Assembly: GCF_000022325.1 (NCBI RefSeq)
Contig: NC_012034.1
Location: forward strand, 2,107,501 to 2,171,500
Direction of reading: 5' to 3'
Source: Caldicellulosiruptor bescii DSM 6725
GTDB taxonomy: Bacteria > Bacillota > Thermoanaerobacteria > Caldicellulosiruptorales > Caldicellulosiruptoraceae
DNA: 64,000 bases
Shown: piece after piece, positions 1 to 64,000 of the stretch
Layout of the letters: every line of letters begins with the position of its first letter
How positions within the stretch are numbered: position 1 is the first letter of the stretch
Notes under the pieces: model-generated
Database searches by the model: none
Told to the model about the DNA's origin: nothing
Seen by the model: the letters and a program-made list of their open reading frames with translations, nothing else
Made by a program: the position numbers and the translations under genes

Positions 1-45
1 TATAAAAATAAAAAGCATCAGATTGAAGCAGGGGGGTAACTGAAA

Positions 46-1563
46 TTGGAAGGCATTCTAACAATTGATGTAGGAACTTCGAGTTTAAGAATTATCATCT
101 ATGACCTTCAGGGTGAAATAAAGTTTAAGGCACAGGAAGAGTATAGTATGGAGTTTTACGACTCACGTGTTGAACAAGACCCTAATACTTGGAAGGAAGC
201 CTTGTTAAAATGTTTTAAAAAAACCAAAGATTTTCTGAAGGATAACAACTTAGAGATTTTTAGCGTATCAGTCACATCTCAAAGAGCCTCTGTTATTCCA
301 GTAGATGAAAGATGTGAGCCCCTTTATAAAGCTATCATGTGGCAAGATAAAAGAAGTGTAAAACAGTGCGAGAAAATTGAAAAAGCAATTGGTAAGGAAG
401 TGATATACAAAAAGACAGGTTTGCGAATAGATCCTTATTTTTCTCTTCCTAAGATGTTATGGTTGAAGGAAAATGTTCCAGAGGTTTTTGAAAAAGCATA
501 CAAATTGATAGGAGTGCAGGATTATATCGTCTATCAACTTACAAAGAAATTTGTGACAGATTGGACACAAGCTTCTCGTCTTATGATTATGAATATTAAA
601 GAATTTAAATGGGATGAGGAAATATTGCAAGAAACAGGAATTAGCAAATCTCTTCTCTGTGAGTTGATTCCGCCTGGTACGGTTGCGGGAGCATTGTCTC
701 AAGACATCGCTGAAATTAGTAATTTGAAAACCGGTACGCCGGTAATCATAGCTGGTGGAGACCAACAATGTGCCGCTTTGGCACTTAATGTTCTTGAGCC
801 GGGGCATGCTGAAGTAAATACGGGAACGGGATCTTTTATAATTGCATATTCTGATAATCCTGTTTTCGATAAAGAGATTAGAACGCTTTGTAGTGCTTCC
901 GCAGTTGCTGGAAAGTGGATTTGTGAAGCAGGAATGTTTACAACAGGGTCTATTTACAGATGGTTCAAAGAGCAGTTTTATAGTTGGGCAGGTGAAAAGG
1001 CCTTTGAAGTGATGGACAAAGAGATAGAGAATGTGCCGGTGGGAGCTAATGGAGTTTTGATTTTGCCACATTTTGAGGGAAGTGCAGCTCCATATTGGAA
1101 TCCTTTTGCGAAAGGTGTAATATTTAATCTTACCCTTGGGACAAAAAGGAGTGAAATTGCAAGAGCAATATTAGAAGGTATATGCTTGGAATTGATGGAT
1201 AATATGAAAATCATTGAAGAAAACATAGGTAGCATCCAGAATATTAGTGTAGCAGGCGGTATGACAACGTTTGATTTGTTCAACCAAATGCAAGCAGATG
1301 CTTTTAATAAACGGATAGTCAAGTATCAAAATGTTGAAGCAACTTCCTTGGGAGCAGCAATGAGTGCAGCTGTTTGTATGGGATATTACAAAACGCACAG
1401 GGAAGCCTTTGAGCACATGGCAGGAAAAGTAGAAAAGATATTTGAACCAAATAAAGAAAATGTTTACTTATACGAAAAACTGCTAAGGCGCAAAAATTTA
1501 CTGTATCACGCACTTAATAGCTATCAAGTATATAGCACTTTTGCAGAATCTTTAAAAGGGTAA
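46..1563 (+). CDS. FGGY-family carbohydrate kinase (xylulokinase-like)
   Basis: Predicted cytosolic sugar kinase, ATP-dependent, of the FGGY family (xylulokinase, gluconate kinase and glycerol kinase relatives); 505 aa, the usual family length. The TTG start at 46 is chosen because GGGGGG lies about 9 nt upstream. Seen in sequence: the N-terminal phosphate motif TIDVGTSSLR (residues 6-15), GGDQQ with the likely catalytic Asp239, the second phosphate motif NTGTGS (258-263), and an adenosine-binding AGGMTTFDLFNQMQAD near residue 400. The substrate cannot be read from the sequence; xylulose, gluconate or another pentulose or hexulose are all possible. The upstream operon partner lies outside the window. 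It is the last intact chromosomal gene before the mobile region. Confidence 0.9.
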   Translation: MEGILTIDVGTSSLRIIIYDLQGEIKFKAQEEYSMEFYDSRVEQDPNTWKEALLKCFKKTKDFLKDNNLEIFSVSVTSQRASVIPVDERCEPLYKAIMWQDKRSVKQCEKIEKAIGKEVIYKKTGLRIDPYFSLPKMLWLKENVPEVFEKAYKLIGVQDYIVYQLTKKFVTDWTQASRLMIMNIKEFKWDEEILQETGISKSLLCELIPPGTVAGALSQDIAEISNLKTGTPVIIAGGDQQCAALALNVLEPGHAEVNTGTGSFIIAYSDNPVFDKEIRTLCSASAVAGKWICEAGMFTTGSIYRWFKEQFYSWAGEKAFEVMDKEIENVPVGANGVLILPHFEGSAAPYWNPFAKGVIFNLTLGTKRSEIARAILEGICLELMDNMKIIEENIGSIQNISVAGGMTTFDLFNQMQADAFNKRIVKYQNVEATSLGAAMSAAVCMGYYKTHREAFEHMAGKVEKIFEPNKENVYLYEKLLRRKNLLYHALNSYQVYSTFAESLKG

Positions 1564-1824
1564 GAGGACATTCGTAGTAAGTTTTTAAAGAGATATTTTA
1601 TGGCCCAATAGGTGAAGGTATTATGATGTCTATCTTTTTAGTTTCATCTGGCGTGCATTTAATAATATAAATACCACATTTAAGGGAAATTACTAATAAC
1701 CCACTTTCATTCTGAGGTTGCCCAAAAACAATAATTTTTACGGGTCAAAATCAAGCACTTGATATCATTAAATGTCAATATTGAACCATCCACTAAAAAA
1801 AAGAAAAGAGTTGGCTGGTAATTT
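1564..1824. other. Spacer with a possible gene tail, cut by IS256
   Basis: No complete gene. On the minus strand an open frame of about 45 codons ends with TAA at 1600-1598 and contains FGQPQNESGLLVISLKCG, which looks more protein-like than random AT-rich sequence. It could be the 3' tail of a gene whose body was lost when the IS256 copy at 1825 arrived. I do not recognise the family. Confidence 0.3.
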
Positions 1825-1918
1825 GAGAGTTTAAATAATTTTGGGTAAAGTATAAGGACCTCCTTCTTGGTAAGAATCAGAATATAAACAAAAATATCCA
1901 AGAGGGAGGTTTTTTGTT

Positions 1919-3142
1919 ATGGAAAATGTTTTAACAAAAGAACAATTGTTTGAGTTCATAAGGAAAAATAACATCCAGAGTGTAAGTAACATTTACGAAA
2001 GTTTAAAAGACTTATTTAAAGACCTACTGCAAAGCTTTTTAGAAGCTGAGATTGAAGAAACGTTGGGTTATGAAAAATATGATGTTAAAAACAAACAGAC
2101 CACAAATTTTCGAAATGGATATACTCAAAAAACTGTAAAAACAAAATTTGGAGAGATGGAAATTGATATACCAAGAGACAGAGAAGGTGAATTTGAATCC
2201 AAGATAATTCCCAAATATAAGAGAGATATCTCTGAAATTGAAGATAAAATAATAGCTTTATATTCCAGAGGAATGACAACAAGAGATATTCATGAACAAA
2301 TAAAAGATATCTATGGAATTGAAGTATCTGCTGAGATGGTAAGCAAAATTACAGAAAAAATAATACCAGAGATAAGAGAATGGCAAAACAGACCGTTAGA
2401 AAAGATATATCCGTTTATCTTTATGGATGCAATTCATTACAAGATAAAAGATAAAGGCAAGATTGTAAACAAAGCTGCTTATGTTGTTTTAGGAATTAAT
2501 ATTGAAGGGTACAAAGATGTTTTAGGAATATGGATAGGAGAAAGTGAAAGTTCAAAGTTTTGGCTTGGAGTTTTGAATGATTTAAAGACAAGAGGAGTAG
2601 AAGAAGTATTGTTGTTTTGTGTTGACGGACTTGCAGGATTAAAAGAGGCAATAGAAGCAGTATTTCCAAAGAGTGATATTCAAAGATGCATTATTCACCA
2701 GTTGAGAAACTCCTTTAAGTATGTTTCGTACAAGCACATAAAAGAATTTTCACGAGATTTCAAGAAAGTATACCAAGCGACAAATGAAGAAGAAGCTTTT
2801 GAAAATTTTTGTCAGATAAAAGAGAAATGGGGGAAACAATATCCCTATGCATTTAGAAGCTGGGAAAGCAATTGGGATTTACTAACCTCGTTTTTTAAGT
2901 TTCCCCCAGAGATTAGAAGAATAATCTATACGACAAACATTATAGAAGGTGTCCACAGACAGTTTAGGAAAGTTACAAAGTCAAAGTCAGTGTTTCCAAA
3001 TGATATAGCTTTAGAAAAGATGCTTTATCTTGCGACCAAAAATGTTGTAAGAAAGTGGACGCAAAGATACAGAAACTGGGATATGATATTGAATCAGCTT
3101 TTGATAATGTATCCTGAACGTTTGAGAGACTATATAAAGTAA
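1919..3142 (+). CDS. IS256-family transposase (Mutator-type DDE)
   Basis: 407-aa DDE transposase of the IS256/MULE class, full length. Catalytic residues are visible in the expected places: Asp170 (FIFMDAIHYK), Asp236 (LLFCVDGL) and Glu343 (TTNIIEGVHR). The family's C/H context (RCIIHQLRNS, 256-265) is present. The start is ATG at 1919 with GGGAGGT just upstream. It is roughly 97% identical to the copy at 17423-18646 by eye; differences include F11/L11, N24/D24, F64/S64 and A239/T239. The frame is intact, so it may be active. Confidence 0.95.
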   Translation: MENVLTKEQLFEFIRKNNIQSVSNIYESLKDLFKDLLQSFLEAEIEETLGYEKYDVKNKQTTNFRNGYTQKTVKTKFGEMEIDIPRDREGEFESKIIPKYKRDISEIEDKIIALYSRGMTTRDIHEQIKDIYGIEVSAEMVSKITEKIIPEIREWQNRPLEKIYPFIFMDAIHYKIKDKGKIVNKAAYVVLGINIEGYKDVLGIWIGESESSKFWLGVLNDLKTRGVEEVLLFCVDGLAGLKEAIEAVFPKSDIQRCIIHQLRNSFKYVSYKHIKEFSRDFKKVYQATNEEEAFENFCQIKEKWGKQYPYAFRSWESNWDLLTSFFKFPPEIRRIIYTTNIIEGVHRQFRKVTKSKSVFPNDIALEKMLYLATKNVVRKWTQRYRNWDMILNQLLIMYPERLRDYIK

Positions 3143-3167
3143 GTAGCAATCATCAGTTCGTGTTTTT

Positions 3168-3191
3168 AAACTGCTTCTATAGAAGCAGTTT
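3168..3191 (+). terminator. Palindromic hairpin after IS256 transposase
   Basis: A perfect palindrome of AAACTGCTTCTA with its complement, followed by AT-rich sequence, 25 nt after the transposase stop. The same hairpin (22 nt core) is at 17374-17395 in copy 2. Probably the transposase terminator. Confidence 0.6.
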
Positions 3192-3376
3192 AAAAATCAA
3201 ATAAAAAAGAGAATATTATAACCCAGTATTAAATTTTCTTCATGAAGTTAAAAATTTATGCATAAAAAATATTAAAATGGTAATACTAAAAAATAGAAAG
3301 TTGGCAATTAAATTCTGAATGATTGCTTACCAAGAAGGACGGTTTATCTTAAATACACAAAATTATTTACACACCC

Positions 3377-3720
3377 CGCGAAAACCGTTTACATCCGTTA
3401 TTTTCTTCCTCATGTCCGTTTCTGCAACAAACACTCGCAGTCAAAGCCTTTTTCAGGTTCAGGGTAGCCTTGCAAGTGCAGTATTTTTAAGGTTTATAAG
3501 ACATGTCCGAGTCCGCAATGAGCTTTGAACGCAGTCTTAGTGTACTGTAAGTTGTTACTTGTTTACTTTTCTTTGTGAAAGCGTTTACAACTTGTTTCTA
3601 TATACCATTTGCAGTTGTGGATTCTTTAACCCCGCTCAAAAGCCCTTTTCAGTTTTTCTTGTTTTCGAAAAGCCAGGCGTTTCAGTTGCTTCGCGACATG
3701 CTCATTGTTCAGAAGTGCCT
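3377..3720. other. Non-coding stretch right of IS256 copy 1
   Basis: No ORF with a ribosome binding site or recognisable protein on either strand. It contains GTTTACA twice (near 3388 and 3582), a word that recurs in the 5.7-6.3 kb repeat tract. It begins abruptly at the IS border. Confidence 0.5.
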
Positions 3721-3723
3721 GTC

Positions 3724-4744
3724 CAGTAGTTCATTTTTTAGTTGTGCCTAAACGTAGCAGTATCACAGGGTACGTACTGTTTGCTTGCAATGTTGCAGAT
3801 TACCTTAGCGTGCTCAAGTTCAGTTTTGCCCGCACGTTCGCTGTGCCCTTTATTGTAACTACATATATCCCCCCTCCTCCACATTCTATTCCAAGTGGCA
3901 GTTCTACATTGCATGCCACATTTGTTTTCCAAGCAATTGTTTTGTACAACAGTTACAACGTAGCAGCAGGCCCGCAAACCGACGGGCAGCTACTGCATAT
4001 TCTACTGCCAAATTTGCTACTGCGCATTTTACTGCTGGACATTCTCTACTGCACTTTTTATCGTACAAAAGCCCAGTAGTCTCCAAAACTGCTCAGTAGA
4101 AAACCAACCAGTAGTAACTCCTACTGCATTTTTCTCACACTCAGTAACAGTCTCAGTAGTCCACTTTTATCGCCAGTAGTTGTCCCATTCAGTAGCTACT
4201 GCAATTTTGAACCCTGCCAGTATTTTTATTGTCCAGCAGCAGCCTGTCTTCATGACATTGCTACTGCTCATTGCTACTGCGTGTTTCTACTGCAAATTTT
4301 GGCAGTGTATCACTCTGCATTGCTAAATCACATCCATTACCCTGTGCTACTGCAATTGCTACTGCCACTTTTGCTACTGCGTACTTTCCCATCATTACAA
4401 AACTGCCATCATTCATTGAACCTGCCACATCCATGTTCCTACCTTTGCTACTGCATACTTTGTTACTGCGCACTTTCTCTCATCCACAAAACTGCTACTA
4501 TCCACTTACCTGCTATATCCACGTCCCCTGCTACAGCTACTGCATACCTTACCCAATTTGTGCTTTCATCGCATCACCGCCTGTTCATTACCTCACTGCA
4601 TTGTATTGGCTACTGCATAAACTACTTCGCAGGCGACAACTAAATCACATGTTTGGACGTCTGGTAATTTGACCACCATTTTATGCTTGTATTACCATTC
4701 TACTGCCATTTGAAATTTCCAGCCAATCTCTGGTTTTTCTACTG
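3724..4744. repeat. CTACTG(C)/CAGTAG motif array, about 1 kb
   Basis: Counting by eye I find 17 CTACTG (starts 3990, 4002, 4017, 4046, 4121, 4196, 4261, 4274, 4287, 4347, 4359, 4374, 4448, 4537, 4610, 4700, 4739) and 7 CAGTAG (3724, 4074, 4094, 4109, 4154, 4174, 4190), against about 0.5 expected by chance in 1 kb. Most CTACTG are followed by C. Spacing is irregular (12-90 bp). CAGTAG copies cluster left and CTACTG right, meeting in the perfect palindrome CAGTAGCTACTG at 4190-4201. Long ORFs here are products of the repeat, with Leu/Thr/Cys-biased composition and no ribosome binding sites. Role unknown. Confidence 0.85.
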
Positions 4745-5066
4745 GACAATAAGCCTTAAACATACCCCCTGAAAACCACAAAATTTCCCGCCGAAATTTG
4801 CGGGAAGTTCCCTCATTCCCGCTAAAAACTGTTTCGTGGAGGGGGTTAAAAGTCTTGGTACAAGCGGTTTTCAAGTTTTATGGAATCCCATGTTGACTTT
4901 CCATTTTGATTCAACCAAAATTTTCGTTCGTGGAATCCTCCATATGGAATTCCTTGTTAATTATTTAACAGCCTTGCTTTATTCCTGAATGCCATAATTT
5001 TACTGGAAATTTTATTGCTAATTACAGGTTGGGTAGGCATTTTGTAACTGGCAAAACTAAAGGGTG

Positions 5067-5588
5067 TTAAAAAGTTTTTAGCAGGGTATTTTTGAGTTCA
5101 TCGAAGTCTTTGACTGGGAAGACGGTGATGACAGTTTTTTGTTCGTTGCTGATTTTACCGCAAGCACCGAAAGCCATGTGATGTATATCGTCGTCTGGGA
5201 TGACATTTTCGCGTACCAGGGCGTCGATGATGGTTTTGAGCATTCTGTTATCGCTGTCTGTTTTCAGAGCAGGTGCGGGAATGTAAAACTCAAAGAAGAT
5301 GAAAGCTTTTTCGAATCTTGGTGGGTTTGGTAAGGACCTTATTGCTCTGTGCACAACCGAGTACCATTTATCGGTGTATGCTGATTTGGGCAGTTTTTTG
5401 TAAAGTGGTGGAATGTCATATATGGTGAGTGTGAGTATGTTGTTTTCGAAAGAGCATTCGAACCTATCTATTTGGAGTTCCATTTTGGGCAGCTTTAAAA
5501 GTTCTGCGTAGCGATTATATCTACCTTGCACTCCATAGAGGAATGCTCTGATGGTCGTATATTGCACTTTCAAGATGTGCTGCCGCAT
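5067..5588 (-). CDS. RusA-family Holliday junction resolvase
   Basis: Predicted homodimeric endonuclease that resolves Holliday junctions, typical of prophages and other mobile DNA. The RusA signature is clear: DSDNRMLKTIIDALVREN followed by IPDDD (about residues 112-136), supplying the conserved Asp residues and the Lys. The family is usually 120-150 aa. The open frame gives 173 aa, so the true start may be the internal ATG at 5483 (MELQIDRFE, 138 aa), though neither start has a good Shine-Dalgarno. A small ORF with a strong ribosome binding site overlaps the 5' end in another frame. No other phage genes lie beside it, so it looks like a relic of a lost phage or plasmid. Confidence 0.75.
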   Translation of the reverse strand: MRQHILKVQYTTIRAFLYGVQGRYNRYAELLKLPKMELQIDRFECSFENNILTLTIYDIPPLYKKLPKSAYTDKWYSVVHRAIRSLPNPPRFEKAFIFFEFYIPAPALKTDSDNRMLKTIIDALVRENVIPDDDIHHMAFGACGKISNEQKTVITVFPVKDFDELKNTLLKTF

Positions 5589-5649
5589 CCGATAATTTTT
5601 TTACATCATCCGCTATTATGTTTTCCCTTATGAACTTTTCATCAAACAC
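5521..5649 (-). CDS. Small ORF (42 aa) overlapping rusA 5' end
   Basis: A GTG start at 5649 is preceded at good spacing by AGGGAGGAG, the best ribosome binding site in this stretch. It encodes an acidic, helical-looking 42-aa peptide beginning MFDEKFIRENIIADDVKK and ending at TAG 5523-5521. It overlaps the rusA frame. Either it is a translationally coupled small gene or it is the original N-terminus of an older gene whose frame was shifted near 5530. The family is not recognised. Confidence 0.4.
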   Translation of the reverse strand: MFDEKFIRENIIADDVKKLSDAAAHLESAIYDHQSIPLWSAR

Positions 5650-5674
5650 AATAAATCTCCTCCCTTAACATCTT

Positions 5675-6234
5675 TGTAATACAGGTCTAACATAGAACTA
5701 TCAAGGCTTTGATAGCTTTTTGCAACCCTTTTTGTATACACCATATCTTTTTGTTGTATTACAATTCCCTCAACAAGATGCTATACAGTCTTGAACTATC
5801 AAGGCTTTGTCCATGTTTACACTCAAACTAAAAGACTTTAAAAACGTTGATTTTCCATGGCTGATTGCCAATTGTATAGCATCTTTAATGTCTTTTTAAA
5901 ATTGCATGTGTATTACAATTATGCCATTTAAACAGGCTGTATTACAGGTGTATCAAGGGCTTGATGGTGTTTACAAAAATGTGTTTACACACTTCAGCCC
6001 AGTAGTTTCAAGGCTTTAAGCCTATTTATTTTGTATTTTTGTAATACACAATTAGTTGTTCAGTAAAACAATCTGTATTACAATTTGCCTTTTTGAAATT
6101 GAATGAAATCAGCAGCATCAAGGTTTTTATTGTGTTTACACTTTTTTGTATTACACTTCTATCCTTGTTGTCTCAAGCCCTGCAGGTTAATTATACAACA
6201 TTTTTGTAAATACCGAACAATTGTGTGTATTACA
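5675..6234. repeat. TGTATTACA near-palindrome array with interleaved GTTTACA and TCAAGGCTT words
   Basis: Eight copies of TGTATTACA or its complement TGTAATACA lie at 5675, 5755, 5909, 5938, 6040, 6074, 6147 and 6226. Interspersed are GTTTACA(C) (near 5814, 5970, 5982, 6133 and 6289) and TCAAGGCTTTGA-like words (5701, 5799, 5956, 6006, 6118). No gene lies in 5650-6293. Copies are not in constant phase, so this is not a simple tandem repeat. It could be a cluster of repressor or initiator sites. Function unknown. Confidence 0.8.
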
Positions 6235-6293
6235 AAAAATCGTTTAAAGTAAGCCTAAAATCAGTAGTATCAATATCTGAAAGATGTTTACAT

Positions 6294-8675
6294 TCAATAC
6301 AAATGGTAAAAAAATAAGAAGCTAGCTGTATTGATTGCCTGTCCTGTTATATTACCTTTTACTTCCATTGTGAGTGTTACTTCTTCGCCACCATTGATTG
6401 TTCCGATATTCCATATACCTGACCATGCATCTGTGGGTGTATAATTTCCACTATGCGAAAGTACTTTAACAACTGCCATTGTTGTCGGTTTACCACTGCT
6501 GGTCCTGAAAGTTAGTGCATCATACACTCTCACATTTGGCAGTGGTTTATCAATAAGGTTTTTGACTGTGATTGTATATGTTGCAACATCGCCTATTGCA
6601 ATATTGGCTGGGTCAGCTGTTTTGGTAATTGTAAGTGGTTCTGTAACAGTTATTTTTGCCTGTGTGTACGTGCTTGCCCATTTAGACCATCTACCATCTT
6701 CTGTCTGATATCTTGCTTCTACATAGTACGCCGGTGTGTACGTTGTACCAACTCGTACATTCTTGATGTTTTCAGTGAACACTGCCATGTTGGAAGCAGG
6801 AGCAAAAGTGCATGTACCTTTGTCCTCAGAAAGCGTTATGTTCGGATTGTTAGCTGTATCTATTGTGAAGTTCTTAACTTCAACCGGGACATAACTTCCC
6901 TGCACAGGGTCATATCGCTTTTTATATACTTTGAACTCCCACAGTTTTATTTTTACTCCTGCGAAGAGCTGGCTGGTGTCAACGCTCGCTGTTGCTCCTA
7001 CCTTCTCGTCCAAAGTTGCCCGGTTGAGTACTTCGCCATCTAAATAGTACTGCCCATTGTAATAAGCGATTTTAGTATCTGCAGGTTCAACTTTCGCCTG
7101 TACTGTTGGTTTTGGCAGACCGGTTACTAAAAACTGTATACTCACGCTCTTGGAATTAACAGCATCTGTATGGTAACCAGCATTGAAAAATACCCTTACT
7201 TTCCCAGCAAATGATAATGTGTTAGTACCAGGCTTTAACTCGGTTGTAGGAAGATATATGTCTCTATTGTCATGGTCTAACCAATCATCCCACCAGTAAG
7301 CTGTGTTTAAATCACTTAGGTCAATATTCTGTTCTGGCGCTCCTTTATATCTATCATCACCTGTATAGATTCCGCCAAAGTAGAGATATTCGTCCGTCAA
7401 ATCTTTTGTTACAGTTTGCCCATTTTGAGAATACGATAACTTTAAATAGTTCGCAACAGTCATCCAATCTTTTACATCTTTTCGTGTATACCACCAGTCT
7501 AATGCATTATTTTCTTTTAAGATTTGGTAAGCATCATAAAACTTGCCATGCAAAGTAAATGTAACTTTTATTTGTTAGACTATACTGGTATCTACCCAGT
7601 ATTTACCGTTTTTTATTGGGAGATTTATTTCATTTCCATTCTGATCTATTCCTTTAACTTCTTTTACAGTAGCTGCAGTTGTTTGAACGTCACTCAGTTC
7701 AGGAGCGTCTTTGTATTGTCTTGGTAAAAACTTTCCTATTGCTCCTGAGAAACCTACAGCGTACACATTTCCGTTTTTCAAAAAGAAGAAATACGCAGTG
7801 ACGTAAAGTTCTTTTGGAGAACCCAATAACACAACATAGTCTTTGTAGTTCCACTTATTTACTTTACCGCCAAGTTTACTAATGAGTTCATATGAGTATC
7901 TGCCATTAATTGTTTGGCTTGTACTGTAGTTTCTCAACTTACCAACAATAGTACCATCTGAACGCATTATAGTACCGTTGATAATTTCAGTAAATATAGC
8001 CTCCAGAGTTTTTGAATCCTTCAAACCTGCGAGAGTATTTTGATTAAGCAACTGTACATATTTTGATTTAACTCTTGGATCACTTACAAGCAGGATAGTG
8101 TTTGCAGTCAGGTCATTCCAGCTGAGGTCTTCAATACTTTCGTCTGGCCAGTATGGGTCTCTTACAGGCTTACCGTCCGGGCCGTAGCCCATGTATTTGA
8201 AAACAACACGTTTAGTTCCTGCTGGTGGATTGCTAATGTCTTTTACTGGTACTATTTTCCCCGATGAATCTATAAACCAGTAGCCGACCGATGATGCTTT
8301 CCATTCCTGTGGGTCATTTTTTGGTCCAATAACGTCTGTCGGCAACCCATAAACCGCCTTCCTGTAGTCTACCGCTAATTCTACGTTGAGATCATAGCTA
8401 CCATAACCAGTATCAATGTAAGCTTTAAATCCCATATCTCTCTCAATATCATAATGATATACAGTAACCTCTTTTTTTGCGACTCTGTCGTACCCTGTAT
8501 AACTGTCAAAGCCACCTTCATAGTAATTGTTGCCAATAGCACTATAGTTTATTGCAAAAACTTTCTGAACAGGTACTACCTGCAATATAAGCTCCAGTAT
8601 AAAAACAAGAGATAAAAAGAGAGCAAGAGACTTTTTCAGTCTCTTGCCCCCTGATAATATTCTATTTTTAATCAC
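6294..8675 (-). pseudogene. Secreted surface protein with DUF11-like C-terminal domain, broken by in-frame TAA
   Basis: The start is GTG 8675 (ribosome binding site AGAGGTGATGGAG overlapping the previous stop), giving a clean signal peptide: Lys/Arg-rich start, then LALFLSLVFILELILQ and a VFA cleavage site. The frame runs to TAA at 7577-7575 (after YWVDTSIV), then continues in the same frame (QIKVTFTLHGKFYDAYQ) to 6294, about 793 codons in all. The C-terminal part (ITKTADPANIAIGDVATYTITVKN) resembles DUF11/conserved-repeat surface domains. The end, AINTASFLFFYHLY, stops mid-domain, so the 3' end also looks truncated where the repeat tract begins. Probably cell-wall or S-layer associated. Likely a recent pseudogene; a sequencing error is the alternative. 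Confidence 0.7.
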
Positions 8676-8682
8676 TTCTCCA

Positions 8683-10464
8683 TCACCTCTTGCTACTGTT
8701 TTGACTGTAGTAACCAATTATATCTCTCTTTTTGATTAAATATTCTTCTTCTGCTTTTTGTGATACTCTTACACCATTTACCAATGCTATTGGAACACTT
8801 ACACCACTATTCAGTCCAACTGCTCCAAACCATGGAGTTGGTTCATCTCGTGTATAAACAAATCCAATATGCAATTTATACCACATCTTATCCGGTGTCT
8901 TATAACGTACATTTCTCCAATACACATTTGTGAAGAGCATTGGTGCATCAGGATACTTCTCCATCAAGTATTGTGCGTAGAACAATTGCCATAATTCATC
9001 AACCCTGAGTGTTATTGATGTACCAGTATGCTGGAACATCAAAATTTTTGTCATATCGTCGGGATTCCCTGCAGAATCATACAAGCTTTGACCATATCTT
9101 GTTACTACCTCAGGATTCTTTTCCTTGCTGTAATCAAATGTCATTTCATCAACTACTTTTCTTCTGGACTCATCAAATACCCTTGCTATCATCTCAGTTG
9201 CTTCTTTCTGTGTTAGTACCCTGCCCGCATTAAATCTGATATCTGGTGCTGGAAGTTTGGGTTGTTTTACTTTACCACTAAAATACAATGAACCCTCCAC
9301 AAACTTTGTCTTGAACACATTCTTATCAATATTCACATCAGGTGTGATTATACCAAGGTCTGCAAGTCTGAGCATTGGTTCCTGGTAAAGTTTCGGTACA
9401 GACTTGAAGTCTACACAAATGTATTTGAACCTTGTATAGTCAAGCGGATACTGTCTTGGCAAGCTCATCAACCAGCGGTTCAACGATTCATTAAATATCG
9501 GGTTAAGCTCTGCCGTTAAGTTCCAATCTTCCGGATTTTTGCTCTTATACTTGCCAAATTGTAGAAATGCAAAACTAGCTATTGCATACTCTGTTTTTCC
9601 TTCCCACTGATAAGGATAATAGAAATAGTACGCACCAGGATATTCCTTACCATAAGCAGGATACAGAACATCTCCTGGAACTACTCTGTATAGGGTATAT
9701 GTTTTTTTACCTGCAGGCAGTTGTTTGTTTGGATCAAGATTGAAAAAGATAACTGGCATTATGTCCCACACTAAAGCCTTTGTTCTCTCCTGTGGAAAAT
9801 CAAACTTAACCTTGTTTGGCTGTTCTTTCATGAATCTTTGCAACAGTTTTACCCAGTCCTTTGCAGGGTCATAATCTCTGAGTCTGTTCCACACATGTAC
9901 TGTTTTGACTGTACCATCCTTGTAGTATTTGTCAATCACTACAATGTTATATGTTCTTATTACCCTGTAAGCATTCGTGTAAATTGGCTTATCACCATGA
10001 TAGGGGTTTCTGTACCAAGGTACCTACGCACCTCTGAAGTTTGCACCAACTTCACCTTTGGACCAGAATGTGTAATCTACTGGTGAGAGATATTCAACTT
10101 TTACCGGTATGTTCTTGTCCTTGAGCTCTGGGACAGCATTTATGAACTTCCATACAATGTATGCTGCCTGTGCCCTCGTCAATGTCCTGTCCTTCTTAAC
10201 CTCCGATGGAATTATACCCATCTTGACAGCTTTTCCCCAGTAGTCTCCATTGTCCACAGAAATCTTAGCACCCTGCAAAAGTTGTGTTACAAAATCCCCT
10301 GCCTTGATGGAGCCTGTTGCACCTGTTTGAACAGTAGCAGCCTTCGTAGTAGTAGAAGTAGCCGTTGCAGTTGCCTGCTGCATTAAACTACCACTTCCCG
10401 TTAACACCAAACTCATTACAAACGCAACCATTACCACAATCGCTATAGATTTTCTCATGTTCAT
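8683..10464 (-). pseudogene. S-layer-homology-like secreted protein, broken by in-frame TAG
   Basis: The start ATG 10464 is preceded by AAGGGGGCGAT. The signal peptide is visible (MRKSIAIVVMVAFVMSLVLTGS). An SLH-like segment follows (DYWGKAVKMGIIPSEVKKDRTLTRAQAAYIVWKF, near residues 80-115). The frame is cut by TAG at 10026-10024, then continues in phase (VPWYRNPYHGDKPIY) to the stop at 8685-8683, about 593 codons. A second SLH-like segment occurs late (LADLGIITPDVN ... RVLTQKEATEMIARVF). SLH domains anchor proteins to secondary cell-wall polymer. It forms an operon with the next gene, which starts 7 nt downstream. No other lesion is seen in the frame, so the stop is recent or an artefact. 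Confidence 0.7.
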
Positions 10465-10851
10465 AATCTATCGCCCCCTTAACTTGATTTTTTGCTCCTC
10501 AATATAATTTATAGCATCAACTCCCAAAAAAGTGACCTATTTTGACAAAAAATTTTTTCCACAAAAAAATTAAAGCCACAGGCTTTTGACAACCTGGGGC
10601 TTTGCTTTCTTCCACCGAACAAAAATACCGAACAAAAATGAACTTTTTGTATTAACAACCTTTTAGGCATAGTACGGCTTATTATTATACATACCACACC
10701 TTTACTTTTCCTGTCAAGCCCTTTTTCTGGAATTTTTAAAACAGACCCATGTTAGTGTGTAACTACCTGGACATCCACATGCTAGCCTGTTTTGACAAAC
10801 ACCTTCTCCTGTCAGTAGCTTTTACTTTTTCCGTCCCCTGAAAAAACGAAA
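10465..10851. other. Non-coding leader/spacer upstream of the surface-protein genes
   Basis: No gene seen. It contains a direct tandem ACCGAACAAAAAT x2 at about 10615-10640. ACCGAACAA also occurs at about 6212, inside the TGTATTACA array. The promoter of the surface operon should lie near 10500-10530 on the minus strand (TATAAATTATATT), but I cannot fix a -35 box. Confidence 0.4.
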
Positions 10852-10887
10852 AGCCACAGATAACTTTCATGCAAACTATCTGTGGCT
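10852..10887 (-). terminator. Terminator after hicBA
   Basis: The stem AGCCACAGATA/TATCTGTGGCT (11 bp) with a 14-nt loop is followed on the minus strand by TTTTCGTTTTTT. It lies 52 nt after the hicA stop. Confidence 0.8.
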
Positions 10888-10939
10888 AACTTCTTTTTTG
10901 TTTGTTGAATTCGCATCTTCTGGGCCATGTCTTCACTCC

Positions 10940-11164
10940 CTACAGGAGTTGTAAAAACTCTTCCAAACTTATTCCTGCTTGTTCCAGAATACTTTTTAGC
11001 GTTCCCCTTGCAACTTCTTCATGTATTGGAACAATCACAATCCTTGTAGGATTTTCCCTCTTTAGCTTGAGATGACTGCCTCTTTGTGATACTTCCTCAA
11101 AACCCAATTTTTTGAGTGCTCTTATTATTTCCTGTGGCTTTAGTACTGGATACTTGGAAGACAT
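10940..11164 (-). CDS. hicA: HicA-type mRNA interferase toxin
   Basis: 74-aa HicA (YcfA) family toxin, a small dsRBD-like RNase that cuts mRNA and is neutralised by HicB. Features seen: KPQEIIRALKKLGFEEVSQRGSHLKLKRE with the catalytic His in GSH (residue 31), then IVIVPIHEEVARGTLKSILEQAGIS, the standard C-terminal block. Length is normal and the frame intact. The ATG at 11164 directly abuts the hicB stop (TAA then ATG), implying translational coupling. Order is antitoxin first, toxin second, followed by a terminator. Confidence 0.92.
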   Translation of the reverse strand: MSSKYPVLKPQEIIRALKKLGFEEVSQRGSHLKLKRENPTRIVIVPIHEEVARGTLKSILEQAGISLEEFLQLL

Positions 11165-11365
11165 TTACACAGCCACCTCTATGGTAGTTATCAGCGGTGG
11201 CATCTGTGGCTTTTGTATTTCTTCCCCTTCATAGTAAAGTTCAAGAGCTTCTTTTAAGTTGGCTATTGCCTCTTCGATAGTTTTTCCTTGTGAAGCTACA
11301 CTGTTCTCCACGCATTTAGCTACGTACCAATTGTCTTCTTTACTCACTACTACTGTAAACAACAT
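11165..11365 (-). CDS. hicB: HicB-like antitoxin
   Basis: 66-aa short HicB-family antitoxin with the partial RNase H-like fold only; no DNA-binding C-terminal extension is seen. The ATG at 11365 is chosen over the longer open frame because AAGGTGA sits 8 nt upstream. Features seen: MLFTVVVSKEDNWYVAKCVENSVASQGKTIEEAIANLKEALELYYEG, the classic HicB core. It is encoded immediately 5' of hicA as one operon. An extended -10 promoter (TGGTATAAT) lies upstream. Predicted to bind HicA and block its catalytic His. Confidence 0.88.
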   Translation of the reverse strand: MLFTVVVSKEDNWYVAKCVENSVASQGKTIEEAIANLKEALELYYEGEEIQKPQMPPLITTIEVAV

Positions 11366-11410
11366 AGCAGAATCACCTTTCACATTTGAAAGTTTTTCAC
11401 TTACACTTTT

Positions 11411-11419
11411 ATTATACCA
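11411..11419 (-). promoter_or_regulatory. Extended -10 promoter of hicBA
   Basis: TGGTATAAT on the minus strand, about 46 nt upstream of the hicB ATG, is a good extended -10. No strong -35 is seen (T-rich). A hairpin ACCACAG/CTGTGGT (11434-11453) lies just upstream of the promoter, is followed on the plus strand by TAATTTTT, and could act as an insulator terminator. Confidence 0.5.
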
Positions 11420-11497
11420 CACAAAAAACAAAAACCACAGTTTTGGCTGTGGTAATTTTTATCACTTTTCAGCACAGAAGGCTCCATCTTCTTTATG

Positions 11498-11765
11498 CCG
11501 GGGTTGAATGCGCTGTCTGGTTTTTTGTGGGCCCTATGATCCGGGCCGCTGGTTTAGTTTGGTAGGTCTCCCTGAGGCGTACTGCAGCACCCTGTGTAAG
11601 GCTACGGGATTGCACCGCTGTCTCCCGGGACTGGGAGTGTCGTCCCGGAACGTCAGGGCCCGCTGCAGCAACATGACCCACGTTCAACTACCTGGCAGAA
11701 GGCAAACTCACCGGCAGTTCACCCCTGCCGGCAAGCCACCGCCTCTATAGGCGGCTGGTAGTTGA
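11498..11765 (+). ncRNA. GC-rich structured RNA, HEARO/omegaRNA-like, without its ORF
   Basis: A sharply GC-rich block in AT-rich surroundings, with no plausible protein. Pairings seen: TCAACTACC (11684-11692) with GGTAGTTGA (11757-11765) closes a junction holding hairpins CCGGCAG/CTGCCGG (11711-11717/11725-11731) and CCGCC/GGCGG (11739-11743/11750-11754). Upstream are GGCCC/GGGCC around an ATGATCC loop (11530-11547) and CGGGAC/GTCCCG (11626-11631/11642-11647). GTTGAA (11503-11508) can also pair with TTCAAC (11683-11688), a possible pseudoknot or switch. Terminal GTCAACTACC-type stems are typical of IS200/IS605-linked RNAs (IscB/IsrB omegaRNA, called HEARO). Family and strand are inference; no IscB, IsrB or TnpB gene adjoins. 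Confidence 0.55.
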
Positions 11766-12071
11766 CTCTCTAGAATTGAACTGGTTAAATAATTTTGCTT
11801 TGTTTAAATCCCTCAAGAATTGTTCAAACAATATAGGTGCTTGTTCCACTAAAGTTCTTTCGAATACTTTAAGTTGATTGACTTCCTCAAAATACTTTAA
11901 CCTTAGTTTCCCCCACCGGTGTTCGAGAAGGTTAATCTTAGAACAAATTAGTGGATAATACTGCTTTAACTCATTGCCCTTCTCTCTGCAGACAACTGCA
12001 ACATCAATCACATCGCGAATTTTTAAATTTTCAGCCCCATAAAAAAGTTTTTTGATAATTGTTATTGTCAA
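11745..12071 (-). pseudogene. C-terminal fragment of an AbiEii/AbiGii-type nucleotidyltransferase toxin
   Basis: About 107 codons on the minus strand resemble the C-terminal helical part of AbiEii-family nucleotidyltransferases: KKLFYGAENLKIRDVIDVAVV (the KIRDxxD block) followed by helices. The catalytic N-terminal half (GG..D.D) is missing. The fragment begins at the IS21 border near 12066 and no matching N-terminal half is seen beyond the IS at 15631, so it was cut and partly deleted. Its last codons overlap the structured RNA region. It is the relic of an abortive-infection or toxin-antitoxin system. Confidence 0.55.
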
Positions 12072-12370
12072 TACCTTTTCCCCACTTTTGATAACATTTT
12101 TTCCCCACCTGTTTTCAAAAAAATTTAATTATCATTATTTAACTGATTTGACTCATTCTTGGAATCATCTGTTAAAGTTTTTATAGCACCCTCCCTTTGC
12201 TTCATCCTATAACTTTCACCTTTGATAACTACAAAATGACAGTGATGTACAAATCTATCTAAAATCGCTGTCGCTAAAACTGGATCATAAAATATCCTCA
12301 GCCACTCTTCAAATACCTTGTTTGTAGTTATTATTATCGATCCTCTCTCATACCTCTTTGATATTATCTC

Positions 12371-13487
12371 AAGTTGTTGAATAAATAATTATACCATTAA
12401 TGTTACTATATAGGATTACAAATTATTCCACGTATATTTAAAAGAAAATTAACAGTTTCCAATTTTTTGAATATAGACCTCTATCAAATAAGTAATCATT
12501 ATCCAGTCCACATGCCTCTTATATGTTCTAAAACCTCTTAACCTTACTTGTTCTAAATTGTATTCTCCTTCTAATTTCCCAAATAATCTTTCAATTTTTG
12601 TCCTTTGCTTATATAACCTTTGTCCTTCTTCACTTCTTAAAAATTCCATATTTTTTATCCTCAAAATATTTTTTACATTACCGAAACCCTTACTATTTCT
12701 CTTATTTACCGCCGCTACAAACTTTATCCCAAGTCTATCTGCCACCTCAAAGCACTTTACACAATCATAACCTGCATCCGCTAATATCACATCAGGTCCA
12801 AATATCTTAGATCAATACAAAAGTTCTACTACTTTACTGTCATGGACATTTGCACGTGTCAACCACCATACTATTGGTATAACCTCATCTTCAACTGTTG
12901 CTAACACATGTAATTTATATCCATTGTAAAAACCTAAACTAATACATACTCCTACTTCTGCCTCTTTGTCACCTCTCGAGCTTCTCAAAGGTGTGGAATC
13001 TATAGCACAAACTTTTGTCTGCGGTTCTATTCTTCTTGCTAAAATTCTTGCTATTTCTTCTATATATTCTTCTTCAATTACCTTTGCCCATTTCGAAAAA
13101 TATGAAATGTCAAAAGCTCTTCTCTATCTCCCTATAGCTTTTTTAAATTCTTCATCTTCGTTTATTTTGTATTCTAATTTCCTGAAGCTGTTTATCTTGT
13201 TTTTGACTTTGTAAACAAAACAAGCTATTATATGGCTTAACTTAAACTTCTTTGGTCTTTTACTTCTGCTGCTTTTTATCTTTAATCCCAGAGCTTTTAT
13301 TACTTTCTCAACTGTCATAAGTATCTTTAATAATTTTTGATTTTGTGTTTTAATAAAATTAGTCATTGCCATCCTCCTTTGTTATGTGTTTTTTGTCTTC
13401 TCTTCCTATAATTTTACCTCAAGGAGGATGGCTTTTTATATATCTATTTATTATCTTTTATGTTAATCTCTTTTATTCAACAACCTA
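12371..13487 (-). mobile_element. IS4/IS5-superfamily element nested in istB
   Basis: 1117 bp. Terminal inverted repeats: AAGTTGTTGAATAAA at the left, and AGGTTGTTGAATAAA read inward from the right. Perfect 8-bp target duplications ATTATCTC lie at 12363-12370 and 13488-13495. The insertion is younger than the host IS21 element. It contains a single broken transposase. Confidence 0.9.
12449..13372 (-). pseudogene. DDE transposase with two in-frame stops
   Basis: About 307 codons in one frame, cut by TAG at 13126-13124 and by TGA near 12811. Catalytic context is visible: VCAIDSTPLRSSRG (first Asp), VILADAGYDC (second Asp), and QRTKIERLFGKLEGEYNLEQVRLRG (Glu). This is the DDE_Tnp_1 layout of IS4/IS5-type enzymes. 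The start MAMTNFIKTQ at 13372 has AAAGGAGGATGG just upstream. Only nonsense changes are seen, no frameshift. Confidence 0.8.
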
Positions 13488-14037
13488 ATTATCTCATAAA
13501 AATCATCTACATTGCTTTGATTAAATTTCCTTAAGCCCAGCTCATCTATTATTAACAAATCCACATTAACATAGTTTTTTAACTTTTGTTGATACGAATT
13601 ATCCGCTCTTGAAATATACAACTCTTCTAACATCTCATTTGCTGTGGTAAACAAAACTCTATATCCAAGTGCTACGGCTTTAAGTCCTATCGCTATTGCA
13701 AGATGTGTTTTTCCCGTTCCTGGCGGTCCTATGAAGGCCACATTTTCTTTCTTGCGGACAAATTCACAGGTCGCCAAATTGTATATAAACCTCTTATTAA
13801 TTGAAGGCTGATAACTAAAATTGTATTCTTCTAATGTCTTGTGCCATGGAAACCTCGCTTTGCTTATCCTCTTTTGATTACTGTTTATTCTCCTGTTACT
13901 CACTTCATCATTTATCAATATCTCAAAAAACTCTTGATACGAAAAGTTATTCTTAATAGCTTCCTCTACCCTTAAATCAAAACTCTTTATTACCCCAGAT
14001 AATTTCAAATCCTTTAGCTTCCCCAACAAAAGATCAT

Positions 14038-15532
14038 TCATCTTTGCAATTCTCCCATCTCAAGCAATTTGTCGTATTCCCTGATATCCCTGTAAAGCTC
14101 TGTACTTTCCTCATTAATATAGCTCTCATCTTCATACTCGGGCAAATCGCTTATCCCTTTTTCGCATATATTCTTAACAACCTTGTAGCTCAACCCTCCA
14201 AATTTTAAAGCCCTCTTACACGCATTGTCTACTGCCTCAGCTCCATATCTTTCTTTTAGTGCTATTATCCCACTTATGCTCCTGTAATCATACTTTTTAA
14301 ATCCTTCTTGCTTAATAAATTCCTCAAAAAACTTCAGCGCCCAATTGCCAATTTCTGACATTTTACCCCTCTGTCTTGACAATATATCCTCAATTGTTAT
14401 ATTCTTAGACGAGGGATAGTGTTCTTTGTTGGTTACGTATTTGCCCTTCTCATTGTTTTTGACAATTTGATGAAGGGCTATTTCTTTACCTTCAAAGAAC
14501 ACCCTCAAAAAACTGCCCATCTCAACTACCTCTACTTCATATCCTGCATACTCATATGGCACTGAATAATAGTTCCCTTTGTATATGAGATGACTGTTAG
14601 TAGCTACTTTATGAATTGAACTCCTTGATATGTGGTATTCCTCAATAGGAAGAGCTATTAACTTTTCTTTCTCTTCTGAGATGAAAACTTCTTTGGGAAC
14701 TTTCTTAGTTGTGCCATGTACTCTCACATTTGCTACATCGTCAAGCCAGTTTTTTAAATGCTCCCTCGCCTCATCAATATCCTTAAATTCTTCCCCAGAA
14801 AAACAGTTTTGCTTAACATACTTAACTGCCGATTCTACCTTGCCTTTATCAGTCGGTGTGTATACCCTGCATGGCTGAGGTAAAAATCCATAGTGGCTTG
14901 CAAAACTTGCATAGTCCTTTTGTATCTGCACATCAATAAAAATCAACGTTCAATACCCCTGCTTTTAAATTGTCTATCTTCACAACTTCTACTACTCCAC
15001 CAAAATACTTAAATGTGTTCTTATGACACTGTATAAATGTTTCAACTGTCTGGTCAAATACTATCTCTGCATACATATATCTTGAATAACTTAAAACCAT
15101 TGTAAATACCCATGCTTTTTTGAATTTACCATCAACTTTTATCTTACCTATATATCCAAAATCAACTTGAGCTTCTTCTGCAGGCAGTGTTGTTAAAACC
15201 ATGTACACCTTTGAATTTGCTATCTTTTGTTTTACCTTTTGGACATATCTTCTTACATTCGAGTAGCTTCCTTCAAAACCAAATTCCGCTTGTAGATCTT
15301 GATATATTTTCTTTGCTGAAAGTCCTTTATTAACCTTTGCCTCAATGAACTCCCTGTAATTATCTAATACAGAACCTTTTGATTTTCTCTCGACTTCTCC
15401 TCTCTGTTCAATGTCATGAATTACTTTTCTAACAGTTTTTCTATCCACGTTTAACAATTTTGCTATTCGACTTTTGTTGTATCCCCGTTTGAAAAGTGTG
15501 TAGATTGTTGTGTGCATTGCAACCCCCAACAT
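14038..15532 (-). pseudogene. istA: istA (IS21 transposase), frameshifted
   Basis: The N-terminal part (15532-14933) has the HTH (FKRGYNKSRIAKLLNVDRKTVRKVI) and the first catalytic region (EAQVDFGYIGKI ... VVKIDNLKAGV). A one-base insertion in the T-rich run near 14940-14946 shifts the frame after DFY. The second part continues QIQKDYASFASHYGFLP ... DKGKVESAVKYVK (Glu of the DDE triad) to 14038. Its stop overlaps the istB start (ATGA-type), as in intact IS21 elements. Confidence 0.85.
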
Positions 15533-15803
15533 TTTCTTGTTATCTTCTCCTTCTGTAGTTTTCCCATACTTTCCATTCTACACTACAGAAGGCTTCTTTT
15601 TAAGTGGCAGGTGGGGAATTTTTAGTGTCATTTCTGATGATTTTATTTTATCATTAACCATTCATGCTTAGGAAAGCACAACCATTGATGAAAATAGACT
15701 TAAGAAAAGGTTGCAAAAGATTTGTTTTTTGTTAAACTAAAGTTAACAGGGCAAAGGTTGATTTATTGTTGATGGATATAATACCTCGATCATTAACCTA
15801 ACC

Positions 15804-15895
15804 TGATTACCTTTGAGCACAGCCAATTGTCGCCCCATATTATCCTGATATGGGAACAGCACGGGTGCTAAACTTCTTATTTTCTCAGGTAATCA
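15804..15895 (+). ncRNA. Putative IS110 bridge RNA region (left-end non-coding RNA)
   Basis: The 270-nt non-coding leader before the IS110 transposase holds a nested fold. The 9-bp stem TGATTACCT (15804-15812)/AGGTAATCA (15887-15895) encloses hairpins CCCATAT/ATATGGG (15834-15854) and AGCAC/GTGCT (15858-15869). IS110-group elements are known to encode a bridge RNA in the non-coding left end, spanning towards the recombinase start. Position and architecture fit; exact ends and guide loops are not determined. Confidence 0.5.
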
Positions 15896-15929
15896 TCCCT
15901 GTAATAAATTCAGAATAGGAGATAATAAT

Positions 15930-17175
15930 ATGCAAGATTTACTTGAGATTTGTTGTGGATTGGATGTTCACAAAGAAACTGTTGTAGCCTGCTTGCTTAA
16001 AGGCTCTGTCCATGACGATAAACCCCAAAAAACAATAAGAACATTTTCCACTTTACTGCCAGGGCTTGAAGAATTAAAAGCATGGCTTGAATCAGAAAAC
16101 TGCCGTCATGTTGCAATGGAAAGCACAGGAGTCTACTGGCAACCTGTTTATAATATTTTGGAAAGTGCTTTGGACGGCACTATGGTAGTTATAGTTACCA
16201 ATGCAAGGCATATGAAAAATGTTCCTGGCAAAAAGACTGATATGAAAGATGCAAAATAAATTGCAACTCTTTTGAGGGCAGGACTTTTAAATGGGAGTTT
16301 TATTCCACCGCAAACAGTAAGAGAATTAAGAGACCTTACAAGATATCGTAAAAGCATAATAGAAGAACTATCATCACAGAAAAACCGCATTGAAAAGCAT
16401 CTTCAAAGCTGTGGTTTTAAACTTTCAAATTTTCTCACAGATATATTTGGTGTATCTGGAAGAGCAATAATAAACCACATAGCAGAACACAGCAGTATAA
16501 CCGCAGAAGAAGTTGAAAGTTATGTAAAAACAAGAGCACGTAATAAATTGCAAGAGATAAAACTGTCGGTAAATGGCAGGATGAACAGACATCAGCGTGA
16601 ATTTTTAAGGCTTCTGCTTAAGCATTTAGATGAGACATATGAACATCTTAGTGAAATAGAAGGAAATATTAATTCTGAACTTGAAAAATTTAAAAGGCAG
16701 ATTGAGCAATTGGATAGCATACCAGGTATAGATAAAACGGCGGCTGCTGCAATAATTGCTGAAATTGGCATAGATATGAGCAAATTTAAAACTGCAGAAC
16801 ATATTTGTTCCTGGGCAGGATTAAGTCCTGGCAATAATGAAAGTGCAGGAAAAAAAGTCCACTCGAGTAACAAAGGGTAATACCTACATCAAGAGGATAC
16901 TGTGTGAAGTTGCATGGAGTCTAACTCGCGTAAGAGATTCATACCTTGCTACGTGGTATTGGAAAGTAAAGCAGCGCCGAGGGGCAAAGAAAGCAATAGT
17001 AGCTCTTGCTAGAAAATTACTGGTTATAATCTATAATATGCTTAAGAATGACACTGACTATGATGAAAAAGTTTTTAGTGAAGTTCGAAAGAAACAAGAG
17101 ATAATTCGTGTTAATCGACTTATCAGCGAAGCTAAAAAGTTTGGTTTAGAAGTTATAAGCCCCCAATCAGTTTAA
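15930..17175 (+). pseudogene. IS110-family transposase (DEDD recombinase), broken
   Basis: The RuvC-like DEDD N-terminal domain is visible (CGLDVHKETVVACL; VAMESTGVYWQPVY; KTDMKDAK) and the transposase_20 C-terminal domain too (IEQLDSIPGIDKTAAAAIIAEIG; AGLSPGNNESAGKK; YIKRILCEVAWS). TAA at 16257-16259 replaces the expected Trp of KDAKWIATLLRAGL. A one-base loss in the A-run near 16850 shifts the frame, which resumes as STRVTKGNTYIKRIL and runs to 17175. The start ATG 15930 follows AGGAGATAATA. Dead copy. Confidence 0.88.
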
Positions 17176-17187
17176 ATCTTGATTAAA

Positions 17188-18739
17188 GGGTGTGTAAATA
17201 ATTTTGTGTATTTAAGATAAGCCGTCCTTCTTGGTAAGTAATCATTCAAAATTTAATTGCCAACTTTCTATTTTTTAGTATTTCCATTTTAATATTTTTT
17301 ATGCATAAATTTTTAACTTCATGGAGAAAATTTAATACTGGGTTATATTATCTTTTTTTTTATTTGTTTTTTTAACTGCTTCTATAGAAGCAGTTAAAAA
17401 AAACACGAACAAATGATTGCTTCTACTTTATATATTCTCTCAACCGCTCAGGATACATTATTAAAAGCTGGTTTAATATCATATCCCAGTTTCTGTATCT
17501 TTGCGTCCATTTTCTTACAACATTTTTAGTCGCAAGATAAAGCATCTTTTCTAAAGCTATATCATTTGGAAATACTGATTTTGACTTTGTAACTTTCCTA
17601 AACTGTCTGTGAACACCTTCTATAATGTTTGTTGTATAAATTATTCTTCTAATCTCTGGGGGAAACTTAAAAAACGAGGTCAGCATTTCCCAGTTGCTTT
17701 CCCAGCTTCTAAATGCATAAGGATATTGTTTCCCCCATTTCTCTTTTATTTGACAAAAATTCTCAAATGCCTCTTCTTCATTTGTTGCCTGGTATACTCT
17801 CTTGAAATCTTTTGAAAATTCTTTTATGTGTTTATACGAAACATACTTAAATGAATTTCTCAACTGGTGGATTATACATCTTTGAATATCACTCTTTGGA
17901 AACACTGCTTCTATTGCCTCTTTTAAACCAGTAAGGCCATCAACACAAAACAGCAGGACTTCTTCTACTCCTCTTGTCTTTAAATCATTCAAAACTCCAA
18001 GCCAGAATTTAGAACTTTCACTTTCTCCTATCCATATTCCTAAAACATCCTTATATCCTTCAATGTTAATCCCTAAAACAACGTAAGCAGCCTTATTTAC
18101 AATCTTGCCTTCATCTTTTATCTTATAATGAATTGCATCCATAAAAATAAACGGATATATCTTTTCCAATGGTCTGTTTTGCCATTCTCTTATCTCAGGA
18201 ATAATTTTCTCTGTAATTTTGCTTACCATCTCAGCAGATACTTCAATGCCATAGATATCTTTTATTTGTTCATGAATATCTCTTGTTGTCATCCCTCTGG
18301 AATATAAAGCTATTATTTTATCTTCAATTTCAGAGATATCTCTTTTATACTTAGGAATTATCTTGGGTTCAAATTCACCTTCTCTGTCTCTTGGAATATC
18401 AATTTCCATCTCTCCAAATTTTGTTTTTACGGTTTTCTGAGTATATCCGTTTCGAGAGTTAGTAGTTTGTTTGTTTTTAACATCATATTTTTCATAACCC
18501 AGAGTTTCTTCAATTTCTGCTTCTAAAAAGCTTTGAAGTACATCTTTGAACAGGTCTTTTAAACTTTCGTAAATATCACTTACACTCTGAATATTATTTT
18601 TTCTTATAAACTCTAAGAGCTGCTCTTTTGTTAAAACATTCTCCATAACAAAAAACCTCCTTCTTGGATATTTTTGTTATATTCTGATTCTTACCAAGAA
18701 GGAGGTTCTTATACTTTACACAAAATTATTTATAGTCTC
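17188..18739 (-). mobile_element. IS256-family insertion sequence, copy 2
   Basis: 1552 bp, flanked by the perfect 8-bp target duplication TGATTAAA (17180-17187 and 18740-18747). The ends read GGGTGTGTAAATAATTTTGTG (left) and, inward from the right, GAGACTATAAATAATTTTGTG. It interrupts the 3' end of the IS110 element. It is the same element as 1825-3376, inverted relative to it. Confidence 0.92.
17423..18646 (-). CDS. IS256-family transposase
   Basis: 407 aa, intact, with the same DDE residues as copy 1 (Asp170, Asp236, Glu343). About a dozen substitutions distinguish the two, for example L11, D24, V36, S64, P94, E179, T239 and M321 here. The start ATG 18646 has AAGGAGG upstream. Intact gene plus intact duplications mark a recent, possibly active insertion. 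Confidence 0.95.
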   Translation of the reverse strand: MENVLTKEQLLEFIRKNNIQSVSDIYESLKDLFKDVLQSFLEAEIEETLGYEKYDVKNKQTTNSRNGYTQKTVKTKFGEMEIDIPRDREGEFEPKIIPKYKRDISEIEDKIIALYSRGMTTRDIHEQIKDIYGIEVSAEMVSKITEKIIPEIREWQNRPLEKIYPFIFMDAIHYKIKDEGKIVNKAAYVVLGINIEGYKDVLGIWIGESESSKFWLGVLNDLKTRGVEEVLLFCVDGLTGLKEAIEAVFPKSDIQRCIIHQLRNSFKYVSYKHIKEFSKDFKRVYQATNEEEAFENFCQIKEKWGKQYPYAFRSWESNWEMLTSFFKFPPEIRRIIYTTNIIEGVHRQFRKVTKSKSVFPNDIALEKMLYLATKNVVRKWTQRYRNWDMILNQLLIMYPERLREYIK

Positions 18740-18877
18740 TGATTAAATTTATAATAATTCCAGCTGATGCCTTTTTAGCATCGGTTAGTTTGTTATTGTC
18801 TTTTTTTCTTATTAAATGATTGAGAATCTTCTATTGTTTATGTTCAAAATCATTTTTGAATGCAATCTATTTTCGTG

Positions 18878-19185
18878 CTAACACACTATCTCTGAAAACC
18901 AATTTCTAAATACCTGTAAACACCTTTGGAATTCTTCTACATTACTTGACTCTGCCATCTCTATCCATTTCTTGAGCTTCTCCTTTGCTTCATCACATGT
19001 CTTACTTTCCAATACTTCGTTAAATTCTTCTTTCAAATCTGTGAGCTGTCCTTAATTTCGGTGCATATAAAAACATTACTTCTAATTCTTCTCTCTGCTG
19101 AGCTTTAAGTTTCTCATATCTTTTAAGAATCAATTTTCTGCTTTTCTTGAAGTACTTTCTAAGACTTTTGCCTGTTTGTTGTAAA
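18878..19185 (-). pseudogene. ISL3-family transposase C-terminal remnant
   Basis: Matches the C-terminal tail of ISL3 transposases: SRKLILKRYEKLKAQQREELEVM ... PKLRTAH, then after a frameshift near 19040 KEEFNEVLESKTCDEAKEKLKKWIEMAE ... FRNWFSEIVC, ending at TAG 18880-18878. The catalytic core is gone; the IS30 fragment abuts its 5' side. Confidence 0.65.
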
Positions 19186-19283
19186 ATTAAATGCAACAGG
19201 TGAATAAAATATTGAAGCCATAGCTTCAAACTGTGTATGATATTAGTTGAAAAGTCAAAACCATACACAGGAGGTTTGAAGCT

Positions 19284-19967
<684 letters not shown>

Positions 19968-20219
19968 TAAAAAGTTTCGTACAACAAGGAGCTCCTAACA
20001 TATTAATTTCGAAGAAGTACACAAATTGTGTTTGGAACTGGGAAATAAATCATCCCCCAGTAAAAGTACCAGGGTTTAAAAGCAGGTAAGTTGTTAAAAG
20101 AGTCTGTTTCAAAGTAGTCAGGCAAGGGGCACCTCTGCTTTATTTGTTGTATAGAGAGGACTTTACTATGGCCAAATTTTGAAATATGAGTTATAATAAT
20201 TGTGAAAGGGGCAATATTT

Positions 20220-21074
20220 ATGCGAAAAACATGTTCACCTTTACGATACCCTGGCGGAAAAACTTTTTTAAGTGATTTTATGAAAAAAGTATTGATGCAA
20301 AACAACCTTACAAATTGTATATATGCTGAACCATATGCAGGTGGCGGTGGTCTTGCTCTTTCTCTTCTGTACGAGAGGATGGTGAAAAAGATTTTGTTAA
20401 ACGACATAGACCCCGCAATTTTCTCACTTTGGTATTCAATGCTTTATTTTACTGAACAACTATGCGGTAAAATAAGAAAATGTAAAGTAGACATTAACAC
20501 ATACATTGATGTAAAAAAGAAATTTAAAACAACACATAATGTCCTGGAGTTAGGATTTGCCACGTTGTTTTTGAATCGGGTCAATCGTTCTGGTATATTG
20601 AAAGCAGGACCTATCGGTGGTTACAAGCAAGAGGGAAAGTACAAAATTGATTGCCGTTTTAATAAAGAAAAAATTATTCAGAGTATTCTTAAAATAGCTG
20701 AACAAAGAGAGAAAATAGAGATTTTTAATCTTGACGCTTTACATTTTTTAAAAGAGATAAAACAAAATTTTTCTCCAGAGGAAATTTTTATTTTTTTAGA
20801 CCCCCCGTATTATCAAAAAGGCAACGAACTTTATATGAATTTTTATAAACATGAAGATCATCAATTTTTGTGCGAATTTTTAATTACAGAACTTAGAGAC
20901 TATAAATGGATATTAACTTATGACAATTCTCCACAAATTATGGAAATGTATAAAAATAAGGTACCATTTGAATTAATTAATGTTCGATATAGTGCAAACA
21001 AAAATCGAGAGGCTATAGAATTATTGTTTTATAATAATATTGTCTTGCCAACAAACAATAAAAGGTCTGCTTAG
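20220..21074 (+). CDS. DNA adenine N6-methyltransferase (Dam/D12 class)
   Basis: 284-aa D12-class (alpha group) N6-adenine methylase. Motifs in order: RYPGGK (9-14, motif X), AEPYAGGGGLAL (36-47, AdoMet-binding motif I), NDIDP (61-65), LFLNRVNRSG (117-125) and the catalytic LDPPYYQ (193-199, DPPY motif IV). The ATG at 20220 is preferred over GTG 20202 because GAAAGGGG lies 10 nt before it. It is convergent with the NurA-HerA operon, with stops 20 nt apart and a shared terminator hairpin. The target site cannot be read; M.DpnM/Dam relatives methylate GATC. It may protect self DNA from the NurA-HerA module, or be a solitary island methylase. Confidence 0.9.
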   Translation: MRKTCSPLRYPGGKTFLSDFMKKVLMQNNLTNCIYAEPYAGGGGLALSLLYERMVKKILLNDIDPAIFSLWYSMLYFTEQLCGKIRKCKVDINTYIDVKKKFKTTHNVLELGFATLFLNRVNRSGILKAGPIGGYKQEGKYKIDCRFNKEKIIQSILKIAEQREKIEIFNLDALHFLKEIKQNFSPEEIFIFLDPPYYQKGNELYMNFYKHEDHQFLCEFLITELRDYKWILTYDNSPQIMEMYKNKVPFELINVRYSANKNREAIELLFYNNIVLPTNNKRSA

Positions 21075-21089
21075 GTATCAAGCAGACCT
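21063..21089. terminator. Bidirectional terminator between dam and nurA
   Basis: The stem AGGTCTGCTT/AAGCAGACCT (10 bp, 7-nt loop) is followed by TCTTGCTATTTT on plus. The minus side is less T-rich. It overlaps the methylase stop codon. Confidence 0.7.
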
Positions 21090-21093
21090 CTTG

Positions 21094-22467
21094 CTATTTT
21101 ATAAGCTCTCTGGCAAACATCTCCAATATTTGTTTGCTCGGTTTTAAGCTAATAGAAGCATAACGATGGGCTAACGCAACAGGCAATATTGCATCTTCGT
21201 ATAAGTCAGTAGTTATCTTATTAATCAAATCCAAAACAGTGGGAAGTGTTGAGTATGAATCAATATTGAAAATCATTTTTTCATAGTATTCTTTCTTTTT
21301 CTCATCGACGGAATAAGGTAGAGAAACCACAAATTTTTTGGCTTCCTTAGAATAGAACAAAAAATCCTGTCCCCAGCTAATTTCTTGACCAAAATATTCA
21401 TTTCGCTTAGGTCTTTGCTGAATATATTTAAATCTATATGCATCACTTACTAACATAACTGCATTTTTAGGAATCTCTTCTCCTATTTCTTTCATTCTCC
21501 TTTCAAGCAGTTCAAAGTGGTCTTTTAGTCTGCCGCTTTTAGCTAATCCAAAAATTATTAAAGGAGTATTTTTGTTTTGCATCAGCTTATGGTAATATTT
21601 CAAAATATATCTATGTAACTTTGCTGGTTCGCCGTATATTGCCAATGGACGATCTAAAATAAAGGCCATTGAAAAAGGTAGAGAAACTAATGTTTGGTTA
21701 CTTAAACAAGTCTGAATAAGATTAAATACGAGTAAATGTTCCACAACTTGCGTTAAGCGCGAAAGTATTGAGGTGCTTTCAAAATCTTCTTCAACTGCTT
21801 CATGCAGTCGTAACCAATCAGTTAAATACACCTCTTCCCCACACCCAGGACATTTTTTTGGATTAATATTGTCTTTTTCTAAGTCCCATTCAATGTGTTC
21901 GTTACACTCTGGATTTGGACAATTAAATGATTCAACAGTTTTGTCATTACCTTCTTTTAAAATTGTATAGAGTGTGTTAATTAAAGGTAATGTTTCATCG
22001 AATGGTTTGTTGCACATGAATTTATAAATTGCATAGCGAATAGATTGAGATGTTGTAGTTTTACCCTCTTCAATTATATTAGCAAGAGGACCAACAAAAG
22101 TAAGTAAACCAGTAGTGTAAGTGTCATTGAATTCGTGGGGATCTAGAAATTCATATTGAGCACTTTTTTTTAATTCATCTAACTTAACAACTGATGCACA
22201 AAAGTTAGCAATACCTATTCTTGCAGAAGGAATATTGTTGTTTATGGGAATGTCAGTATATGATCCATCTACCGCAAAAACGATTTTCACGTTTTTTGAA
22301 GCATCTTCAGTATCGATTATTCTAAACATTTGTCTAATTTCCGAGGTTATGTCTCTATTTGGAGTATCATAAGCCACTCTTAACTCTTTAAGTCTCTTTT
22401 GAAATTCAGGATTTTTAATCAAGCGCTCATGCATTATTTTGTTCGAAAATTCACCTTTATAAGGCAT
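21094..22467 (-). CDS. NurA-domain nuclease with zinc-ribbon insertion
   Basis: 457 aa. NurA nucleases (RNase H-like fold, Mn-dependent 5'-3' activity) work with the HerA translocase. Features seen: KIVFAVDGSYTDIP with metal-binding Asp67 (NurA motif I), AFILDRPLAIYG (Asp272) and the C-terminal ILPVALAHRYASIS (427-440). Between them is a four-Cys zinc ribbon (C183-x4-C188 ... C206-x2-C209), not part of the minimal NurA fold. The ATG at 22467 follows AGAGGTGATG; the gene lies 29 nt after herA in the same operon. Bacterial HerA-NurA pairs are best known in defence islands. The NurA assignment rests on motifs and partner, not a search. Confidence 0.75.
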   Translation of the reverse strand: MPYKGEFSNKIMHERLIKNPEFQKRLKELRVAYDTPNRDITSEIRQMFRIIDTEDASKNVKIVFAVDGSYTDIPINNNIPSARIGIANFCASVVKLDELKKSAQYEFLDPHEFNDTYTTGLLTFVGPLANIIEEGKTTTSQSIRYAIYKFMCNKPFDETLPLINTLYTILKEGNDKTVESFNCPNPECNEHIEWDLEKDNINPKKCPGCGEEVYLTDWLRLHEAVEEDFESTSILSRLTQVVEHLLVFNLIQTCLSNQTLVSLPFSMAFILDRPLAIYGEPAKLHRYILKYYHKLMQNKNTPLIIFGLAKSGRLKDHFELLERRMKEIGEEIPKNAVMLVSDAYRFKYIQQRPKRNEYFGQEISWGQDFLFYSKEAKKFVVSLPYSVDEKKKEYYEKMIFNIDSYSTLPTVLDLINKITTDLYEDAILPVALAHRYASISLKPSKQILEMFARELIK

Positions 22468-22496
22468 AAGTTCATCACCTCTCTTTTGTGCAAATA

Positions 22497-24599
22497 CTAT
22501 CTATTTAATGTAAAATCTGAAAATTTATAAATTTGAACAGGACAAACAAAAGGAGAAGATAAAGTTTTCATTCTACAAAAACCCACATCCTTCGCTAACA
22601 AAATAGATTCTTTAAAGTCAGCAAAATCATAATATTTGGCAACAGTTTTAATTTCCTCTTCATTATTTAAATGTGTAACAAACCAGTTTTCAGTATTTGC
22701 AAGAATATTCTTGTTTATAGTTGATGGTTCTTGTGTTGAATAGACAAGACCTATGTTATATTTAGCACCTTCTTTTGCAATTCTTGGCCATATATCTGTA
22801 ACATCCATGTCTTTGCCAATTAAATTATGGGCTTCCTCAATGTAAAAAATGACGTATGGTGGTTCTTCTGCTCTTGTGAAAATTTGCTGATTGTAGTTAA
22901 ATATTTCGTAAGCAATCTTAGAACTTATAATTTTTCTCATTCGTTCGTTACCGTAAACCATATCTATTAGAACAACATCTCCATTCCTAACTTTTTCAAT
23001 TATCGTTTGAATATAATTGCTTTTATCTTTCTGGTGATAATCTTTTATTTGAATTTTTCGCAGTAAAGAATAACCAAGAATAGTTTGTCCTGAAGAATTT
23101 CGTCTTACAGCGAAATTTACAAGTGTTTCAAAATCACCTCGGTAAAGATTGTTTCCGCTAGAGGTTTTTATGTTTTTACCTAACTTGGTACAAATGAAAT
23201 GGATTGTGTCCAAAATAAAGTCAAATTCATCTATTGTGAAACTGCTCTTTCTTGTTATATCTCTTAGACGTTGCAAACGTTCCAACCTTTCTTTTAGGTC
23301 CTGTTTTATTCTACCTTTTTCATCTTGGTTATCATCTGTACTACTAAGAATATTTTCCATCTCGGAATATACTGTCTGACCAAAAACATTTTTATCAAAT
23401 TCAACATTTGGTTCATCTAAACTTTTTGCCAAAATTAATTTGTAAACTTCAAGTATTCTTTTAGCCCTTTTCTTTTCTTCAGGCTGTCCATTTTTTAAAT
23501 CATATTCGTATGCGCTAATATCAACGTTAAGGAATGCTTGTGCGTCTGTTGAATAACTTAATGCTCCTTCTTTTTCTGCTAATGCCCGAATAAGTTCATG
23601 GGCAAGACTTAAATTCTTTAACATATCAAACTTTAACGGTTGAATTTCTTGATTTTCACTACTTAGAGCTCTCGGATTTAGAGTTAAAACAAAACAATTT
23701 TCTATCTCGACAGAAATTGACTTATTTTCATCTTGTTTGTTAGGATATATATATTCACCATTAATATCAAAAATTATTTGGGATACTTTTAGTCCAGACT
23801 TCTGAGCAGCTTCGCGAATAGCTTTAATTAAAATTTTAGCAGTATTTGATTTTCCCGTTCGAGTCATACCGAATAATGCTGTTCTCCTTTTAATAAAGTC
23901 ATCAAGATTGATGTATACTCGTGCTTTAGAAGGTTCTTGATTTTGTAAACGACATGTAGAAGTATATCGAACATAACCAATTGGAACTAAAGACGCATTT
24001 TGGAGAACTTCATTTTGTTTTTTCATAACAGCAAAATTTATAATGCTTTCTAAACCTTCATTTGAAGGTTTAAAAACAAATAAAATTTTTGCACCATAGT
24101 AATTTTCCAAATCAGAGCCAAATTCCAATGAATTATTCTCAGAAGGATAGAATGTACCAAGAATTCGGCATTTTAAGCCAGCATATTGTATTTCATTTCG
24201 AGAAAAATCATCAAAACTCAAATCCTCTTTTAATTCACGAGTTCCTACGTTCTTAAATTTATCAATTTTAGCCATTAACCAAACATCCTCATTCGGTAAT
24301 TCATATTCTTCTGTCACACGGAGTAATATAATCTCTGGTATTTCTTTGGTGGGATCAATGTTAAAATCATTTGTGTCCTTGTCATAAATCAACCATCTTG
24401 GTGAAGCGGCAAATAAAAAGCTATTGTGTGGCAAACCATTTGCTCTTTCTTTCCATGCATCATTTGTAAGAACAGTCATGAAGGAGTAAGAAACATCAAT
24501 AGCATAACCAATAAACCTAGCATTTTGAACAATGTTAAGAAGTTGTTTTACCACTTCGCTTTCCTTACTTATTTCATTTATTACTTTTCTCATGTCCAT
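22497..24599 (-). CDS. HerA-like hexameric DNA translocase (FtsK/HerA ATPase)
   Basis: 700 aa. Predicted hexameric ring ATPase that pumps dsDNA and feeds the NurA nuclease encoded next. The N-terminal about 230 residues fit a HAS-barrel-type domain (VPIGYVRYTSTCRLQ near 205-219). Walker A is GMTRTGKSNTAK (244-255), Walker B VIFYIEEAH (583-591), and a sensor-like YSTQEPS lies at 620-626. A helical insertion (about 370-530) is longer than in archaeal HerA, which is usually 500-600 aa. ATG 24599 has AAGGAGGT 12 nt upstream. An upstream 8-bp hairpin (24650-24668) may be regulatory. Confidence 0.85.
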   Translation of the reverse strand: MDMRKVINEISKESEVVKQLLNIVQNARFIGYAIDVSYSFMTVLTNDAWKERANGLPHNSFLFAASPRWLIYDKDTNDFNIDPTKEIPEIILLRVTEEYELPNEDVWLMAKIDKFKNVGTRELKEDLSFDDFSRNEIQYAGLKCRILGTFYPSENNSLEFGSDLENYYGAKILFVFKPSNEGLESIINFAVMKKQNEVLQNASLVPIGYVRYTSTCRLQNQEPSKARVYINLDDFIKRRTALFGMTRTGKSNTAKILIKAIREAAQKSGLKVSQIIFDINGEYIYPNKQDENKSISVEIENCFVLTLNPRALSSENQEIQPLKFDMLKNLSLAHELIRALAEKEGALSYSTDAQAFLNVDISAYEYDLKNGQPEEKKRAKRILEVYKLILAKSLDEPNVEFDKNVFGQTVYSEMENILSSTDDNQDEKGRIKQDLKERLERLQRLRDITRKSSFTIDEFDFILDTIHFICTKLGKNIKTSSGNNLYRGDFETLVNFAVRRNSSGQTILGYSLLRKIQIKDYHQKDKSNYIQTIIEKVRNGDVVLIDMVYGNERMRKIISSKIAYEIFNYNQQIFTRAEEPPYVIFYIEEAHNLIGKDMDVTDIWPRIAKEGAKYNIGLVYSTQEPSTINKNILANTENWFVTHLNNEEEIKTVAKYYDFADFKESILLAKDVGFCRMKTLSSPFVCPVQIYKFSDFTLNR

Positions 24600-24649
24600 G
24601 ATTTTTTAGTACCTCCTTAAAATTTATCATTTATTTAGCCTTTTTTAGA

Positions 24650-24668
24650 AACGCTCAATATGAGCGTT
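24650..24668 (-). promoter_or_regulatory. Inverted repeat upstream of herA-nurA
   Basis: AACGCTCA-ATA-TGAGCGTT, perfect 8-bp arms, 51 nt before the herA ATG. On the minus strand it is followed by TTCTAAAAAAGG, not a T-run, so an operator or leader hairpin is more likely than a terminator. Confidence 0.4.
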
Positions 24669-24707
24669 ATCAAGCTTTATAAAGATTCAAAAAAGTCTGG
24701 TCACCCT

Positions 24708-26260
24708 CCTCATAGTTGTAGTAAAATATGATTATATAAAACAAATTTTCTACTATGAGGATGGGCCCAAAATGTTCAACAACAAACCTAAACAACCTTC
24801 TTTCCTAGATCTATTCTCCCACCTAAAGGCTTCGGCTCTCTACAAGCCTGAAAGCCTCTTTGGCTTATTTAATAAATTCATCGACTTATCTAACTACATA
24901 CCTTCTTCTTTCTACAATGCTAACTATAAACACTTTGGCAAGCATAGATGCTTCTCCTTAGAATCTATGCTTCTCTGTTTTTTTGTCCCAAAAATTTTTC
25001 AAACTCCAATACCCTTACTCAGCTTTGCGCAGTTCTTCTTAGCTCCTATGAACTTCGTTCTTTCTGTAACCTAAATGGCAATGTCCCCTCTCTTTCCACT
25101 TTCTCTCGCTTCAGAAAAATCTTTAACAGCGAAATCCATAAACTTTTCCAAAATATCTCTATCCACGCACACAGTATTTCTCTTCAACAATGCCCTAAAC
25201 TTGCTTCAATCTTAATCTTCGATACAACCGGTATCGTCCCAAAGGTTCGTGAAAATAACCCTAAATTCATTCAATCACTCTTGAAAAATACCTCAAAAGC
25301 TAACCCTGACCTGTCCTCTGACAAAATCTACTCTTTTGTTTATTCTTCCTTGCCTAAAACTGCTAACGCTAATTCTAATATCCGTCTTATGTTCGTAAAT
25401 GGTCATTTCTGCTGGGCTTTAAAATTTGCTGTCATAACCAACGCTCTCGGTATCCCTTTAGCTTTAGTACCTCTGTTTAACTCTGATTCTACTTCTTCTG
25501 ACCCTATAGAGCATAAAAGTATCTGCGACTCTAAAGCTTTAATCCCTTCGCTCGAAACTTTATTCTCTTATATTCCCAAAAATTTTTCCACTTTCATCGC
25601 TGACAGTGCCCTGGATTCACACAACATCTCTTAACTTTAAAAAATACCTTCAACTTCTCCAAAATCGTTATTATTCTGCCTACAAGAGCCTCTAAAAATA
25701 CTATACCTACTTCAGCCCCCAACATCGTTATATCTGAAGATGGTGTCCCTATCTGCAAAAAGGTCGATGAACCTTTTACACCTGAAGGCAAATGTCAGGG
25801 TAAAAATCGCTCCCTGCGTTTTAAATGGGTCTGCCCTATGTCTTCTTACAAAGATGACAAACGCACCTGTTCTTGCCCCCCAGCCTTGTACTAACTCTAA
25901 ATCAGGCAGAATGTTTTATACTTATCCAGATGGTTTTCGGTCTTTCTCAGGCCTGAGCAGAAATTCTCAAGAGTTTTTGGACCTCTACAATAAACGTGTC
26001 GCTGTGGAGCAAATTATTTACCATCTAAAATCCTACATAGGCTCTGATACCATCTGCATTTATGACCAATATTTCTATTTTCTCTGATTTCTTGCTCTCT
26101 GCTATTACTTATTCGCTTTTTGTTTATCCTTGCTCACAATATTAAGCTTTATTGTTCTAAATTAACTATCAAAAAGTTTAACAAACTCAAAAAACTTATT
26201 GCTTTAAATTACAGCTTTTTAATCATTGACCTACAAAAAATTTATAGTTTTTCCTTAACC
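24708..26260 (+). mobile_element. Broken DDE insertion sequence next to herA
   Basis: One fragmented transposase frame set. Just before its ATG is a long interrupted inverted repeat, CCTCATAGTTGTAGTAAAAT (24708-24727) against AATTTTCTACTATGAGG (24744-24760), which may block read-through into the transposase. Outer borders and target duplications could not be fixed. Confidence 0.55.
24772..26094 (+). pseudogene. DDE transposase, several frameshifts
   Basis: Reading moves through at least three frames: MFNNKPKQPSFLDLFSHLK (24772), then after a shift near 25000 LCAVLLSSYELRSFCNLNG ... SILIFDTTGIVPKVREN (first Asp) ... TFIADSALDSHN (second Asp) to a stop near 25634, then a third piece to about 26087 with DLYNKRVAVEQIIYHLKSYIG (Glu context). 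The layout fits an IS4-superfamily (DDE_Tnp_1) enzyme. Dead. Confidence 0.65.
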
Positions 26261-26487
26261 TTCTAAAGCTTAGAGTTTAGAAAGTTTAGGATACTATTGT
26301 CTTTTTTGAGATTGTTAATTTTTGTCATATGTTTATTGCTGATTATTTTTGTTGTTATTGATAATATTTGGTTATTATTTCGATTTTCTTTTTATATCTT
26401 AATTGTATTTCATGTTAGTATTGGCATCTGTTACCTTCAATCACCACCCATTTTGCAAGCAGCTATTAATGTTTCTACTGGGATATT

Positions 26488-26826
26488 CTAATCATTTAAA
26501 ATTTCAATTATTTCTAAAGAGAGTTTTGATATATGTGGCTGTCCAAACATAAATGGGTCAGTTGAAAAGCACAAGTTCACATGGTCAATCTTATCATGAA
26601 TCTTTGGAAGCTCTTTGTTTAAAAGTTCCAATGTATTAGTTACCACTCTGGGTTGAATCCATTCGCTGTAGCTCTTAATTTTCCCAAATCTCTTATTCAT
26701 TAAATAGGTATAACAGGGATATCTACAGCCGTGAGAACACCCTAAAACATGGTTGATTGTGTAGTCAGCATATTCAACAGCACTTTTGTATAAAAGGTTT
26801 TTTCTTTCAATGCCCATTTTTTTCAC
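26488..26826 (-). pseudogene. Radical SAM protein, N-terminal fragment
   Basis: 112 codons only. YTINHVLGCSHGCRYPCYTYLMNKRFGK carries a Cys-rich cluster motif (CSHGCRYPC, a C-x3-C-x3-C variant found in SplB-like and mobile-island radical SAM proteins). The (beta/alpha) barrel is cut after about 110 residues (SLEIIEILND, stop) where full proteins have 250-300. The start ATG 26826 has GGTG upstream. Truncated, so probably non-functional. Confidence 0.6.
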
Positions 26827-27710
26827 CTATCTTTATCATGTTACCTATATTTTATCATTGTCTGCTAATTAGCGCAAGAATGTTTGTCTTTTCTTTTCAA
26901 TTAGGTTGAAACATTTTCAACAGCGAACACCAGTACAATATGTCTGTACTTCTCTTTTACTCTTTCTTTATTCCTTTCCGTTTTAGACATTGGAACACCA
27001 GATTCCGCCGGTTAGAAGTTATCAGCTGAAAACCAAAAAAGCCTAGGAAATTCAACTCCCAGGGCTACTTTTGAGCATATTCGAATGTTTTTTACATTTT
27101 TGTAGATGGCATTTTCGTCACTTTTATACTCAGAAAACACTACCCCTCCTACAAGATGGTGATGAATGTACAATATTCCCCTTGTAATACCCTATGAGCT
27201 TAAGACCCTGGAGGTGGTGGGCTCTTGACTTTATTATCCCACACAAAAATAAGAATTACATTTTTAGCTATAATTTGCTATTTTTACTTTTTGTAGACAT
27301 ATTTTAAGTCCAGTTTTCCTCACCACTTTTTTATACGCCCAATTTCAGACTTTTGCAATAGTTTTAAAGCCAGTGCTCTCAAGGTTTTCGACTACCGGGC
27401 AAAGTTCAGCTGGGCTTTTTGGCTGGCTTCTTTCTCACCTAGTAGCTTTTGGTTTTTATAAGCCTAATGTAATCGTTTGCAATGCTTATTCCCATCTTTT
27501 TGATATTTTCTGTACTCTGTGTCCGCCTAAAAAGCCATTTGCGGGTTTGCCTATTACCTGCAAACCAAGGCATCACAATAGTTTTGTAGTATGCCCTGTA
27601 TCTGATTTGAACTTTTTATCCAGCCTTGTTTAATGGGCACATTTGCAAAACCCTTTGCAATTGGATTTGACTATTTCTAATAACGAACACCAGTTAACTA
27701 TAACTAATCT
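26827..27710. other. Gene-free stretch, about 880 bp
   Basis: No credible coding frame on either strand; open frames lack ribosome binding sites. The word GAACACCAG occurs three times in and just before/after it (26925-26933, 26993-27001, 27685-27693). Otherwise unexplained. Confidence 0.45.
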
Positions 27711-27956
27711 TTACCCTTTAGCAAGCTCTAACAGAATATTTTTGTGTTTCCTTATAAATCTTTCAACTGTTTTATCTATTTCCTTGCTTTCAGTTTCTTG
27801 GATTAGCTCTTTTACAAAATGCTGTATCTTACCTTGTGCTTCTGGTGATGAGTTGACATCATTTCGATATGTTTTCTTCACTGAATTCATGTTCAAAACA
27901 CTCCCTTGCCGTGGCCTATCTTTACAGCTAAAGAGGATTTTTTTTTGTTCTTTCAT
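27711..27956 (-). CDS. Hypothetical small protein (81 aa)
   Basis: ATG 27956 with a weak GGAG about 15 nt upstream. The product is charged and helical in its second half (SPEAQGKIQHFVKELIQETESKEIDKTVERFIRKHKNILLELAKG). No family recognised. It follows the antitoxin/mazF relic on the same strand, so it may have been part of that operon. Confidence 0.4.
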   Translation of the reverse strand: MKEQKKILFSCKDRPRQGSVLNMNSVKKTYRNDVNSSPEAQGKIQHFVKELIQETESKEIDKTVERFIRKHKNILLELAKG

Positions 27957-27967
27957 TTTTTTAGTAA

Positions 27968-28082
27968 TTACTCCATCTTCTTTACGAGCTTTTCTTTGGA
28001 AATTGACCTGATATCTCCTGGTTCTGCAAAAGAGACTAGGATTTAAATCTATGAGCCATATTTAGCCTCTTGCCGGGTTCAT
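27968..28082 (-). pseudogene. Gutted mazF/PemK-type toxin
   Basis: Starts MNPARG, then TAA (28064-28062) where MazF normally has Glu, then IWLIDLNPSL, the MazF N-terminus. The next readable block is GDIRSISKEKLVKK, the MazF C-terminus. About 230 nt in between are missing. The start overlaps the antitoxin stop (ATGA), exactly as in mazEF operons. So the toxin is dead while the antitoxin frame is intact. Confidence 0.65.
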
Positions 28083-28357
28083 TTTTCAATCCCATCTCCC
28101 AATGTATTTTCCCACAGCTGCCTTTCTTCAATTTCTTCCTGCCACAGCTTACTGTTTCCTTTGAGAACTATAAAAGCTTCCGCAGTTGCTGAAAGTATGA
28201 CCTTCTTTTTGTATTCCTCAAGAGCTTCTTGAATTATTTTCTGCATTGGTTGATTAAGTTGCTCCGAAAGTTTCTTTAAACTTTTAAAACTTTCTCCATC
28301 ATACCTTCTCCAATAGTCGAGTAGTTCCCATGCCACCGATACAACTTTTTTAAGCAA
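28079..28357 (-). CDS. Antitoxin of a MazEF-like pair (ribbon-helix-helix type)
   Basis: 92-aa open frame. KLSEQLNQPMQKIIQEALEEYKKKVILSATAEAFIVLKGN and the ending WQEEIEERQLWENTLGDGIE match the antitoxin family encoded before MazF toxins in Firmicutes and Cyanobacteria (RHH-like N-terminus, toxin-binding C-terminus ending W...L.DG). The first 20 residues (MLKKVVSVAWELLDYWRR) do not fit a normal RHH start, so the N-terminus may be altered or the true start may lie at an internal codon. It is followed directly by the mazF relic. An antitoxin without its toxin could still act as repressor or anti-addiction protein. Confidence 0.6.
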   Translation of the reverse strand: MLKKVVSVAWELLDYWRRYDGESFKSLKKLSEQLNQPMQKIIQEALEEYKKKVILSATAEAFIVLKGNSKLWQEEIEERQLWENTLGDGIEK

Positions 28358-28427
28358 CCAAACAGAAGCTAAAATTCAATCACCAAATCAACTGAAATAC
28401 TGCCCCAATTGAAAATTAAAAAAAACA

Positions 28428-28496
28428 GCCTCAGCAGGCAGTAACGAAAAACCTCTCCCTTGTCAGGAGTAATAACGAAAAGCCTCCTGCTGAAGC
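28428..28496 (-). terminator. Terminator after the HUH Rep gene
   Basis: Outer arms GCCTCAGCAGG (28428-28438) and CCTGCTGAAGC (28486-28496) pair with one G-U. On the minus strand the stem is followed by TGTTTTTTTT. The loop contains the direct repeat TAACGAAAA(A/G)CCTC twice, which is unusual for a plain terminator. Confidence 0.7.
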
Positions 28497-28627
28497 TTTC
28501 GGTTTTATTTTAGCACAATCTTAACCACATGAAAAGCCTGCTGTTCTTGCCAGCTAATCCTGTTTTTTTGTAAATCACAATTTTGATTAACAACCAGCTA
28601 AAACACCTAATTATCCCTTAAAACAAA

Positions 28628-29215
28628 TCAACTTGTGTCATAATACCACTTCCTATGCGGCACAAGAATACCATACGCAATAACTACTTCGTATAATACT
28701 CCAGGATTATCAACATTACCAGTATCCCTAATATTATTAAATTTCAATTCAAGTTTCCCACCTTTTTGAGTTTCAACAACAGATGCAATCTCCTTTTCAG
28801 ATGAATTATAATTATTCTCAATAATGTTTAATATTTCCATTTTGTATGCGCAGTTGTCGCCTTGAATAAAAGCCCATTCTTCTTGGGCAATAGTGTATCG
28901 CATAGCTTCAAATAAACAATGGAATACATTTTTGAAATGTACAAATCCATATTTCCAATACCTTGTTATAAAATTTTTTATCTTGTTTATTTTATTTGTT
29001 GTCAAAATTAGATGAAAATGGGGTCTTGAAGTTTTTTTAACCCCATTTTCAATCTTTGATTTTGAAAAAGAAAAATATACCGCATAATTTACTTTCTCTT
29101 TTTTACAAAAAGTTCTAAGCAAATTTAAAAAATTTTTTGCTAACTTTTTGTATGATTCTATTTTATCTAAATATTTGTTATTCAAAGTTAATGTAATCAA
29201 ATAATTCTTTACCAT
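28628..29215 (-). CDS. HUH endonuclease, plasmid Rep-like
   Basis: 195 aa from ATG 29215, chosen because GAGGAGGGTTAAGGG precedes it (a longer frame opens at 29248). The HUH metal motif is seen as RPHFHLILTT (His66, His68). A conserved-looking Tyr107 in EAMRYTIAQEEW is a candidate nicking residue. Size and motif resemble rolling-circle Rep proteins. It sits divergent from the integrase, suggesting an integrative element that nicks and replicates itself after excision. Family placement is inference; Rep and mobilisation relaxase cannot be told apart here. Confidence 0.55.
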   Translation of the reverse strand: MVKNYLITLTLNNKYLDKIESYKKLAKNFLNLLRTFCKKEKVNYAVYFSFSKSKIENGVKKTSRPHFHLILTTNKINKIKNFITRYWKYGFVHFKNVFHCLFEAMRYTIAQEEWAFIQGDNCAYKMEILNIIENNYNSSEKEIASVVETQKGGKLELKFNNIRDTGNVDNPGVLYEVVIAYGILVPHRKWYYDTS

Positions 29216-29330
29216 TCCCTTAACCCTCCTCAAAAAAATTTGGTTCAAAATAAAAAAAGCAGAGGAAATCAGTCCTCTGCCTTAATAAGCTATAGACAAA
29301 CTCTTTTATTTCTGGTTGATGAAAGAGGGG

Positions 29331-29358
29331 TTGACAGGAACATTATTTCTGATATCAT
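29331..29358 (+). promoter_or_regulatory. Integrase promoter
   Basis: TTGACA (29331-29336), 16 bp, TATCAT (29353-29358), 55 nt before the integrase ATG. A hairpin GCAGAGGA/TCCTCTGC lies just upstream at about 29260-29280 between the divergent rep and int genes. Confidence 0.65.
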
Positions 29359-29412
29359 TTTTTGTAAGAAATTTTAAATTGTAAAACCTTTTTCACCGGG
29401 AGAGATGTAAGA

Positions 29413-30591
29413 ATGGGAAGGCGCGGTAAAGGTGAAGGTAGTATTTTCAAAAGAAAAGATGGAAGATGGTGTGGCTTTATTACTGTTGGCTATGATGAAA
29501 AAGGAAATCAAAAAAAGAAATTCTTTTACGGCAAAACAAGGCAGGAAGTTGCTGAAAAAATAAATCAAGCACTAAATGAAATTAAACAAGGAATTTTAAT
29601 AACTGACAATAATATTACACTTGAAAATTGGCTTAACATCTGGCTGCATCAGTACAAAAAAAATCAAATTAGTGAATCAACTTTTGATGATTATGAAAGC
29701 ATAATAAAAAATCACATAAATCCTGTACTTGAAAAATATAACCTCAAAGATTTGCGTCCAGAACATCTACAAATGCTTTACAATGAAAAACATAAAGCAG
29801 GTCTTTCGACAAAAAGAATCAAGGATATTCATGTCATCCTACATTCAGCTTTAAATCAAGCAATTAAAAACGGACTCATTGTACGAAATGTCAGTGAAGC
29901 AACCACCTTACCAAAAAACACCAGAGAAAAGGAAATGAAAGTTTTGACAATAGAAGAACAGAAAAGATTTCTGCAGGTACTTGAAGGTGAAAGATTGAAA
30001 CCTGCCTTTGTTCTTGCCTTGAGTACTGGAATGCGACTGGGAGAAATTTTGGCTTTGAAGTGGCAAGATGTCGATTTAGAAAACAAAAGAATTACTATTA
30101 GAAATTCTGTCCGCAGGATAAAAAACAGGAATGAGCAGTCAGAAATTAAAACTAAAACTGTTCTTGTTCTTAAAGAACCTAAAACCGAAAATTCTGGAAG
30201 AATAATTCCACTGCCAGATGTTGCCTATCAAGAACTTGTTAATTTCAAACTATTGCAGGAAGAAGAAAAAAGACAAGCAGGTAGTAGCTACGTAGATAGT
30301 GGTTTTGTCTTTACAACCAAAGTTGGAACACCTATTGAGCCAAGAAACTTCCTGCGGACATTTTACCGTATTACAGAAAAAGCAGGACTTAATATTAACT
30401 TCCATGCTCTAAGACACACATTTGCAACAAGACTTTTAGAAGCAAACACTAACCCTAAAGTTGTTCAAGAGCTGCTGGGACACAGTGATATATCAACCAC
30501 ATTGAATATTTATTCGCATGTATTGTTTGACACAAAACAGAAAGCTATTGGGGAAATTAATGATTTAATGAAAAATCTTACCAATGAATGA
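29413..30591 (+). CDS. Tyrosine-family integrase of the genomic island
   Basis: 392-aa phage-type site-specific recombinase. An N-terminal AP2-like arm-binding domain (GEGSIFKRKDGRWCGFITVG, 7-26) and SAM-like core-binding domain (TLENWLNIWLHQY ...) precede the catalytic domain with the full set Arg208 (STGMRLGE), His331-x2-Arg334 (HALRHTFA), His357 (LLGHSD) and nucleophile Tyr367 (TLNIYSHV). ATG 29413 follows GGGAGAGATGTAAGA. It lies 180 bp from a tRNA-Arg 3' fragment, the expected attachment site, so it is the integrase that inserted the island. Intact. Confidence 0.95.
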   Translation: MGRRGKGEGSIFKRKDGRWCGFITVGYDEKGNQKKKFFYGKTRQEVAEKINQALNEIKQGILITDNNITLENWLNIWLHQYKKNQISESTFDDYESIIKNHINPVLEKYNLKDLRPEHLQMLYNEKHKAGLSTKRIKDIHVILHSALNQAIKNGLIVRNVSEATTLPKNTREKEMKVLTIEEQKRFLQVLEGERLKPAFVLALSTGMRLGEILALKWQDVDLENKRITIRNSVRRIKNRNEQSEIKTKTVLVLKEPKTENSGRIIPLPDVAYQELVNFKLLQEEEKRQAGSSYVDSGFVFTTKVGTPIEPRNFLRTFYRITEKAGLNINFHALRHTFATRLLEANTNPKVVQELLGHSDISTTLNIYSHVLFDTKQKAIGEINDLMKNLTNE

Positions 30592-30636
30592 ATGTTATAA
30601 ATATGCAATATAAAGCTCGTTTTTTCTTTTTTTAAT

Positions 30637-30764
30637 TTTGACACCTATTTGACACCTATACAGATAAAATTTAATATCATCCGAGGGAGTTGGATACAAT
30701 TTACAAGTCATAAAATTCAGTGTTATCAAGCAATATGCTATTTGGTGCTATTTGGTAAATTGTA
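30637..30764. promoter_or_regulatory. Candidate integrase arm and core binding repeats
   Basis: Between int and the tRNA fragment: tandem TTTGACACCTA (30637-30647, 30648-30658), tandem GCTATTTGGT (30737-30746, 30747-30756) and the inverted pair TACAATTTAC (30695-30704)/GTAAATTGTA (30755-30764). Arrays like this are usual for tyrosine-recombinase att regions. Confidence 0.6.
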
Positions 30765-30773
30765 ATTCTTCAT

Positions 30774-30819
30774 ACTACGGATCTGAGGGTTGGGGGTTCG
30801 AGTCCTCCTGGGCGCGCCA
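30774..30819 (+). repeat. att site: 3' fragment of tRNA-Arg(ACG)
   Basis: Starts in the anticodon loop (CTACGGA, anticodon ACG) and continues through the 3' anticodon stem, variable loop, T-arm (GGGGG-TTCGAGT-CCTCC), acceptor strand TGGGCGC, discriminator G and CCA. The 5' half is absent; the bases before it do not complement the anticodon stem. This is the duplication left by integration into a tRNA 3' end and marks the right border of the island. Confidence 0.85.
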
Positions 30820-30899
30820 GTTGTTTTCAAGGGTTTTGAGATTTGGAATAATATTGCAAATTCATTTTTTACAGCTACCTGAGAAACTGTAAAAATTTA

Positions 30900-30934
30900 G
30901 GGTAACTACTCCACTATCTTAGGAGTGGTTACCC
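30900..30934. terminator. Hairpin terminator
   Basis: GGGTAACTACTCC/GGAGTGGTTACCC, 13-bp stem with one G-T, followed by TTTATG on plus and AAATTT-rich sequence on minus. It ends the Uma2 pseudogene transcript (minus). Confidence 0.65.
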
Positions 30935-30990
30935 TTTATGTTTATATTCTCAAACAAATTGTTCAATTTCATTGCTGCAGCTTCCTTTAC

Positions 30991-31578
30991 TTACAACACC
31001 TCTTTGATTTGCGAAAAGTCTATTATAAGGTTTTCAAAAATACCAACCTTGACCTTGTCATTGAAGGTGTAAGCTTCTGGTGGCAGGTAATCTTCATTGT
31101 CTTTAAGCCTGTATACAAGTATTGTTTGATTATTAGGGTTCACAATCCAATATTCTTTAACTTTAACTTTAAACTTATTATACAGGTTTAGCTTTCATAT
31201 ATAGTCGTGAGATGGATTATATTCTGACACAACCTCAATTATCATCTCAGGAGCTCCAACACAGCCTCTTTTGGTAAGTTTTTTCTTATCGCATATGACT
31301 GAGATATCAGGCTGAACAACGTTTGTTGCTTGCTTTTCGTCCTGCCCTTCCTCTATTAGAACTACATCAAATGGAGCTGTGTATAACTTGCAGGACTTAT
31401 TAGAAGATTTGAGATAATTCTATATCAATGTTGCAAGCTCTATTACAATTTCTTGGTGCACTCTTGAAGGTGCAGGGCTCATATCATAGATAATACCATC
31501 AATAAGCTCTACTCTTGCGTCTTGTGGTAGTTCAAGGTAATCTGCATATGTGTAAACCTTAGGTATCCTTGCTTCCAT
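30991..31578 (-). pseudogene. Uma2 family (DUF820) PD-(D/E)XK endonuclease-like gene, two nonsense codons
   Basis: A 195-codon frame from ATG 31578 to TAA 30993-30991, with TAG at 31422-31420 (codon 53) and TGA at 31197-31195 (codon 128) and no frameshift. Uma2 features: YTYADYLELPQDARVELIDGIIYDMSPAPSRVHQ, VVQPDISVICDK (the catalytic PD) and GAPEMIIEVVSEYNPSHDY (E-x-V-S). Uma2 proteins are numerous in this group and of unknown role. It is the first gene outside the island border, and recently inactivated. Confidence 0.8.
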
Positions 31579-31775
31579 CTGAATCACCTTCTTTGTTGTA
31601 TTATGTAGGTGTTATGTAATAAACTTTATAAGCCATAAATGAATTCCAGTTAATATTAATAACGCTTTCTTTTGCATATTATACCATTAAATAAATATAA
31701 GCAAAACTCTTTTTTGATTTTGTCAGATTTGAAGAGTTATTAATTTAGAATCTCAAACTTCAAATATGACAATAA

Positions 31776-31808
31776 AGGGGCTTGTTATGAGACATCTTAC
31801 AAGCCCCT
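31776..31808 (-). terminator. Terminator after lplD
   Basis: AGGGGCTTGT/ACAAGCCCCT, 10-bp stem with 13-nt loop, 30 nt after the lplD stop; TTTATTG follows on the minus strand. Confidence 0.8.
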
Positions 31809-31837
31809 GATGGTTATTTCTGAAATTGATGTAATCT

Positions 31838-33229
31838 TTACAAGCCTAAATATGCCAAATACTTTTTAGTGTTATTTATCATCTCATCAAAAAGCTGCTC
31901 AGCTTTGCTCTGCGGTAGTCTTTCAACTGCAGGGTCATTTAAGAATGCTCTTTTTGCAAGGTTCAAATCCTTTTCTAAAGCTGCTTTAACTATAAGTTCC
32001 TGATTGCTGATGTGCCTAATCATTATACTTGCCAAATCTGAAGGCAGCTTTCCTGCATAAACAGGTCTGACATCATCATGAGTAAATACTGCATTCGTCT
32101 CAACTATAGCTCCTATTGGAAGGTTTGGTATTTGACCCATATTTGGCAAATTCACGTTTGTCACCAGCGTATCTAAACCTAAAATAGCTTTCATTTGCAT
32201 AACTCCTTCTTCACCTGAAGGATTCAATGGAACTTCTTTTTGGTCTGATGCGTATTCTTTGCTAAGTTTAATCAACTCTTCTCTGTGCTTAATTCTCCAT
32301 TCCACAGGCGTCAAGTTAAATTTCCATTTATAAACTGTCTCTTTGTCTGTAAGATAAATGTAAGGAACAAATTCAGCCAAGTGTCTATCACCTGCTGCAG
32401 CGATAAGTCCAAAGCGTTTAAATAAGTCAAACTTTACTCTATTTGCAGAAGCAAAATAATCTTTTTCCCACAATCCTTTTGTTTTTTCAAAACCTTCTTC
32501 ATAGTACTTGTTCACAAATTCTTTGTAAAGAGGGAATAAATCATGAGTTTTGTATGATGCTTTGTCAAACCACGTAAAATGATTTATACCAAGAACATTC
32601 ACCTTAATTTCTCTTCTTGAGATTTCTCTTTCTTCTCCCAAAAATTCTTTTACAACCTCTGTCAAAAGCTTCTGTGTACCAAAAACTTCATGACAGCAGC
32701 CAAAAGCTTTTATTTTAGGAAATACCTCATATAGAGCTTTTAAGCATATAGCCATTGGATTTGTGTAATTAATAACCCAAGCATCTGGACAATTTCTCTT
32801 TATAGCTTCTGCAAATTCAACATACATAGGAACAGTCCTAAGTCCTCTGATAAGACCACCTGGTCCTGTTGTGTCACCTACAGACTGGTATATACCATAT
32901 TTCTCAGGAGCATGGACATCCGAATACATCTCTTCAAATGTCCCAGGCAAAATTGAAATGATAACAAAATCTGCACCATATAATGCTTCATCCAAACTTT
33001 TTACAGCAACATATTGCCATTTCCCTACTACCTCAGGCTTGTTTGAAAGCTTATTGCCTATCACTTCATTTGTCTTAGCAGCTTCAAAATCAATGTCGTA
33101 AAGTCTCACCGTACCACTCAAATCCTTCTCTAAAGCTAAATCAGTCATCAACCTCCAAGCCCAGCCGCGTGAGCCCCCACCAATGTATGCTATATTGATT
33201 TGTTTCTGTTGTTCTGATGTGGTATTCAA
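31838..33229 (-). CDS. lplD: GH4 alpha-galacturonidase (LplD-like)
   Basis: 463-aa family 4 glycosidase, NAD+- and metal-dependent, cytosolic; hydrolyses by a redox-elimination mechanism. Features seen: NAD-binding IAYIGGGSRGWAWRLM (10-25), SVGDTTGPGGLIRGLRT, NYTNPMAI, the metal motif GCCHEVFG and GINHFTWF. These blocks match Bacillus LplD (alpha-galacturonidase) much better than alpha-glucosidase or MelA. TTG 33229 is the start (AGGAGGG 7 nt before). The neighbouring solute-binding and permease genes are LplA/B/C-like, supporting use of pectin-derived galacturonides. Substrate is inferred. Confidence 0.88.
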   Translation of the reverse strand: MNTTSEQQKQINIAYIGGGSRGWAWRLMTDLALEKDLSGTVRLYDIDFEAAKTNEVIGNKLSNKPEVVGKWQYVAVKSLDEALYGADFVIISILPGTFEEMYSDVHAPEKYGIYQSVGDTTGPGGLIRGLRTVPMYVEFAEAIKRNCPDAWVINYTNPMAICLKALYEVFPKIKAFGCCHEVFGTQKLLTEVVKEFLGEEREISRREIKVNVLGINHFTWFDKASYKTHDLFPLYKEFVNKYYEEGFEKTKGLWEKDYFASANRVKFDLFKRFGLIAAAGDRHLAEFVPYIYLTDKETVYKWKFNLTPVEWRIKHREELIKLSKEYASDQKEVPLNPSGEEGVMQMKAILGLDTLVTNVNLPNMGQIPNLPIGAIVETNAVFTHDDVRPVYAGKLPSDLASIMIRHISNQELIVKAALEKDLNLAKRAFLNDPAVERLPQSKAEQLFDEMINNTKKYLAYLGL

Positions 33230-33379
33230 TATTACTCCCTCCTATAATAATTGTGAATTTCAAATAAATTATATCACAAATCTCACTTAAAACCAAACCA
33301 TTATTATCTTTAACTTCTATTTATTCCTATTATATCTGGTTTTTTCTTTGACTTTTCAAAAGTGCATCCTAAAAAGATA

Positions 33380-33409
33380 TTGACAATTCTACATCTCTTC
33401 CCTTATAAT
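33380..33409 (+). promoter_or_regulatory. Promoter of tRNA-Trp
   Basis: TTGACA (33380-33385), 18 bp, TATAAT (33404-33409), 12 bp before the mature tRNA 5' end. Both boxes are consensus. Confidence 0.85.
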
Positions 33410-33420
33410 AAAATAAGTGT

Positions 33421-33496
33421 AGGGGCGTAGCTCAATTGGTAGAGTAGCGGTCTCCAAAACCGTTGGCTGGGGGTTCGAGTCCCTCCGCCCCTGCCA
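33421..33496 (+). tRNA. trnW: tRNA-Trp (anticodon CCA)
   Basis: 76 nt with encoded CCA. Acceptor AGGGGCG/CGCCCCT, D-arm with AGCTCAATTGGTAGAGT, anticodon stem GCGGT/ACCGT with loop CTCCAAA (anticodon CCA at 33454-33456), T-arm GGGGG-TTCGAGT-CCCTC. It lies on the strand opposite to the sugar genes on both sides. Confidence 0.96.
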
Positions 33497-33524
33497 TTTT
33501 TAATACTTTTGATAATGAGAAAAT

Positions 33525-33553
33525 AAGGGGCTGTATTTAAACAACAGCCCCTT
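33525..33553. terminator. Bidirectional terminator, tRNA-Trp / transporter operon
   Basis: AAGGGGCTGT/ACAGCCCCTT with TTATTTGTTTTT on plus and TTATTTTCTC on minus. It ends tRNA-Trp and the convergent solute-binding protein gene. Confidence 0.8.
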
Positions 33554-33571
33554 TATTTGTTTTTGTATCTC

Positions 33572-35152
33572 TTACTTCTTAGCTCTATTGTATGCATTTA
33601 TCCTAATTGTTATCAAGCGTTGTAGACCAACTTTATTGAGAACATTCAGATATTGTTGCCAATCTTTGTTATTACTTGGGTCTAACTGACCTGTTACAAA
33701 CTTCATGCAATATTCATCCACAACTGCCATAATATTTGATTCTAACTCAGCTCTTTCTGCCATTTCTTCTTTTGTATACATCATAGGTTCTTCCCTGATG
33801 TAGTAATACTTTGGCCTATTCATAAACGTTTTTGCAAGTTCTGCATATATAGGAGCATATGTTTCTACAGCCTGAGGATATGCCACCATAAACCCGTTCG
33901 GTGCTGCAAATGGAAATCCATAGTCTTGTAAGCTATATTTACCCGATGGATTGGTTGGAGTTTGAATATGGTCCATATATACGTATTTGTTTCCTTCCTT
34001 TTTATAAGTAACACCATATTCACCATAAGTATGGAATATCTGACCTTCTTCACTAAGAGCCCAGTTCAAATATTGGAGAAGTCTATCTAACTTTTCTTTG
34101 CTGATGCTTGAATTAAACCCATGACCATCTGCAAAGTGCAAAGGATTTCTCTTGAAAAAGTACGCTTTTCCAGGATATGCTGTTGGTGTATCCTTAGACC
34201 ATACCCAGTTTGTATCCTTATCTGTATTTCTATACAGATTGTTGTAAGTTCCTATATTTGCAGGATATGCCCACATAATTATTCCTTGCCCTTGGGTTCT
34301 GAACTTATCTAACTGATCACGAGTTGCTGTTGCATATTCCTTCCATATACAACCTGCTTTATAAAGTTTATTTATTAAAATTAAAGCTTGACGGTAATTA
34401 TTTTGATTGAACGCAAAAGGTACAAATTTCTTGGTAAGTGGGTCTACATAAGAAATCTGTCTTGGTGCAAGTTCAGGCAAACCATACATTAAGAATATCC
34501 CAGTAAAAGCCCAAAGACTTAAATTACCAGAAACTGCATTTGCGTGCAGATAAACAACTTTACCTGTTTTCTGTCTTAAGAATATACATGTTTTATAAAA
34601 CTCATCAACTGTGGTTGGAAACTTTAAATTATATCTATCAAATATCTCTTTTCTGTACAAGAAAGCCATATCCACTGGTGCTATGCGCCTACCATGGAAA
34701 GAATAAACCTTGCCATCACTGTAACGTACTATTTTATAGAGGTAATCCCATTCTTCCTTTGTCCATATTTTTAGGTAATTAGGCCATTTCTTTTTTATTT
34801 CATCCGTGGTAAAACCAATCAAATATCCTGCTGCAATCCATTCATTTAAATTATACTCAGGCCTTAAAGCACGTATCCAGTCTGGTGCCATATTACTTGC
34901 AAAAAGCAAAGACATTTTTGTAACATAGTCACTTTGAGGAATATATATTGTTTTTAAATCAATGCCAAATTTTTCTCTCAATTTCTTTTTATACAAATCT
35001 GTAACTGCTGGTGGTTGGCTCGAAGTTGTATGAGTAGTAATTGTAATTAGCTTTTTAGATGTAGCTGCTTTTCCAAATGAAAATCCCAGAGTTACAATAG
35101 ATACTAAAAAAGTAATTGTCAGAAAAATCGCAAATATTTTTTTACCTTTCAT
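33572..35152 (-). CDS. Extracellular solute-binding protein, LplA-like (operon distal)
   Basis: 526 aa, family 1 solute-binding protein of a CUT1-type sugar ABC importer. Signal peptide MKGKKIFAIFLTITFLVSIV...; no lipobox Cys is evident, so anchoring is unclear. The body shows the large LplA/YtcQ-type layout (MAPDWIRAL, YRKEIFDRYNLKFPTTVDEFYK, LNWALSEEGQIFHTYGEYG). It lies 39 nt downstream of the second permease as the last gene of the operon, which also has a different binding protein at its head. Two binding proteins may widen substrate range. No ATPase is encoded nearby; such transporters share an MsmK-type ATPase encoded elsewhere. Confidence 0.88.
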   Translation of the reverse strand: MKGKKIFAIFLTITFLVSIVTLGFSFGKAATSKKLITITTHTTSSQPPAVTDLYKKKLREKFGIDLKTIYIPQSDYVTKMSLLFASNMAPDWIRALRPEYNLNEWIAAGYLIGFTTDEIKKKWPNYLKIWTKEEWDYLYKIVRYSDGKVYSFHGRRIAPVDMAFLYRKEIFDRYNLKFPTTVDEFYKTCIFLRQKTGKVVYLHANAVSGNLSLWAFTGIFLMYGLPELAPRQISYVDPLTKKFVPFAFNQNNYRQALILINKLYKAGCIWKEYATATRDQLDKFRTQGQGIIMWAYPANIGTYNNLYRNTDKDTNWVWSKDTPTAYPGKAYFFKRNPLHFADGHGFNSSISKEKLDRLLQYLNWALSEEGQIFHTYGEYGVTYKKEGNKYVYMDHIQTPTNPSGKYSLQDYGFPFAAPNGFMVAYPQAVETYAPIYAELAKTFMNRPKYYYIREEPMMYTKEEMAERAELESNIMAVVDEYCMKFVTGQLDPSNNKDWQQYLNVLNKVGLQRLITIRINAYNRAKK

Positions 35153-35190
35153 CTTTCCATCCTCCCTCTTTGCAGATTTTAATCTTTTAA

Positions 35191-36084
35191 TTAATCTTTT
35201 AATGAACCTATCATAACACCTTTAACAAAATATTTCTGTACAAATGGATAAACAGCCAACATTGGAATCATTGAAACAAAAAGTGTTGCATATTTCACCC
35301 CCTTTGCGTTGATCAAACCCAACTCTTGCCTTGCACTCAAATCACCTGCTTCAGCTGCTTGCTGAAGTGTCTGTGCAAGCATTATAATATCTCTTAAAAC
35401 AAGCTGCAAAGGAAATTTTTTTTGGTCACTTAAAAATATCATTGCATTAAACCAAGAATTCCAATGCCCCACAGCATAATAAAGACCTACAGTTGCAAGT
35501 GCTGCTTTTGAAAGTGGTAAGACTATCCTTGTAAAAATAATAAATTCATTTGCTCCATCAAGATAAGCAGACTCTTCTAATTCATGTGGAATATTTTGGA
35601 AAAATGTTCGCATTATGATAAGGTTTGTTGTGTTAATTGCTCCAGGCAATATCAATGCCCACATTGTGTCATATAATCCTAAATTTTTTACTAATATAAA
35701 AAGGGGAATTAAGCCACCTGAAAAATACATAGTTATGATAACAAGCCAAGTATAAAAGGACTTCAGCGGCAAACTTTTTCTTGATAGTGGATAAGCAAAT
35801 GAAGTAGTCAAAATAAGATTTATCAAAGTCCCTACAACAGTATAAATAACTGAGTTTTTAAATGCTCGAGGTACTGCCCCCGCTGTAAATATCATCTTGT
35901 ATGAATCTAACGTAAAACCAATTGGAAAAATAGTAACTATTCCTCTGTTGTTTGCATCTGCACTACCTAAAGATGAAGCAAACACATTTAGCACAGGATA
36001 TAAAGTTACGATTAACACAAATATCATAGTAATATGGACAATTAACGTCAAAATTTTGGTTGATAGCGAATTATCTTTCACCAT
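35191..36084 (-). CDS. Sugar ABC transporter permease, LplC/YtcP-like
   Basis: 297 aa, six predicted membrane segments, MalG-type inner-membrane permease. The EAA loop that contacts the ATPase is ELEESAYLDGANEFIIFTRIVLPLSKAAL (about residues 166-194). The C-terminus YFVKGVMIGSLKD is typical of the LplC group. ATG 36084 has GGAGGCG upstream. It starts 15 nt after the stop of its partner permease (36100) and pairs with it. Confidence 0.9.
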   Translation of the reverse strand: MVKDNSLSTKILTLIVHITMIFVLIVTLYPVLNVFASSLGSADANNRGIVTIFPIGFTLDSYKMIFTAGAVPRAFKNSVIYTVVGTLINLILTTSFAYPLSRKSLPLKSFYTWLVIITMYFSGGLIPLFILVKNLGLYDTMWALILPGAINTTNLIIMRTFFQNIPHELEESAYLDGANEFIIFTRIVLPLSKAALATVGLYYAVGHWNSWFNAMIFLSDQKKFPLQLVLRDIIMLAQTLQQAAEAGDLSARQELGLINAKGVKYATLFVSMIPMLAVYPFVQKYFVKGVMIGSLKD

Positions 36085-36099
36085 AGAATTTCGCCTCCA

Positions 36100-37047
36100 C
36101 TAAAAGAGTCCTGTTTCTGTAACTCTTTTTGTAATCTTATTTGCTATAATGAGAATTGTGAGATTTATCAATGAGTTAAAAAATCCTATTGCAGTTGTAT
36201 AGCTATACTCACCATATACAAGACCCCTTCTGTAGACATATGTACTTATAACATCTGAGGTTTCATAATTAAGAGGACTTTGCATAAGTAAAACCTTTTC
36301 TGCACCCAGCGACATAATGTGACCAATTCTCAAAAGAAGCATAATAACAATGGTAGGCATTATTGATGGTATTGAGATATACCTCATCATTTGTACTCTT
36401 GTTGCTCCATCTATTACAGCGCCCTCATAAAGTTCCGGATTTACATTACTAAGCGCTGCTATATAAATTATTGCTCCCCATCCCAAATGTTGCCATATAT
36501 CGCTTATAATATAAAGAGGTCTAAACCATCTTGGGTCAGCCATAAAATATATTGTTGGCAGCCCCATCTTCTGAAGTATCATATTTACAACACCATCAGT
36601 TGGTGATAAAAACATTACCATCATACCGATTATTGCAGGAAGAGAAATAAAGTGAGGTAAATAGCTAACTGTTTGGACAAATCTCTTATAAAAGCCGTCG
36701 CGAAGTTCGTTTAGAAAAAGAGCAAATAATATTGGCAGAGGAAATACAAATATTATTTGATAAACATTAATGAGAACTGTATTTCTTATTAATCTCCAAA
36801 AGAACGGATTTTCGAAAAATCTTATAAAATGTTTTAACCCTATCCATTCACTACCCAAAATACCTTTTCTAAAGTTATAATCTTTAAATGCAATAATTAC
36901 TCCATACATCGGAATATAATGAAAAATTATGTAATAAAGAACACCTGGTAAAGCCAATAGATGAAGATACTTAGTCTTTTTCATTGATTTCCAAAAAGTT
37001 TTAAAGCGAGTCTGAAAAGTTTCTTTTTTTGAGAATGTAACTTCCAC
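36100..37047 (-). CDS. Sugar ABC transporter permease, LplB/YteP-like
   Basis: 315 aa from GTG 37047, chosen because AGAGGTGA lies 6 nt upstream; a longer frame opens at 37080. MalF-type permease with six membrane segments. Features seen: PGVLYYIIFHYIPMYGVIIAFKDYNFRKGI and the EAA loop PELYEGAVIDGATRVQMMRYISIPSIMP. Group-typical ends (ITKRVTETGLF) match LplB/YteP transporters for oligo-galacturonides or rhamnogalacturonides. It follows the first binding protein after a stem-loop. Confidence 0.9.
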   Translation of the reverse strand: MEVTFSKKETFQTRFKTFWKSMKKTKYLHLLALPGVLYYIIFHYIPMYGVIIAFKDYNFRKGILGSEWIGLKHFIRFFENPFFWRLIRNTVLINVYQIIFVFPLPILFALFLNELRDGFYKRFVQTVSYLPHFISLPAIIGMMVMFLSPTDGVVNMILQKMGLPTIYFMADPRWFRPLYIISDIWQHLGWGAIIYIAALSNVNPELYEGAVIDGATRVQMMRYISIPSIMPTIVIMLLLRIGHIMSLGAEKVLLMQSPLNYETSDVISTYVYRRGLVYGEYSYTTAIGFFNSLINLTILIIANKITKRVTETGLF

Positions 37048-37110
37048 TATGTTCACCTCTCTCTTTTTGAAATACTTCAAACATACTATAAATATTAAAT
37101 TTTTCCAGAA

Positions 37111-37142
37111 GGGACTGTCTTCTTTTAAGTAAAGACAGTCCC
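37111..37142 (-). promoter_or_regulatory. Intercistronic stem-loop after the first binding-protein gene
   Basis: GGGACTGTCTT/AAGACAGTCCC, 11-bp perfect stem, 10-nt loop, 8 nt after the binding-protein stop, with no T-run on the minus strand. Likely protects the abundant binding-protein mRNA 3' end rather than terminating. Confidence 0.6.
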
Positions 37143-37149
37143 AATACCG

Positions 37150-38745
37150 TTACTTTCTGTTGATGTAACGGTTGTAAGCTTGCTGATATATCTTTATTGC
37201 TTCGTCTATCCTCATTCTTTTCAATCCTTTTCTCAGCTGTTCAACATCGTTGAGTTTACCTGTCATAAGTCTTACAAACATCTCATCATAATAAGTATTA
37301 ATAACATTCATAATATCTGCCAGTTTCTTTGCTTCATCAGATGTAAATGAAAGAATAGGCAAAAGTTTTTTGTTAGATGCATATCTCCAGTTCTCACTTG
37401 CTTCTTTTTGTTGTGGGAGCCCTAAGCCTATCTGAAGAGCATTTTCTTTTGCCTGAATAAATGGCCCCCCAAACGAAGCACATGCATATCTTGCAAGTGC
37501 AGAAGGCCTATCAAGCTGTGGGTTGTTCATAACCTCATCAGTGTACACCGGACGTCCATCTTTTATAACATAACTTTTTCCTAACACGCCAAAATTGAGT
37601 GCCATAAATCCTTCCTTACTCCATCCCCAATCAAGAACCTTCATTGCAAGCGGAATATTTTTACAGGACGTGGTAATAGCAGCTCCACTTTTTGCAAACT
37701 GGGGTTCACGATGGCTAAACTCTGGTTTTTGCCCTTTCTTAAGAACAGGATACTTAACACCCATTAAATCTTTCTTTAGATTTACAAAGAAAGCTAAGTC
37801 TCCACCAATTAAACCTAAAAATGAACCTATTAAATCGTTCTGAATATTTGCTCTGATTATATCTCTGTTCATAGTAAGTACATCTGGGTCAATTAACCCT
37901 TCCTTCCACCACTTTTGAAGTGTCTTTATAAAATCTGTATATTGAGGCTTTAAAGGACCGTATTGAATCTTATTATTCTCGACAAAGAAATCAGTTTTGA
38001 TACCCCACGCACCTACTAAAAAGCTGCAATAATCAAAAGCTCGTCTTGGACTTGTTGCACCGCCTAAACTAATAGAAAACGGCCTTTCATCATTTTTACC
38101 ATTCCCATTGAGGTCGTTAACTTTAAAAGCTTTTAACATCTTGTACCATTCATCCACAGTTTCAGGTGGATTAATTTTTAATTTGTTCAACCAATCTTTT
38201 CTTACAATTGGTCCATAAAAAGTACCTTGAATCTCAGGGTCCTCTCTTAAATAGGGAAAACAATACAAATCACCATCGTCTGTCACTATCATCTTTTTCA
38301 CATCAGGATGTTTTGACAAATATGATTTAAAATTTGGAGCATATTTGTCCACATATTCATTAAGTCTTATAATTACCTTGTCTTGTAAAGCTTTTACAGG
38401 ACCGCCTGGATAACTATCCACCCAATTCCAATAAATGATATCAGGAAGTTTTTTGGATGCAATCATTAAATTCAGCTGGTCTTGGGCAGCAGTACCTCCC
38501 ATTGGAGGATGGATAAATTGAATATTCACATTTAGCTTTTTCATAAGAAGTTGATATGCCGCAATCTTACTATAGTTATCATACGAAACTGCAACTTTTG
38601 CATCCATCTGGACAAAATATGTGATAGTGGGTTTTGTAGCTGCCAAGCTCTCTTTAGGATTTATTGCTAACGAACCAACCACAAGGACAAACACTACAAA
38701 AATAATTAAGAACCTCAAGACTTTTAAATTCTTTTTACCAAACAT
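37150..38745 (-). CDS. Extracellular solute-binding protein, LplA-like (operon head)
   Basis: 531 aa from ATG 38745 (AGGAGG 9 nt upstream; a longer open frame to 38817 has no ribosome binding site). Signal peptide: KKNLKVLRFLIIFVVFVLVVGSLA, cleavage near SLAAT, no lipobox Cys. The binding-protein fold is seen in KKLPDIIYWNWVDSYPGGP, RKDWLNKLKINPPETVDEWYKMLKAF and the C-terminal DEMFVRLMTGKLNDVEQLRKGLKRM. It contains an EF-hand-like DLNGNGKNDERPF. First gene of the operon, preceded by paired direct repeats (38854-38887). Confidence 0.88.
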   Translation of the reverse strand: MFGKKNLKVLRFLIIFVVFVLVVGSLAINPKESLAATKPTITYFVQMDAKVAVSYDNYSKIAAYQLLMKKLNVNIQFIHPPMGGTAAQDQLNLMIASKKLPDIIYWNWVDSYPGGPVKALQDKVIIRLNEYVDKYAPNFKSYLSKHPDVKKMIVTDDGDLYCFPYLREDPEIQGTFYGPIVRKDWLNKLKINPPETVDEWYKMLKAFKVNDLNGNGKNDERPFSISLGGATSPRRAFDYCSFLVGAWGIKTDFFVENNKIQYGPLKPQYTDFIKTLQKWWKEGLIDPDVLTMNRDIIRANIQNDLIGSFLGLIGGDLAFFVNLKKDLMGVKYPVLKKGQKPEFSHREPQFAKSGAAITTSCKNIPLAMKVLDWGWSKEGFMALNFGVLGKSYVIKDGRPVYTDEVMNNPQLDRPSALARYACASFGGPFIQAKENALQIGLGLPQQKEASENWRYASNKKLLPILSFTSDEAKKLADIMNVINTYYDEMFVRLMTGKLNDVEQLRKGLKRMRIDEAIKIYQQAYNRYINRK

Positions 38746-38853
38746 CAAACTTAGCCTCCTCTTTTTTTGTTTATTTTTTTTGATTCCTAAGTTACAGTAA
38801 GAGCTATGTTTTATCAACTTTCAACTATTTAGAAAGGGCAACAATTTCTTAGT

Positions 38854-38887
38854 TTAAGGTGCATTCACTTTTTAAAATCAAGGTACA
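38854..38887 (-). promoter_or_regulatory. Paired direct repeats, candidate AraC-type operator
   Basis: TTAAGGTGCA (38854-38863) and TCAAGGTACA (38878-38887), consensus TYAAGGTRCA, start-to-start 24 bp, 109-142 nt upstream of the binding-protein ATG. Direct repeats about two helical turns apart are typical of AraC-family activators; a truncated AraC gene lies just upstream. Confidence 0.45.
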
Positions 38888-38903
38888 GTTTTATAGAAAA
38901 AAC

Positions 38904-38939
38904 AAGGGGCTGTCCAAAAAGATAATTGGATAGCCCCTT
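38904..38939 (-). terminator. Terminator after the AraC gene
   Basis: AAGGGGCTGTCCAA/TTGGATAGCCCCTT, followed by GTTTTTTC on the minus strand; about 112 nt after the regulator stop. Confidence 0.75.
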
Positions 38940-39050
38940 TCTTAAAATATATAGTTTTTGATTTATTTAGTTTTACCTATATATTGCGAAATAAGAATTT
39001 TAAAATTTTGTTTTTAGACAGCCTCAGCTTCTCAATAAACTCTTTTTAGT

Positions 39051-39860
39051 TTAAACTTCTCTTAGTCTTTCACAAAACTCACTCGGCAAGATTCCTATTA
39101 CTTTTTTGAAAGCTCTTCTGAATGTATGTGCATTAGTGTATCCTACCATTTTTGCAACCTCATCAATGTTATATTTACCCTTTCTTAAAAGTTCACAGGC
39201 CTTTTCAATTCGCAGTTTTTCGATGTAATCGCTAAACTTCATACCTGTCTGTTCTTTGAAAAAGAATGAAAAATAAGAGTTCGAAAGGTCAAATTGTGAA
39301 GCCACAAAAGATATACTCATCTGAGAGTTATATAAATTTGAATGTATAAAATCTAATATTTTTTCTAACAGCTTTTCATTGTGACTTTTTTTATTCTGGT
39401 CCATTATTTTAGAAATTTCAAAAAACTTTTTAGCAATCTCTTCAAAAACTGCTTCTAAGTCTTGTTTTTCTTTTGTAACAAATAGCTGTTTTAGTTCCAA
39501 AGTCGAAGCAATCGAACTATCACACCTGTTGAGTACTTTAATGAATGTAGCCAAAAGCTCATTTAGAAAAATAATCTTCAGATTTTTACTGAGATTATTT
39601 TCTCTAAAGTTTTTCTCAAAAAGCATATCAAGTATAGATTTTATCTCACCGACACGCCCTGCAAGAGTAAGTGAAATAATTTTTTCTTCTATTTCTAACG
39701 GATAGTATATTACATCTGATTTTTGCCACTCATCAGCACAGATTATATTGTTTTCTATCTCTTCATACTTCAGTGAAATATTTTCTAATAATTCTTTAGC
39801 ATCTAAAAATGCATATTGAACATCAAATAGACTGCTACATGTGCGTCCTAACACTATCAA
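39051..39860 (-). pseudogene. AraC-family regulator, N-terminally truncated
   Basis: 269 codons remain of what is usually a 700-760-aa membrane regulator found beside LplABC operons. The C-terminal DNA-binding domain is intact: two HTHs, MSISFVASQFDLSNSYFSFFFKEQTG and YNIDEVAKMVGYTNAHTFRRAFKKVIGILPSEF. The start of the frame (SSLFDVQYAFLDAKELLENI ... VIYYPLEIEEKIISLTLAGRVGEI) is the middle of the usual sensor/linker region. The TTG at 39860 has no ribosome binding site, and 39861-40005 encodes nothing similar. If expressed, it would bind DNA without sensing; otherwise it is a pseudogene. Confidence 0.75.
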
Positions 39861-40005
39861 TGGGGTTATAGAATACTTTTCAGTTCAATAAATATTTTTA
39901 TATATTTATTTTTTGTTTTGTTAAACATGACTATTTTGTTTCTCTTTAGGCTATAAATTAAATAAATACTTTTTACTGTTGTGTCTACTGGTATTAAATG
40001 TAATA

Positions 40006-40041
40006 AAAGGCTGCAGGATTGTCTTTATTCCCGCAGCCTTT
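40006..40041 (-). terminator. Terminator after the glutamate-synthase-family gene
   Basis: AAAGGCTGC/GCAGCCTTT stem (40006-40014, 40033-40041) with TTATTACATTT following on minus; 36 nt after the stop. Confidence 0.75.
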
Positions 40042-40076
40042 CATCCTGTGTCATCCTAACAATGAGTAAAAAAGCC

Positions 40077-41666
40077 TTATTCTTCAAGTATCCTTTCTGC
40101 CTCTTCCCTGTATGCATCCATCACATACGGAATGCCTGATATTTTAGCAGCATCTTCGGTAAGAGCGATGAGGTCTTTTCTTGAGATTGTAGAAATTCTG
40201 AAGTTTCTTGACCCTGCCATAAGTTGCTGCAAACCTGTTTTGAACTTTTGAACAAATGTATAGATACCAATTGCACCAAGAGGTATATTCTTTATCTCAT
40301 CACCATACTTTTCACGCAGCTCTTCATATGTTATGAATATTTCTTCGGGTGTTGAACCATACTTGGATACTGTTTTTGGTAGATTACCTTCTTTTAACCA
40401 CTTTTCAATATTCTTGCCCACCATACCTGGTATCATCAAAGCTCTTCCCATACAAACAGCTTTTACATATGGTGCACCCATTGCAATTGCTTTGAACACA
40501 CCATCTTCTGTTGAAAAACCACCTGCGATTGCAAGGTCTGGAACCCTAAAACCTTTCTTTGCAAGCTTTTCAGCAAACTGATATGCCAGAGCTTCCAAAT
40601 AGAATGTTGGGATACCCCATTCATTCATCATTGGCCACGGGCTCATGCCTGTGCCACCTGGTGCACCATCAATTGTTATTAAATCAAGTTTTGCCTCAGC
40701 ACCAAACCTTAGTGCCATTGCAAGTTCAACAGCTGAATATGCTCCTGTTTTGAGTGTTATTCTCTTAAATCCAAGTCTTCTGAGCCGTTCAATCTCTTTC
40801 AAAAAGCTTTCTTTTTCAACAAATCCAAGTCTGGAATGTCTTTCAAATTCTCTTATAGCACCTCTTTTAAATGCTTCCTGAACATCTTTTTGAGTTGGGT
40901 CGGGCAAAACAACGTATCCTCTCTTTTTGAGTTCTAAAGCTCTTTCTAAGCTCTTTACCTTTATCTCACCGCCTATACACTTTGCACCCTGACCCCACTT
41001 GAGCTCAATTGTATCAAGCCCGTGTTTTTCAATAACATATTCTGCAACACCAAGGCGAGTATCTTCAACGTTCATTTGAACTAATATTTCGCCCCAGCCC
41101 TCATGAAATCTTTTATAAGTATTTATCCTTCTATCCATTTCAGGGGACTTTTTAACTTTTCCATCTGATGTGAGTTCAAGTTCAGGGTCAACTCCACAAA
41201 CATTTTCTCCGCAAACAAGTGTGATACCTGAAATTGCAGCACCTACAGCAAAATGTTCCCAATTCTTGCGTGCAATTTCTGTAGAACCAAGAGCTCCAGT
41301 GAATATAGGAACCTTCATTTTAACTTTCTTTTCCCAACCATATTCAGTTGTCGTATCAACATTAGGGAAAATAGCTGTATCTGGATTAGGTTCAACTCCT
41401 TCAGGAAGCCCTTTTGCTCCAACAGCATATCCCTGAATATTGAGATGCGAATAATCAACAGGATAATTTTTGTCTGCACCAGCAGTCACTTCTCCAAAAG
41501 GTCCCGGGTATAAAACCTCTCTTCCTCTAAAAGAGGCCAAAAAGATTTCACAGTTTCCCTGACACCCATCCACGCATCTTGTACAAATTCCTGACATTGG
41601 CACAACATCTTTTGAGCGGTTAAACGTACCTGTTGCTTCATTTGCATTTGGCCTTCTTAGATTCAT
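40077..41666 (-). CDS. FMN-binding glutamate synthase family protein
   Basis: 529 aa, related to the FMN/Fe-S synthase domain of GltB. An N-terminal Cys cluster CTRCVDGCQGNC (27-38) may bind an Fe-S cluster. The TIM-barrel has IELKWGQGAKCIGGEI, TLKTGAYSAVELAMA, DLITIDGAPGGTGMSP and AIAGGFSTEDGVFKAIAMGA (FMN phosphate site). The family has no glutaminase domain, so it is not a complete glutamate synthase alone; it may use ammonia or a separate partner, or another reaction. ATG 41666 follows GGGAGGACGG. Single-gene unit with its own terminator. Confidence 0.85.
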   Translation of the reverse strand: MNLRRPNANEATGTFNRSKDVVPMSGICTRCVDGCQGNCEIFLASFRGREVLYPGPFGEVTAGADKNYPVDYSHLNIQGYAVGAKGLPEGVEPNPDTAIFPNVDTTTEYGWEKKVKMKVPIFTGALGSTEIARKNWEHFAVGAAISGITLVCGENVCGVDPELELTSDGKVKKSPEMDRRINTYKRFHEGWGEILVQMNVEDTRLGVAEYVIEKHGLDTIELKWGQGAKCIGGEIKVKSLERALELKKRGYVVLPDPTQKDVQEAFKRGAIREFERHSRLGFVEKESFLKEIERLRRLGFKRITLKTGAYSAVELAMALRFGAEAKLDLITIDGAPGGTGMSPWPMMNEWGIPTFYLEALAYQFAEKLAKKGFRVPDLAIAGGFSTEDGVFKAIAMGAPYVKAVCMGRALMIPGMVGKNIEKWLKEGNLPKTVSKYGSTPEEIFITYEELREKYGDEIKNIPLGAIGIYTFVQKFKTGLQQLMAGSRNFRISTISRKDLIALTEDAAKISGIPYVMDAYREEAERILEE

Positions 41667-41778
41667 CTTACAACCGTCCTCCCTTTCTACAAAATTTTTT
41701 ATTGAAAATTAAAATTTAGTGGCTCAATTACAAATCAAAAGTAAATGTGGTAATTACAGAAACTACTATTTTTAAAAA

Positions 41779-43143
41779 TTAAATCAAAACCTTCTTTGCT
41801 GGAATTTTGTATTCTCTCACTATATATCTAACCTTTCCAGAAGGACCACATTCAATTTCATTTACATAATCTACTTTTATCGAAATATCTCCAAACTTGC
41901 CTTTAATATTTTTTATAAACTTCTCAACCTCTCTCTCACTAAATCCATTACCTTTTACAATCTTCAGCGTCATATTATCTAAATCATGCTGAACAAGTTG
42001 ATACTGCAGAACACCTTCCATCTCTCTTGCTAATATATTGAAAAAGTGACTGTCATAAACATCTCCATTCTTTGTGACAAATATCTCATCAATCCTACCA
42101 TCTATCTCCTTAATAGTTGGAAATCCTACTCCGCAGGTGCAGTCTTCATCATCAAGTGTTATTACATCGCCAAGTCTATATCTTAGCCTTGGCATTACAT
42201 AATTGTGAAGATCTGTTACCAAGATTGATTTCCTCTTTTCATTCTCTAATCCTTCGATATCCACAAACTCATAAAATCCTGTCAAGGTCATCAAATGCAT
42301 CTTACCTTTTGGACACTCATACGCTATTATTCCGCCATCCCTTGCCCCATATTCGTTTATTACAGGACACTTAAAAACTTCTTGAATTAAATCTCTTTGA
42401 TATTCATATAAATTTTCAGCTGTAGTTACAACCCCTTTGAGTTTCAAATTCAAATCTATACCATTTTCTTTTAAAAGGTATGCAAGCTTATATACTGCAG
42501 AAGGATATGCATATATATACAAAGGTTTGAATCTCTTGATTCTTTTTGCAATTTCATTGACAGTCTTTTCGTTTATATCCCATGAAGAAATAATAAGTCT
42601 ATTTTTTAGAATTCGTTCTTTAATCCTACTTTTTAAATTCCTAACACTACCAATGTCATTTCTTGATGCCCAAAGCATCAGACACCTGTCACCAATATTT
42701 ATTCCCCACCACGAAAGCCCTAAATACCTTGCTGCTTCATACCACTCAACAGTTTCTCTATCCATGTAAAACTTAACAGGCTCACCTGTAGACCCGCCTG
42801 TTCTATTTAAGATGCACTTTGAAAGATCTGCTTTTTCTGACAAGAAAAAATCTCTGTTTTCTGAAAACTCTTTTTTCTCCAAGATGGGAAATTCTTTTAA
42901 AGCCTTTTCCGGACAAGATTCTATCTCTTTTTTGAGATAGTCGTACCTTTTATATGCTGGGACATGTTCAATACAATACAACAACAGCTTTTTGAGCTCT
43001 TCTCTTTGAACATCTTCAATTTTTTCTTGAGAATCTCTGCTATTTTGTGACAAAATTCTTAGTTTCTTTCTTATTGTGTTTCCTTTAAAAATTTCCATTA
43101 AAGAGAAAAATACGTTTCTTATAAGCAATCCAATAAAATCCAT
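41779..43143 (-). CDS. PaaK/CapK-like adenylate-forming enzyme
   Basis: 454 aa, phenylacetate-CoA ligase/CapK family. The ATP-binding P-loop is LNRTGGSTGEPVKFYMD (about 131-147). INEYGARDGGIIAYECPKG and the hinge VTDLHNYVMPRLRYRLGDVITLDDEDCTCGVGFPTI follow, ending in a small C-terminal domain. In most genomes CapK-like members act in capsule or surface polysaccharide modification or in coenzyme activation; the acid substrate here is unknown. ATG 43143 has a weak AGGA. No operon partners. Confidence 0.8.
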   Translation of the reverse strand: MDFIGLLIRNVFFSLMEIFKGNTIRKKLRILSQNSRDSQEKIEDVQREELKKLLLYCIEHVPAYKRYDYLKKEIESCPEKALKEFPILEKKEFSENRDFFLSEKADLSKCILNRTGGSTGEPVKFYMDRETVEWYEAARYLGLSWWGINIGDRCLMLWASRNDIGSVRNLKSRIKERILKNRLIISSWDINEKTVNEIAKRIKRFKPLYIYAYPSAVYKLAYLLKENGIDLNLKLKGVVTTAENLYEYQRDLIQEVFKCPVINEYGARDGGIIAYECPKGKMHLMTLTGFYEFVDIEGLENEKRKSILVTDLHNYVMPRLRYRLGDVITLDDEDCTCGVGFPTIKEIDGRIDEIFVTKNGDVYDSHFFNILAREMEGVLQYQLVQHDLDNMTLKIVKGNGFSEREVEKFIKNIKGKFGDISIKVDYVNEIECGPSGKVRYIVREYKIPAKKVLI

Positions 43144-43261
43144 ATCCTAAAATCCCAATCGAACTTTTTTTAATTTACTATTCAAATTATATCACACACT
43201 TTAAAAAACAAACAATAGATTAAATAATTTTAATCAGATTTTCGTAAAAAATAATAAAAAA

Positions 43262-43296
43262 GTCTCTTACCCCTTTGTAAAAAATGGGCAAGAGAC
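43262..43296 (-). terminator. Terminator after argS
   Basis: GTCTCTTACCC/GGGCAAGAGAC arms, followed on minus by TTTTTTATTATTTTTT; 12 nt after the argS stop. Confidence 0.85.
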
Positions 43297-43307
43297 ATCG
43301 AAAGCAA

Positions 43308-44993
43308 TTACATTTTCTCTGGAGCGTCAACTCCAAGCAGTCTTAGCATGTTATTTATGACAATTCTTACACACTCAACAAGAGAAAGCCTTGTAAACAT
43401 CAGTTCTTCATTTTCATTTTTAACTCTGCACGCGTTATAAAAAGCATGGAACATAGATGCTAAGTCTAAAAGATACTTTGTCACTCTGCTAACGTCTAAG
43501 TTCTTTGCCGCCATTTCTATTTCTTCAGGAAGCTCTAAAAGCTTTTTCAAAAGTTCAAGCTCTTCCTCTTGCTGCAAAAGCTCTACTTTTATTCTACTTT
43601 TATCTAACACTATTCCCTCTTCTGACAAAGCTCTAATGATTCCGCATGTTCTTGCATGAGCATACTGGACATAAAATACAGGGTTGTCAAGTGTCTGTTG
43701 TGTCACAAGGTCTAAATCTATCTCAATGTGAGTATCTGCTGATTTTGTATTGAACATAAACCTTGCTGCATCTTTACCAATTTCATCAATTAGGTCAATT
43801 AGAGTTATTGCTTTACCTGTCCTTTTAGACATTCTAACAACTTCTTTACCTCTTACAAGTCTTACAAGTTGCATAAGGATAACTATAAGCTTTTCTGGGT
43901 CAATCCCAAGCGCTTTCATTGCAGCTTTCATTCTTGCAACATGCCCGTGATGGTCAGCACCCCAAATGTCTATCACAATGTCAAAGCCTCTTTTTTCAAA
44001 CTTGTTTCTGTGATAAGCAATATCAGCTGCAAAATAGGTTGGAATCCCATTTGCTCTTATCAAAACCTCATCTTTCAAGCTCTCATCTATTTTTGATGCT
44101 GCAAACCACAGCGCCCCATCTTTTTCGTACGTGTATCCTCTTGATTTTAAATCCTCAATTGTCTCAAAAACTTCTCCACTCTCATAAAGGCTACTTTCAT
44201 GAAACCATACATCATATTCTATGCCATATTTTCTCAAGTGCTCTTTCATAAGCAAAATATTTCTCTTTAGGGCAAAGTCAACAAGCTTTTTTCTTCTCTC
44301 ATCCGAAGACAAATTCTCCAAATCATCCCCGTGCTCATCTAAATATTCTTTTACCCTTTCGATTATATCCTCACCATGATAGCAATCTTCAGGAAGATCT
44401 ACATTTTCACCCTTCAGCTGTCTGTATCTAATCTCAAGGCTCTGTCCAAACTTTTCTATCTGGTTTCCAGCATCATTGACATAAAACTCCTTTGTAACAT
44501 TGTATCCAGCCCATTTTAAAAGGTTTGCAAGACAGTCCCCCAGCGCGCCTCCGCGGGCATTCCCCATGTGCATAGGGCCAGTCGGATTTGCCGAGACAAA
44601 CTCAACCATCACTTTTTTGCCATTTCCAATATTTACTTTTCCATAGTCGTCACCTTCAGACAAAATCACATCCACAACTTTGTAAAGCCAGTCTTTTTTG
44701 AAAAAGAAATTTATAAACCCTGGGCCCGCAACTTCAACCTTTTCAATGAAAGTATTTGATAAATCAATTGCGTTAACAATGCCATTTGCAATCTCTCTTG
44801 GATTTTTCTTAAGTTTTCTTGTAAGCTCCATTGCTATGTTTGTTGCAAAATCGCCGTGAGATTTCTCCTTCGGCTTTTCAATCATTATATCTGGAATGCT
44901 GTCAAGCTCAAATATTCCTTTATCAATACAGTTTTTTATGGCATTTTGAACTACATCTTGAATCTGCTGTTTTGCAAGTTTTACTAAATTCAA
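43308..44993 (-). CDS. argS: Arginyl-tRNA synthetase
   Basis: 561 aa, class I aminoacyl-tRNA synthetase charging tRNA-Arg. Features seen: N-terminal Add-1 domain, HIGH-equivalent PTGPMHMGNARGG (about 132-144), the IWGADHHGHVARMKAA block, VRMSKRTGKAITL (KMSKS-equivalent) and the C-terminal DALR anticodon-binding domain (YAHARTCGIIRAL ...). TTG 44993 overlaps the TGA of the preceding DUF1934 gene, with AGGCAGGTG upstream, so the two are translationally coupled. Confidence 0.96.
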   Translation of the reverse strand: MNLVKLAKQQIQDVVQNAIKNCIDKGIFELDSIPDIMIEKPKEKSHGDFATNIAMELTRKLKKNPREIANGIVNAIDLSNTFIEKVEVAGPGFINFFFKKDWLYKVVDVILSEGDDYGKVNIGNGKKVMVEFVSANPTGPMHMGNARGGALGDCLANLLKWAGYNVTKEFYVNDAGNQIEKFGQSLEIRYRQLKGENVDLPEDCYHGEDIIERVKEYLDEHGDDLENLSSDERRKKLVDFALKRNILLMKEHLRKYGIEYDVWFHESSLYESGEVFETIEDLKSRGYTYEKDGALWFAASKIDESLKDEVLIRANGIPTYFAADIAYHRNKFEKRGFDIVIDIWGADHHGHVARMKAAMKALGIDPEKLIVILMQLVRLVRGKEVVRMSKRTGKAITLIDLIDEIGKDAARFMFNTKSADTHIEIDLDLVTQQTLDNPVFYVQYAHARTCGIIRALSEEGIVLDKSRIKVELLQQEEELELLKKLLELPEEIEMAAKNLDVSRVTKYLLDLASMFHAFYNACRVKNENEELMFTRLSLVECVRIVINNMLRLLGVDAPEKM

Positions 44994-45427
44994 TTTTTTA
45001 CACCTGCCTCTTTGATTTTAAGTAAAAAGTCATTTTCAGACATCATATGCGAATCTAAATCTATGGCATACTCAACCAAAACCTCTCCACCGCTATCGTC
45101 CAAGTCAACTTTCATTCTTTTTGTATAAATCCCAATCATTATAACTCCCTGGTCGGTTATATATGTGGAGATGTGTCTTTTACCAGGTTCAAATATAAAG
45201 GTTGATGTAACATCACCCCAGCGGACTAAAGTTATAAGGTCGGGTTGAATCTTAAAAGTTGTTGTGGTACCTTCAAGCCCAGTCAGTTCACTTTCCTTAT
45301 ATGTCACAAAATAACTTTCACCTTTTTTATAAAACTTTCCTTCTGTGAAAAACTCTATGCTATTTTCAAAGCTGTTTACGGGGTATTCCTGCGTGCCTTT
45401 TACGTAAATCAGGACGTCTTTTTTCAT
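44990..45427 (-). CDS. DUF1934 family protein
   Basis: 145 aa from ATG 45427. Calycin-like beta-barrel family common in Firmicutes, often next to argS or murI. Features seen: DVLIYVKGTQEY, KGESYFVTYKESELTGLEGTTTTFKI, ISTYITDQGVIMIGIYTKRMKVDLDDSGGEVLVEYAIDLDS. Function unknown. It forms the link between murI and argS in a conserved neighbourhood. Confidence 0.85.
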   Translation of the reverse strand: MKKDVLIYVKGTQEYPVNSFENSIEFFTEGKFYKKGESYFVTYKESELTGLEGTTTTFKIQPDLITLVRWGDVTSTFIFEPGKRHISTYITDQGVIMIGIYTKRMKVDLDDSGGEVLVEYAIDLDSHMMSENDFLLKIKEAGVKN

Positions 45428-45454
45428 ACTTCCACACCCCAAAAATGGCTATTT

Positions 45455-46258
45455 TTAGTATCTCTCTATGTCTATTTTCTCTTCACATTTTATTTTTTCA
45501 TTCAAAAATATTGAAGCTACAGACTCAAATTTTTTTAGATTGTCACTTGCATAAAAATAATATGTTGGCTCTTCGCTGGAATTGTTTAACATATCATTCA
45601 TTTTTAATAGTTCAAACACTTGCTTGGCTGTCTCAAGTGCAGGATTTATTAGCATAACGTTAGGCAATACCTTTCTTATAACATCCTGTAAAAAAGGGTA
45701 GTGTGTGCATCCCAGAACAAGAGTATCTATTGCTTTTTCATTAAACTCTTCTAAATACTCTTTCGCAACAAGATAAGTTACCTCTTTATCTGTCCATCCT
45801 TCTTCTACAAGCGGAACAAAAAGAGGACACGGCTTTGAAAAAACCTTTATGCTATTATCAAGCTCTAATATCTTTTTTTCGAAAGCACCGCTTGATATTG
45901 TTCCTTCTGTTCCTATTACTCCTATTTTTTTATTTTTTGTTGATCTTACTGCTGCCTCAGCTCCAGGTTCAATTACTGCAACAATGGGAACGTCAAATTT
46001 TGCTTTTAAAGCTTCATATGCATATGCAGATGCAGTGTTACATGCCACAACAACAATTTTGACGTTTTTTGATAGCAAAAACCTTGTGTTTTGCATTGCA
46101 AACTTTGTAACTGTCTCTTTAGACTTAGAACCGTATGGAATTCTTGCCGTGTCGCCAAAATACACAATGCTCTCATTTGGCATAAGACTTACAATCTCTT
46201 TGAAGACAGTAAGTCCGCCCAAACCAGAATCAAATATACCGATCGGTCGCAAATCCAT
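45455..46258 (-). CDS. murI: Glutamate racemase
   Basis: 267 aa. Makes D-glutamate for peptidoglycan. Features seen: GIFDSGLGGLTV (Asp10, Ser11), the catalytic pair Cys73 (VVACNTASA) and Cys184 (VLGCTHYPFL), and ARIPYGSKS. Starts 7 nt after ddl ends, so ddl-murI form one cell-wall operon leading on to the DUF1934 gene and argS. Confidence 0.95.
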   Translation of the reverse strand: MDLRPIGIFDSGLGGLTVFKEIVSLMPNESIVYFGDTARIPYGSKSKETVTKFAMQNTRFLLSKNVKIVVVACNTASAYAYEALKAKFDVPIVAVIEPGAEAAVRSTKNKKIGVIGTEGTISSGAFEKKILELDNSIKVFSKPCPLFVPLVEEGWTDKEVTYLVAKEYLEEFNEKAIDTLVLGCTHYPFLQDVIRKVLPNVMLINPALETAKQVFELLKMNDMLNNSSEEPTYYFYASDNLKKFESVASIFLNEKIKCEEKIDIERY

Positions 46259-46265
46259 AGCTATT

Positions 46266-47360
46266 TCAGCCCTCTTTGCTGTATTTTATGCTTTTTTTCT
46301 GTCTATTTTTCTCAATGGCAAGAGAAATTAGTTTATCAATGAGTTGAGAATATGGAATGCCACTGAACTCCATAAGTTTTGGATACATCGAAATACTTGT
46401 AAAACCAGGTATTGTGTTTACCTCGTTGAAATACACTTTGTTCGTATCTTTATCAACAAAAAAGTCCACTCTTGCCATTCCACAGCACTCAAAAATCTTG
46501 TAAATCCTTCCTGCCAAATCTTTTATTTCTTCAGTAACTTCCTTTGGAAGTCTTGCCGGGATGATGAGCTCTGATGAATTATCAATATATTTTGCCTCAT
46601 ACGAATAAAACTCTCTTGACGGAATTATTTCTCCCGGCTCAGACACAAATACCTCATCATTTCCCAAAACTGCACATTCTATCTCCCGAGCGTTTATAGC
46701 CTGTTCAATCAAAATCTTTGTATCATACAAAAAAGCCTCATGTATTGCCAAAACAAGGTCTTCTCTATCTTTCGCTTTTGATATACCCACAGACGAGCCT
46801 GAGTTTGCAGGCTTTACAAAAACAGGATACGAAAACTCACTCTCTATTCTTCTTATGAAATAATCTTTTTTAGCTGAATATTCGTTTTTGTATACAACCA
46901 AAAAATGCCCCTGTGGTATTCCTTCTAAAAGCGCAAGCTTTTTAGCAAACGCTTTGTCCATGCATATAGCCGACGAAAGAACACCGCATCCTACATATGG
47001 TATGCCAGAGAGCTCTAAAAGTCCCTGAACTGTCCCGTCCTCACCATTCAGTCCATGCAAAACCGGGAATACCACATCAATGTCGATGAAAGTAGCCTCG
47101 TTATCTTTTACTTTTACAAGTGCCTTTTTGGTTCTATCAGGAGAGACAAAACATTCTATAGAAAACTGAGTCCACTTGCTATCCAAATCTTCAATTTTGC
47201 CTGTGTACAAGAGCCATTTTCCTTCTTTTGTTATACCTATTGGAATTACTTCGTATTTTTCTTTGTCCATATTTTGCATAATTGATTTTGCCGAAACTAT
47301 GGATATTTCGTGTTCTGTTGAAACTCCTCCAAATAAAACAGCAACTTTTAACTTGGTCAT
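46266..47360 (-). CDS. ddl: D-alanine--D-alanine ligase
   Basis: 364 aa, ATP-grasp ligase making the D-Ala-D-Ala dipeptide. Features seen: [21 protein letters not shown] (N-terminus), [41 protein letters not shown], and the metal-binding [21 protein letters not shown] with Tyr-type specificity context. Start ATG 47360 chosen: GGAGGT lies about 11 nt upstream, while the longer frame from 47378 has none. Confidence 0.95.
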
Positions 47361-47446
47361 TATCAGAATTACCTCCAAAAATATGCTTTTTGTAAATTTA
47401 TATATTCATCAAGCAGACAACTTTATTACATTTCAAGTTGCATTTT

Positions 47447-48850
47447 CTACAATCCAAGATAGCCTCTCACATCAAGCAAAATTTCCTCTAATTTCTGCTC
47501 ATCTGGGCTTTCACCATAAATTCTTATAAGGTCTTCTGTGCCAGATGGTCTTACCAAAAACCACGAACTATTTTCAAGGATAACCTTTAGACCATCTCGT
47601 GTCCTGTATTCCAAGCACCTCAAGCCTGCCACTTCACTTTTGCCGAAATTTTTTATTCTTTCCAAGGCCTCTTCTTTTTTCTGATGAGTTGTTCTAACAT
47701 CAATTCTTTTATTATAAAGCTTTCCATACTCAGATTCAATGCTCCTTAAAATTTCTTTTGGAGATTTTTGAAGCTTTGCAACTGCCTCTGCAACCAAAAG
47801 GTCAGCCAAAATCCCATCCTTTTCAGGCACATGCCCTTTTATGGAAAGCCCTCCAGATTCCTCTCCACCGATTAGGCTATCTTCTTTCATCAAACACTCT
47901 GCAATATATTTAAACCCAACAGGTGTTTCAATGCAACGCATATTGTGCTTCTCTGCAATTTTGTCGAGCATAGAAGTTGTTGCAACTGTCCTTGCAATTG
48001 ACGATGCTTTCCCACGCGTTTTTATCAAATAGTCTGCAAGCATAAAGATTACTTCATTTGCCGAAATATATTCCCCGTCCGGATTTACAACACCAAACCT
48101 GTCTGCATCCCCATCTGTTGCAAGGCCTAAGTCAAACTTTTCGCTCTTTATAACCTCTAAAAGGTCTTTCATATTCTCCAAATTAGGTTCTGGCAGATGT
48201 CCTCCAAAAAGTGGGTCGCGCCAGTTATTAATTACCTTAACCTCACACCCAAGTCTCTTGAGCGCTTCATCAACATACCCTATTCCACACCCATGCATAG
48301 GATTTACAAGAACTTTTAAAGTTTTCCCTTCAAATGCCTTTTTGTCTATCAAGTTCAAAACATCATTTATATACTCTTCCTTGTGGTCAAAGTAGTCAAT
48401 GAGCTTTTCATCAGGATTTAAACTGCCAAGGCCTTCTTTTTGAATCCTTTCCACATTTTTCACTATCTTATCTGTAATCTGTGTGTTGGCAGGACCTCCA
48501 TAGTGTGGAATAAATTTTATTCCATTGTAGTAATACGGATTGTGGCTAGCTGTTATCATTATTGCTCCGCTTACACCTTTTTTAACAACAGCATGTGCAA
48601 CAGCCGGTGTTGGAATCGGCTGTTTTGAAAGAAGAACGTGTATTGCATTGCTACTTAGAACCTCAGCACATACCTTTGCAAAATTTTCTGAGTGAAATCT
48701 ATAGTCATAGCCAACTATTATTGTCGGGTTTTCATAGGTTTCTAAAACATATTCAGATATAGCCTGAGCCACAATTCTTACATTCTCAAAAGTAAAATCA
48801 TCTGCTATAATTCCTCTCCAACCATCTGTCCCAAATGAGATTTTTTTCAT
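47447..48850 (-). CDS. Phosphoglucomutase/phosphomannomutase
   Basis: 467 aa, alpha-D-phosphohexomutase superfamily. The active-site phosphoserine loop is TASHNPYYYNG (Ser102), the metal loop ATDGDADRFG (near 245), sugar loop GGEESGGLS, and the phosphate-binding loop RPSGTEDLIRIYGES. Start ATG 48850 follows AAGGAGGG. Interconverts hexose 1- and 6-phosphates; glucose versus mannose preference is not readable. It lies upstream of ddl in the same direction, 86 nt away. Confidence 0.9.
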   Translation of the reverse strand: MKKISFGTDGWRGIIADDFTFENVRIVAQAISEYVLETYENPTIIVGYDYRFHSENFAKVCAEVLSSNAIHVLLSKQPIPTPAVAHAVVKKGVSGAIMITASHNPYYYNGIKFIPHYGGPANTQITDKIVKNVERIQKEGLGSLNPDEKLIDYFDHKEEYINDVLNLIDKKAFEGKTLKVLVNPMHGCGIGYVDEALKRLGCEVKVINNWRDPLFGGHLPEPNLENMKDLLEVIKSEKFDLGLATDGDADRFGVVNPDGEYISANEVIFMLADYLIKTRGKASSIARTVATTSMLDKIAEKHNMRCIETPVGFKYIAECLMKEDSLIGGEESGGLSIKGHVPEKDGILADLLVAEAVAKLQKSPKEILRSIESEYGKLYNKRIDVRTTHQKKEEALERIKNFGKSEVAGLRCLEYRTRDGLKVILENSSWFLVRPSGTEDLIRIYGESPDEQKLEEILLDVRGYLGL

Positions 48851-48924
48851 TCTTTTGCCCTCCTTCAAAAAAATTAGACAAATATATTATAATATAGTTC
48901 GAAATTTTTACAATAAACAAAAAA

Positions 48925-48957
48925 GATGACCGGGCAATAAATAGACTGCCGGCCATC
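48925..48957 (-). terminator. Terminator after sigH
   Basis: GATGACCGGGCA/TGCCGGCCATC arms with TTTTTTGTTT on minus; it separates sigH from the phosphohexomutase gene. Confidence 0.8.
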
Positions 48958-48966
48958 CTTCTTTGT

Positions 48967-49602
48967 TCATTTATCAGCTGGAGCCAAGTACTTTTCAATC
49001 TTCTTTTTAACCCTTTGAAGAGCATTGTCAATTGACTTTACATCTTTGTGAATCATATCAGCAATCTCTTGATAACTCCTTCCTTCAAGGTAAAGGCTTA
49101 AAACCTTGAACTCAAAAGGAGAAAGACATTCAGTAATAACATTTATAGCGTTTTCAAGCTCCTCCTTTGTAATCATAACCTCTTCCGGGTCAGAAATGAA
49201 CGCGTCCGCTAACGTATCAATAAGCGTCCTTTCGTCATTTTCTTCGTACACAGGCTTGTTAAGTGATATGTAGGTGTTAAGAGGAATATGTTTTTGCCTG
49301 CTGGCAGTTTTGATTGCAGTTATCATCTGACGTGTAATGCACATCTCTGCAAACAATCTAAATGAAGGATATTTTGTTTCATCAAAATCACGCACAGCTT
49401 TAAAAAGACCTATCATACCCTCTTGATAAATATCCTCCTTATCAGCTCCAATCAAAAAGTACATTCTGCACTTTGCCTTCACAAAGTTTTGATACCTTGA
49501 AAGAAGCTCCTCAAGAGCTTCTTTCACGCCTTCTCTTGAATATTTAACCAATTCCTCATCTGAACATTCTTTAAAATTCAAAAGCCATTTTTGTAATGTC
49601 AA
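48967..49602 (-). CDS. sigH: RNA polymerase sigma-H factor
   Basis: 211 aa from TTG 49602, chosen because TAAGGAGG precedes it at ideal spacing; the longer frame to 49701 has no ribosome binding site. Region 2: YFLIGADKEDIYQEGMIGLFKAVRDFDETKYPSFRLFAEMCITRQMITAIKTA; region 4: SPFEFKVLSLYLEGRSYQEIADMIHKDVKSIDNALQRVKKKI. Identity with Bacillus SigH (Spo0H) features is strong. In this conserved neighbourhood (yacP-rlmB upstream) SigH directs early stationary-phase or sporulation genes. Confidence 0.92.
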   Translation of the reverse strand: MTLQKWLLNFKECSDEELVKYSREGVKEALEELLSRYQNFVKAKCRMYFLIGADKEDIYQEGMIGLFKAVRDFDETKYPSFRLFAEMCITRQMITAIKTASRQKHIPLNTYISLNKPVYEENDERTLIDTLADAFISDPEEVMITKEELENAINVITECLSPFEFKVLSLYLEGRSYQEIADMIHKDVKSIDNALQRVKKKIEKYLAPADK

Positions 49603-49697
49603 GGCAATATGCCTCCTTAAGTTTTTAAGCCTTGTTAAGAATTCAAAGAAAAACCTATCACAATAATTATATATTATCGCTAAAGCTTCTTTCAAGC

Positions 49698-50195
49698 TCA
49701 TTTCAGGTTTTTTTTGAATTTCTCAAGTTTGCGAATAATATCGTCCTCTAAAGTATCTTCTAACTTGCTACTTTTATGCATCTTTTCTTTTTCCTTTTTC
49801 TCAATTTCTTTTCTGTAATGTTCAATCTCGTATATAAGTTCTCTTGGAGGTATTCTCAAAGCACCATCTCCAAGGATTATGAGCTGTTCTAAATAGTCTG
49901 AGGTTACAACCCCAATCTTTTCGTTTTTGCTATTCTTGTAAACATACTGTTCTATGTAGTTGTCAGCTGTTTCTCCCTCTTTTGTAAATACTATTTCCAC
50001 ATTGCTAAAAGTTTCTTTTTTACGCATAGCCCCTTTAACCAAGTGCGAATCAAACACAATTGTAATTTTATACCCTTTATAACCAGAAAAATCTGCCAAA
50101 ATGTCGATTAACTTTTTTCGTGCGCTGTCCAAATCATCTTCAGCAATTTTCCTTAAGTAATCCCATGCGTTTATAAAGTTGTATCCATCAACCAT
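49698..50195 (-). CDS. NYN-domain ribonuclease, YacP/Rae1-like
   Basis: 165 aa from ATG 50195 (AAAGGTG upstream; GTG 50204 also possible). NYN/PIN-like fold: [11 protein letters not shown] (first Asp), ITIVFDSH, ETADNYIEQYV, IGVVTSDYLEQLIILGDGALRIPPREL. Bacillus Rae1 (YacP) cuts mRNA in the ribosome A site. It overlaps rlmB by 8 nt and runs on to sigH, the usual rlmB-yacP-sigH order of Firmicutes. Confidence 0.88.
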   Translation of the reverse strand: MVDGYNFINAWDYLRKIAEDDLDSARKKLIDILADFSGYKGYKITIVFDSHLVKGAMRKKETFSNVEIVFTKEGETADNYIEQYVYKNSKNEKIGVVTSDYLEQLIILGDGALRIPPRELIYEIEHYRKEIEKKEKEKMHKSSKLEDTLEDDIIRKLEKFKKNLK

Positions 50196-50949
50196 CAAGT
50201 GCACCTTTGATTTCTCCTTCTTTAAGTCTTTGTTTCAAAACCTCAAAAAATATGATACCGGCCGCAACAGATGCATTAAACGAATTGACATATCCTTTTT
50301 GTGGGATTTTTATCAAAAAGTCAGCACCTTCTTTTACAAGTCTGGTGATGCCCTTTCCTTCAGAACCTATCACAACACATGTTGGAATAGTAAAATCACA
50401 CTCATAAACAGGTTTTGAACCATTTGCATCTGCGGCAAACACCCATATACCCTTCTCTTTCAGCTCTTCAATAGTCCTTCTTAGGTTAACAACCCGTGCA
50501 ATCTTCATATACTCAACAGCACCTGCAGAAGCCTTTTCCACAGCTGGTGTTACAGGACATGAATTTCTTGTTTCAATTACAATTCCATGTACACCACACA
50601 AATGTGCAGACCTTATAATAGACCCAAAGTTCTGTGGGTCGGTTATGCCATCAAGTAAAACTAAAAAAGGCTCCTCACCACTCTTCTTTGCTTCAAATAA
50701 GATGTCATCTATGTCGCAATATTCAAACTCGTGTGCAATGGCAATGACACCTTGTGGATTTTTTGTCTGCGCCATTTTGTATATCTTGTGCTTGTCAACA
50801 AATTTTACTACAACTCCATTTTGTCTACAAAGGTCTATTATCTGAGCAGTTTCCTTGTCTTTTGCCGAATTTGAGATATACACCTCTGTTATCTTAGCTC
50901 CGCTTTTGAGCGCCTCTTTCACAGGATTTTTGCCTTCAATAGTTCTCAT
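50188..50949 (-). CDS. rlmB: 23S rRNA 2'-O-ribose methyltransferase RlmB/TrmH family
   Basis: 253 aa. SpoU/TrmH class with N-terminal substrate-binding domain ([23 protein letters not shown]) and trefoil-knot domain: [28 protein letters not shown] (motif 1), [13 protein letters not shown] (motif 2), [24 protein letters not shown] (motif 3). Methylates G2251 in E. coli; same site presumed. Overlaps thyX by 14 nt in a different frame. Confidence 0.92.
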
Positions 50950-51727
50950 GTTCCTCCCTCATTTTCCCAAGATATTTTTCTCTCACCTTTTCAAACCCTC
51001 CACAAGAGAACTTCCCCTCCGGGCAATAGCCAAGTCTTATGCATTTAGGTCCTGCAAATTTGAATATGTTTGGCGCAACGTTTTTGACAAGCTCTAAAAT
51101 CTTGTCAGCAACTGCCCTTATCTCCCACTGAGCTCTGTTGCAGCACCTTTCGCTAAAAAAATGTAAAAGCTCTCTTGCGTTCATTGTCATGATAATCTTT
51201 GTTTCACAGGCATTCGGAAGAACATATCTGGCGTCCTCAATTGCCATTTTCTCTGCTTTCTTTAAAGCCTCTTTCTCTGAAATCCCATATATCTTAAATT
51301 TTTCAGTGTGCTTTCTTTTGAGTTTTTCGGACAAAACAGCATAAGCCTGGGCAATCTGATTCATAGTATCTATAAAAATATTTTTAAGCTCTTCATCTTC
51401 TTCTATGCTTGGCGGAATGACATAATCAAATCCATCCATCTTGACATACCGCTGAGACTGCTGTGAATATGAAGCAATCCTGTGACGGACAAGCTGGTGT
51501 GTAAAGCACCTTGAAACTCCTTCTATCCCAAATGTAAAGCTTACATGTTCTAAGGGTGACTGATGCCCCACCTCTACCAAAAAATTCAGAAAGTTTTTAA
51601 CTGTCTCATTATCTAATCTTTCGAAGATATTCTCAATGGTTGCATTAGAATAACAAAGTTTTGCAGCAGTTGCAACAACCTTTTCAGGCTCTGGTGTGTG
51701 GGATAAAAGAACAACCTTAAACTTCAT
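50936..51727 (-). CDS. thyX: Flavin-dependent thymidylate synthase
   Basis: 263 aa from ATG 51727 (GGAGG 8 nt upstream). Makes dTMP from dUMP using FAD and NADPH. ThyX signature RHR-x7-[12 protein letters not shown] (81-91). Supporting blocks: [42 protein letters not shown]. First gene of the thyX-rlmB-yacP-sigH unit, divergent from dnaD with a shared 100-bp control region. Confidence 0.95.
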
Positions 51728-51782
51728 AACCAATTCCTCCATATACAATAATTGCATTTTGCTGGTATAAAAATAAATGAAG

Positions 51783-51811
51783 TTTTGTGATAAAATTATT
51801 GTATCACAAAA
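51783..51811. promoter_or_regulatory. Inverted repeat between thyX and dnaD
   Basis: TTTTGTGATA (51783-51792) and TATCACAAAA (51802-51811), perfect 10-bp arms with a 9-bp spacer, ending 17 nt before the dnaD ATG. Looks like a dimeric repressor operator overlapping the dnaD promoter or leader. Confidence 0.5.
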
Positions 51812-51828
51812 AGGGGGCAATTTTATAT

Positions 51829-52848
51829 ATGGGAATGCTATTTATTATGCCTAAACAGCAAAACTTTGTTTTAATAGGCTTTGATTTTATTAAAAATCAC
51901 ATGCCTTTTTCAGACGGGGAATTTGTGAAAGTATACATATACCTTAAATATCTTTTTCAGAACAAAATTGAAGCAGTTGAAATAGATAGGATTGCAAAGG
52001 AACTAAATCTTCTTGAGAGTGATGTTGTAAAAGCACTTGAATTTTGGGCACAGAGAAACTTAATTAGGCTTTCTAAAGACGTTGACGGAAATCTCTCTAT
52101 TGACTTTTTGGATGATATGTTTGCACATGAAAAGGTCGAAAACTCTATTTCACCTCCAGTTTACACAACAGAGGATTTGTCCAGATTTTTTGAGACAGAC
52201 GAAAAGTTTAGAAATCTCCTTGAATTTGCTCAAAAACAGTACTGCAGGACATTTAACAAAAGTGATATTGATGTTTTGCTTGAAATTTATGACTGGCTAA
52301 AACTGCCTATTGAGGTCATATACCTTTTAATAAACTATGTTACAATAAATAAGAACAACAAAAATCTGAAATTTCTTGAGCAAATGGCAATCAAATGGAA
52401 AGAACTTAACATTGATAGCATTGAAAAGGCTGAAGAATATATAAGGTCACAAGAAGATACAAGCAGAATAAAAAGGCTTGTTCTTCAGTACCTTGGAATA
52501 TACAACAGAGCTCCGACCAAGGTGGAAGATGAAATTATGAATGTATGGATAAACGACTGGAAAGTGCCAGAAGATGTTATTATGTATGCTTTGAGTCTTG
52601 TGAAAAATGTAAACAATCCTACAGTAAGCTATGTAAATGGTATAATAAAAAGGTGGTATGAGGCAGGTCTGAAAGATTTAGAATCAATCAAAAAGTTTGA
52701 ACTTGAAAATGCTCAAAAGAAAGAAAAGAGCAAAAAACAGTCCTCAAATAAGAAAAGCCTACGTGAAGAAAGAGATCCATCTACATACACTGCGTTAGAA
52801 GAACTTTACAAAAAAGCTTTGAGAGGTAATGCAGATGATGACCAATAA
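51829..52848 (+). CDS. DnaD-domain replication initiation protein
   Basis: 339 aa. N-terminal DDBH1-like winged helix ([20 protein letters not shown] ... [30 protein letters not shown]), and a C-terminal DnaD/DDBH2 domain about 150-230 ([44 protein letters not shown]) that binds DNA. Helps load replicative helicase in Firmicutes. ATG 51829 lies after GGGGGC; ATG 51847 is the alternative. Followed, overlapping, by the helicase-loader ATPase. Confidence 0.85.
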
Positions 52849-53872
52849 AAAAGAGATATTGGAGACAATAGATAGAATATACAAGCAAAGACGCTATAAT
52901 GCAGAACTTTCAAAAGAAAGAAAAATCCATGAACTTTATACAAAATCAAAAGAGTTTGCCGATATATGTGACAAGATAAAATTAGCTGGCTTGAAGCTGT
53001 CAAAAGCGTCGCTTATGCAAAATAAAGAGCAAATAGCTAAATACTCCAAAATTTTAGATACGCTTATTTCAAAAAGGACAAAACTTTTAATTGAGATGGG
53101 ATACCCGAGCGACTATTTAGAGCCAGACTATTTATGTAAAACTTGTCAGGACACAGGTTTTGTAGTTTTAGAAGACAGAGTTGAAGTTTGCAAATGCAGA
53201 ACCCAGCTTTTCATTGAACTTCTGTATGAACAAAGTAAGCTAAAGGAAATCTTAAAAGACCATAACTTTAGCAAATTTAACTTGGACTATTACTCAAAAG
53301 AAGTTGATTTGAAAGAAGGATTGTCACCTTATAAGAATATGGTCAAGATAATTGAAAAGGTGAAGGAGTTTGTAGAAAATTTTGATAAACCAAACCAGAA
53401 GAATCTGTTGTTTTATGGTCCAACAGGCCTTGGTAAGACTTTTCTCGCTCACTGTATTGCAAAAGAGGTAATTGACAAAGGTAAAACAGTAATATTTTTA
53501 GATAGTATTTCTTTCTTTGAGATATTAAAAGATAAATATTCAAAAATGCTTCGTCTCTATGAAGAGGTAAGTGACGAAGAATACAAAAGCCTTGAAGAGG
53601 TAGACCTTTTGATTATTGATGACCTTGGAAATGAAGGGAAAAACGCTGAATTTTGTCATGGCGTCTTTCAAAGTTTGCTGGACAAAAGATTTTTGTCAGG
53701 CAAAAAAATGATCATAACCACAAACTATAGCCTTGACGGACTTGTCACAGTTTATTCTCAGTTCATAATGGGTAGACTTCAGGAATATTTTATGTTTTTG
53801 CATCTGTTTGGAGAAGATGTGAGGGTAATAAAAGCAAAACTTCATCTTGAAAAGAAAACTTCTGAAACATAA
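52835..53872 (+). CDS. DnaI/DnaC-like helicase loader ATPase
   Basis: 345 aa from ATG 52835 (GAGAGGT 7 nt upstream), overlapping dnaD by 14 nt. A zinc-binding N-terminal part (CKTCQDTGFVVLEDRVEVCKC) precedes the AAA+ domain: Walker A YGPTGLGKTFLA, Walker B LLIIDDLGNEGKN, sensor 1 IITTNYSLDGL, arginine region FIMGRLQEYFMFLHLFGEDVR. Same family as IstB but the chromosomal type. Loads DnaB onto ssDNA with DnaD. Confidence 0.9.
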   Translation: MMTNKKEILETIDRIYKQRRYNAELSKERKIHELYTKSKEFADICDKIKLAGLKLSKASLMQNKEQIAKYSKILDTLISKRTKLLIEMGYPSDYLEPDYLCKTCQDTGFVVLEDRVEVCKCRTQLFIELLYEQSKLKEILKDHNFSKFNLDYYSKEVDLKEGLSPYKNMVKIIEKVKEFVENFDKPNQKNLLFYGPTGLGKTFLAHCIAKEVIDKGKTVIFLDSISFFEILKDKYSKMLRLYEEVSDEEYKSLEEVDLLIIDDLGNEGKNAEFCHGVFQSLLDKRFLSGKKMIITTNYSLDGLVTVYSQFIMGRLQEYFMFLHLFGEDVRVIKAKLHLEKKTSET

Positions 53873-53881
53873 TAAAAAGAT

Positions 53882-53917
53882 AAAGGTAACCAGCCTTAAA
53901 TCAGGCTGGTTACCTTT
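53882..53917. terminator. Bidirectional terminator, dnaI-like gene / fabZ
   Basis: AAAGGTAACCAGCCT/AGGCTGGTTACCTTT, 15-bp perfect stem, T-run on plus and TTATCTTTTTATT on minus. Serves both convergent genes. Confidence 0.92.
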
Positions 53918-54340
53918 TTATTTTATGGCAAAAAGCAGCTCACCCTCACATACAACCTCGCCGTCAACCATTGCTACTGCTTTTGCCTTGCCAATTGAAC
54001 CTTTGAGAGATATTAGCTCTGTCTCAATCACAAGAACATCACCGGGCTTTACAACTTTTTTGAATCTAACCTTGTCAATACCTGCAAAAAATGGAGTTTT
54101 CCCTTTAAACTCTTCTTTTAAAAGCATTGCAACAGCTCCAACCTGGGCCATTGCCTCAACAATCAAAACACCCGGCATCACAGGATTTGAAGGAAAATGT
54201 CCTTGAAAAAACGGTTCGTTAATTGTAACGTTTTTAATTCCCTTTGCTCTCTTTCCTTCTTCAACTTCTATGATTCTGTCCACAAGCAAAAAAGGGTATC
54301 TATGAGGAATAATTTCCAGTATTTTATCAATGTTATACAT
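53918..54340 (-). CDS. fabZ: 3-hydroxyacyl-ACP dehydratase
   Basis: 140 aa hot-dog-fold enzyme of fatty-acid elongation. Catalytic His48 in [16 protein letters not shown] and Glu62 in VEAMAQVGA are present; [14 protein letters not shown] starts the fold. Stand-alone here rather than in a fab operon. ATG 54340 with AGGAAG upstream. Confidence 0.95.
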
Positions 54341-54385
54341 AACTAAATCTTCCTTTCTAATATTAAATCCTAAAAACTCAAATTC

Positions 54386-55411
54386 TTACACCTTAACTAT
54401 AAACACCATAATAAAATAAATGACCATTAAAATCAAACCCATTGGAACTCCAATTTTCGCCCACTCTTTGCTTTTTATTTTAAATTTCCCTGCTGATATT
54501 ATGTTTGGGATATTACCAGGTATTAACATTCCTCCGCTTATAATCATTCCAAGAATAATCGCCCTCACCTGTTCATTCGTCATTTCTTTAGAAACTTCAG
54601 CTGCTGCCAAGGTTGCGTTGTCCACTATAGCAGAAATCATATTTACCCAGTAAAGAATTTTTGCATCCAACTTTATAATGTACAAATCTATCAATGGTTT
54701 GAAAGCTGTTCCTAAAAGCTCAAGTGCAAACACAAATACAAAAACCTTAAATGCCCTCAAAAAAACATCTTTAATACCTTCTGTATTTTCTATATATTCA
54801 TCTTTATCAACTTTATTTGCCTTTTTAACAATCAAGGCTGCCAAAAATGCCATAAGTAATATTGTGATAATAATTTCAAATCCAATTGCCCTTGCTAAAT
54901 AGAAAAAATCAGCTTTGAGCTTTGAAATAGTAATAGTCGCCAATGGTTCACCCACTGGCGTTAATGCTGCTCCAAATCCTATTGCAAAACATGCTAATAC
55001 AATAACTTTTAATTTGGTATTTCTCTCAAGCGGTGTATGATGCATAATTTCGGTTAATAATAATGAAGCAATTATCGCAGTAATAAAACTTGAACTTAAA
55101 CCCAAGATAACAATTATAATAAAAGTAAATATTTGAATTGAAATTTTATTAGTCAGCACATCTATTAATCTGTTAATTTTATTTCTAAAGAAGAAAAACA
55201 ACATTCCTGCTATTAAAACTGCAAAAGTTATATAGTAGAGTAATTTATTTTGAAGTATGTGTTCAAATAACTTTAAATTCATCTGTTTAGAAATAATAAC
55301 ACCAATAATACCCATTACAAATAAGAAATATTCTAAATTGTGTTCAACTGCTTTTACTAAAAAAGGTATAAATAAAATAACCAATAGCAGAATTATTAAT
55401 CCTGCAATCAT
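54386..55411 (-). CDS. DUF1646 membrane protein, putative ion transporter
   Basis: 341 aa, about ten hydrophobic membrane segments, of the ion-transporter superfamily (DUF1646). Features seen: re-entrant-like ACFAIGFGAALTPVGEPLATITI and the symmetrical MISAIVDNATLAAAEVSKEMT and ISGGMLIPGNIPNIISAGKFKI. The P-x-G-E-P and G-N-I-P-N-I motifs recall NhaD/ArsB-like cation or anion transporters. Substrate unknown. ATG 55411 after AAAGGAG. Confidence 0.75.
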   Translation of the reverse strand: MIAGLIILLLVILFIPFLVKAVEHNLEYFLFVMGIIGVIISKQMNLKLFEHILQNKLLYYITFAVLIAGMLFFFFRNKINRLIDVLTNKISIQIFTFIIIVILGLSSSFITAIIASLLLTEIMHHTPLERNTKLKVIVLACFAIGFGAALTPVGEPLATITISKLKADFFYLARAIGFEIIITILLMAFLAALIVKKANKVDKDEYIENTEGIKDVFLRAFKVFVFVFALELLGTAFKPLIDLYIIKLDAKILYWVNMISAIVDNATLAAAEVSKEMTNEQVRAIILGMIISGGMLIPGNIPNIISAGKFKIKSKEWAKIGVPMGLILMVIYFIMVFIVKV

Positions 55412-55435
55412 TTGAAAAACTCCTTTCTTGTACTG

Positions 55436-55873
55436 TCAATAATTATTTTTAGCATTGCTGCATTCTTCAGTTATTATATTATACGTTTGTGAAAGGATAT
55501 AATTCAATCTCTCAATGTTATTTTCTAGATAGAGATAACCGATTAAAGCTTCAAGGGCTGTAGCATATTTATAATCACTCAATTTAGCATTTTTAGGAAT
55601 CGTTTTTGGTTTTGCATTTCTTCCTCTCTTTACAATTCTTTTTTCATCTTCATCAAGCTCTTCATATATTTTTTTTATAGCCATTGCTTGACTCGAAGCT
55701 TTCACATACATGGTAGTTCTAAGATAGTATAGATAAGGGGTCAAATCTGGATTTTCAGCTACTATTTTGTTTCTTACAAACAACTCATATACTGCATCTC
55801 CAATATAAGCATATACTAAAGGACTGAGCAACCTGTCCTCACTCTCTTCCAAATATGTTTTTAAAATATCCAA
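55436..55873 (-). CDS. mrnC: Mini-ribonuclease III
   Basis: 145 aa, RNase III catalytic domain without a dsRNA-binding domain; matures 23S rRNA in Firmicutes. Features seen: SPLVYAYIGDAVYELFVRN (signature with the catalytic Asp), LRTTMYVKASSQA and the acidic C-terminal YKYATALEALIGYLYLENN. TTG 55873 start. It follows the decarboxylase gene by 15 nt, probably co-transcribed. Confidence 0.92.
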   Translation of the reverse strand: MDILKTYLEESEDRLLSPLVYAYIGDAVYELFVRNKIVAENPDLTPYLYYLRTTMYVKASSQAMAIKKIYEELDEDEKRIVKRGRNAKPKTIPKNAKLSDYKYATALEALIGYLYLENNIERLNYILSQTYNIITEECSNAKNNY

Positions 55874-55888
55874 AAAGTGCTCTCTTTA

Positions 55889-57370
55889 TTAATCAGCTGT
55901 TCCAAGTACCCTTATTGTATTGACATAAGGGTCGGCTGTGCCCTGAAGCTGGCAGTCCTCTTCTTTCAAAAGTTTTATATAATCAACAAGGTCCTTTGTA
56001 ATTCTCTCACCCGGCAAAATAAGTGGTATTCCAGGCGGATACGCCATGACCATCTCACCCGAAATTTCACCAACTGCATTGTCAAGATCAACAACCTTTT
56101 TAGAGCTGTAAAAGGCATCTCTTGGCGACACAATCACCTGTGGTGAGTGCAAAACTATTGTTGGTGTCTTTACATCCTTGACACCAAGTTTTTTAGCCAT
56201 ATCGCGAAGAGCTTCAATTAGCTTTTCCACACTCTCCTGTGTATCTCCCAAAGAGATTATAGCCAGTATATTGTAAAGGTCAGACATCTCCACTTGGATG
56301 TTATATTCATCTCTCAAAATTCTTTCAGCTTCATATCCAGTTATACCAAGTCTTCTGACATTTATCCCAAGTTTTGTCTCATCAAAATCATAAACTCCCG
56401 GTGTTCCAATCAACTCTTTACCAAATGCATAAAGCCCTTCAATCTTGTTAATCTCTTCTCTTGCCATTCTGGCAAGTCGCAAAGTTTCTTCTAACATCTC
56501 TTCACCATACATTGCAAGCTGTTTTCTCGCAACGTCTATAGAACACATCAAAATGTAAGATGAACTTGTTGTCATAGTAAGATTTAGTACCTGCTTTACA
56601 GTTTCTGGTTGAATCCTGTGCCCTCTAAGAAGAAGTACTGAACTTTGCGTTAGCGACCCACCTGTTTTGTGTGTTGAAACTGCGCTCATATCTGCTCCAA
56701 CTTCCATTGCAGTGAGCGGAAAATCGTTATGAAATCCCATATGTGCACCATGCGCTTCATCTACCAAAACAGCCATTCCAAACTTGTGCGCTGTCCTTGT
56801 TATGGACTTCAAATCACTTGCAATTCCATAATATGTGGGGTTTATAACAAAAACTGCTTTGGCATGAGGGTGTTTCAGGATTGCCTTTTTTACATTCTCA
56901 ATTGTAACACCCATTGTAATCCCAAGCTCTTCATTGACCTCTGGTTGCACATACACAGGTATAGCCCCGCTTAGAATTATCCCGCCAAATGCACTTTTGT
57001 GTGCGTTTCGAGGCAGTATTATCTCATCTCCAGGTTCGCACGCCGACATTATCATTGTTTGAACACCCGATGTTGTACCGTTTACCAAAAAATATGCATA
57101 CTGGGCACCAAACGCGCTTGCAAAAAGTTTTTCGGCTTCATAGATGACTCCTATTGGGTTATTTGCGTTGTCTAAGTCTTCCATACCGTTTAAGTCCATT
57201 AGCATGACGTTTTGTCCAACAAAATCGGTAAACTCTTTAAGACCTCTTCCATATTTGTGCCCTGGAACGTGGAACGGTATTATGTTCTTTTCAATATGTC
57301 TTTTTACAGCATCAAATAAGGGTGTTTTGCTCTGGTCCTCCTTTGTCACCTTATTCTGCCCTGCCTCCAT
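55889..57370 (-). CDS. Orn/Lys/Arg decarboxylase (PLP, fold III-type aminotransferase-like)
   Basis: 493 aa, the short Firmicute type (SpeA/YaaO-like). PLP lysine in SAVSTHKTGGSLTQSSVLLLRG; VDEAHGAHMGFH binds the cofactor; NGTTSGVQTMIMSACEPGDEIILPRNAHKS is the phosphate region. The C-terminal domain ends with MAYPPGIPLILPGERIT. Substrate (arginine, lysine or ornithine) cannot be told by eye; in Firmicutes arginine for polyamine synthesis is usual. Upstream of mrnC in one unit. Confidence 0.88.
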   Translation of the reverse strand: MEAGQNKVTKEDQSKTPLFDAVKRHIEKNIIPFHVPGHKYGRGLKEFTDFVGQNVMLMDLNGMEDLDNANNPIGVIYEAEKLFASAFGAQYAYFLVNGTTSGVQTMIMSACEPGDEIILPRNAHKSAFGGIILSGAIPVYVQPEVNEELGITMGVTIENVKKAILKHPHAKAVFVINPTYYGIASDLKSITRTAHKFGMAVLVDEAHGAHMGFHNDFPLTAMEVGADMSAVSTHKTGGSLTQSSVLLLRGHRIQPETVKQVLNLTMTTSSSYILMCSIDVARKQLAMYGEEMLEETLRLARMAREEINKIEGLYAFGKELIGTPGVYDFDETKLGINVRRLGITGYEAERILRDEYNIQVEMSDLYNILAIISLGDTQESVEKLIEALRDMAKKLGVKDVKTPTIVLHSPQVIVSPRDAFYSSKKVVDLDNAVGEISGEMVMAYPPGIPLILPGERITKDLVDYIKLLKEEDCQLQGTADPYVNTIRVLGTAD

Positions 57371-57441
57371 TTCTTTTCTTTATACTTTTTAATTTTCTGA
57401 TTGATAATTATACCACACTACAATTTTTTTAAAAGTATTTT

Positions 57442-58092
57442 TTACTCAAAAGTTACGCGGCTCACACCTTCAATCAGATATAGGTCTGTTATAAGCTGAT
57501 TGACGCTGGTATCCGGTAAAACTAAAGCCTTATAACAAACCTTTTCAGTCTCTTCATGCATAAATTTAATATCTTTAATTGTAACTGAATGTGCAGTCAA
57601 AATTGAGTCTATCTTTTGAATAGAACTTTTCAAGTTTTGTCCCTCAACAGTAATTGTCCTTAAAATTCCTTTTGATACAAATCTTACTTCAAATTTTTTC
57701 AATAGAATCAAAGTAAGATACACTGCTGCTGTTGCTAAAAATGCACCCTTATAATAACCAATTCCAATTGCAAGCCCAATACAAGCAACAGCCCACAGAG
57801 TTGCTGCAGTTGTCAAACCTTTTACTGTTGCGCCATCTTTTATTATTGTACCTGCACCAAGAAAGCCAATTCCTGAGATGACCTGAGCGCCAAGCCTTGC
57901 AACATCTATGTTTGCATGCCCTTTGTAATAAATATCATAGATATACTCAGACGTCATCATAACAAGTGTTGAACCAACACAGACTAAAATGTGTGTTCTG
58001 AACCCTGCCGGTCTGTGGACGTTTTCACGTTCAATACCAATAATTCCACCTGCTAAGATTGCAAATATGATTTTTAATATATCCTGCAGCAT
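57442..58092 (-). CDS. MgtC/SapB family membrane protein
   Basis: 216 aa, four to five N-terminal membrane segments with the signature GIIGIERENVHRPAGFRTHILVCVGSTLVMMTSEYI and RLGAQVISGIGFLGAGTIIKDGATVKGLTTAATLW; a C-terminal ACT-like soluble domain follows. Linked to Mg2+ stress and ATP synthase control in other bacteria; exact role unclear. ATG 58092 with AGAGGG upstream. Confidence 0.9.
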   Translation of the reverse strand: MLQDILKIIFAILAGGIIGIERENVHRPAGFRTHILVCVGSTLVMMTSEYIYDIYYKGHANIDVARLGAQVISGIGFLGAGTIIKDGATVKGLTTAATLWAVACIGLAIGIGYYKGAFLATAAVYLTLILLKKFEVRFVSKGILRTITVEGQNLKSSIQKIDSILTAHSVTIKDIKFMHEETEKVCYKALVLPDTSVNQLITDLYLIEGVSRVTFE

Positions 58093-58160
58093 TAAAAATT
58101 CCCTCTTTAGAATGTGAGATTATAATTATATTTTATAATACATAACGTAAAAAAATTAAA

Positions 58161-58202
58161 GAGGCTGCTTTCTCATTTTTTGACTTTAGAAAAAGCAGCC
58201 TC
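58161..58202 (-). terminator. Terminator of the second transporter operon
   Basis: GAGGCTGCTTT/AAAGCAGCCTC, 11-bp stem, followed by TTTAATTTTTTT on minus; 16 nt after the binding-protein stop. Confidence 0.88.
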
Positions 58203-58217
58203 CTGTGGCAAATTTTA

Positions 58218-59915
58218 TTATTTTGTCCACAATTCAATGTTTTGCTTGATTCTTTTTGTATAATATTCTTCAACCTTGCTGTTTCCAAGCTTCTCAAAAC
58301 CATCCAAAAATTCGTTCCATACCTTATCAAAGTCTTTTTCTTTTGCCATTACAACTTTTGGAATGGTCGAAAGTGTATAATTCCAGATTTTATCGTTAAT
58401 TGTTTTGATATTAGGATCATCAATTGAAATCATCCAGAGATAACCCCATGTTTTTTCTGGATACTCATTTGATTTTGGGAATAAGTCTTTCCAAATCTCT
58501 GCTTTATATGCAGACAATACTTTCTTCTCAACATCGCTATAGTTCTTTCTTATATCTTCTTTTCTCGTGTCAGGTGCAATTGGATTTCCTGTTGAATCAA
58601 TATACGTATTAGGCAGTCTCGGGAACGGGTAAATGTAAGGACCTATCCCAGTCTTTTTTCCAAATGTAGGATCAGTTTTTCTCATCTGGTCATATTTTGG
58701 TGTAAATACTCTCTTACCATTTATATATGTGTGATGAACACCTTCAATACCCCATTGTCTTAAGATATTAGCATCTTCGGTGCACATCCAGTCAAGGAAC
58801 TTAATTGCTCTCACCTTATCTTTGCACTTTACTGTTATAGCAACACCCCAGCCACCTGTGTATCCAACTTTTACATCAGGCGGACATTGTTTTATCTTTT
58901 CATTAACTGTAACAGGATAATAGCCGTATGTGTATTCGTATTTGCCTGCTTTTTTGAGAGCAGTGATTGGTTCACCCACTGCCCAACCTGCGTCAATTAA
59001 AGCAAGAACTCTTCCAGATGCTATTTTAGCTTTATACTGGTCGTCTTTCTGGACAAATGTCTCTCTATCAAGAATTCCTGCGTTCCATAAGTGATTTAAC
59101 CATTTGAAATATTCTTTTTCAATTGGACGTTTATAATGTCTTATCACTTTCAAAGTTTTTGGGTCAACATAAAACTCTCCATCGTCAGGTGCACCTGTTG
59201 CCTGAAAAGCTGGATTTGTAACAGAAATAACCGTTCGCCAATCGTCAGCACTAAGTGTCAAAGGAATGGTTGGAAGTCCGTCTGTTGTAGGATGTTTTTT
59301 CCAGTAATTTACTATTACATTTTCAAAATCTTTTATTGTTCTAATCTTGGGATAATTTTGTTCTATTACTACTCTGTGCTGAACCATAAATCCACCATTT
59401 ACATCAAGTGTTGCATCATTATCTGTTGTTATCCCCAAACAGTATATATGCGGATCCTGAGGACTCCATCTAAGCCTCTTGAGATTTTTTCCATATGCTT
59501 TTTTAATGTTGGGACCATACTTTTCTATTAAACTATCTAACTGTACAATACCACCAGCATTTTTAAGAAGTTGTAAGTCTCCTTTTGCATACACAAGGTC
59601 TGGATAATCACCACTTGCAGCCATTAGCTGAATTTTTTGTTGACCAGCACCTTGAGCTATGGCATACTCAATCTTTAATGTAACACCTGTAAGTTCTTTT
59701 ATCTTTTGTGCAACTGGTGACTTAAATCCATCGTCATTTGGGTTTGTTTCAGCACTGTACATAGTGAGAGTAATTGGCTTTTTTGCTTCGGGTGTTGGTT
59801 TGAGTGGCTTCACAAGCTTTGAACTTCCAGCATTTCCAATAATGCCAATTCCTAATATAAAACTTATAACCACTACAATTGATAAAATCGAAAGTAACCT
59901 TTTTGAACTCCTCAT
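58218..59915 (-). CDS. Extracellular solute-binding protein, LplA-like
   Basis: 565 aa. N-terminal signal (SSKRLLSILSIVVVISFILGIG), no lipobox Cys, then a Pro-rich linker and the binding fold: TLTMYSAETNPNDDGFKSPVAQKIKELTGV, KIQLMAASGDYPDLVYAKGDLQLL, VGYTGGWGVAITVKCKDKVRAIKFLDWM. Last gene of a three-gene operon (two permeases first). Ligand unknown; the group carries plant-polysaccharide oligomers. ATG 59915 after AGGAGGG. Confidence 0.9.
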   Translation of the reverse strand: MRSSKRLLSILSIVVVISFILGIGIIGNAGSSKLVKPLKPTPEAKKPITLTMYSAETNPNDDGFKSPVAQKIKELTGVTLKIEYAIAQGAGQQKIQLMAASGDYPDLVYAKGDLQLLKNAGGIVQLDSLIEKYGPNIKKAYGKNLKRLRWSPQDPHIYCLGITTDNDATLDVNGGFMVQHRVVIEQNYPKIRTIKDFENVIVNYWKKHPTTDGLPTIPLTLSADDWRTVISVTNPAFQATGAPDDGEFYVDPKTLKVIRHYKRPIEKEYFKWLNHLWNAGILDRETFVQKDDQYKAKIASGRVLALIDAGWAVGEPITALKKAGKYEYTYGYYPVTVNEKIKQCPPDVKVGYTGGWGVAITVKCKDKVRAIKFLDWMCTEDANILRQWGIEGVHHTYINGKRVFTPKYDQMRKTDPTFGKKTGIGPYIYPFPRLPNTYIDSTGNPIAPDTRKEDIRKNYSDVEKKVLSAYKAEIWKDLFPKSNEYPEKTWGYLWMISIDDPNIKTINDKIWNYTLSTIPKVVMAKEKDFDKVWNEFLDGFEKLGNSKVEEYYTKRIKQNIELWTK

Positions 59916-59989
59916 AGTTCTTTTAACCCTCCTTATTTTTGTTTTATGCTAAAAGCTGGTTTTTTCCAGCTAAAAGCCGCAAATTTTTC

Positions 59990-60880
59990 TTAGCTCTTTA
60001 CAGCACCAATTGTCATCCCATGAATAAAATATCTTTGAACAAAAGGATAAACGAACAATATTGGCATAGTTACAATTATGGTCATTGCCATTCTGAGAGA
60101 ATGAGGAGTTACTTTCATTGTTCTGTTTGGGTCAAGGTTACTGTAGTAATCTACCTGAGATGAAGCTGCTGCATTTGATAAAATCTTTTGAAGTTCATAT
60201 TGCAGGGTTGTAAGCTTTGGTTCACTTGAGCAATAAAGGTATGTATCAAACCATGAGTTCCAATGTCCCACAGCAATAAACAAGCTTATAGTTGCAATTA
60301 CAGGTGCACAAAGTGGCAATATTATCTTCCAGAATATCAAAAAATCATTAGCACCGTCTATCATTGCAGACTCTTCAACATCGGAAGGAATACCCTCCAT
60401 ATAAGATTTTATGACAATCACATTAAACGGACTTATAAGCCCCGGCAGAATGTAAACAAGGAAATTGTTCATAAGTCCAAGACCTCGCATGAGCATATAT
60501 TCAGGTATAAGTCCCCCACCAATGTACATAGTAATAATAAACATTATCGAAACAGGTTTTCTTGCAATAAAATCTTTTCGATTTATAACATAGGCAACCA
60601 TAGCTGACGAAAGTACTCCTAATGCTGTTCCAACCACTGTTCTTAATACAGTTATAAATACAGCCCATGGAATTTGAGGATAATTTAAAGTCTCTATGTA
60701 ATTTACTAATGTAAATTTTCTGGGAAAGATAGTTATCCCACCTTTTATTGCATCGTAAGGGTCATTTAATGATACAGCAAGGACATGCAAAAATGGGTAC
60801 AAAGTTATAATTGCCAAAATTATCATTATTGTGTAGTTAAAAACTTCAAATACTATATCACCTGCTGTCTTCTTTCCCAT
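59990..60880 (-). CDS. Sugar ABC transporter permease, LplC-like
   Basis: 296 aa, MalG type, six membrane segments. EAA loop: DVEESAMIDGANDFLIFWKIILPLCAPVIA. C-terminus YPFVQRYFIHGMTIGAVKS is group-typical. Starts after GAGGAGGAT, 36 nt past the stop of its partner permease. Confidence 0.9.
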   Translation of the reverse strand: MGKKTAGDIVFEVFNYTIMIILAIITLYPFLHVLAVSLNDPYDAIKGGITIFPRKFTLVNYIETLNYPQIPWAVFITVLRTVVGTALGVLSSAMVAYVINRKDFIARKPVSIMFIITMYIGGGLIPEYMLMRGLGLMNNFLVYILPGLISPFNVIVIKSYMEGIPSDVEESAMIDGANDFLIFWKIILPLCAPVIATISLFIAVGHWNSWFDTYLYCSSEPKLTTLQYELQKILSNAAASSQVDYYSNLDPNRTMKVTPHSLRMAMTIIVTMPILFVYPFVQRYFIHGMTIGAVKS

Positions 60881-60916
60881 TTCAAAAGATCCTCCTCAAA
60901 AAATCTTTAAACTCTG

Positions 60917-61831
60917 TCACATCATCCTATAGCCAGTTGTCTTTTTGGAAAGCCAGTTTGCAAAAACCAAAAGTGTAAGGCTTACTACTGATTTGAAAAC
61001 ACCTGCAGCTGTGCCAAAAGAATATCTACCTGTGCCAATTCCATACGAAAGAATGTAAAGGTCAATGACATCCGCAACTTCTCTTGTTGCTGCTGTTCTT
61101 AAAAGAAACTGTCTTTCAAAACCTATATTGATTATATTTCCTATGCTTAAAATAAGAAGAACAATAACGGTTGGCATTATTCCGGGAAGGGTAATATTTA
61201 TCATTTTTCTGAATCTTCCTGCACCATCAACAGTTGCAGCTTCGTAAAGTTCAGGATTTATTGAAGTTATCGCTGCTAAATAAATTATCGTGTTCCAACC
61301 AAGTTCTTTCCAAATGTCAGAAAATGTAACTATCCACCAAAAATAACGTGGTTCTGCCATAAACATAATCGGGTAATTTGTCAAATGGAGTTTTTGCAAG
61401 ACTTGATTTATAACACCGCTTGGGGACAAAATCTCACTTACCAAACTTGCAACAACAACCCACGAAACAAAGTGGGGAAGATATGAAATTGTTTGGACAG
61501 TCCTCTTAAATGCCATATTCTTTATTTCATTTAGAAGTAAAGCTAACATTATTGGCAGCGGAAAGCCAAATACTAATCCCATAAAGCTCATTATCAGTGT
61601 ATTTCGCATAGCCTTATAAAAATCAGGATCCTGGAACATCTCAGCAAACCATCTTATACCTACCCACTCTTGTTGCCAAATTGGTTTTCCAGGTCTGTAA
61701 TCTTGAAATGCCATTATCCATCCCCAAAGGGGTATGTATCTAAATATTATTAACCAAACAATAAATGGAAATATCATTAAGATTAGATATCTTTGTTTCC
61801 ACAATGTTTTGGTCAATTTTGATTTATTCAT
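60917..61831 (-). CDS. Sugar ABC transporter permease, LplB-like
   Basis: 304 aa, MalF type. PFIVWLIIFRYIPLWGWIMAFQDYRPGKPI and the EAA loop PELYEAATVDGAGRFRKMINITLPGIMPTV. ATG 61831 after GGAGG. Operon head; the promoter region carries two TTATACCCTA repeats. No ATPase gene nearby. Confidence 0.9.
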   Translation of the reverse strand: MNKSKLTKTLWKQRYLILMIFPFIVWLIIFRYIPLWGWIMAFQDYRPGKPIWQQEWVGIRWFAEMFQDPDFYKAMRNTLIMSFMGLVFGFPLPIMLALLLNEIKNMAFKRTVQTISYLPHFVSWVVVASLVSEILSPSGVINQVLQKLHLTNYPIMFMAEPRYFWWIVTFSDIWKELGWNTIIYLAAITSINPELYEAATVDGAGRFRKMINITLPGIMPTVIVLLILSIGNIINIGFERQFLLRTAATREVADVIDLYILSYGIGTGRYSFGTAAGVFKSVVSLTLLVFANWLSKKTTGYRMM

Positions 61832-61901
61832 TATAAACCTCCACGGTATTTTTTTTTGAGCTTGATTTTCAATGATAATTTTAAAGTCAAAATTATAAAA
61901 T

Positions 61902-61934
61902 TTATACCCTAATATTTTGACATGTTATACCCTA
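61902..61934 (-). promoter_or_regulatory. Paired direct repeats upstream of the permease operon, candidate YesN-type operator
   Basis: TTATACCCTA at 61902-61911 and 61925-61934, identical 10-mers 23 bp apart (two helical turns), 70-100 nt before the permease ATG. On the minus strand a TATAAT-like box (about 61895-61890) lies just downstream, so a bound AraC-type activator would sit at the -35 position. Confidence 0.55.
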
Positions 61935-61964
61935 TACTTTTGTCCATGTTTTTTAAAAAATAAA

Positions 61965-61983
61965 AAGCCCATTAATCGGGCTT
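61965..61983 (-). terminator. Terminator after the response regulator
   Basis: AAGCCC/GGGCTT with a 7-nt loop, followed by TTTTATTTTTT on minus; 24 nt after the regulator stop. It separates the two-component system from the transporter operon. Confidence 0.7.
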
Positions 61984-62006
61984 ATAGATAAATTTAATAA
62001 ATTCTT

Positions 62007-63566
62007 TTATTTTCTTTTTAAACTTTCTTTATAGCTCTTAGGCGAACATCCAACATACTTTTTAAATTTTAAACAAAAGTAGTCCATATCTTCATATCCA
62101 ACCTTTTTGGCAACTTCTGAAACTTTCTTCCCATTTTCTAATAGCTCTTTTGCTTTCTCAATTCTGACTTTTTCGATAAAAGATGAAAAGTTCTCACCAA
62201 ATGTTTTTTTGAAAAGTTTACTAAAATAGGATGAATTGTAGCCAAATATTTCTGCCAATGTTTCAAGCTTTAAGTCAATAAAATAATTTCTTTTTATAAA
62301 CTCTTCAACCTGAACTTTGAAATTGTCTGAATGAAGTTTTTTTATTTGTTCTGCAATTAAAGTAAAATAATACTTTATAAGTCCTTTTAACTCAGTTAAA
62401 GTCTTCTGGGTAAATAAGTTTTTAAAAATTTCTTGTGTAAGATACTTTTCGACAATTTGTTTGTATTCTTGATTCTGAGAAAGTTTATACAAAACATCAA
62501 CAAAGAAATTGTAAAAACTGCTTTTTGCTTCATCTTCAGATGCATTTTTCTTTATCAAGTTATCTGCCTTATTTTCCAATATATTGTTAATCCTTTCAAA
62601 ATTCTCAAACTCAATTGCTACTGCTAATGCATAAGCATTCTCCTTATCATCAAACTCTTTCTCAGTTTTATCATATCGAAAAATAGCTTCTTTTATAAAG
62701 ATTAAACCTTTGTAGCCCAATAAAAATCTCTTTTTTAAAAGTTCATTGGCTTCTTCAAACGATTTTTTAATATTTCTATAGTCTTCTACTTCACTTCCAA
62801 TTGAAATAATAATCTGACCGTCCGTATATTTCATGAGCATATCCTTTAAAATATTAATGCTTCTACTATTGAAGGGATACCAAAAGTCTTTGAAAAGTAT
62901 GCAGATATTGTTGTTTATAATTGTCGAAAAACCGCAAGAGTTTTTATTCAAAAACAAATCCACCTTTTCTTTTAATTGCAAGACTGTTTGATTTATCTCA
63001 CAAGAATTCCTATTTTCATTTAGCAGCTGAATTATGGCAACCTGATACTTTTTCCAGGGAAGTTGAAGTTCAAAGAATTTATTCATATACTCTATCTCCG
63101 TATCTTTCAAAGTACCCAATACTAATTTTTCAACTACTTTTTCCCTTGTGAGTTTCTTAGCAGCTGAAAATGCCCGGTTTATTTTAAATTCTTCCTCCAG
63201 TTTTTCCCTGATTGCCATAAGTTTCTCTTCAAGAAGTTGTTTGTCAATAGGTTTTAGAAGATAACTCTCCACTCCAAGTTCCACAGCTTTTCGGGCATAT
63301 TCAAACTCAGAGTAACCTGAAAGAATAATAATTTTTGTTGAAATATTTTTTTCTCTCAATCTTTGGATTAACAAAAGCCCATCAATTCCAGGTATACGTA
63401 TGTCAATAAGAGCAACATCAGGATTTAGTTCAAGCAATTTGGAAAAACCATCTACTCCATCATATGCAACTGCAACTATTTCAAACCCAAGCGCATGCCA
63501 GTCCAATATCTTTTTAAGTCCTTCAATTATTATCGGCTCATCATCAATTAGAACCACCTTAAACAA
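62007..63566 (-). CDS. Response regulator, YesN type (REC + AraC HTH)
   Basis: 519 aa. REC domain at 1-120: acidic pocket Asp8/Asp9/Glu10, phospho-acceptor Asp55 (ALIDIRIPG), Lys near 103 (SYLLKPIDK). A long middle helical domain follows, then an AraC DNA-binding domain at the C-terminus with both HTHs: LKLETLAEIFGYNSSYFSKLFKKTFG and KKVSEVAKKVGYEDMDYFCLKFKKYVGCSPKSYKE. TTG 63566 after GGTGGTGA, 3 nt past the kinase stop. Probably activates the adjacent transporter operon. Confidence 0.92.
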   Translation of the reverse strand: MFKVVLIDDEPIIIEGLKKILDWHALGFEIVAVAYDGVDGFSKLLELNPDVALIDIRIPGIDGLLLIQRLREKNISTKIIILSGYSEFEYARKAVELGVESYLLKPIDKQLLEEKLMAIREKLEEEFKINRAFSAAKKLTREKVVEKLVLGTLKDTEIEYMNKFFELQLPWKKYQVAIIQLLNENRNSCEINQTVLQLKEKVDLFLNKNSCGFSTIINNNICILFKDFWYPFNSRSINILKDMLMKYTDGQIIISIGSEVEDYRNIKKSFEEANELLKKRFLLGYKGLIFIKEAIFRYDKTEKEFDDKENAYALAVAIEFENFERINNILENKADNLIKKNASEDEAKSSFYNFFVDVLYKLSQNQEYKQIVEKYLTQEIFKNLFTQKTLTELKGLIKYYFTLIAEQIKKLHSDNFKVQVEEFIKRNYFIDLKLETLAEIFGYNSSYFSKLFKKTFGENFSSFIEKVRIEKAKELLENGKKVSEVAKKVGYEDMDYFCLKFKKYVGCSPKSYKESLKRK

Positions 63567-63569
63567 ATT

Positions 63570-64000
63570 CTATTCACCACCCTTGCTTGGAACAGTTATT
63601 TCAACCACTGTTCCACTTCCATACTCACTCTTGATTAAAAACTCAAATTCATTACCATAAAACAATTTCAATCTTGTGTATACATTTCTAAGACCTACAT
63701 GAGCATCTTTTTGGTCTGACTTGAGTAAGGTTATTAAGTTATCACATTCCTCTTTTTTCATTCCGATTCCATTATCCTCAACTCTAATAACAATTTTTTC
63801 ATCTCTTTTGAAAATTCTGATACTAATATAACCCTTTCCAACTTTCGGTTCGATTCCGTGTTTTATTGAATTCTCTACAAGAGGCTGAATTATAAAAGGT
63901 AGTATCTTTTGATTGAAAAGGTCTTCATCTATCTGAATATCAAAATCTATCCTATCACCAAACCTGAATTTTTGAATCTCCAAAAACTGTTGAACAAATT
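63570..64000 (-). CDS. Sensor histidine kinase, YesM type (partial, runs off window)
   Basis: Only the C-terminal about 143 residues lie inside the window; the frame is open to the edge (FVQQFLEIQKFRFGDRI), so residue 1 is outside. HATPase_c domain seen: N-box PLVENSIKHGIEPKVGKG, G1 box VEDNGIGM, and GLRNVYTRLKLFYG ... YGSGTVVEITVP. The His_kinase block and membrane sensor are upstream. Directly followed by the response regulator. Confidence 0.92.
   Translation of the reverse strand, partial: FVQQFLEIQKFRFGDRIDFDIQIDEDLFNQKILPFIIQPLVENSIKHGIEPKVGKGYISIRIFKRDEKIVIRVEDNGIGMKKEECDNLITLLKSDQKDAHVGLRNVYTRLKLFYGNEFEFLIKSEYGSGTVVEITVPSKGGE

Follow-up and report, generated by a model that had tools for sequence, protein, structure and literature searches.

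The HerA and NurA protein families were first described in DNA-end resection. The solved structures 8wet, 8wfd and 8y1k are those of TdpAB(C), a phosphorothioation-gated anti-phage complex of Thermus. In archaea, the solved HerA-NurA complex contains six HerA and two NurA subunits and digests both strands of dsDNA from the ends; the degradation of both strands has prompted the suggestion that the pair may be antiviral (PMC12977600). PD-lambda-5, an anti-phage system of E. coli prophages, is a compacted R-M and Abi system in whose description HerA-NurA is unmentioned (PMC9519451). Studies of an SXT ICE (PMC7251087) and of HerA/FtsK capture (PMC10853773, PMC12839542) describe other systems. No description of a methyltransferase-HerA-NurA trio turned up in the open-access literature searched, and earlier notice is possible in subscription papers, which lay mostly outside this search.

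The window analyzed here, a stretch of 64,000 nucleotides, spans bases 2107501-2171500 of the 2,919,718-bp chromosome of Caldicellulosiruptor bescii DSM 6725. It carries such a trio, which we interpret, with a probability of roughly 0.7, as a methylation-coupled, restriction-modification-like candidate defence module residing on mobile elements, with a predicted defence activity. The genome totals 2,931,662 bases in three contigs, the smaller two adding up to 11,944 bases, and two native plasmids of 8.3 and 3.65 kb are on record (PMC3643907). The features of the locus are as follows, with the basis of each call in brackets.

20220..21074, plus strand: D12-class N6-adenine DNA methyltransferase, 284 aa (ORF list, Pfam, PADLOC)
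21060..21092, no strand: bidirectional intrinsic terminator at the 3' ends of the convergent methyltransferase and nuclease genes (stem-loop pattern match)
21094..22467, minus strand: NurA/TdpB-like nuclease, 457 aa (Pfam NurA, fold of the model, D67)
21835..21921, minus strand: zinc-ribbon-like insert of the nuclease, C183, C188, C206 and C209 (cysteine conservation)
22497..24599, minus strand: HerA/TdpA-like, hexameric-type DNA translocase, 700 aa (DUF87, TdpA match, motifs)

An earlier, sequence-only reading located the three genes correctly: each is there and intact, and their open frames retain the catalytic motifs. The same reading described the methyltransferase as convergent with the HerA-NurA pair across a single terminator, an arrangement that we recover: the ends of the convergent genes hold a perfect 10-bp stem-loop on the plus strand (21063-21089) and one of 14 pairs on the minus strand (21060-21092), each with a T-rich tail, and both strands score as terminator-like. 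This call is a pattern match, in a region that holds three terminator-like sites against 2.4 expected in shuffled sequences.

The trio sits in an insertion sequence graveyard of IS21, IS110, Mutator/IS256 and DUF772 transposases, alongside genes for an integrase and a Rep protein. The Rep gene (REP_ORF2-G2P, 28628-29248) and the phage-type tyrosine integrase (29413-30591), with a tRNA-Trp further on (33421-33496), possibly mark the end of an integrated element. Fragments of a replication-like protein lie upstream of the methyltransferase (19284-19967); an intact counterpart of 487 aa occurs upstream of a decayed copy of the module in another Caldicellulosiruptor genome, near a VirD4/TraG-type coupling gene (L015:3310-7533). 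The trio may travel as cargo on a conjugative element.

Assignment of the three proteins

The translocase matches Pfam DUF87/HerA (E 7.7e-14) and carries a Walker A motif (GMTRTGKSN with K250, 23844-23870) and a Walker B motif (YIEEAH, 22827-22844), both invariant in homologues. Its best solved relative is TdpA (8wet_A; E 1.1e-20 with a single sequence, 7.4e-27 with a profile), and it falls far short of the NCBIfam HerA equivalogs, scoring 48.5 and 46.6 bits where 800 and 970 are required. A structural model of this protein was set aside as too poor (pLDDT 54.7).

Part of the 457-aa protein scores above the Pfam NurA cut-off (E 5.5e-6, 26.5 bits, cut-off 21), and a relative in L036 matches the whole NurA domain at 76.9 bits. 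Residue D67 of its VDGS motif (22267-22269) is invariant in 15 diverse sequences, and we infer that it corresponds to the essential active-site Asp49 of Thermococcus kodakarensis NurA (PMC12977600). Within the zinc-ribbon-like insert, C206 is fully and C183 nearly invariant, the latter missing in L036, and the insert probably binds metal. Since PDB sequence searches with the protein and its profile returned only noise (PPR repeats, zinc fingers), folds were compared instead. The AlphaFold model is moderate (pLDDT 70, pTM 0.73); its best Foldseek match is TdpB (8wfd_G; probability 1.00, E 1.8e-6, TMt 0.56). VIA gives a Z of 17.3 over 317 residues for TdpB (rmsd 6.6), compared with 11.1 for Sulfolobus NurA, 10.6 for Deinococcus NurA and 10.4 for a further NurA crystal structure, 3taz. 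The NurA identity first proposed from sequence is therefore borne out by both the Pfam score and the proximity of the model to the NurA-fold TdpB. No PADLOC model matches the nuclease.

The methyltransferase begins at an ATG (20220, 284 aa) or at an in-frame GTG (20202, 290 aa). Its DPPYY motif (residues 194-198, nucleotides 20799-20813) is invariant in homologues except for the last Tyr, and the protein passes the Pfam MethyltransfD12 cut-off (E 2.1e-15). The best named model is PD-Lambda-5_B of PADLOC (352.7 bits, E 3.5e-106), which also matches the methyltransferase of a Vibrio prophage copy at 398 bits; the B model is the only one of the PD-Lambda-5 set to match, HerA and NurA matching none. 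Adenine methylation of GATC blocks MboI. Chromosomal DNA of C. bescii DSM6725 is cut by MboI (PMC3679861 Table 1), so the enzyme is not acting as a GATC Dam. The original ‘Dam methylase’ label is withdrawn, and a Dam or GATC role rejected, on this published cutting and on a score of 67.5 bits against the dam model TIGR00571, below its cut-off of 114.85. The C. bescii genome encodes four D12 genes, the one in the window included; the other three (G000:C1:1681625-1682383, 2580343-2581056 and 1752308-1752760) are present despite the cutting of C. bescii DNA at GATC.

Linkage of the methyltransferase to HerA-NurA

The conserved co-occurrence of the methyltransferase with herA-nurA, anticipated from the single locus, is found across genomes. 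Among 21 distinct loci having both HerA and NurA, 17 encode a methyltransferase at a gap of -31 to +91 bp, among them loci on a haloarchaeal plasmid, a Deferribacter megaplasmid and a Vibrio prophage. A set of 398 genomes, chosen as relatives, contains nine with a full-length nuclease gene, each of which has a methyltransferase (eight intact, and a single fragment that adjoins a truncated HerA). Of 20 loci of other HerA families that the same scan fetched, none has a methyltransferase within 2 kb and one has it at 2.1 kb, a rough control that used only the three methyltransferase profiles made here and a set containing near-duplicates. On the conserved adjacency over the 21 loci, the idea of a chance neighbour was rejected.

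The remaining four loci comprise three related cyanobacterial plasmids and L043, where a D12 gene lies 2.1 kb off on the opposite strand. Neither a D12 nor an N6_N4 methyltransferase was detected anywhere on the three plasmids (L030, L031, L032), whose HerA-NurA could depend on a methyltransferase of the chromosome or on a different mark. Each of these plasmids encodes an XRE regulator plus a HerA-NurA pair of the window's family, and the Nostoc plasmid has AbiTii directly after it.

The module is patchy within the genus Caldicellulosiruptor (3 of 12 genomes). Relatives at ~55% identity occur in two other Caldicellulosiruptor genomes and on one Thermoanaerobacterium MAG contig, and relatives at 25-40% in Thermincola, an uncultured Clostridium, another MAG and viral contigs; a Vibrio prophage, a haloarchaeal plasmid and a Deferribacter megaplasmid carry the module as well. 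The carriers are plasmids, a prophage, viral contigs and integrase- or Rep-bearing islands, one of them beside type I R-M genes. A scan of genome contigs returned four loci only, because its patterns came from the N-terminus; neither a wide alignment nor the Vibrio protein brought up any match, and a search of E. coli genomes for the Vibrio prophage copy found none at megablast level. In Thermincola (L014:10070-13524), a methyltransferase-HerA-NurA operon is preceded by two serine recombinases and followed by a UvrD-type helicase, a RecB/Cas4-like protein and the type I R-M genes, so that the module takes a longer form within a defence island. In the Vibrio cyclitrophicus prophage (L034:1-5751), the module comes right after the integrase, and its proteins are annotated as hypothetical.

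The identity of the methyltransferase varies around a constant effector pair. Most loci encode a D12 enzyme of the window's type, L044, L045 and L047 a D12 enzyme of the canonical, Dam-like kind (Pfam D12 E 1e-49 to 2e-54), and L029, L033, L036 and L037 a permuted N6_N4_Mtase in the same slot. The NurA tree mostly parts the groups by methyltransferase type, though L038 (D12) groups with L029 (N6_N4) at a support of 0.90. Gene order varies as well, between methyltransferase-HerA-NurA, HerA-NurA-methyltransferase and the convergent arrangement of the window and the Vibrio prophage. Within the D12 set, the distances between methyltransferases correlate with those between the NurA proteins (Mantel r 0.907, p 5e-5, n=10), which indicates that the two travel together. 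Between the intact relatives L011 and L013, dN/dS is 0.13 for HerA, 0.16 for the methyltransferase and 0.20 for NurA, which shows purifying selection. A linkage that survives both enzyme exchange and reordering argues that the methyltransferase is functionally required; this is the strongest argument available, and adjacency kept through replacement argues for a modification-restriction pair.

The same observations bear on a role in DNA-end processing or repair, in which HerA-NurA would resect ends, the role put forward for the archaeal and Deinococcus pairs, and the methyltransferase would be a chance neighbour or an epigenetic regulator. Pfam does assign both window proteins to the NurA and HerA families. 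However, the adjacency conserved through replacement and changes of gene order, the patchy spread within the genus, a nuclease fold nearer to TdpB than to other NurA proteins (Z of ~11 or less), and the possibly antiviral, both-strand degradation by even the archaeal pair make this role very unlikely.

Decayed copies are informative about the methyltransferase within a modification-restriction pair. The second and third copies in one Caldicellulosiruptor genome (L015, L016) have lost HerA and retain a truncated NurA; in the Deferribacter megaplasmid (L033:2141-5939), HerA is broken by an IS200/IS605 element with TnpB; and in the Vibrio prophage, HerA is split into two overlapping frames. The methyltransferase is intact in all of these four informative cases, and no locus was seen with an intact HerA-NurA and a broken methyltransferase. 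Survival of the methyltransferase in decayed copies is what a protective methyltransferase predicts. It would also be expected of an abortive-infection or addiction module, in which HerA-NurA poisons any DNA that loses its methylation, the host's included, and the methyltransferase serves chiefly as antidote; such a module would retain its element and kill cells whose methylation a phage has disturbed. The finding of the module in plasmids, in a prophage and in an island with an integrase fits this as well. Yet four cases are few, and genomics cannot separate addiction from restriction, the gene content being identical; we consider addiction unlikely, and favour methylation-coupled restriction-modification.

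Proposed function and published host data

As a methylation-coupled restriction-modification module, the trio would operate in several steps. The D12 methyltransferase, judging by its enzyme class, would place N6-methyladenine on resident target sites, which in C. bescii are not GATC. A hexameric HerA ring on dsDNA would carry a dimer of the nuclease, whose homology and NurA fold are documented above and whose activity is predicted. ATP hydrolysis by HerA would then feed DNA into the nuclease for digestion of both strands, as in the solved relatives. By analogy with TdpAB, modification would spare resident DNA, and unmodified DNA would be consumed. Solved HerA-NurA starts at the ends of dsDNA, which makes the linear DNA of an incoming phage, and not a closed circle, its likely target.

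The pairing of two unrelated methyltransferase families with one effector pair suggests either a generic reading of methylation or a methyltransferase that recruits or gates the effector. This exchangeability suggests an effector without a fixed target-recognition domain of its own. One tentative and rather doubtful form of the mechanism is a methyl-gated, end-loading exonuclease for which methylated sites act as stop signs, in a Chi-like manner: its sensor would be motif-blind, so methyltransferases of different families could be swapped in, and it would attack linear phage DNA and ignore circular plasmids.

Published work on C. bescii bears on what the module can do. Deletion of cbeI alone allows the host to accept an unmethylated E. 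coli plasmid at ~1000 transformants per microgram (PMC3679861). If that strain keeps the module, the module is no barrier to this plasmid, which is circular, Dam-methylated and possibly without a site. The sequence-only reading, in which the methylase marks self DNA and HerA-NurA destroys whatever is unmarked, accordingly survives in part: the predicted co-occurrence and the true NurA stand, and the Dam label and the general barrier to foreign DNA do not. Transformability fits a machine that needs DNA ends, but other explanations would do as well: the plasmid may lack the site, E. coli Dam may protect it, the strain may not have the module, or the module may be dead.

The last of these would make the trio a relic, real in relatives and silent or dead in C. 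bescii, as the decayed insertion sequences all around and the unblocked transformation after cbeI loss could also be read. Against this, the three frames are open with invariant catalytic motifs, and dN/dS of the methyltransferase is 0.21 relative to L015. A relic is highly improbable.

If methylation-coupled restriction by the trio is correct, DNA methylation would label self and a translocating HerA-NurA nuclease would carry out the attack, a pairing that dispenses with a restriction enzyme. It would account for the residence of repair-annotated HerA-NurA pairs on plasmids and prophages, and would name a widespread system that current defence-gene models (PADLOC) do not label as a unit. It would also offer a handle on how a ring translocase recognises whether DNA is modified, since methyltransferases of at least two unrelated families accompany this effector and phosphorothioation accompanies its Tdp relatives.

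Comparison with known systems

Several identities were set aside: type II R-M for want of an endonuclease, a Dam gene by the dam score, and a repair-type HerA-NurA by the curated HerA score. Like a type II restriction-modification system, the locus pairs a self-marking D12 methyltransferase with a DNA-destroying partner. Unlike in that system, the partner is an ATP-driven translocating nuclease, and no classical restriction endonuclease was found among the trio or the scanned flanking genes. The likeness to PD-lambda-5 lies in a model match: that of its B component, a methyltransferase, is the best PADLOC match of the methyltransferases in the window and the Vibrio prophage. HerA-DUF4297 (PMC11291478) and SIR2-HerA/Nezha (PMC12948488) likewise build anti-phage complexes from a HerA ATPase and an effector enzyme, whereas the effector in the window is a NurA-fold nuclease with a linked, self-marking methyltransferase.

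The archaeal and Deinococcus HerA-NurA pairs represent the same two protein families. The window pair differs from them in scoring below the HerA equivalog cut-offs, in its zinc-ribbon-like insert, in its linked methyltransferase and in its mobile setting. The kinship with archaeal HerA-NurA originally drawn from sequence was thus right about both families, but the nearest relative in sequence and fold is TdpAB, not the archaeal repair pair.

TdpA and TdpB are the closest solved relatives of the window pair and share its composition of a HerA-like translocase and a NurA-fold nuclease. The difference lies in the modification gene, which in the window's family encodes a DNA methyltransferase (D12 or N6_N4) instead of a phosphorothioation enzyme. 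Wherever a linked modification gene was found, it was a methyltransferase. A linked Dnd-type phosphorothioation pathway was dropped for C. bescii, as a DndC homologue (TIGR03183) is absent from the genome and the genes flanking the trio are insertion sequences. By analogy, methylation seems to replace phosphorothioation in the window module. We would therefore rate the trio, on its likeness to TdpAB, as a putative modification-gated HerA-NurA restriction system that uses methylation in place of phosphorothioation.
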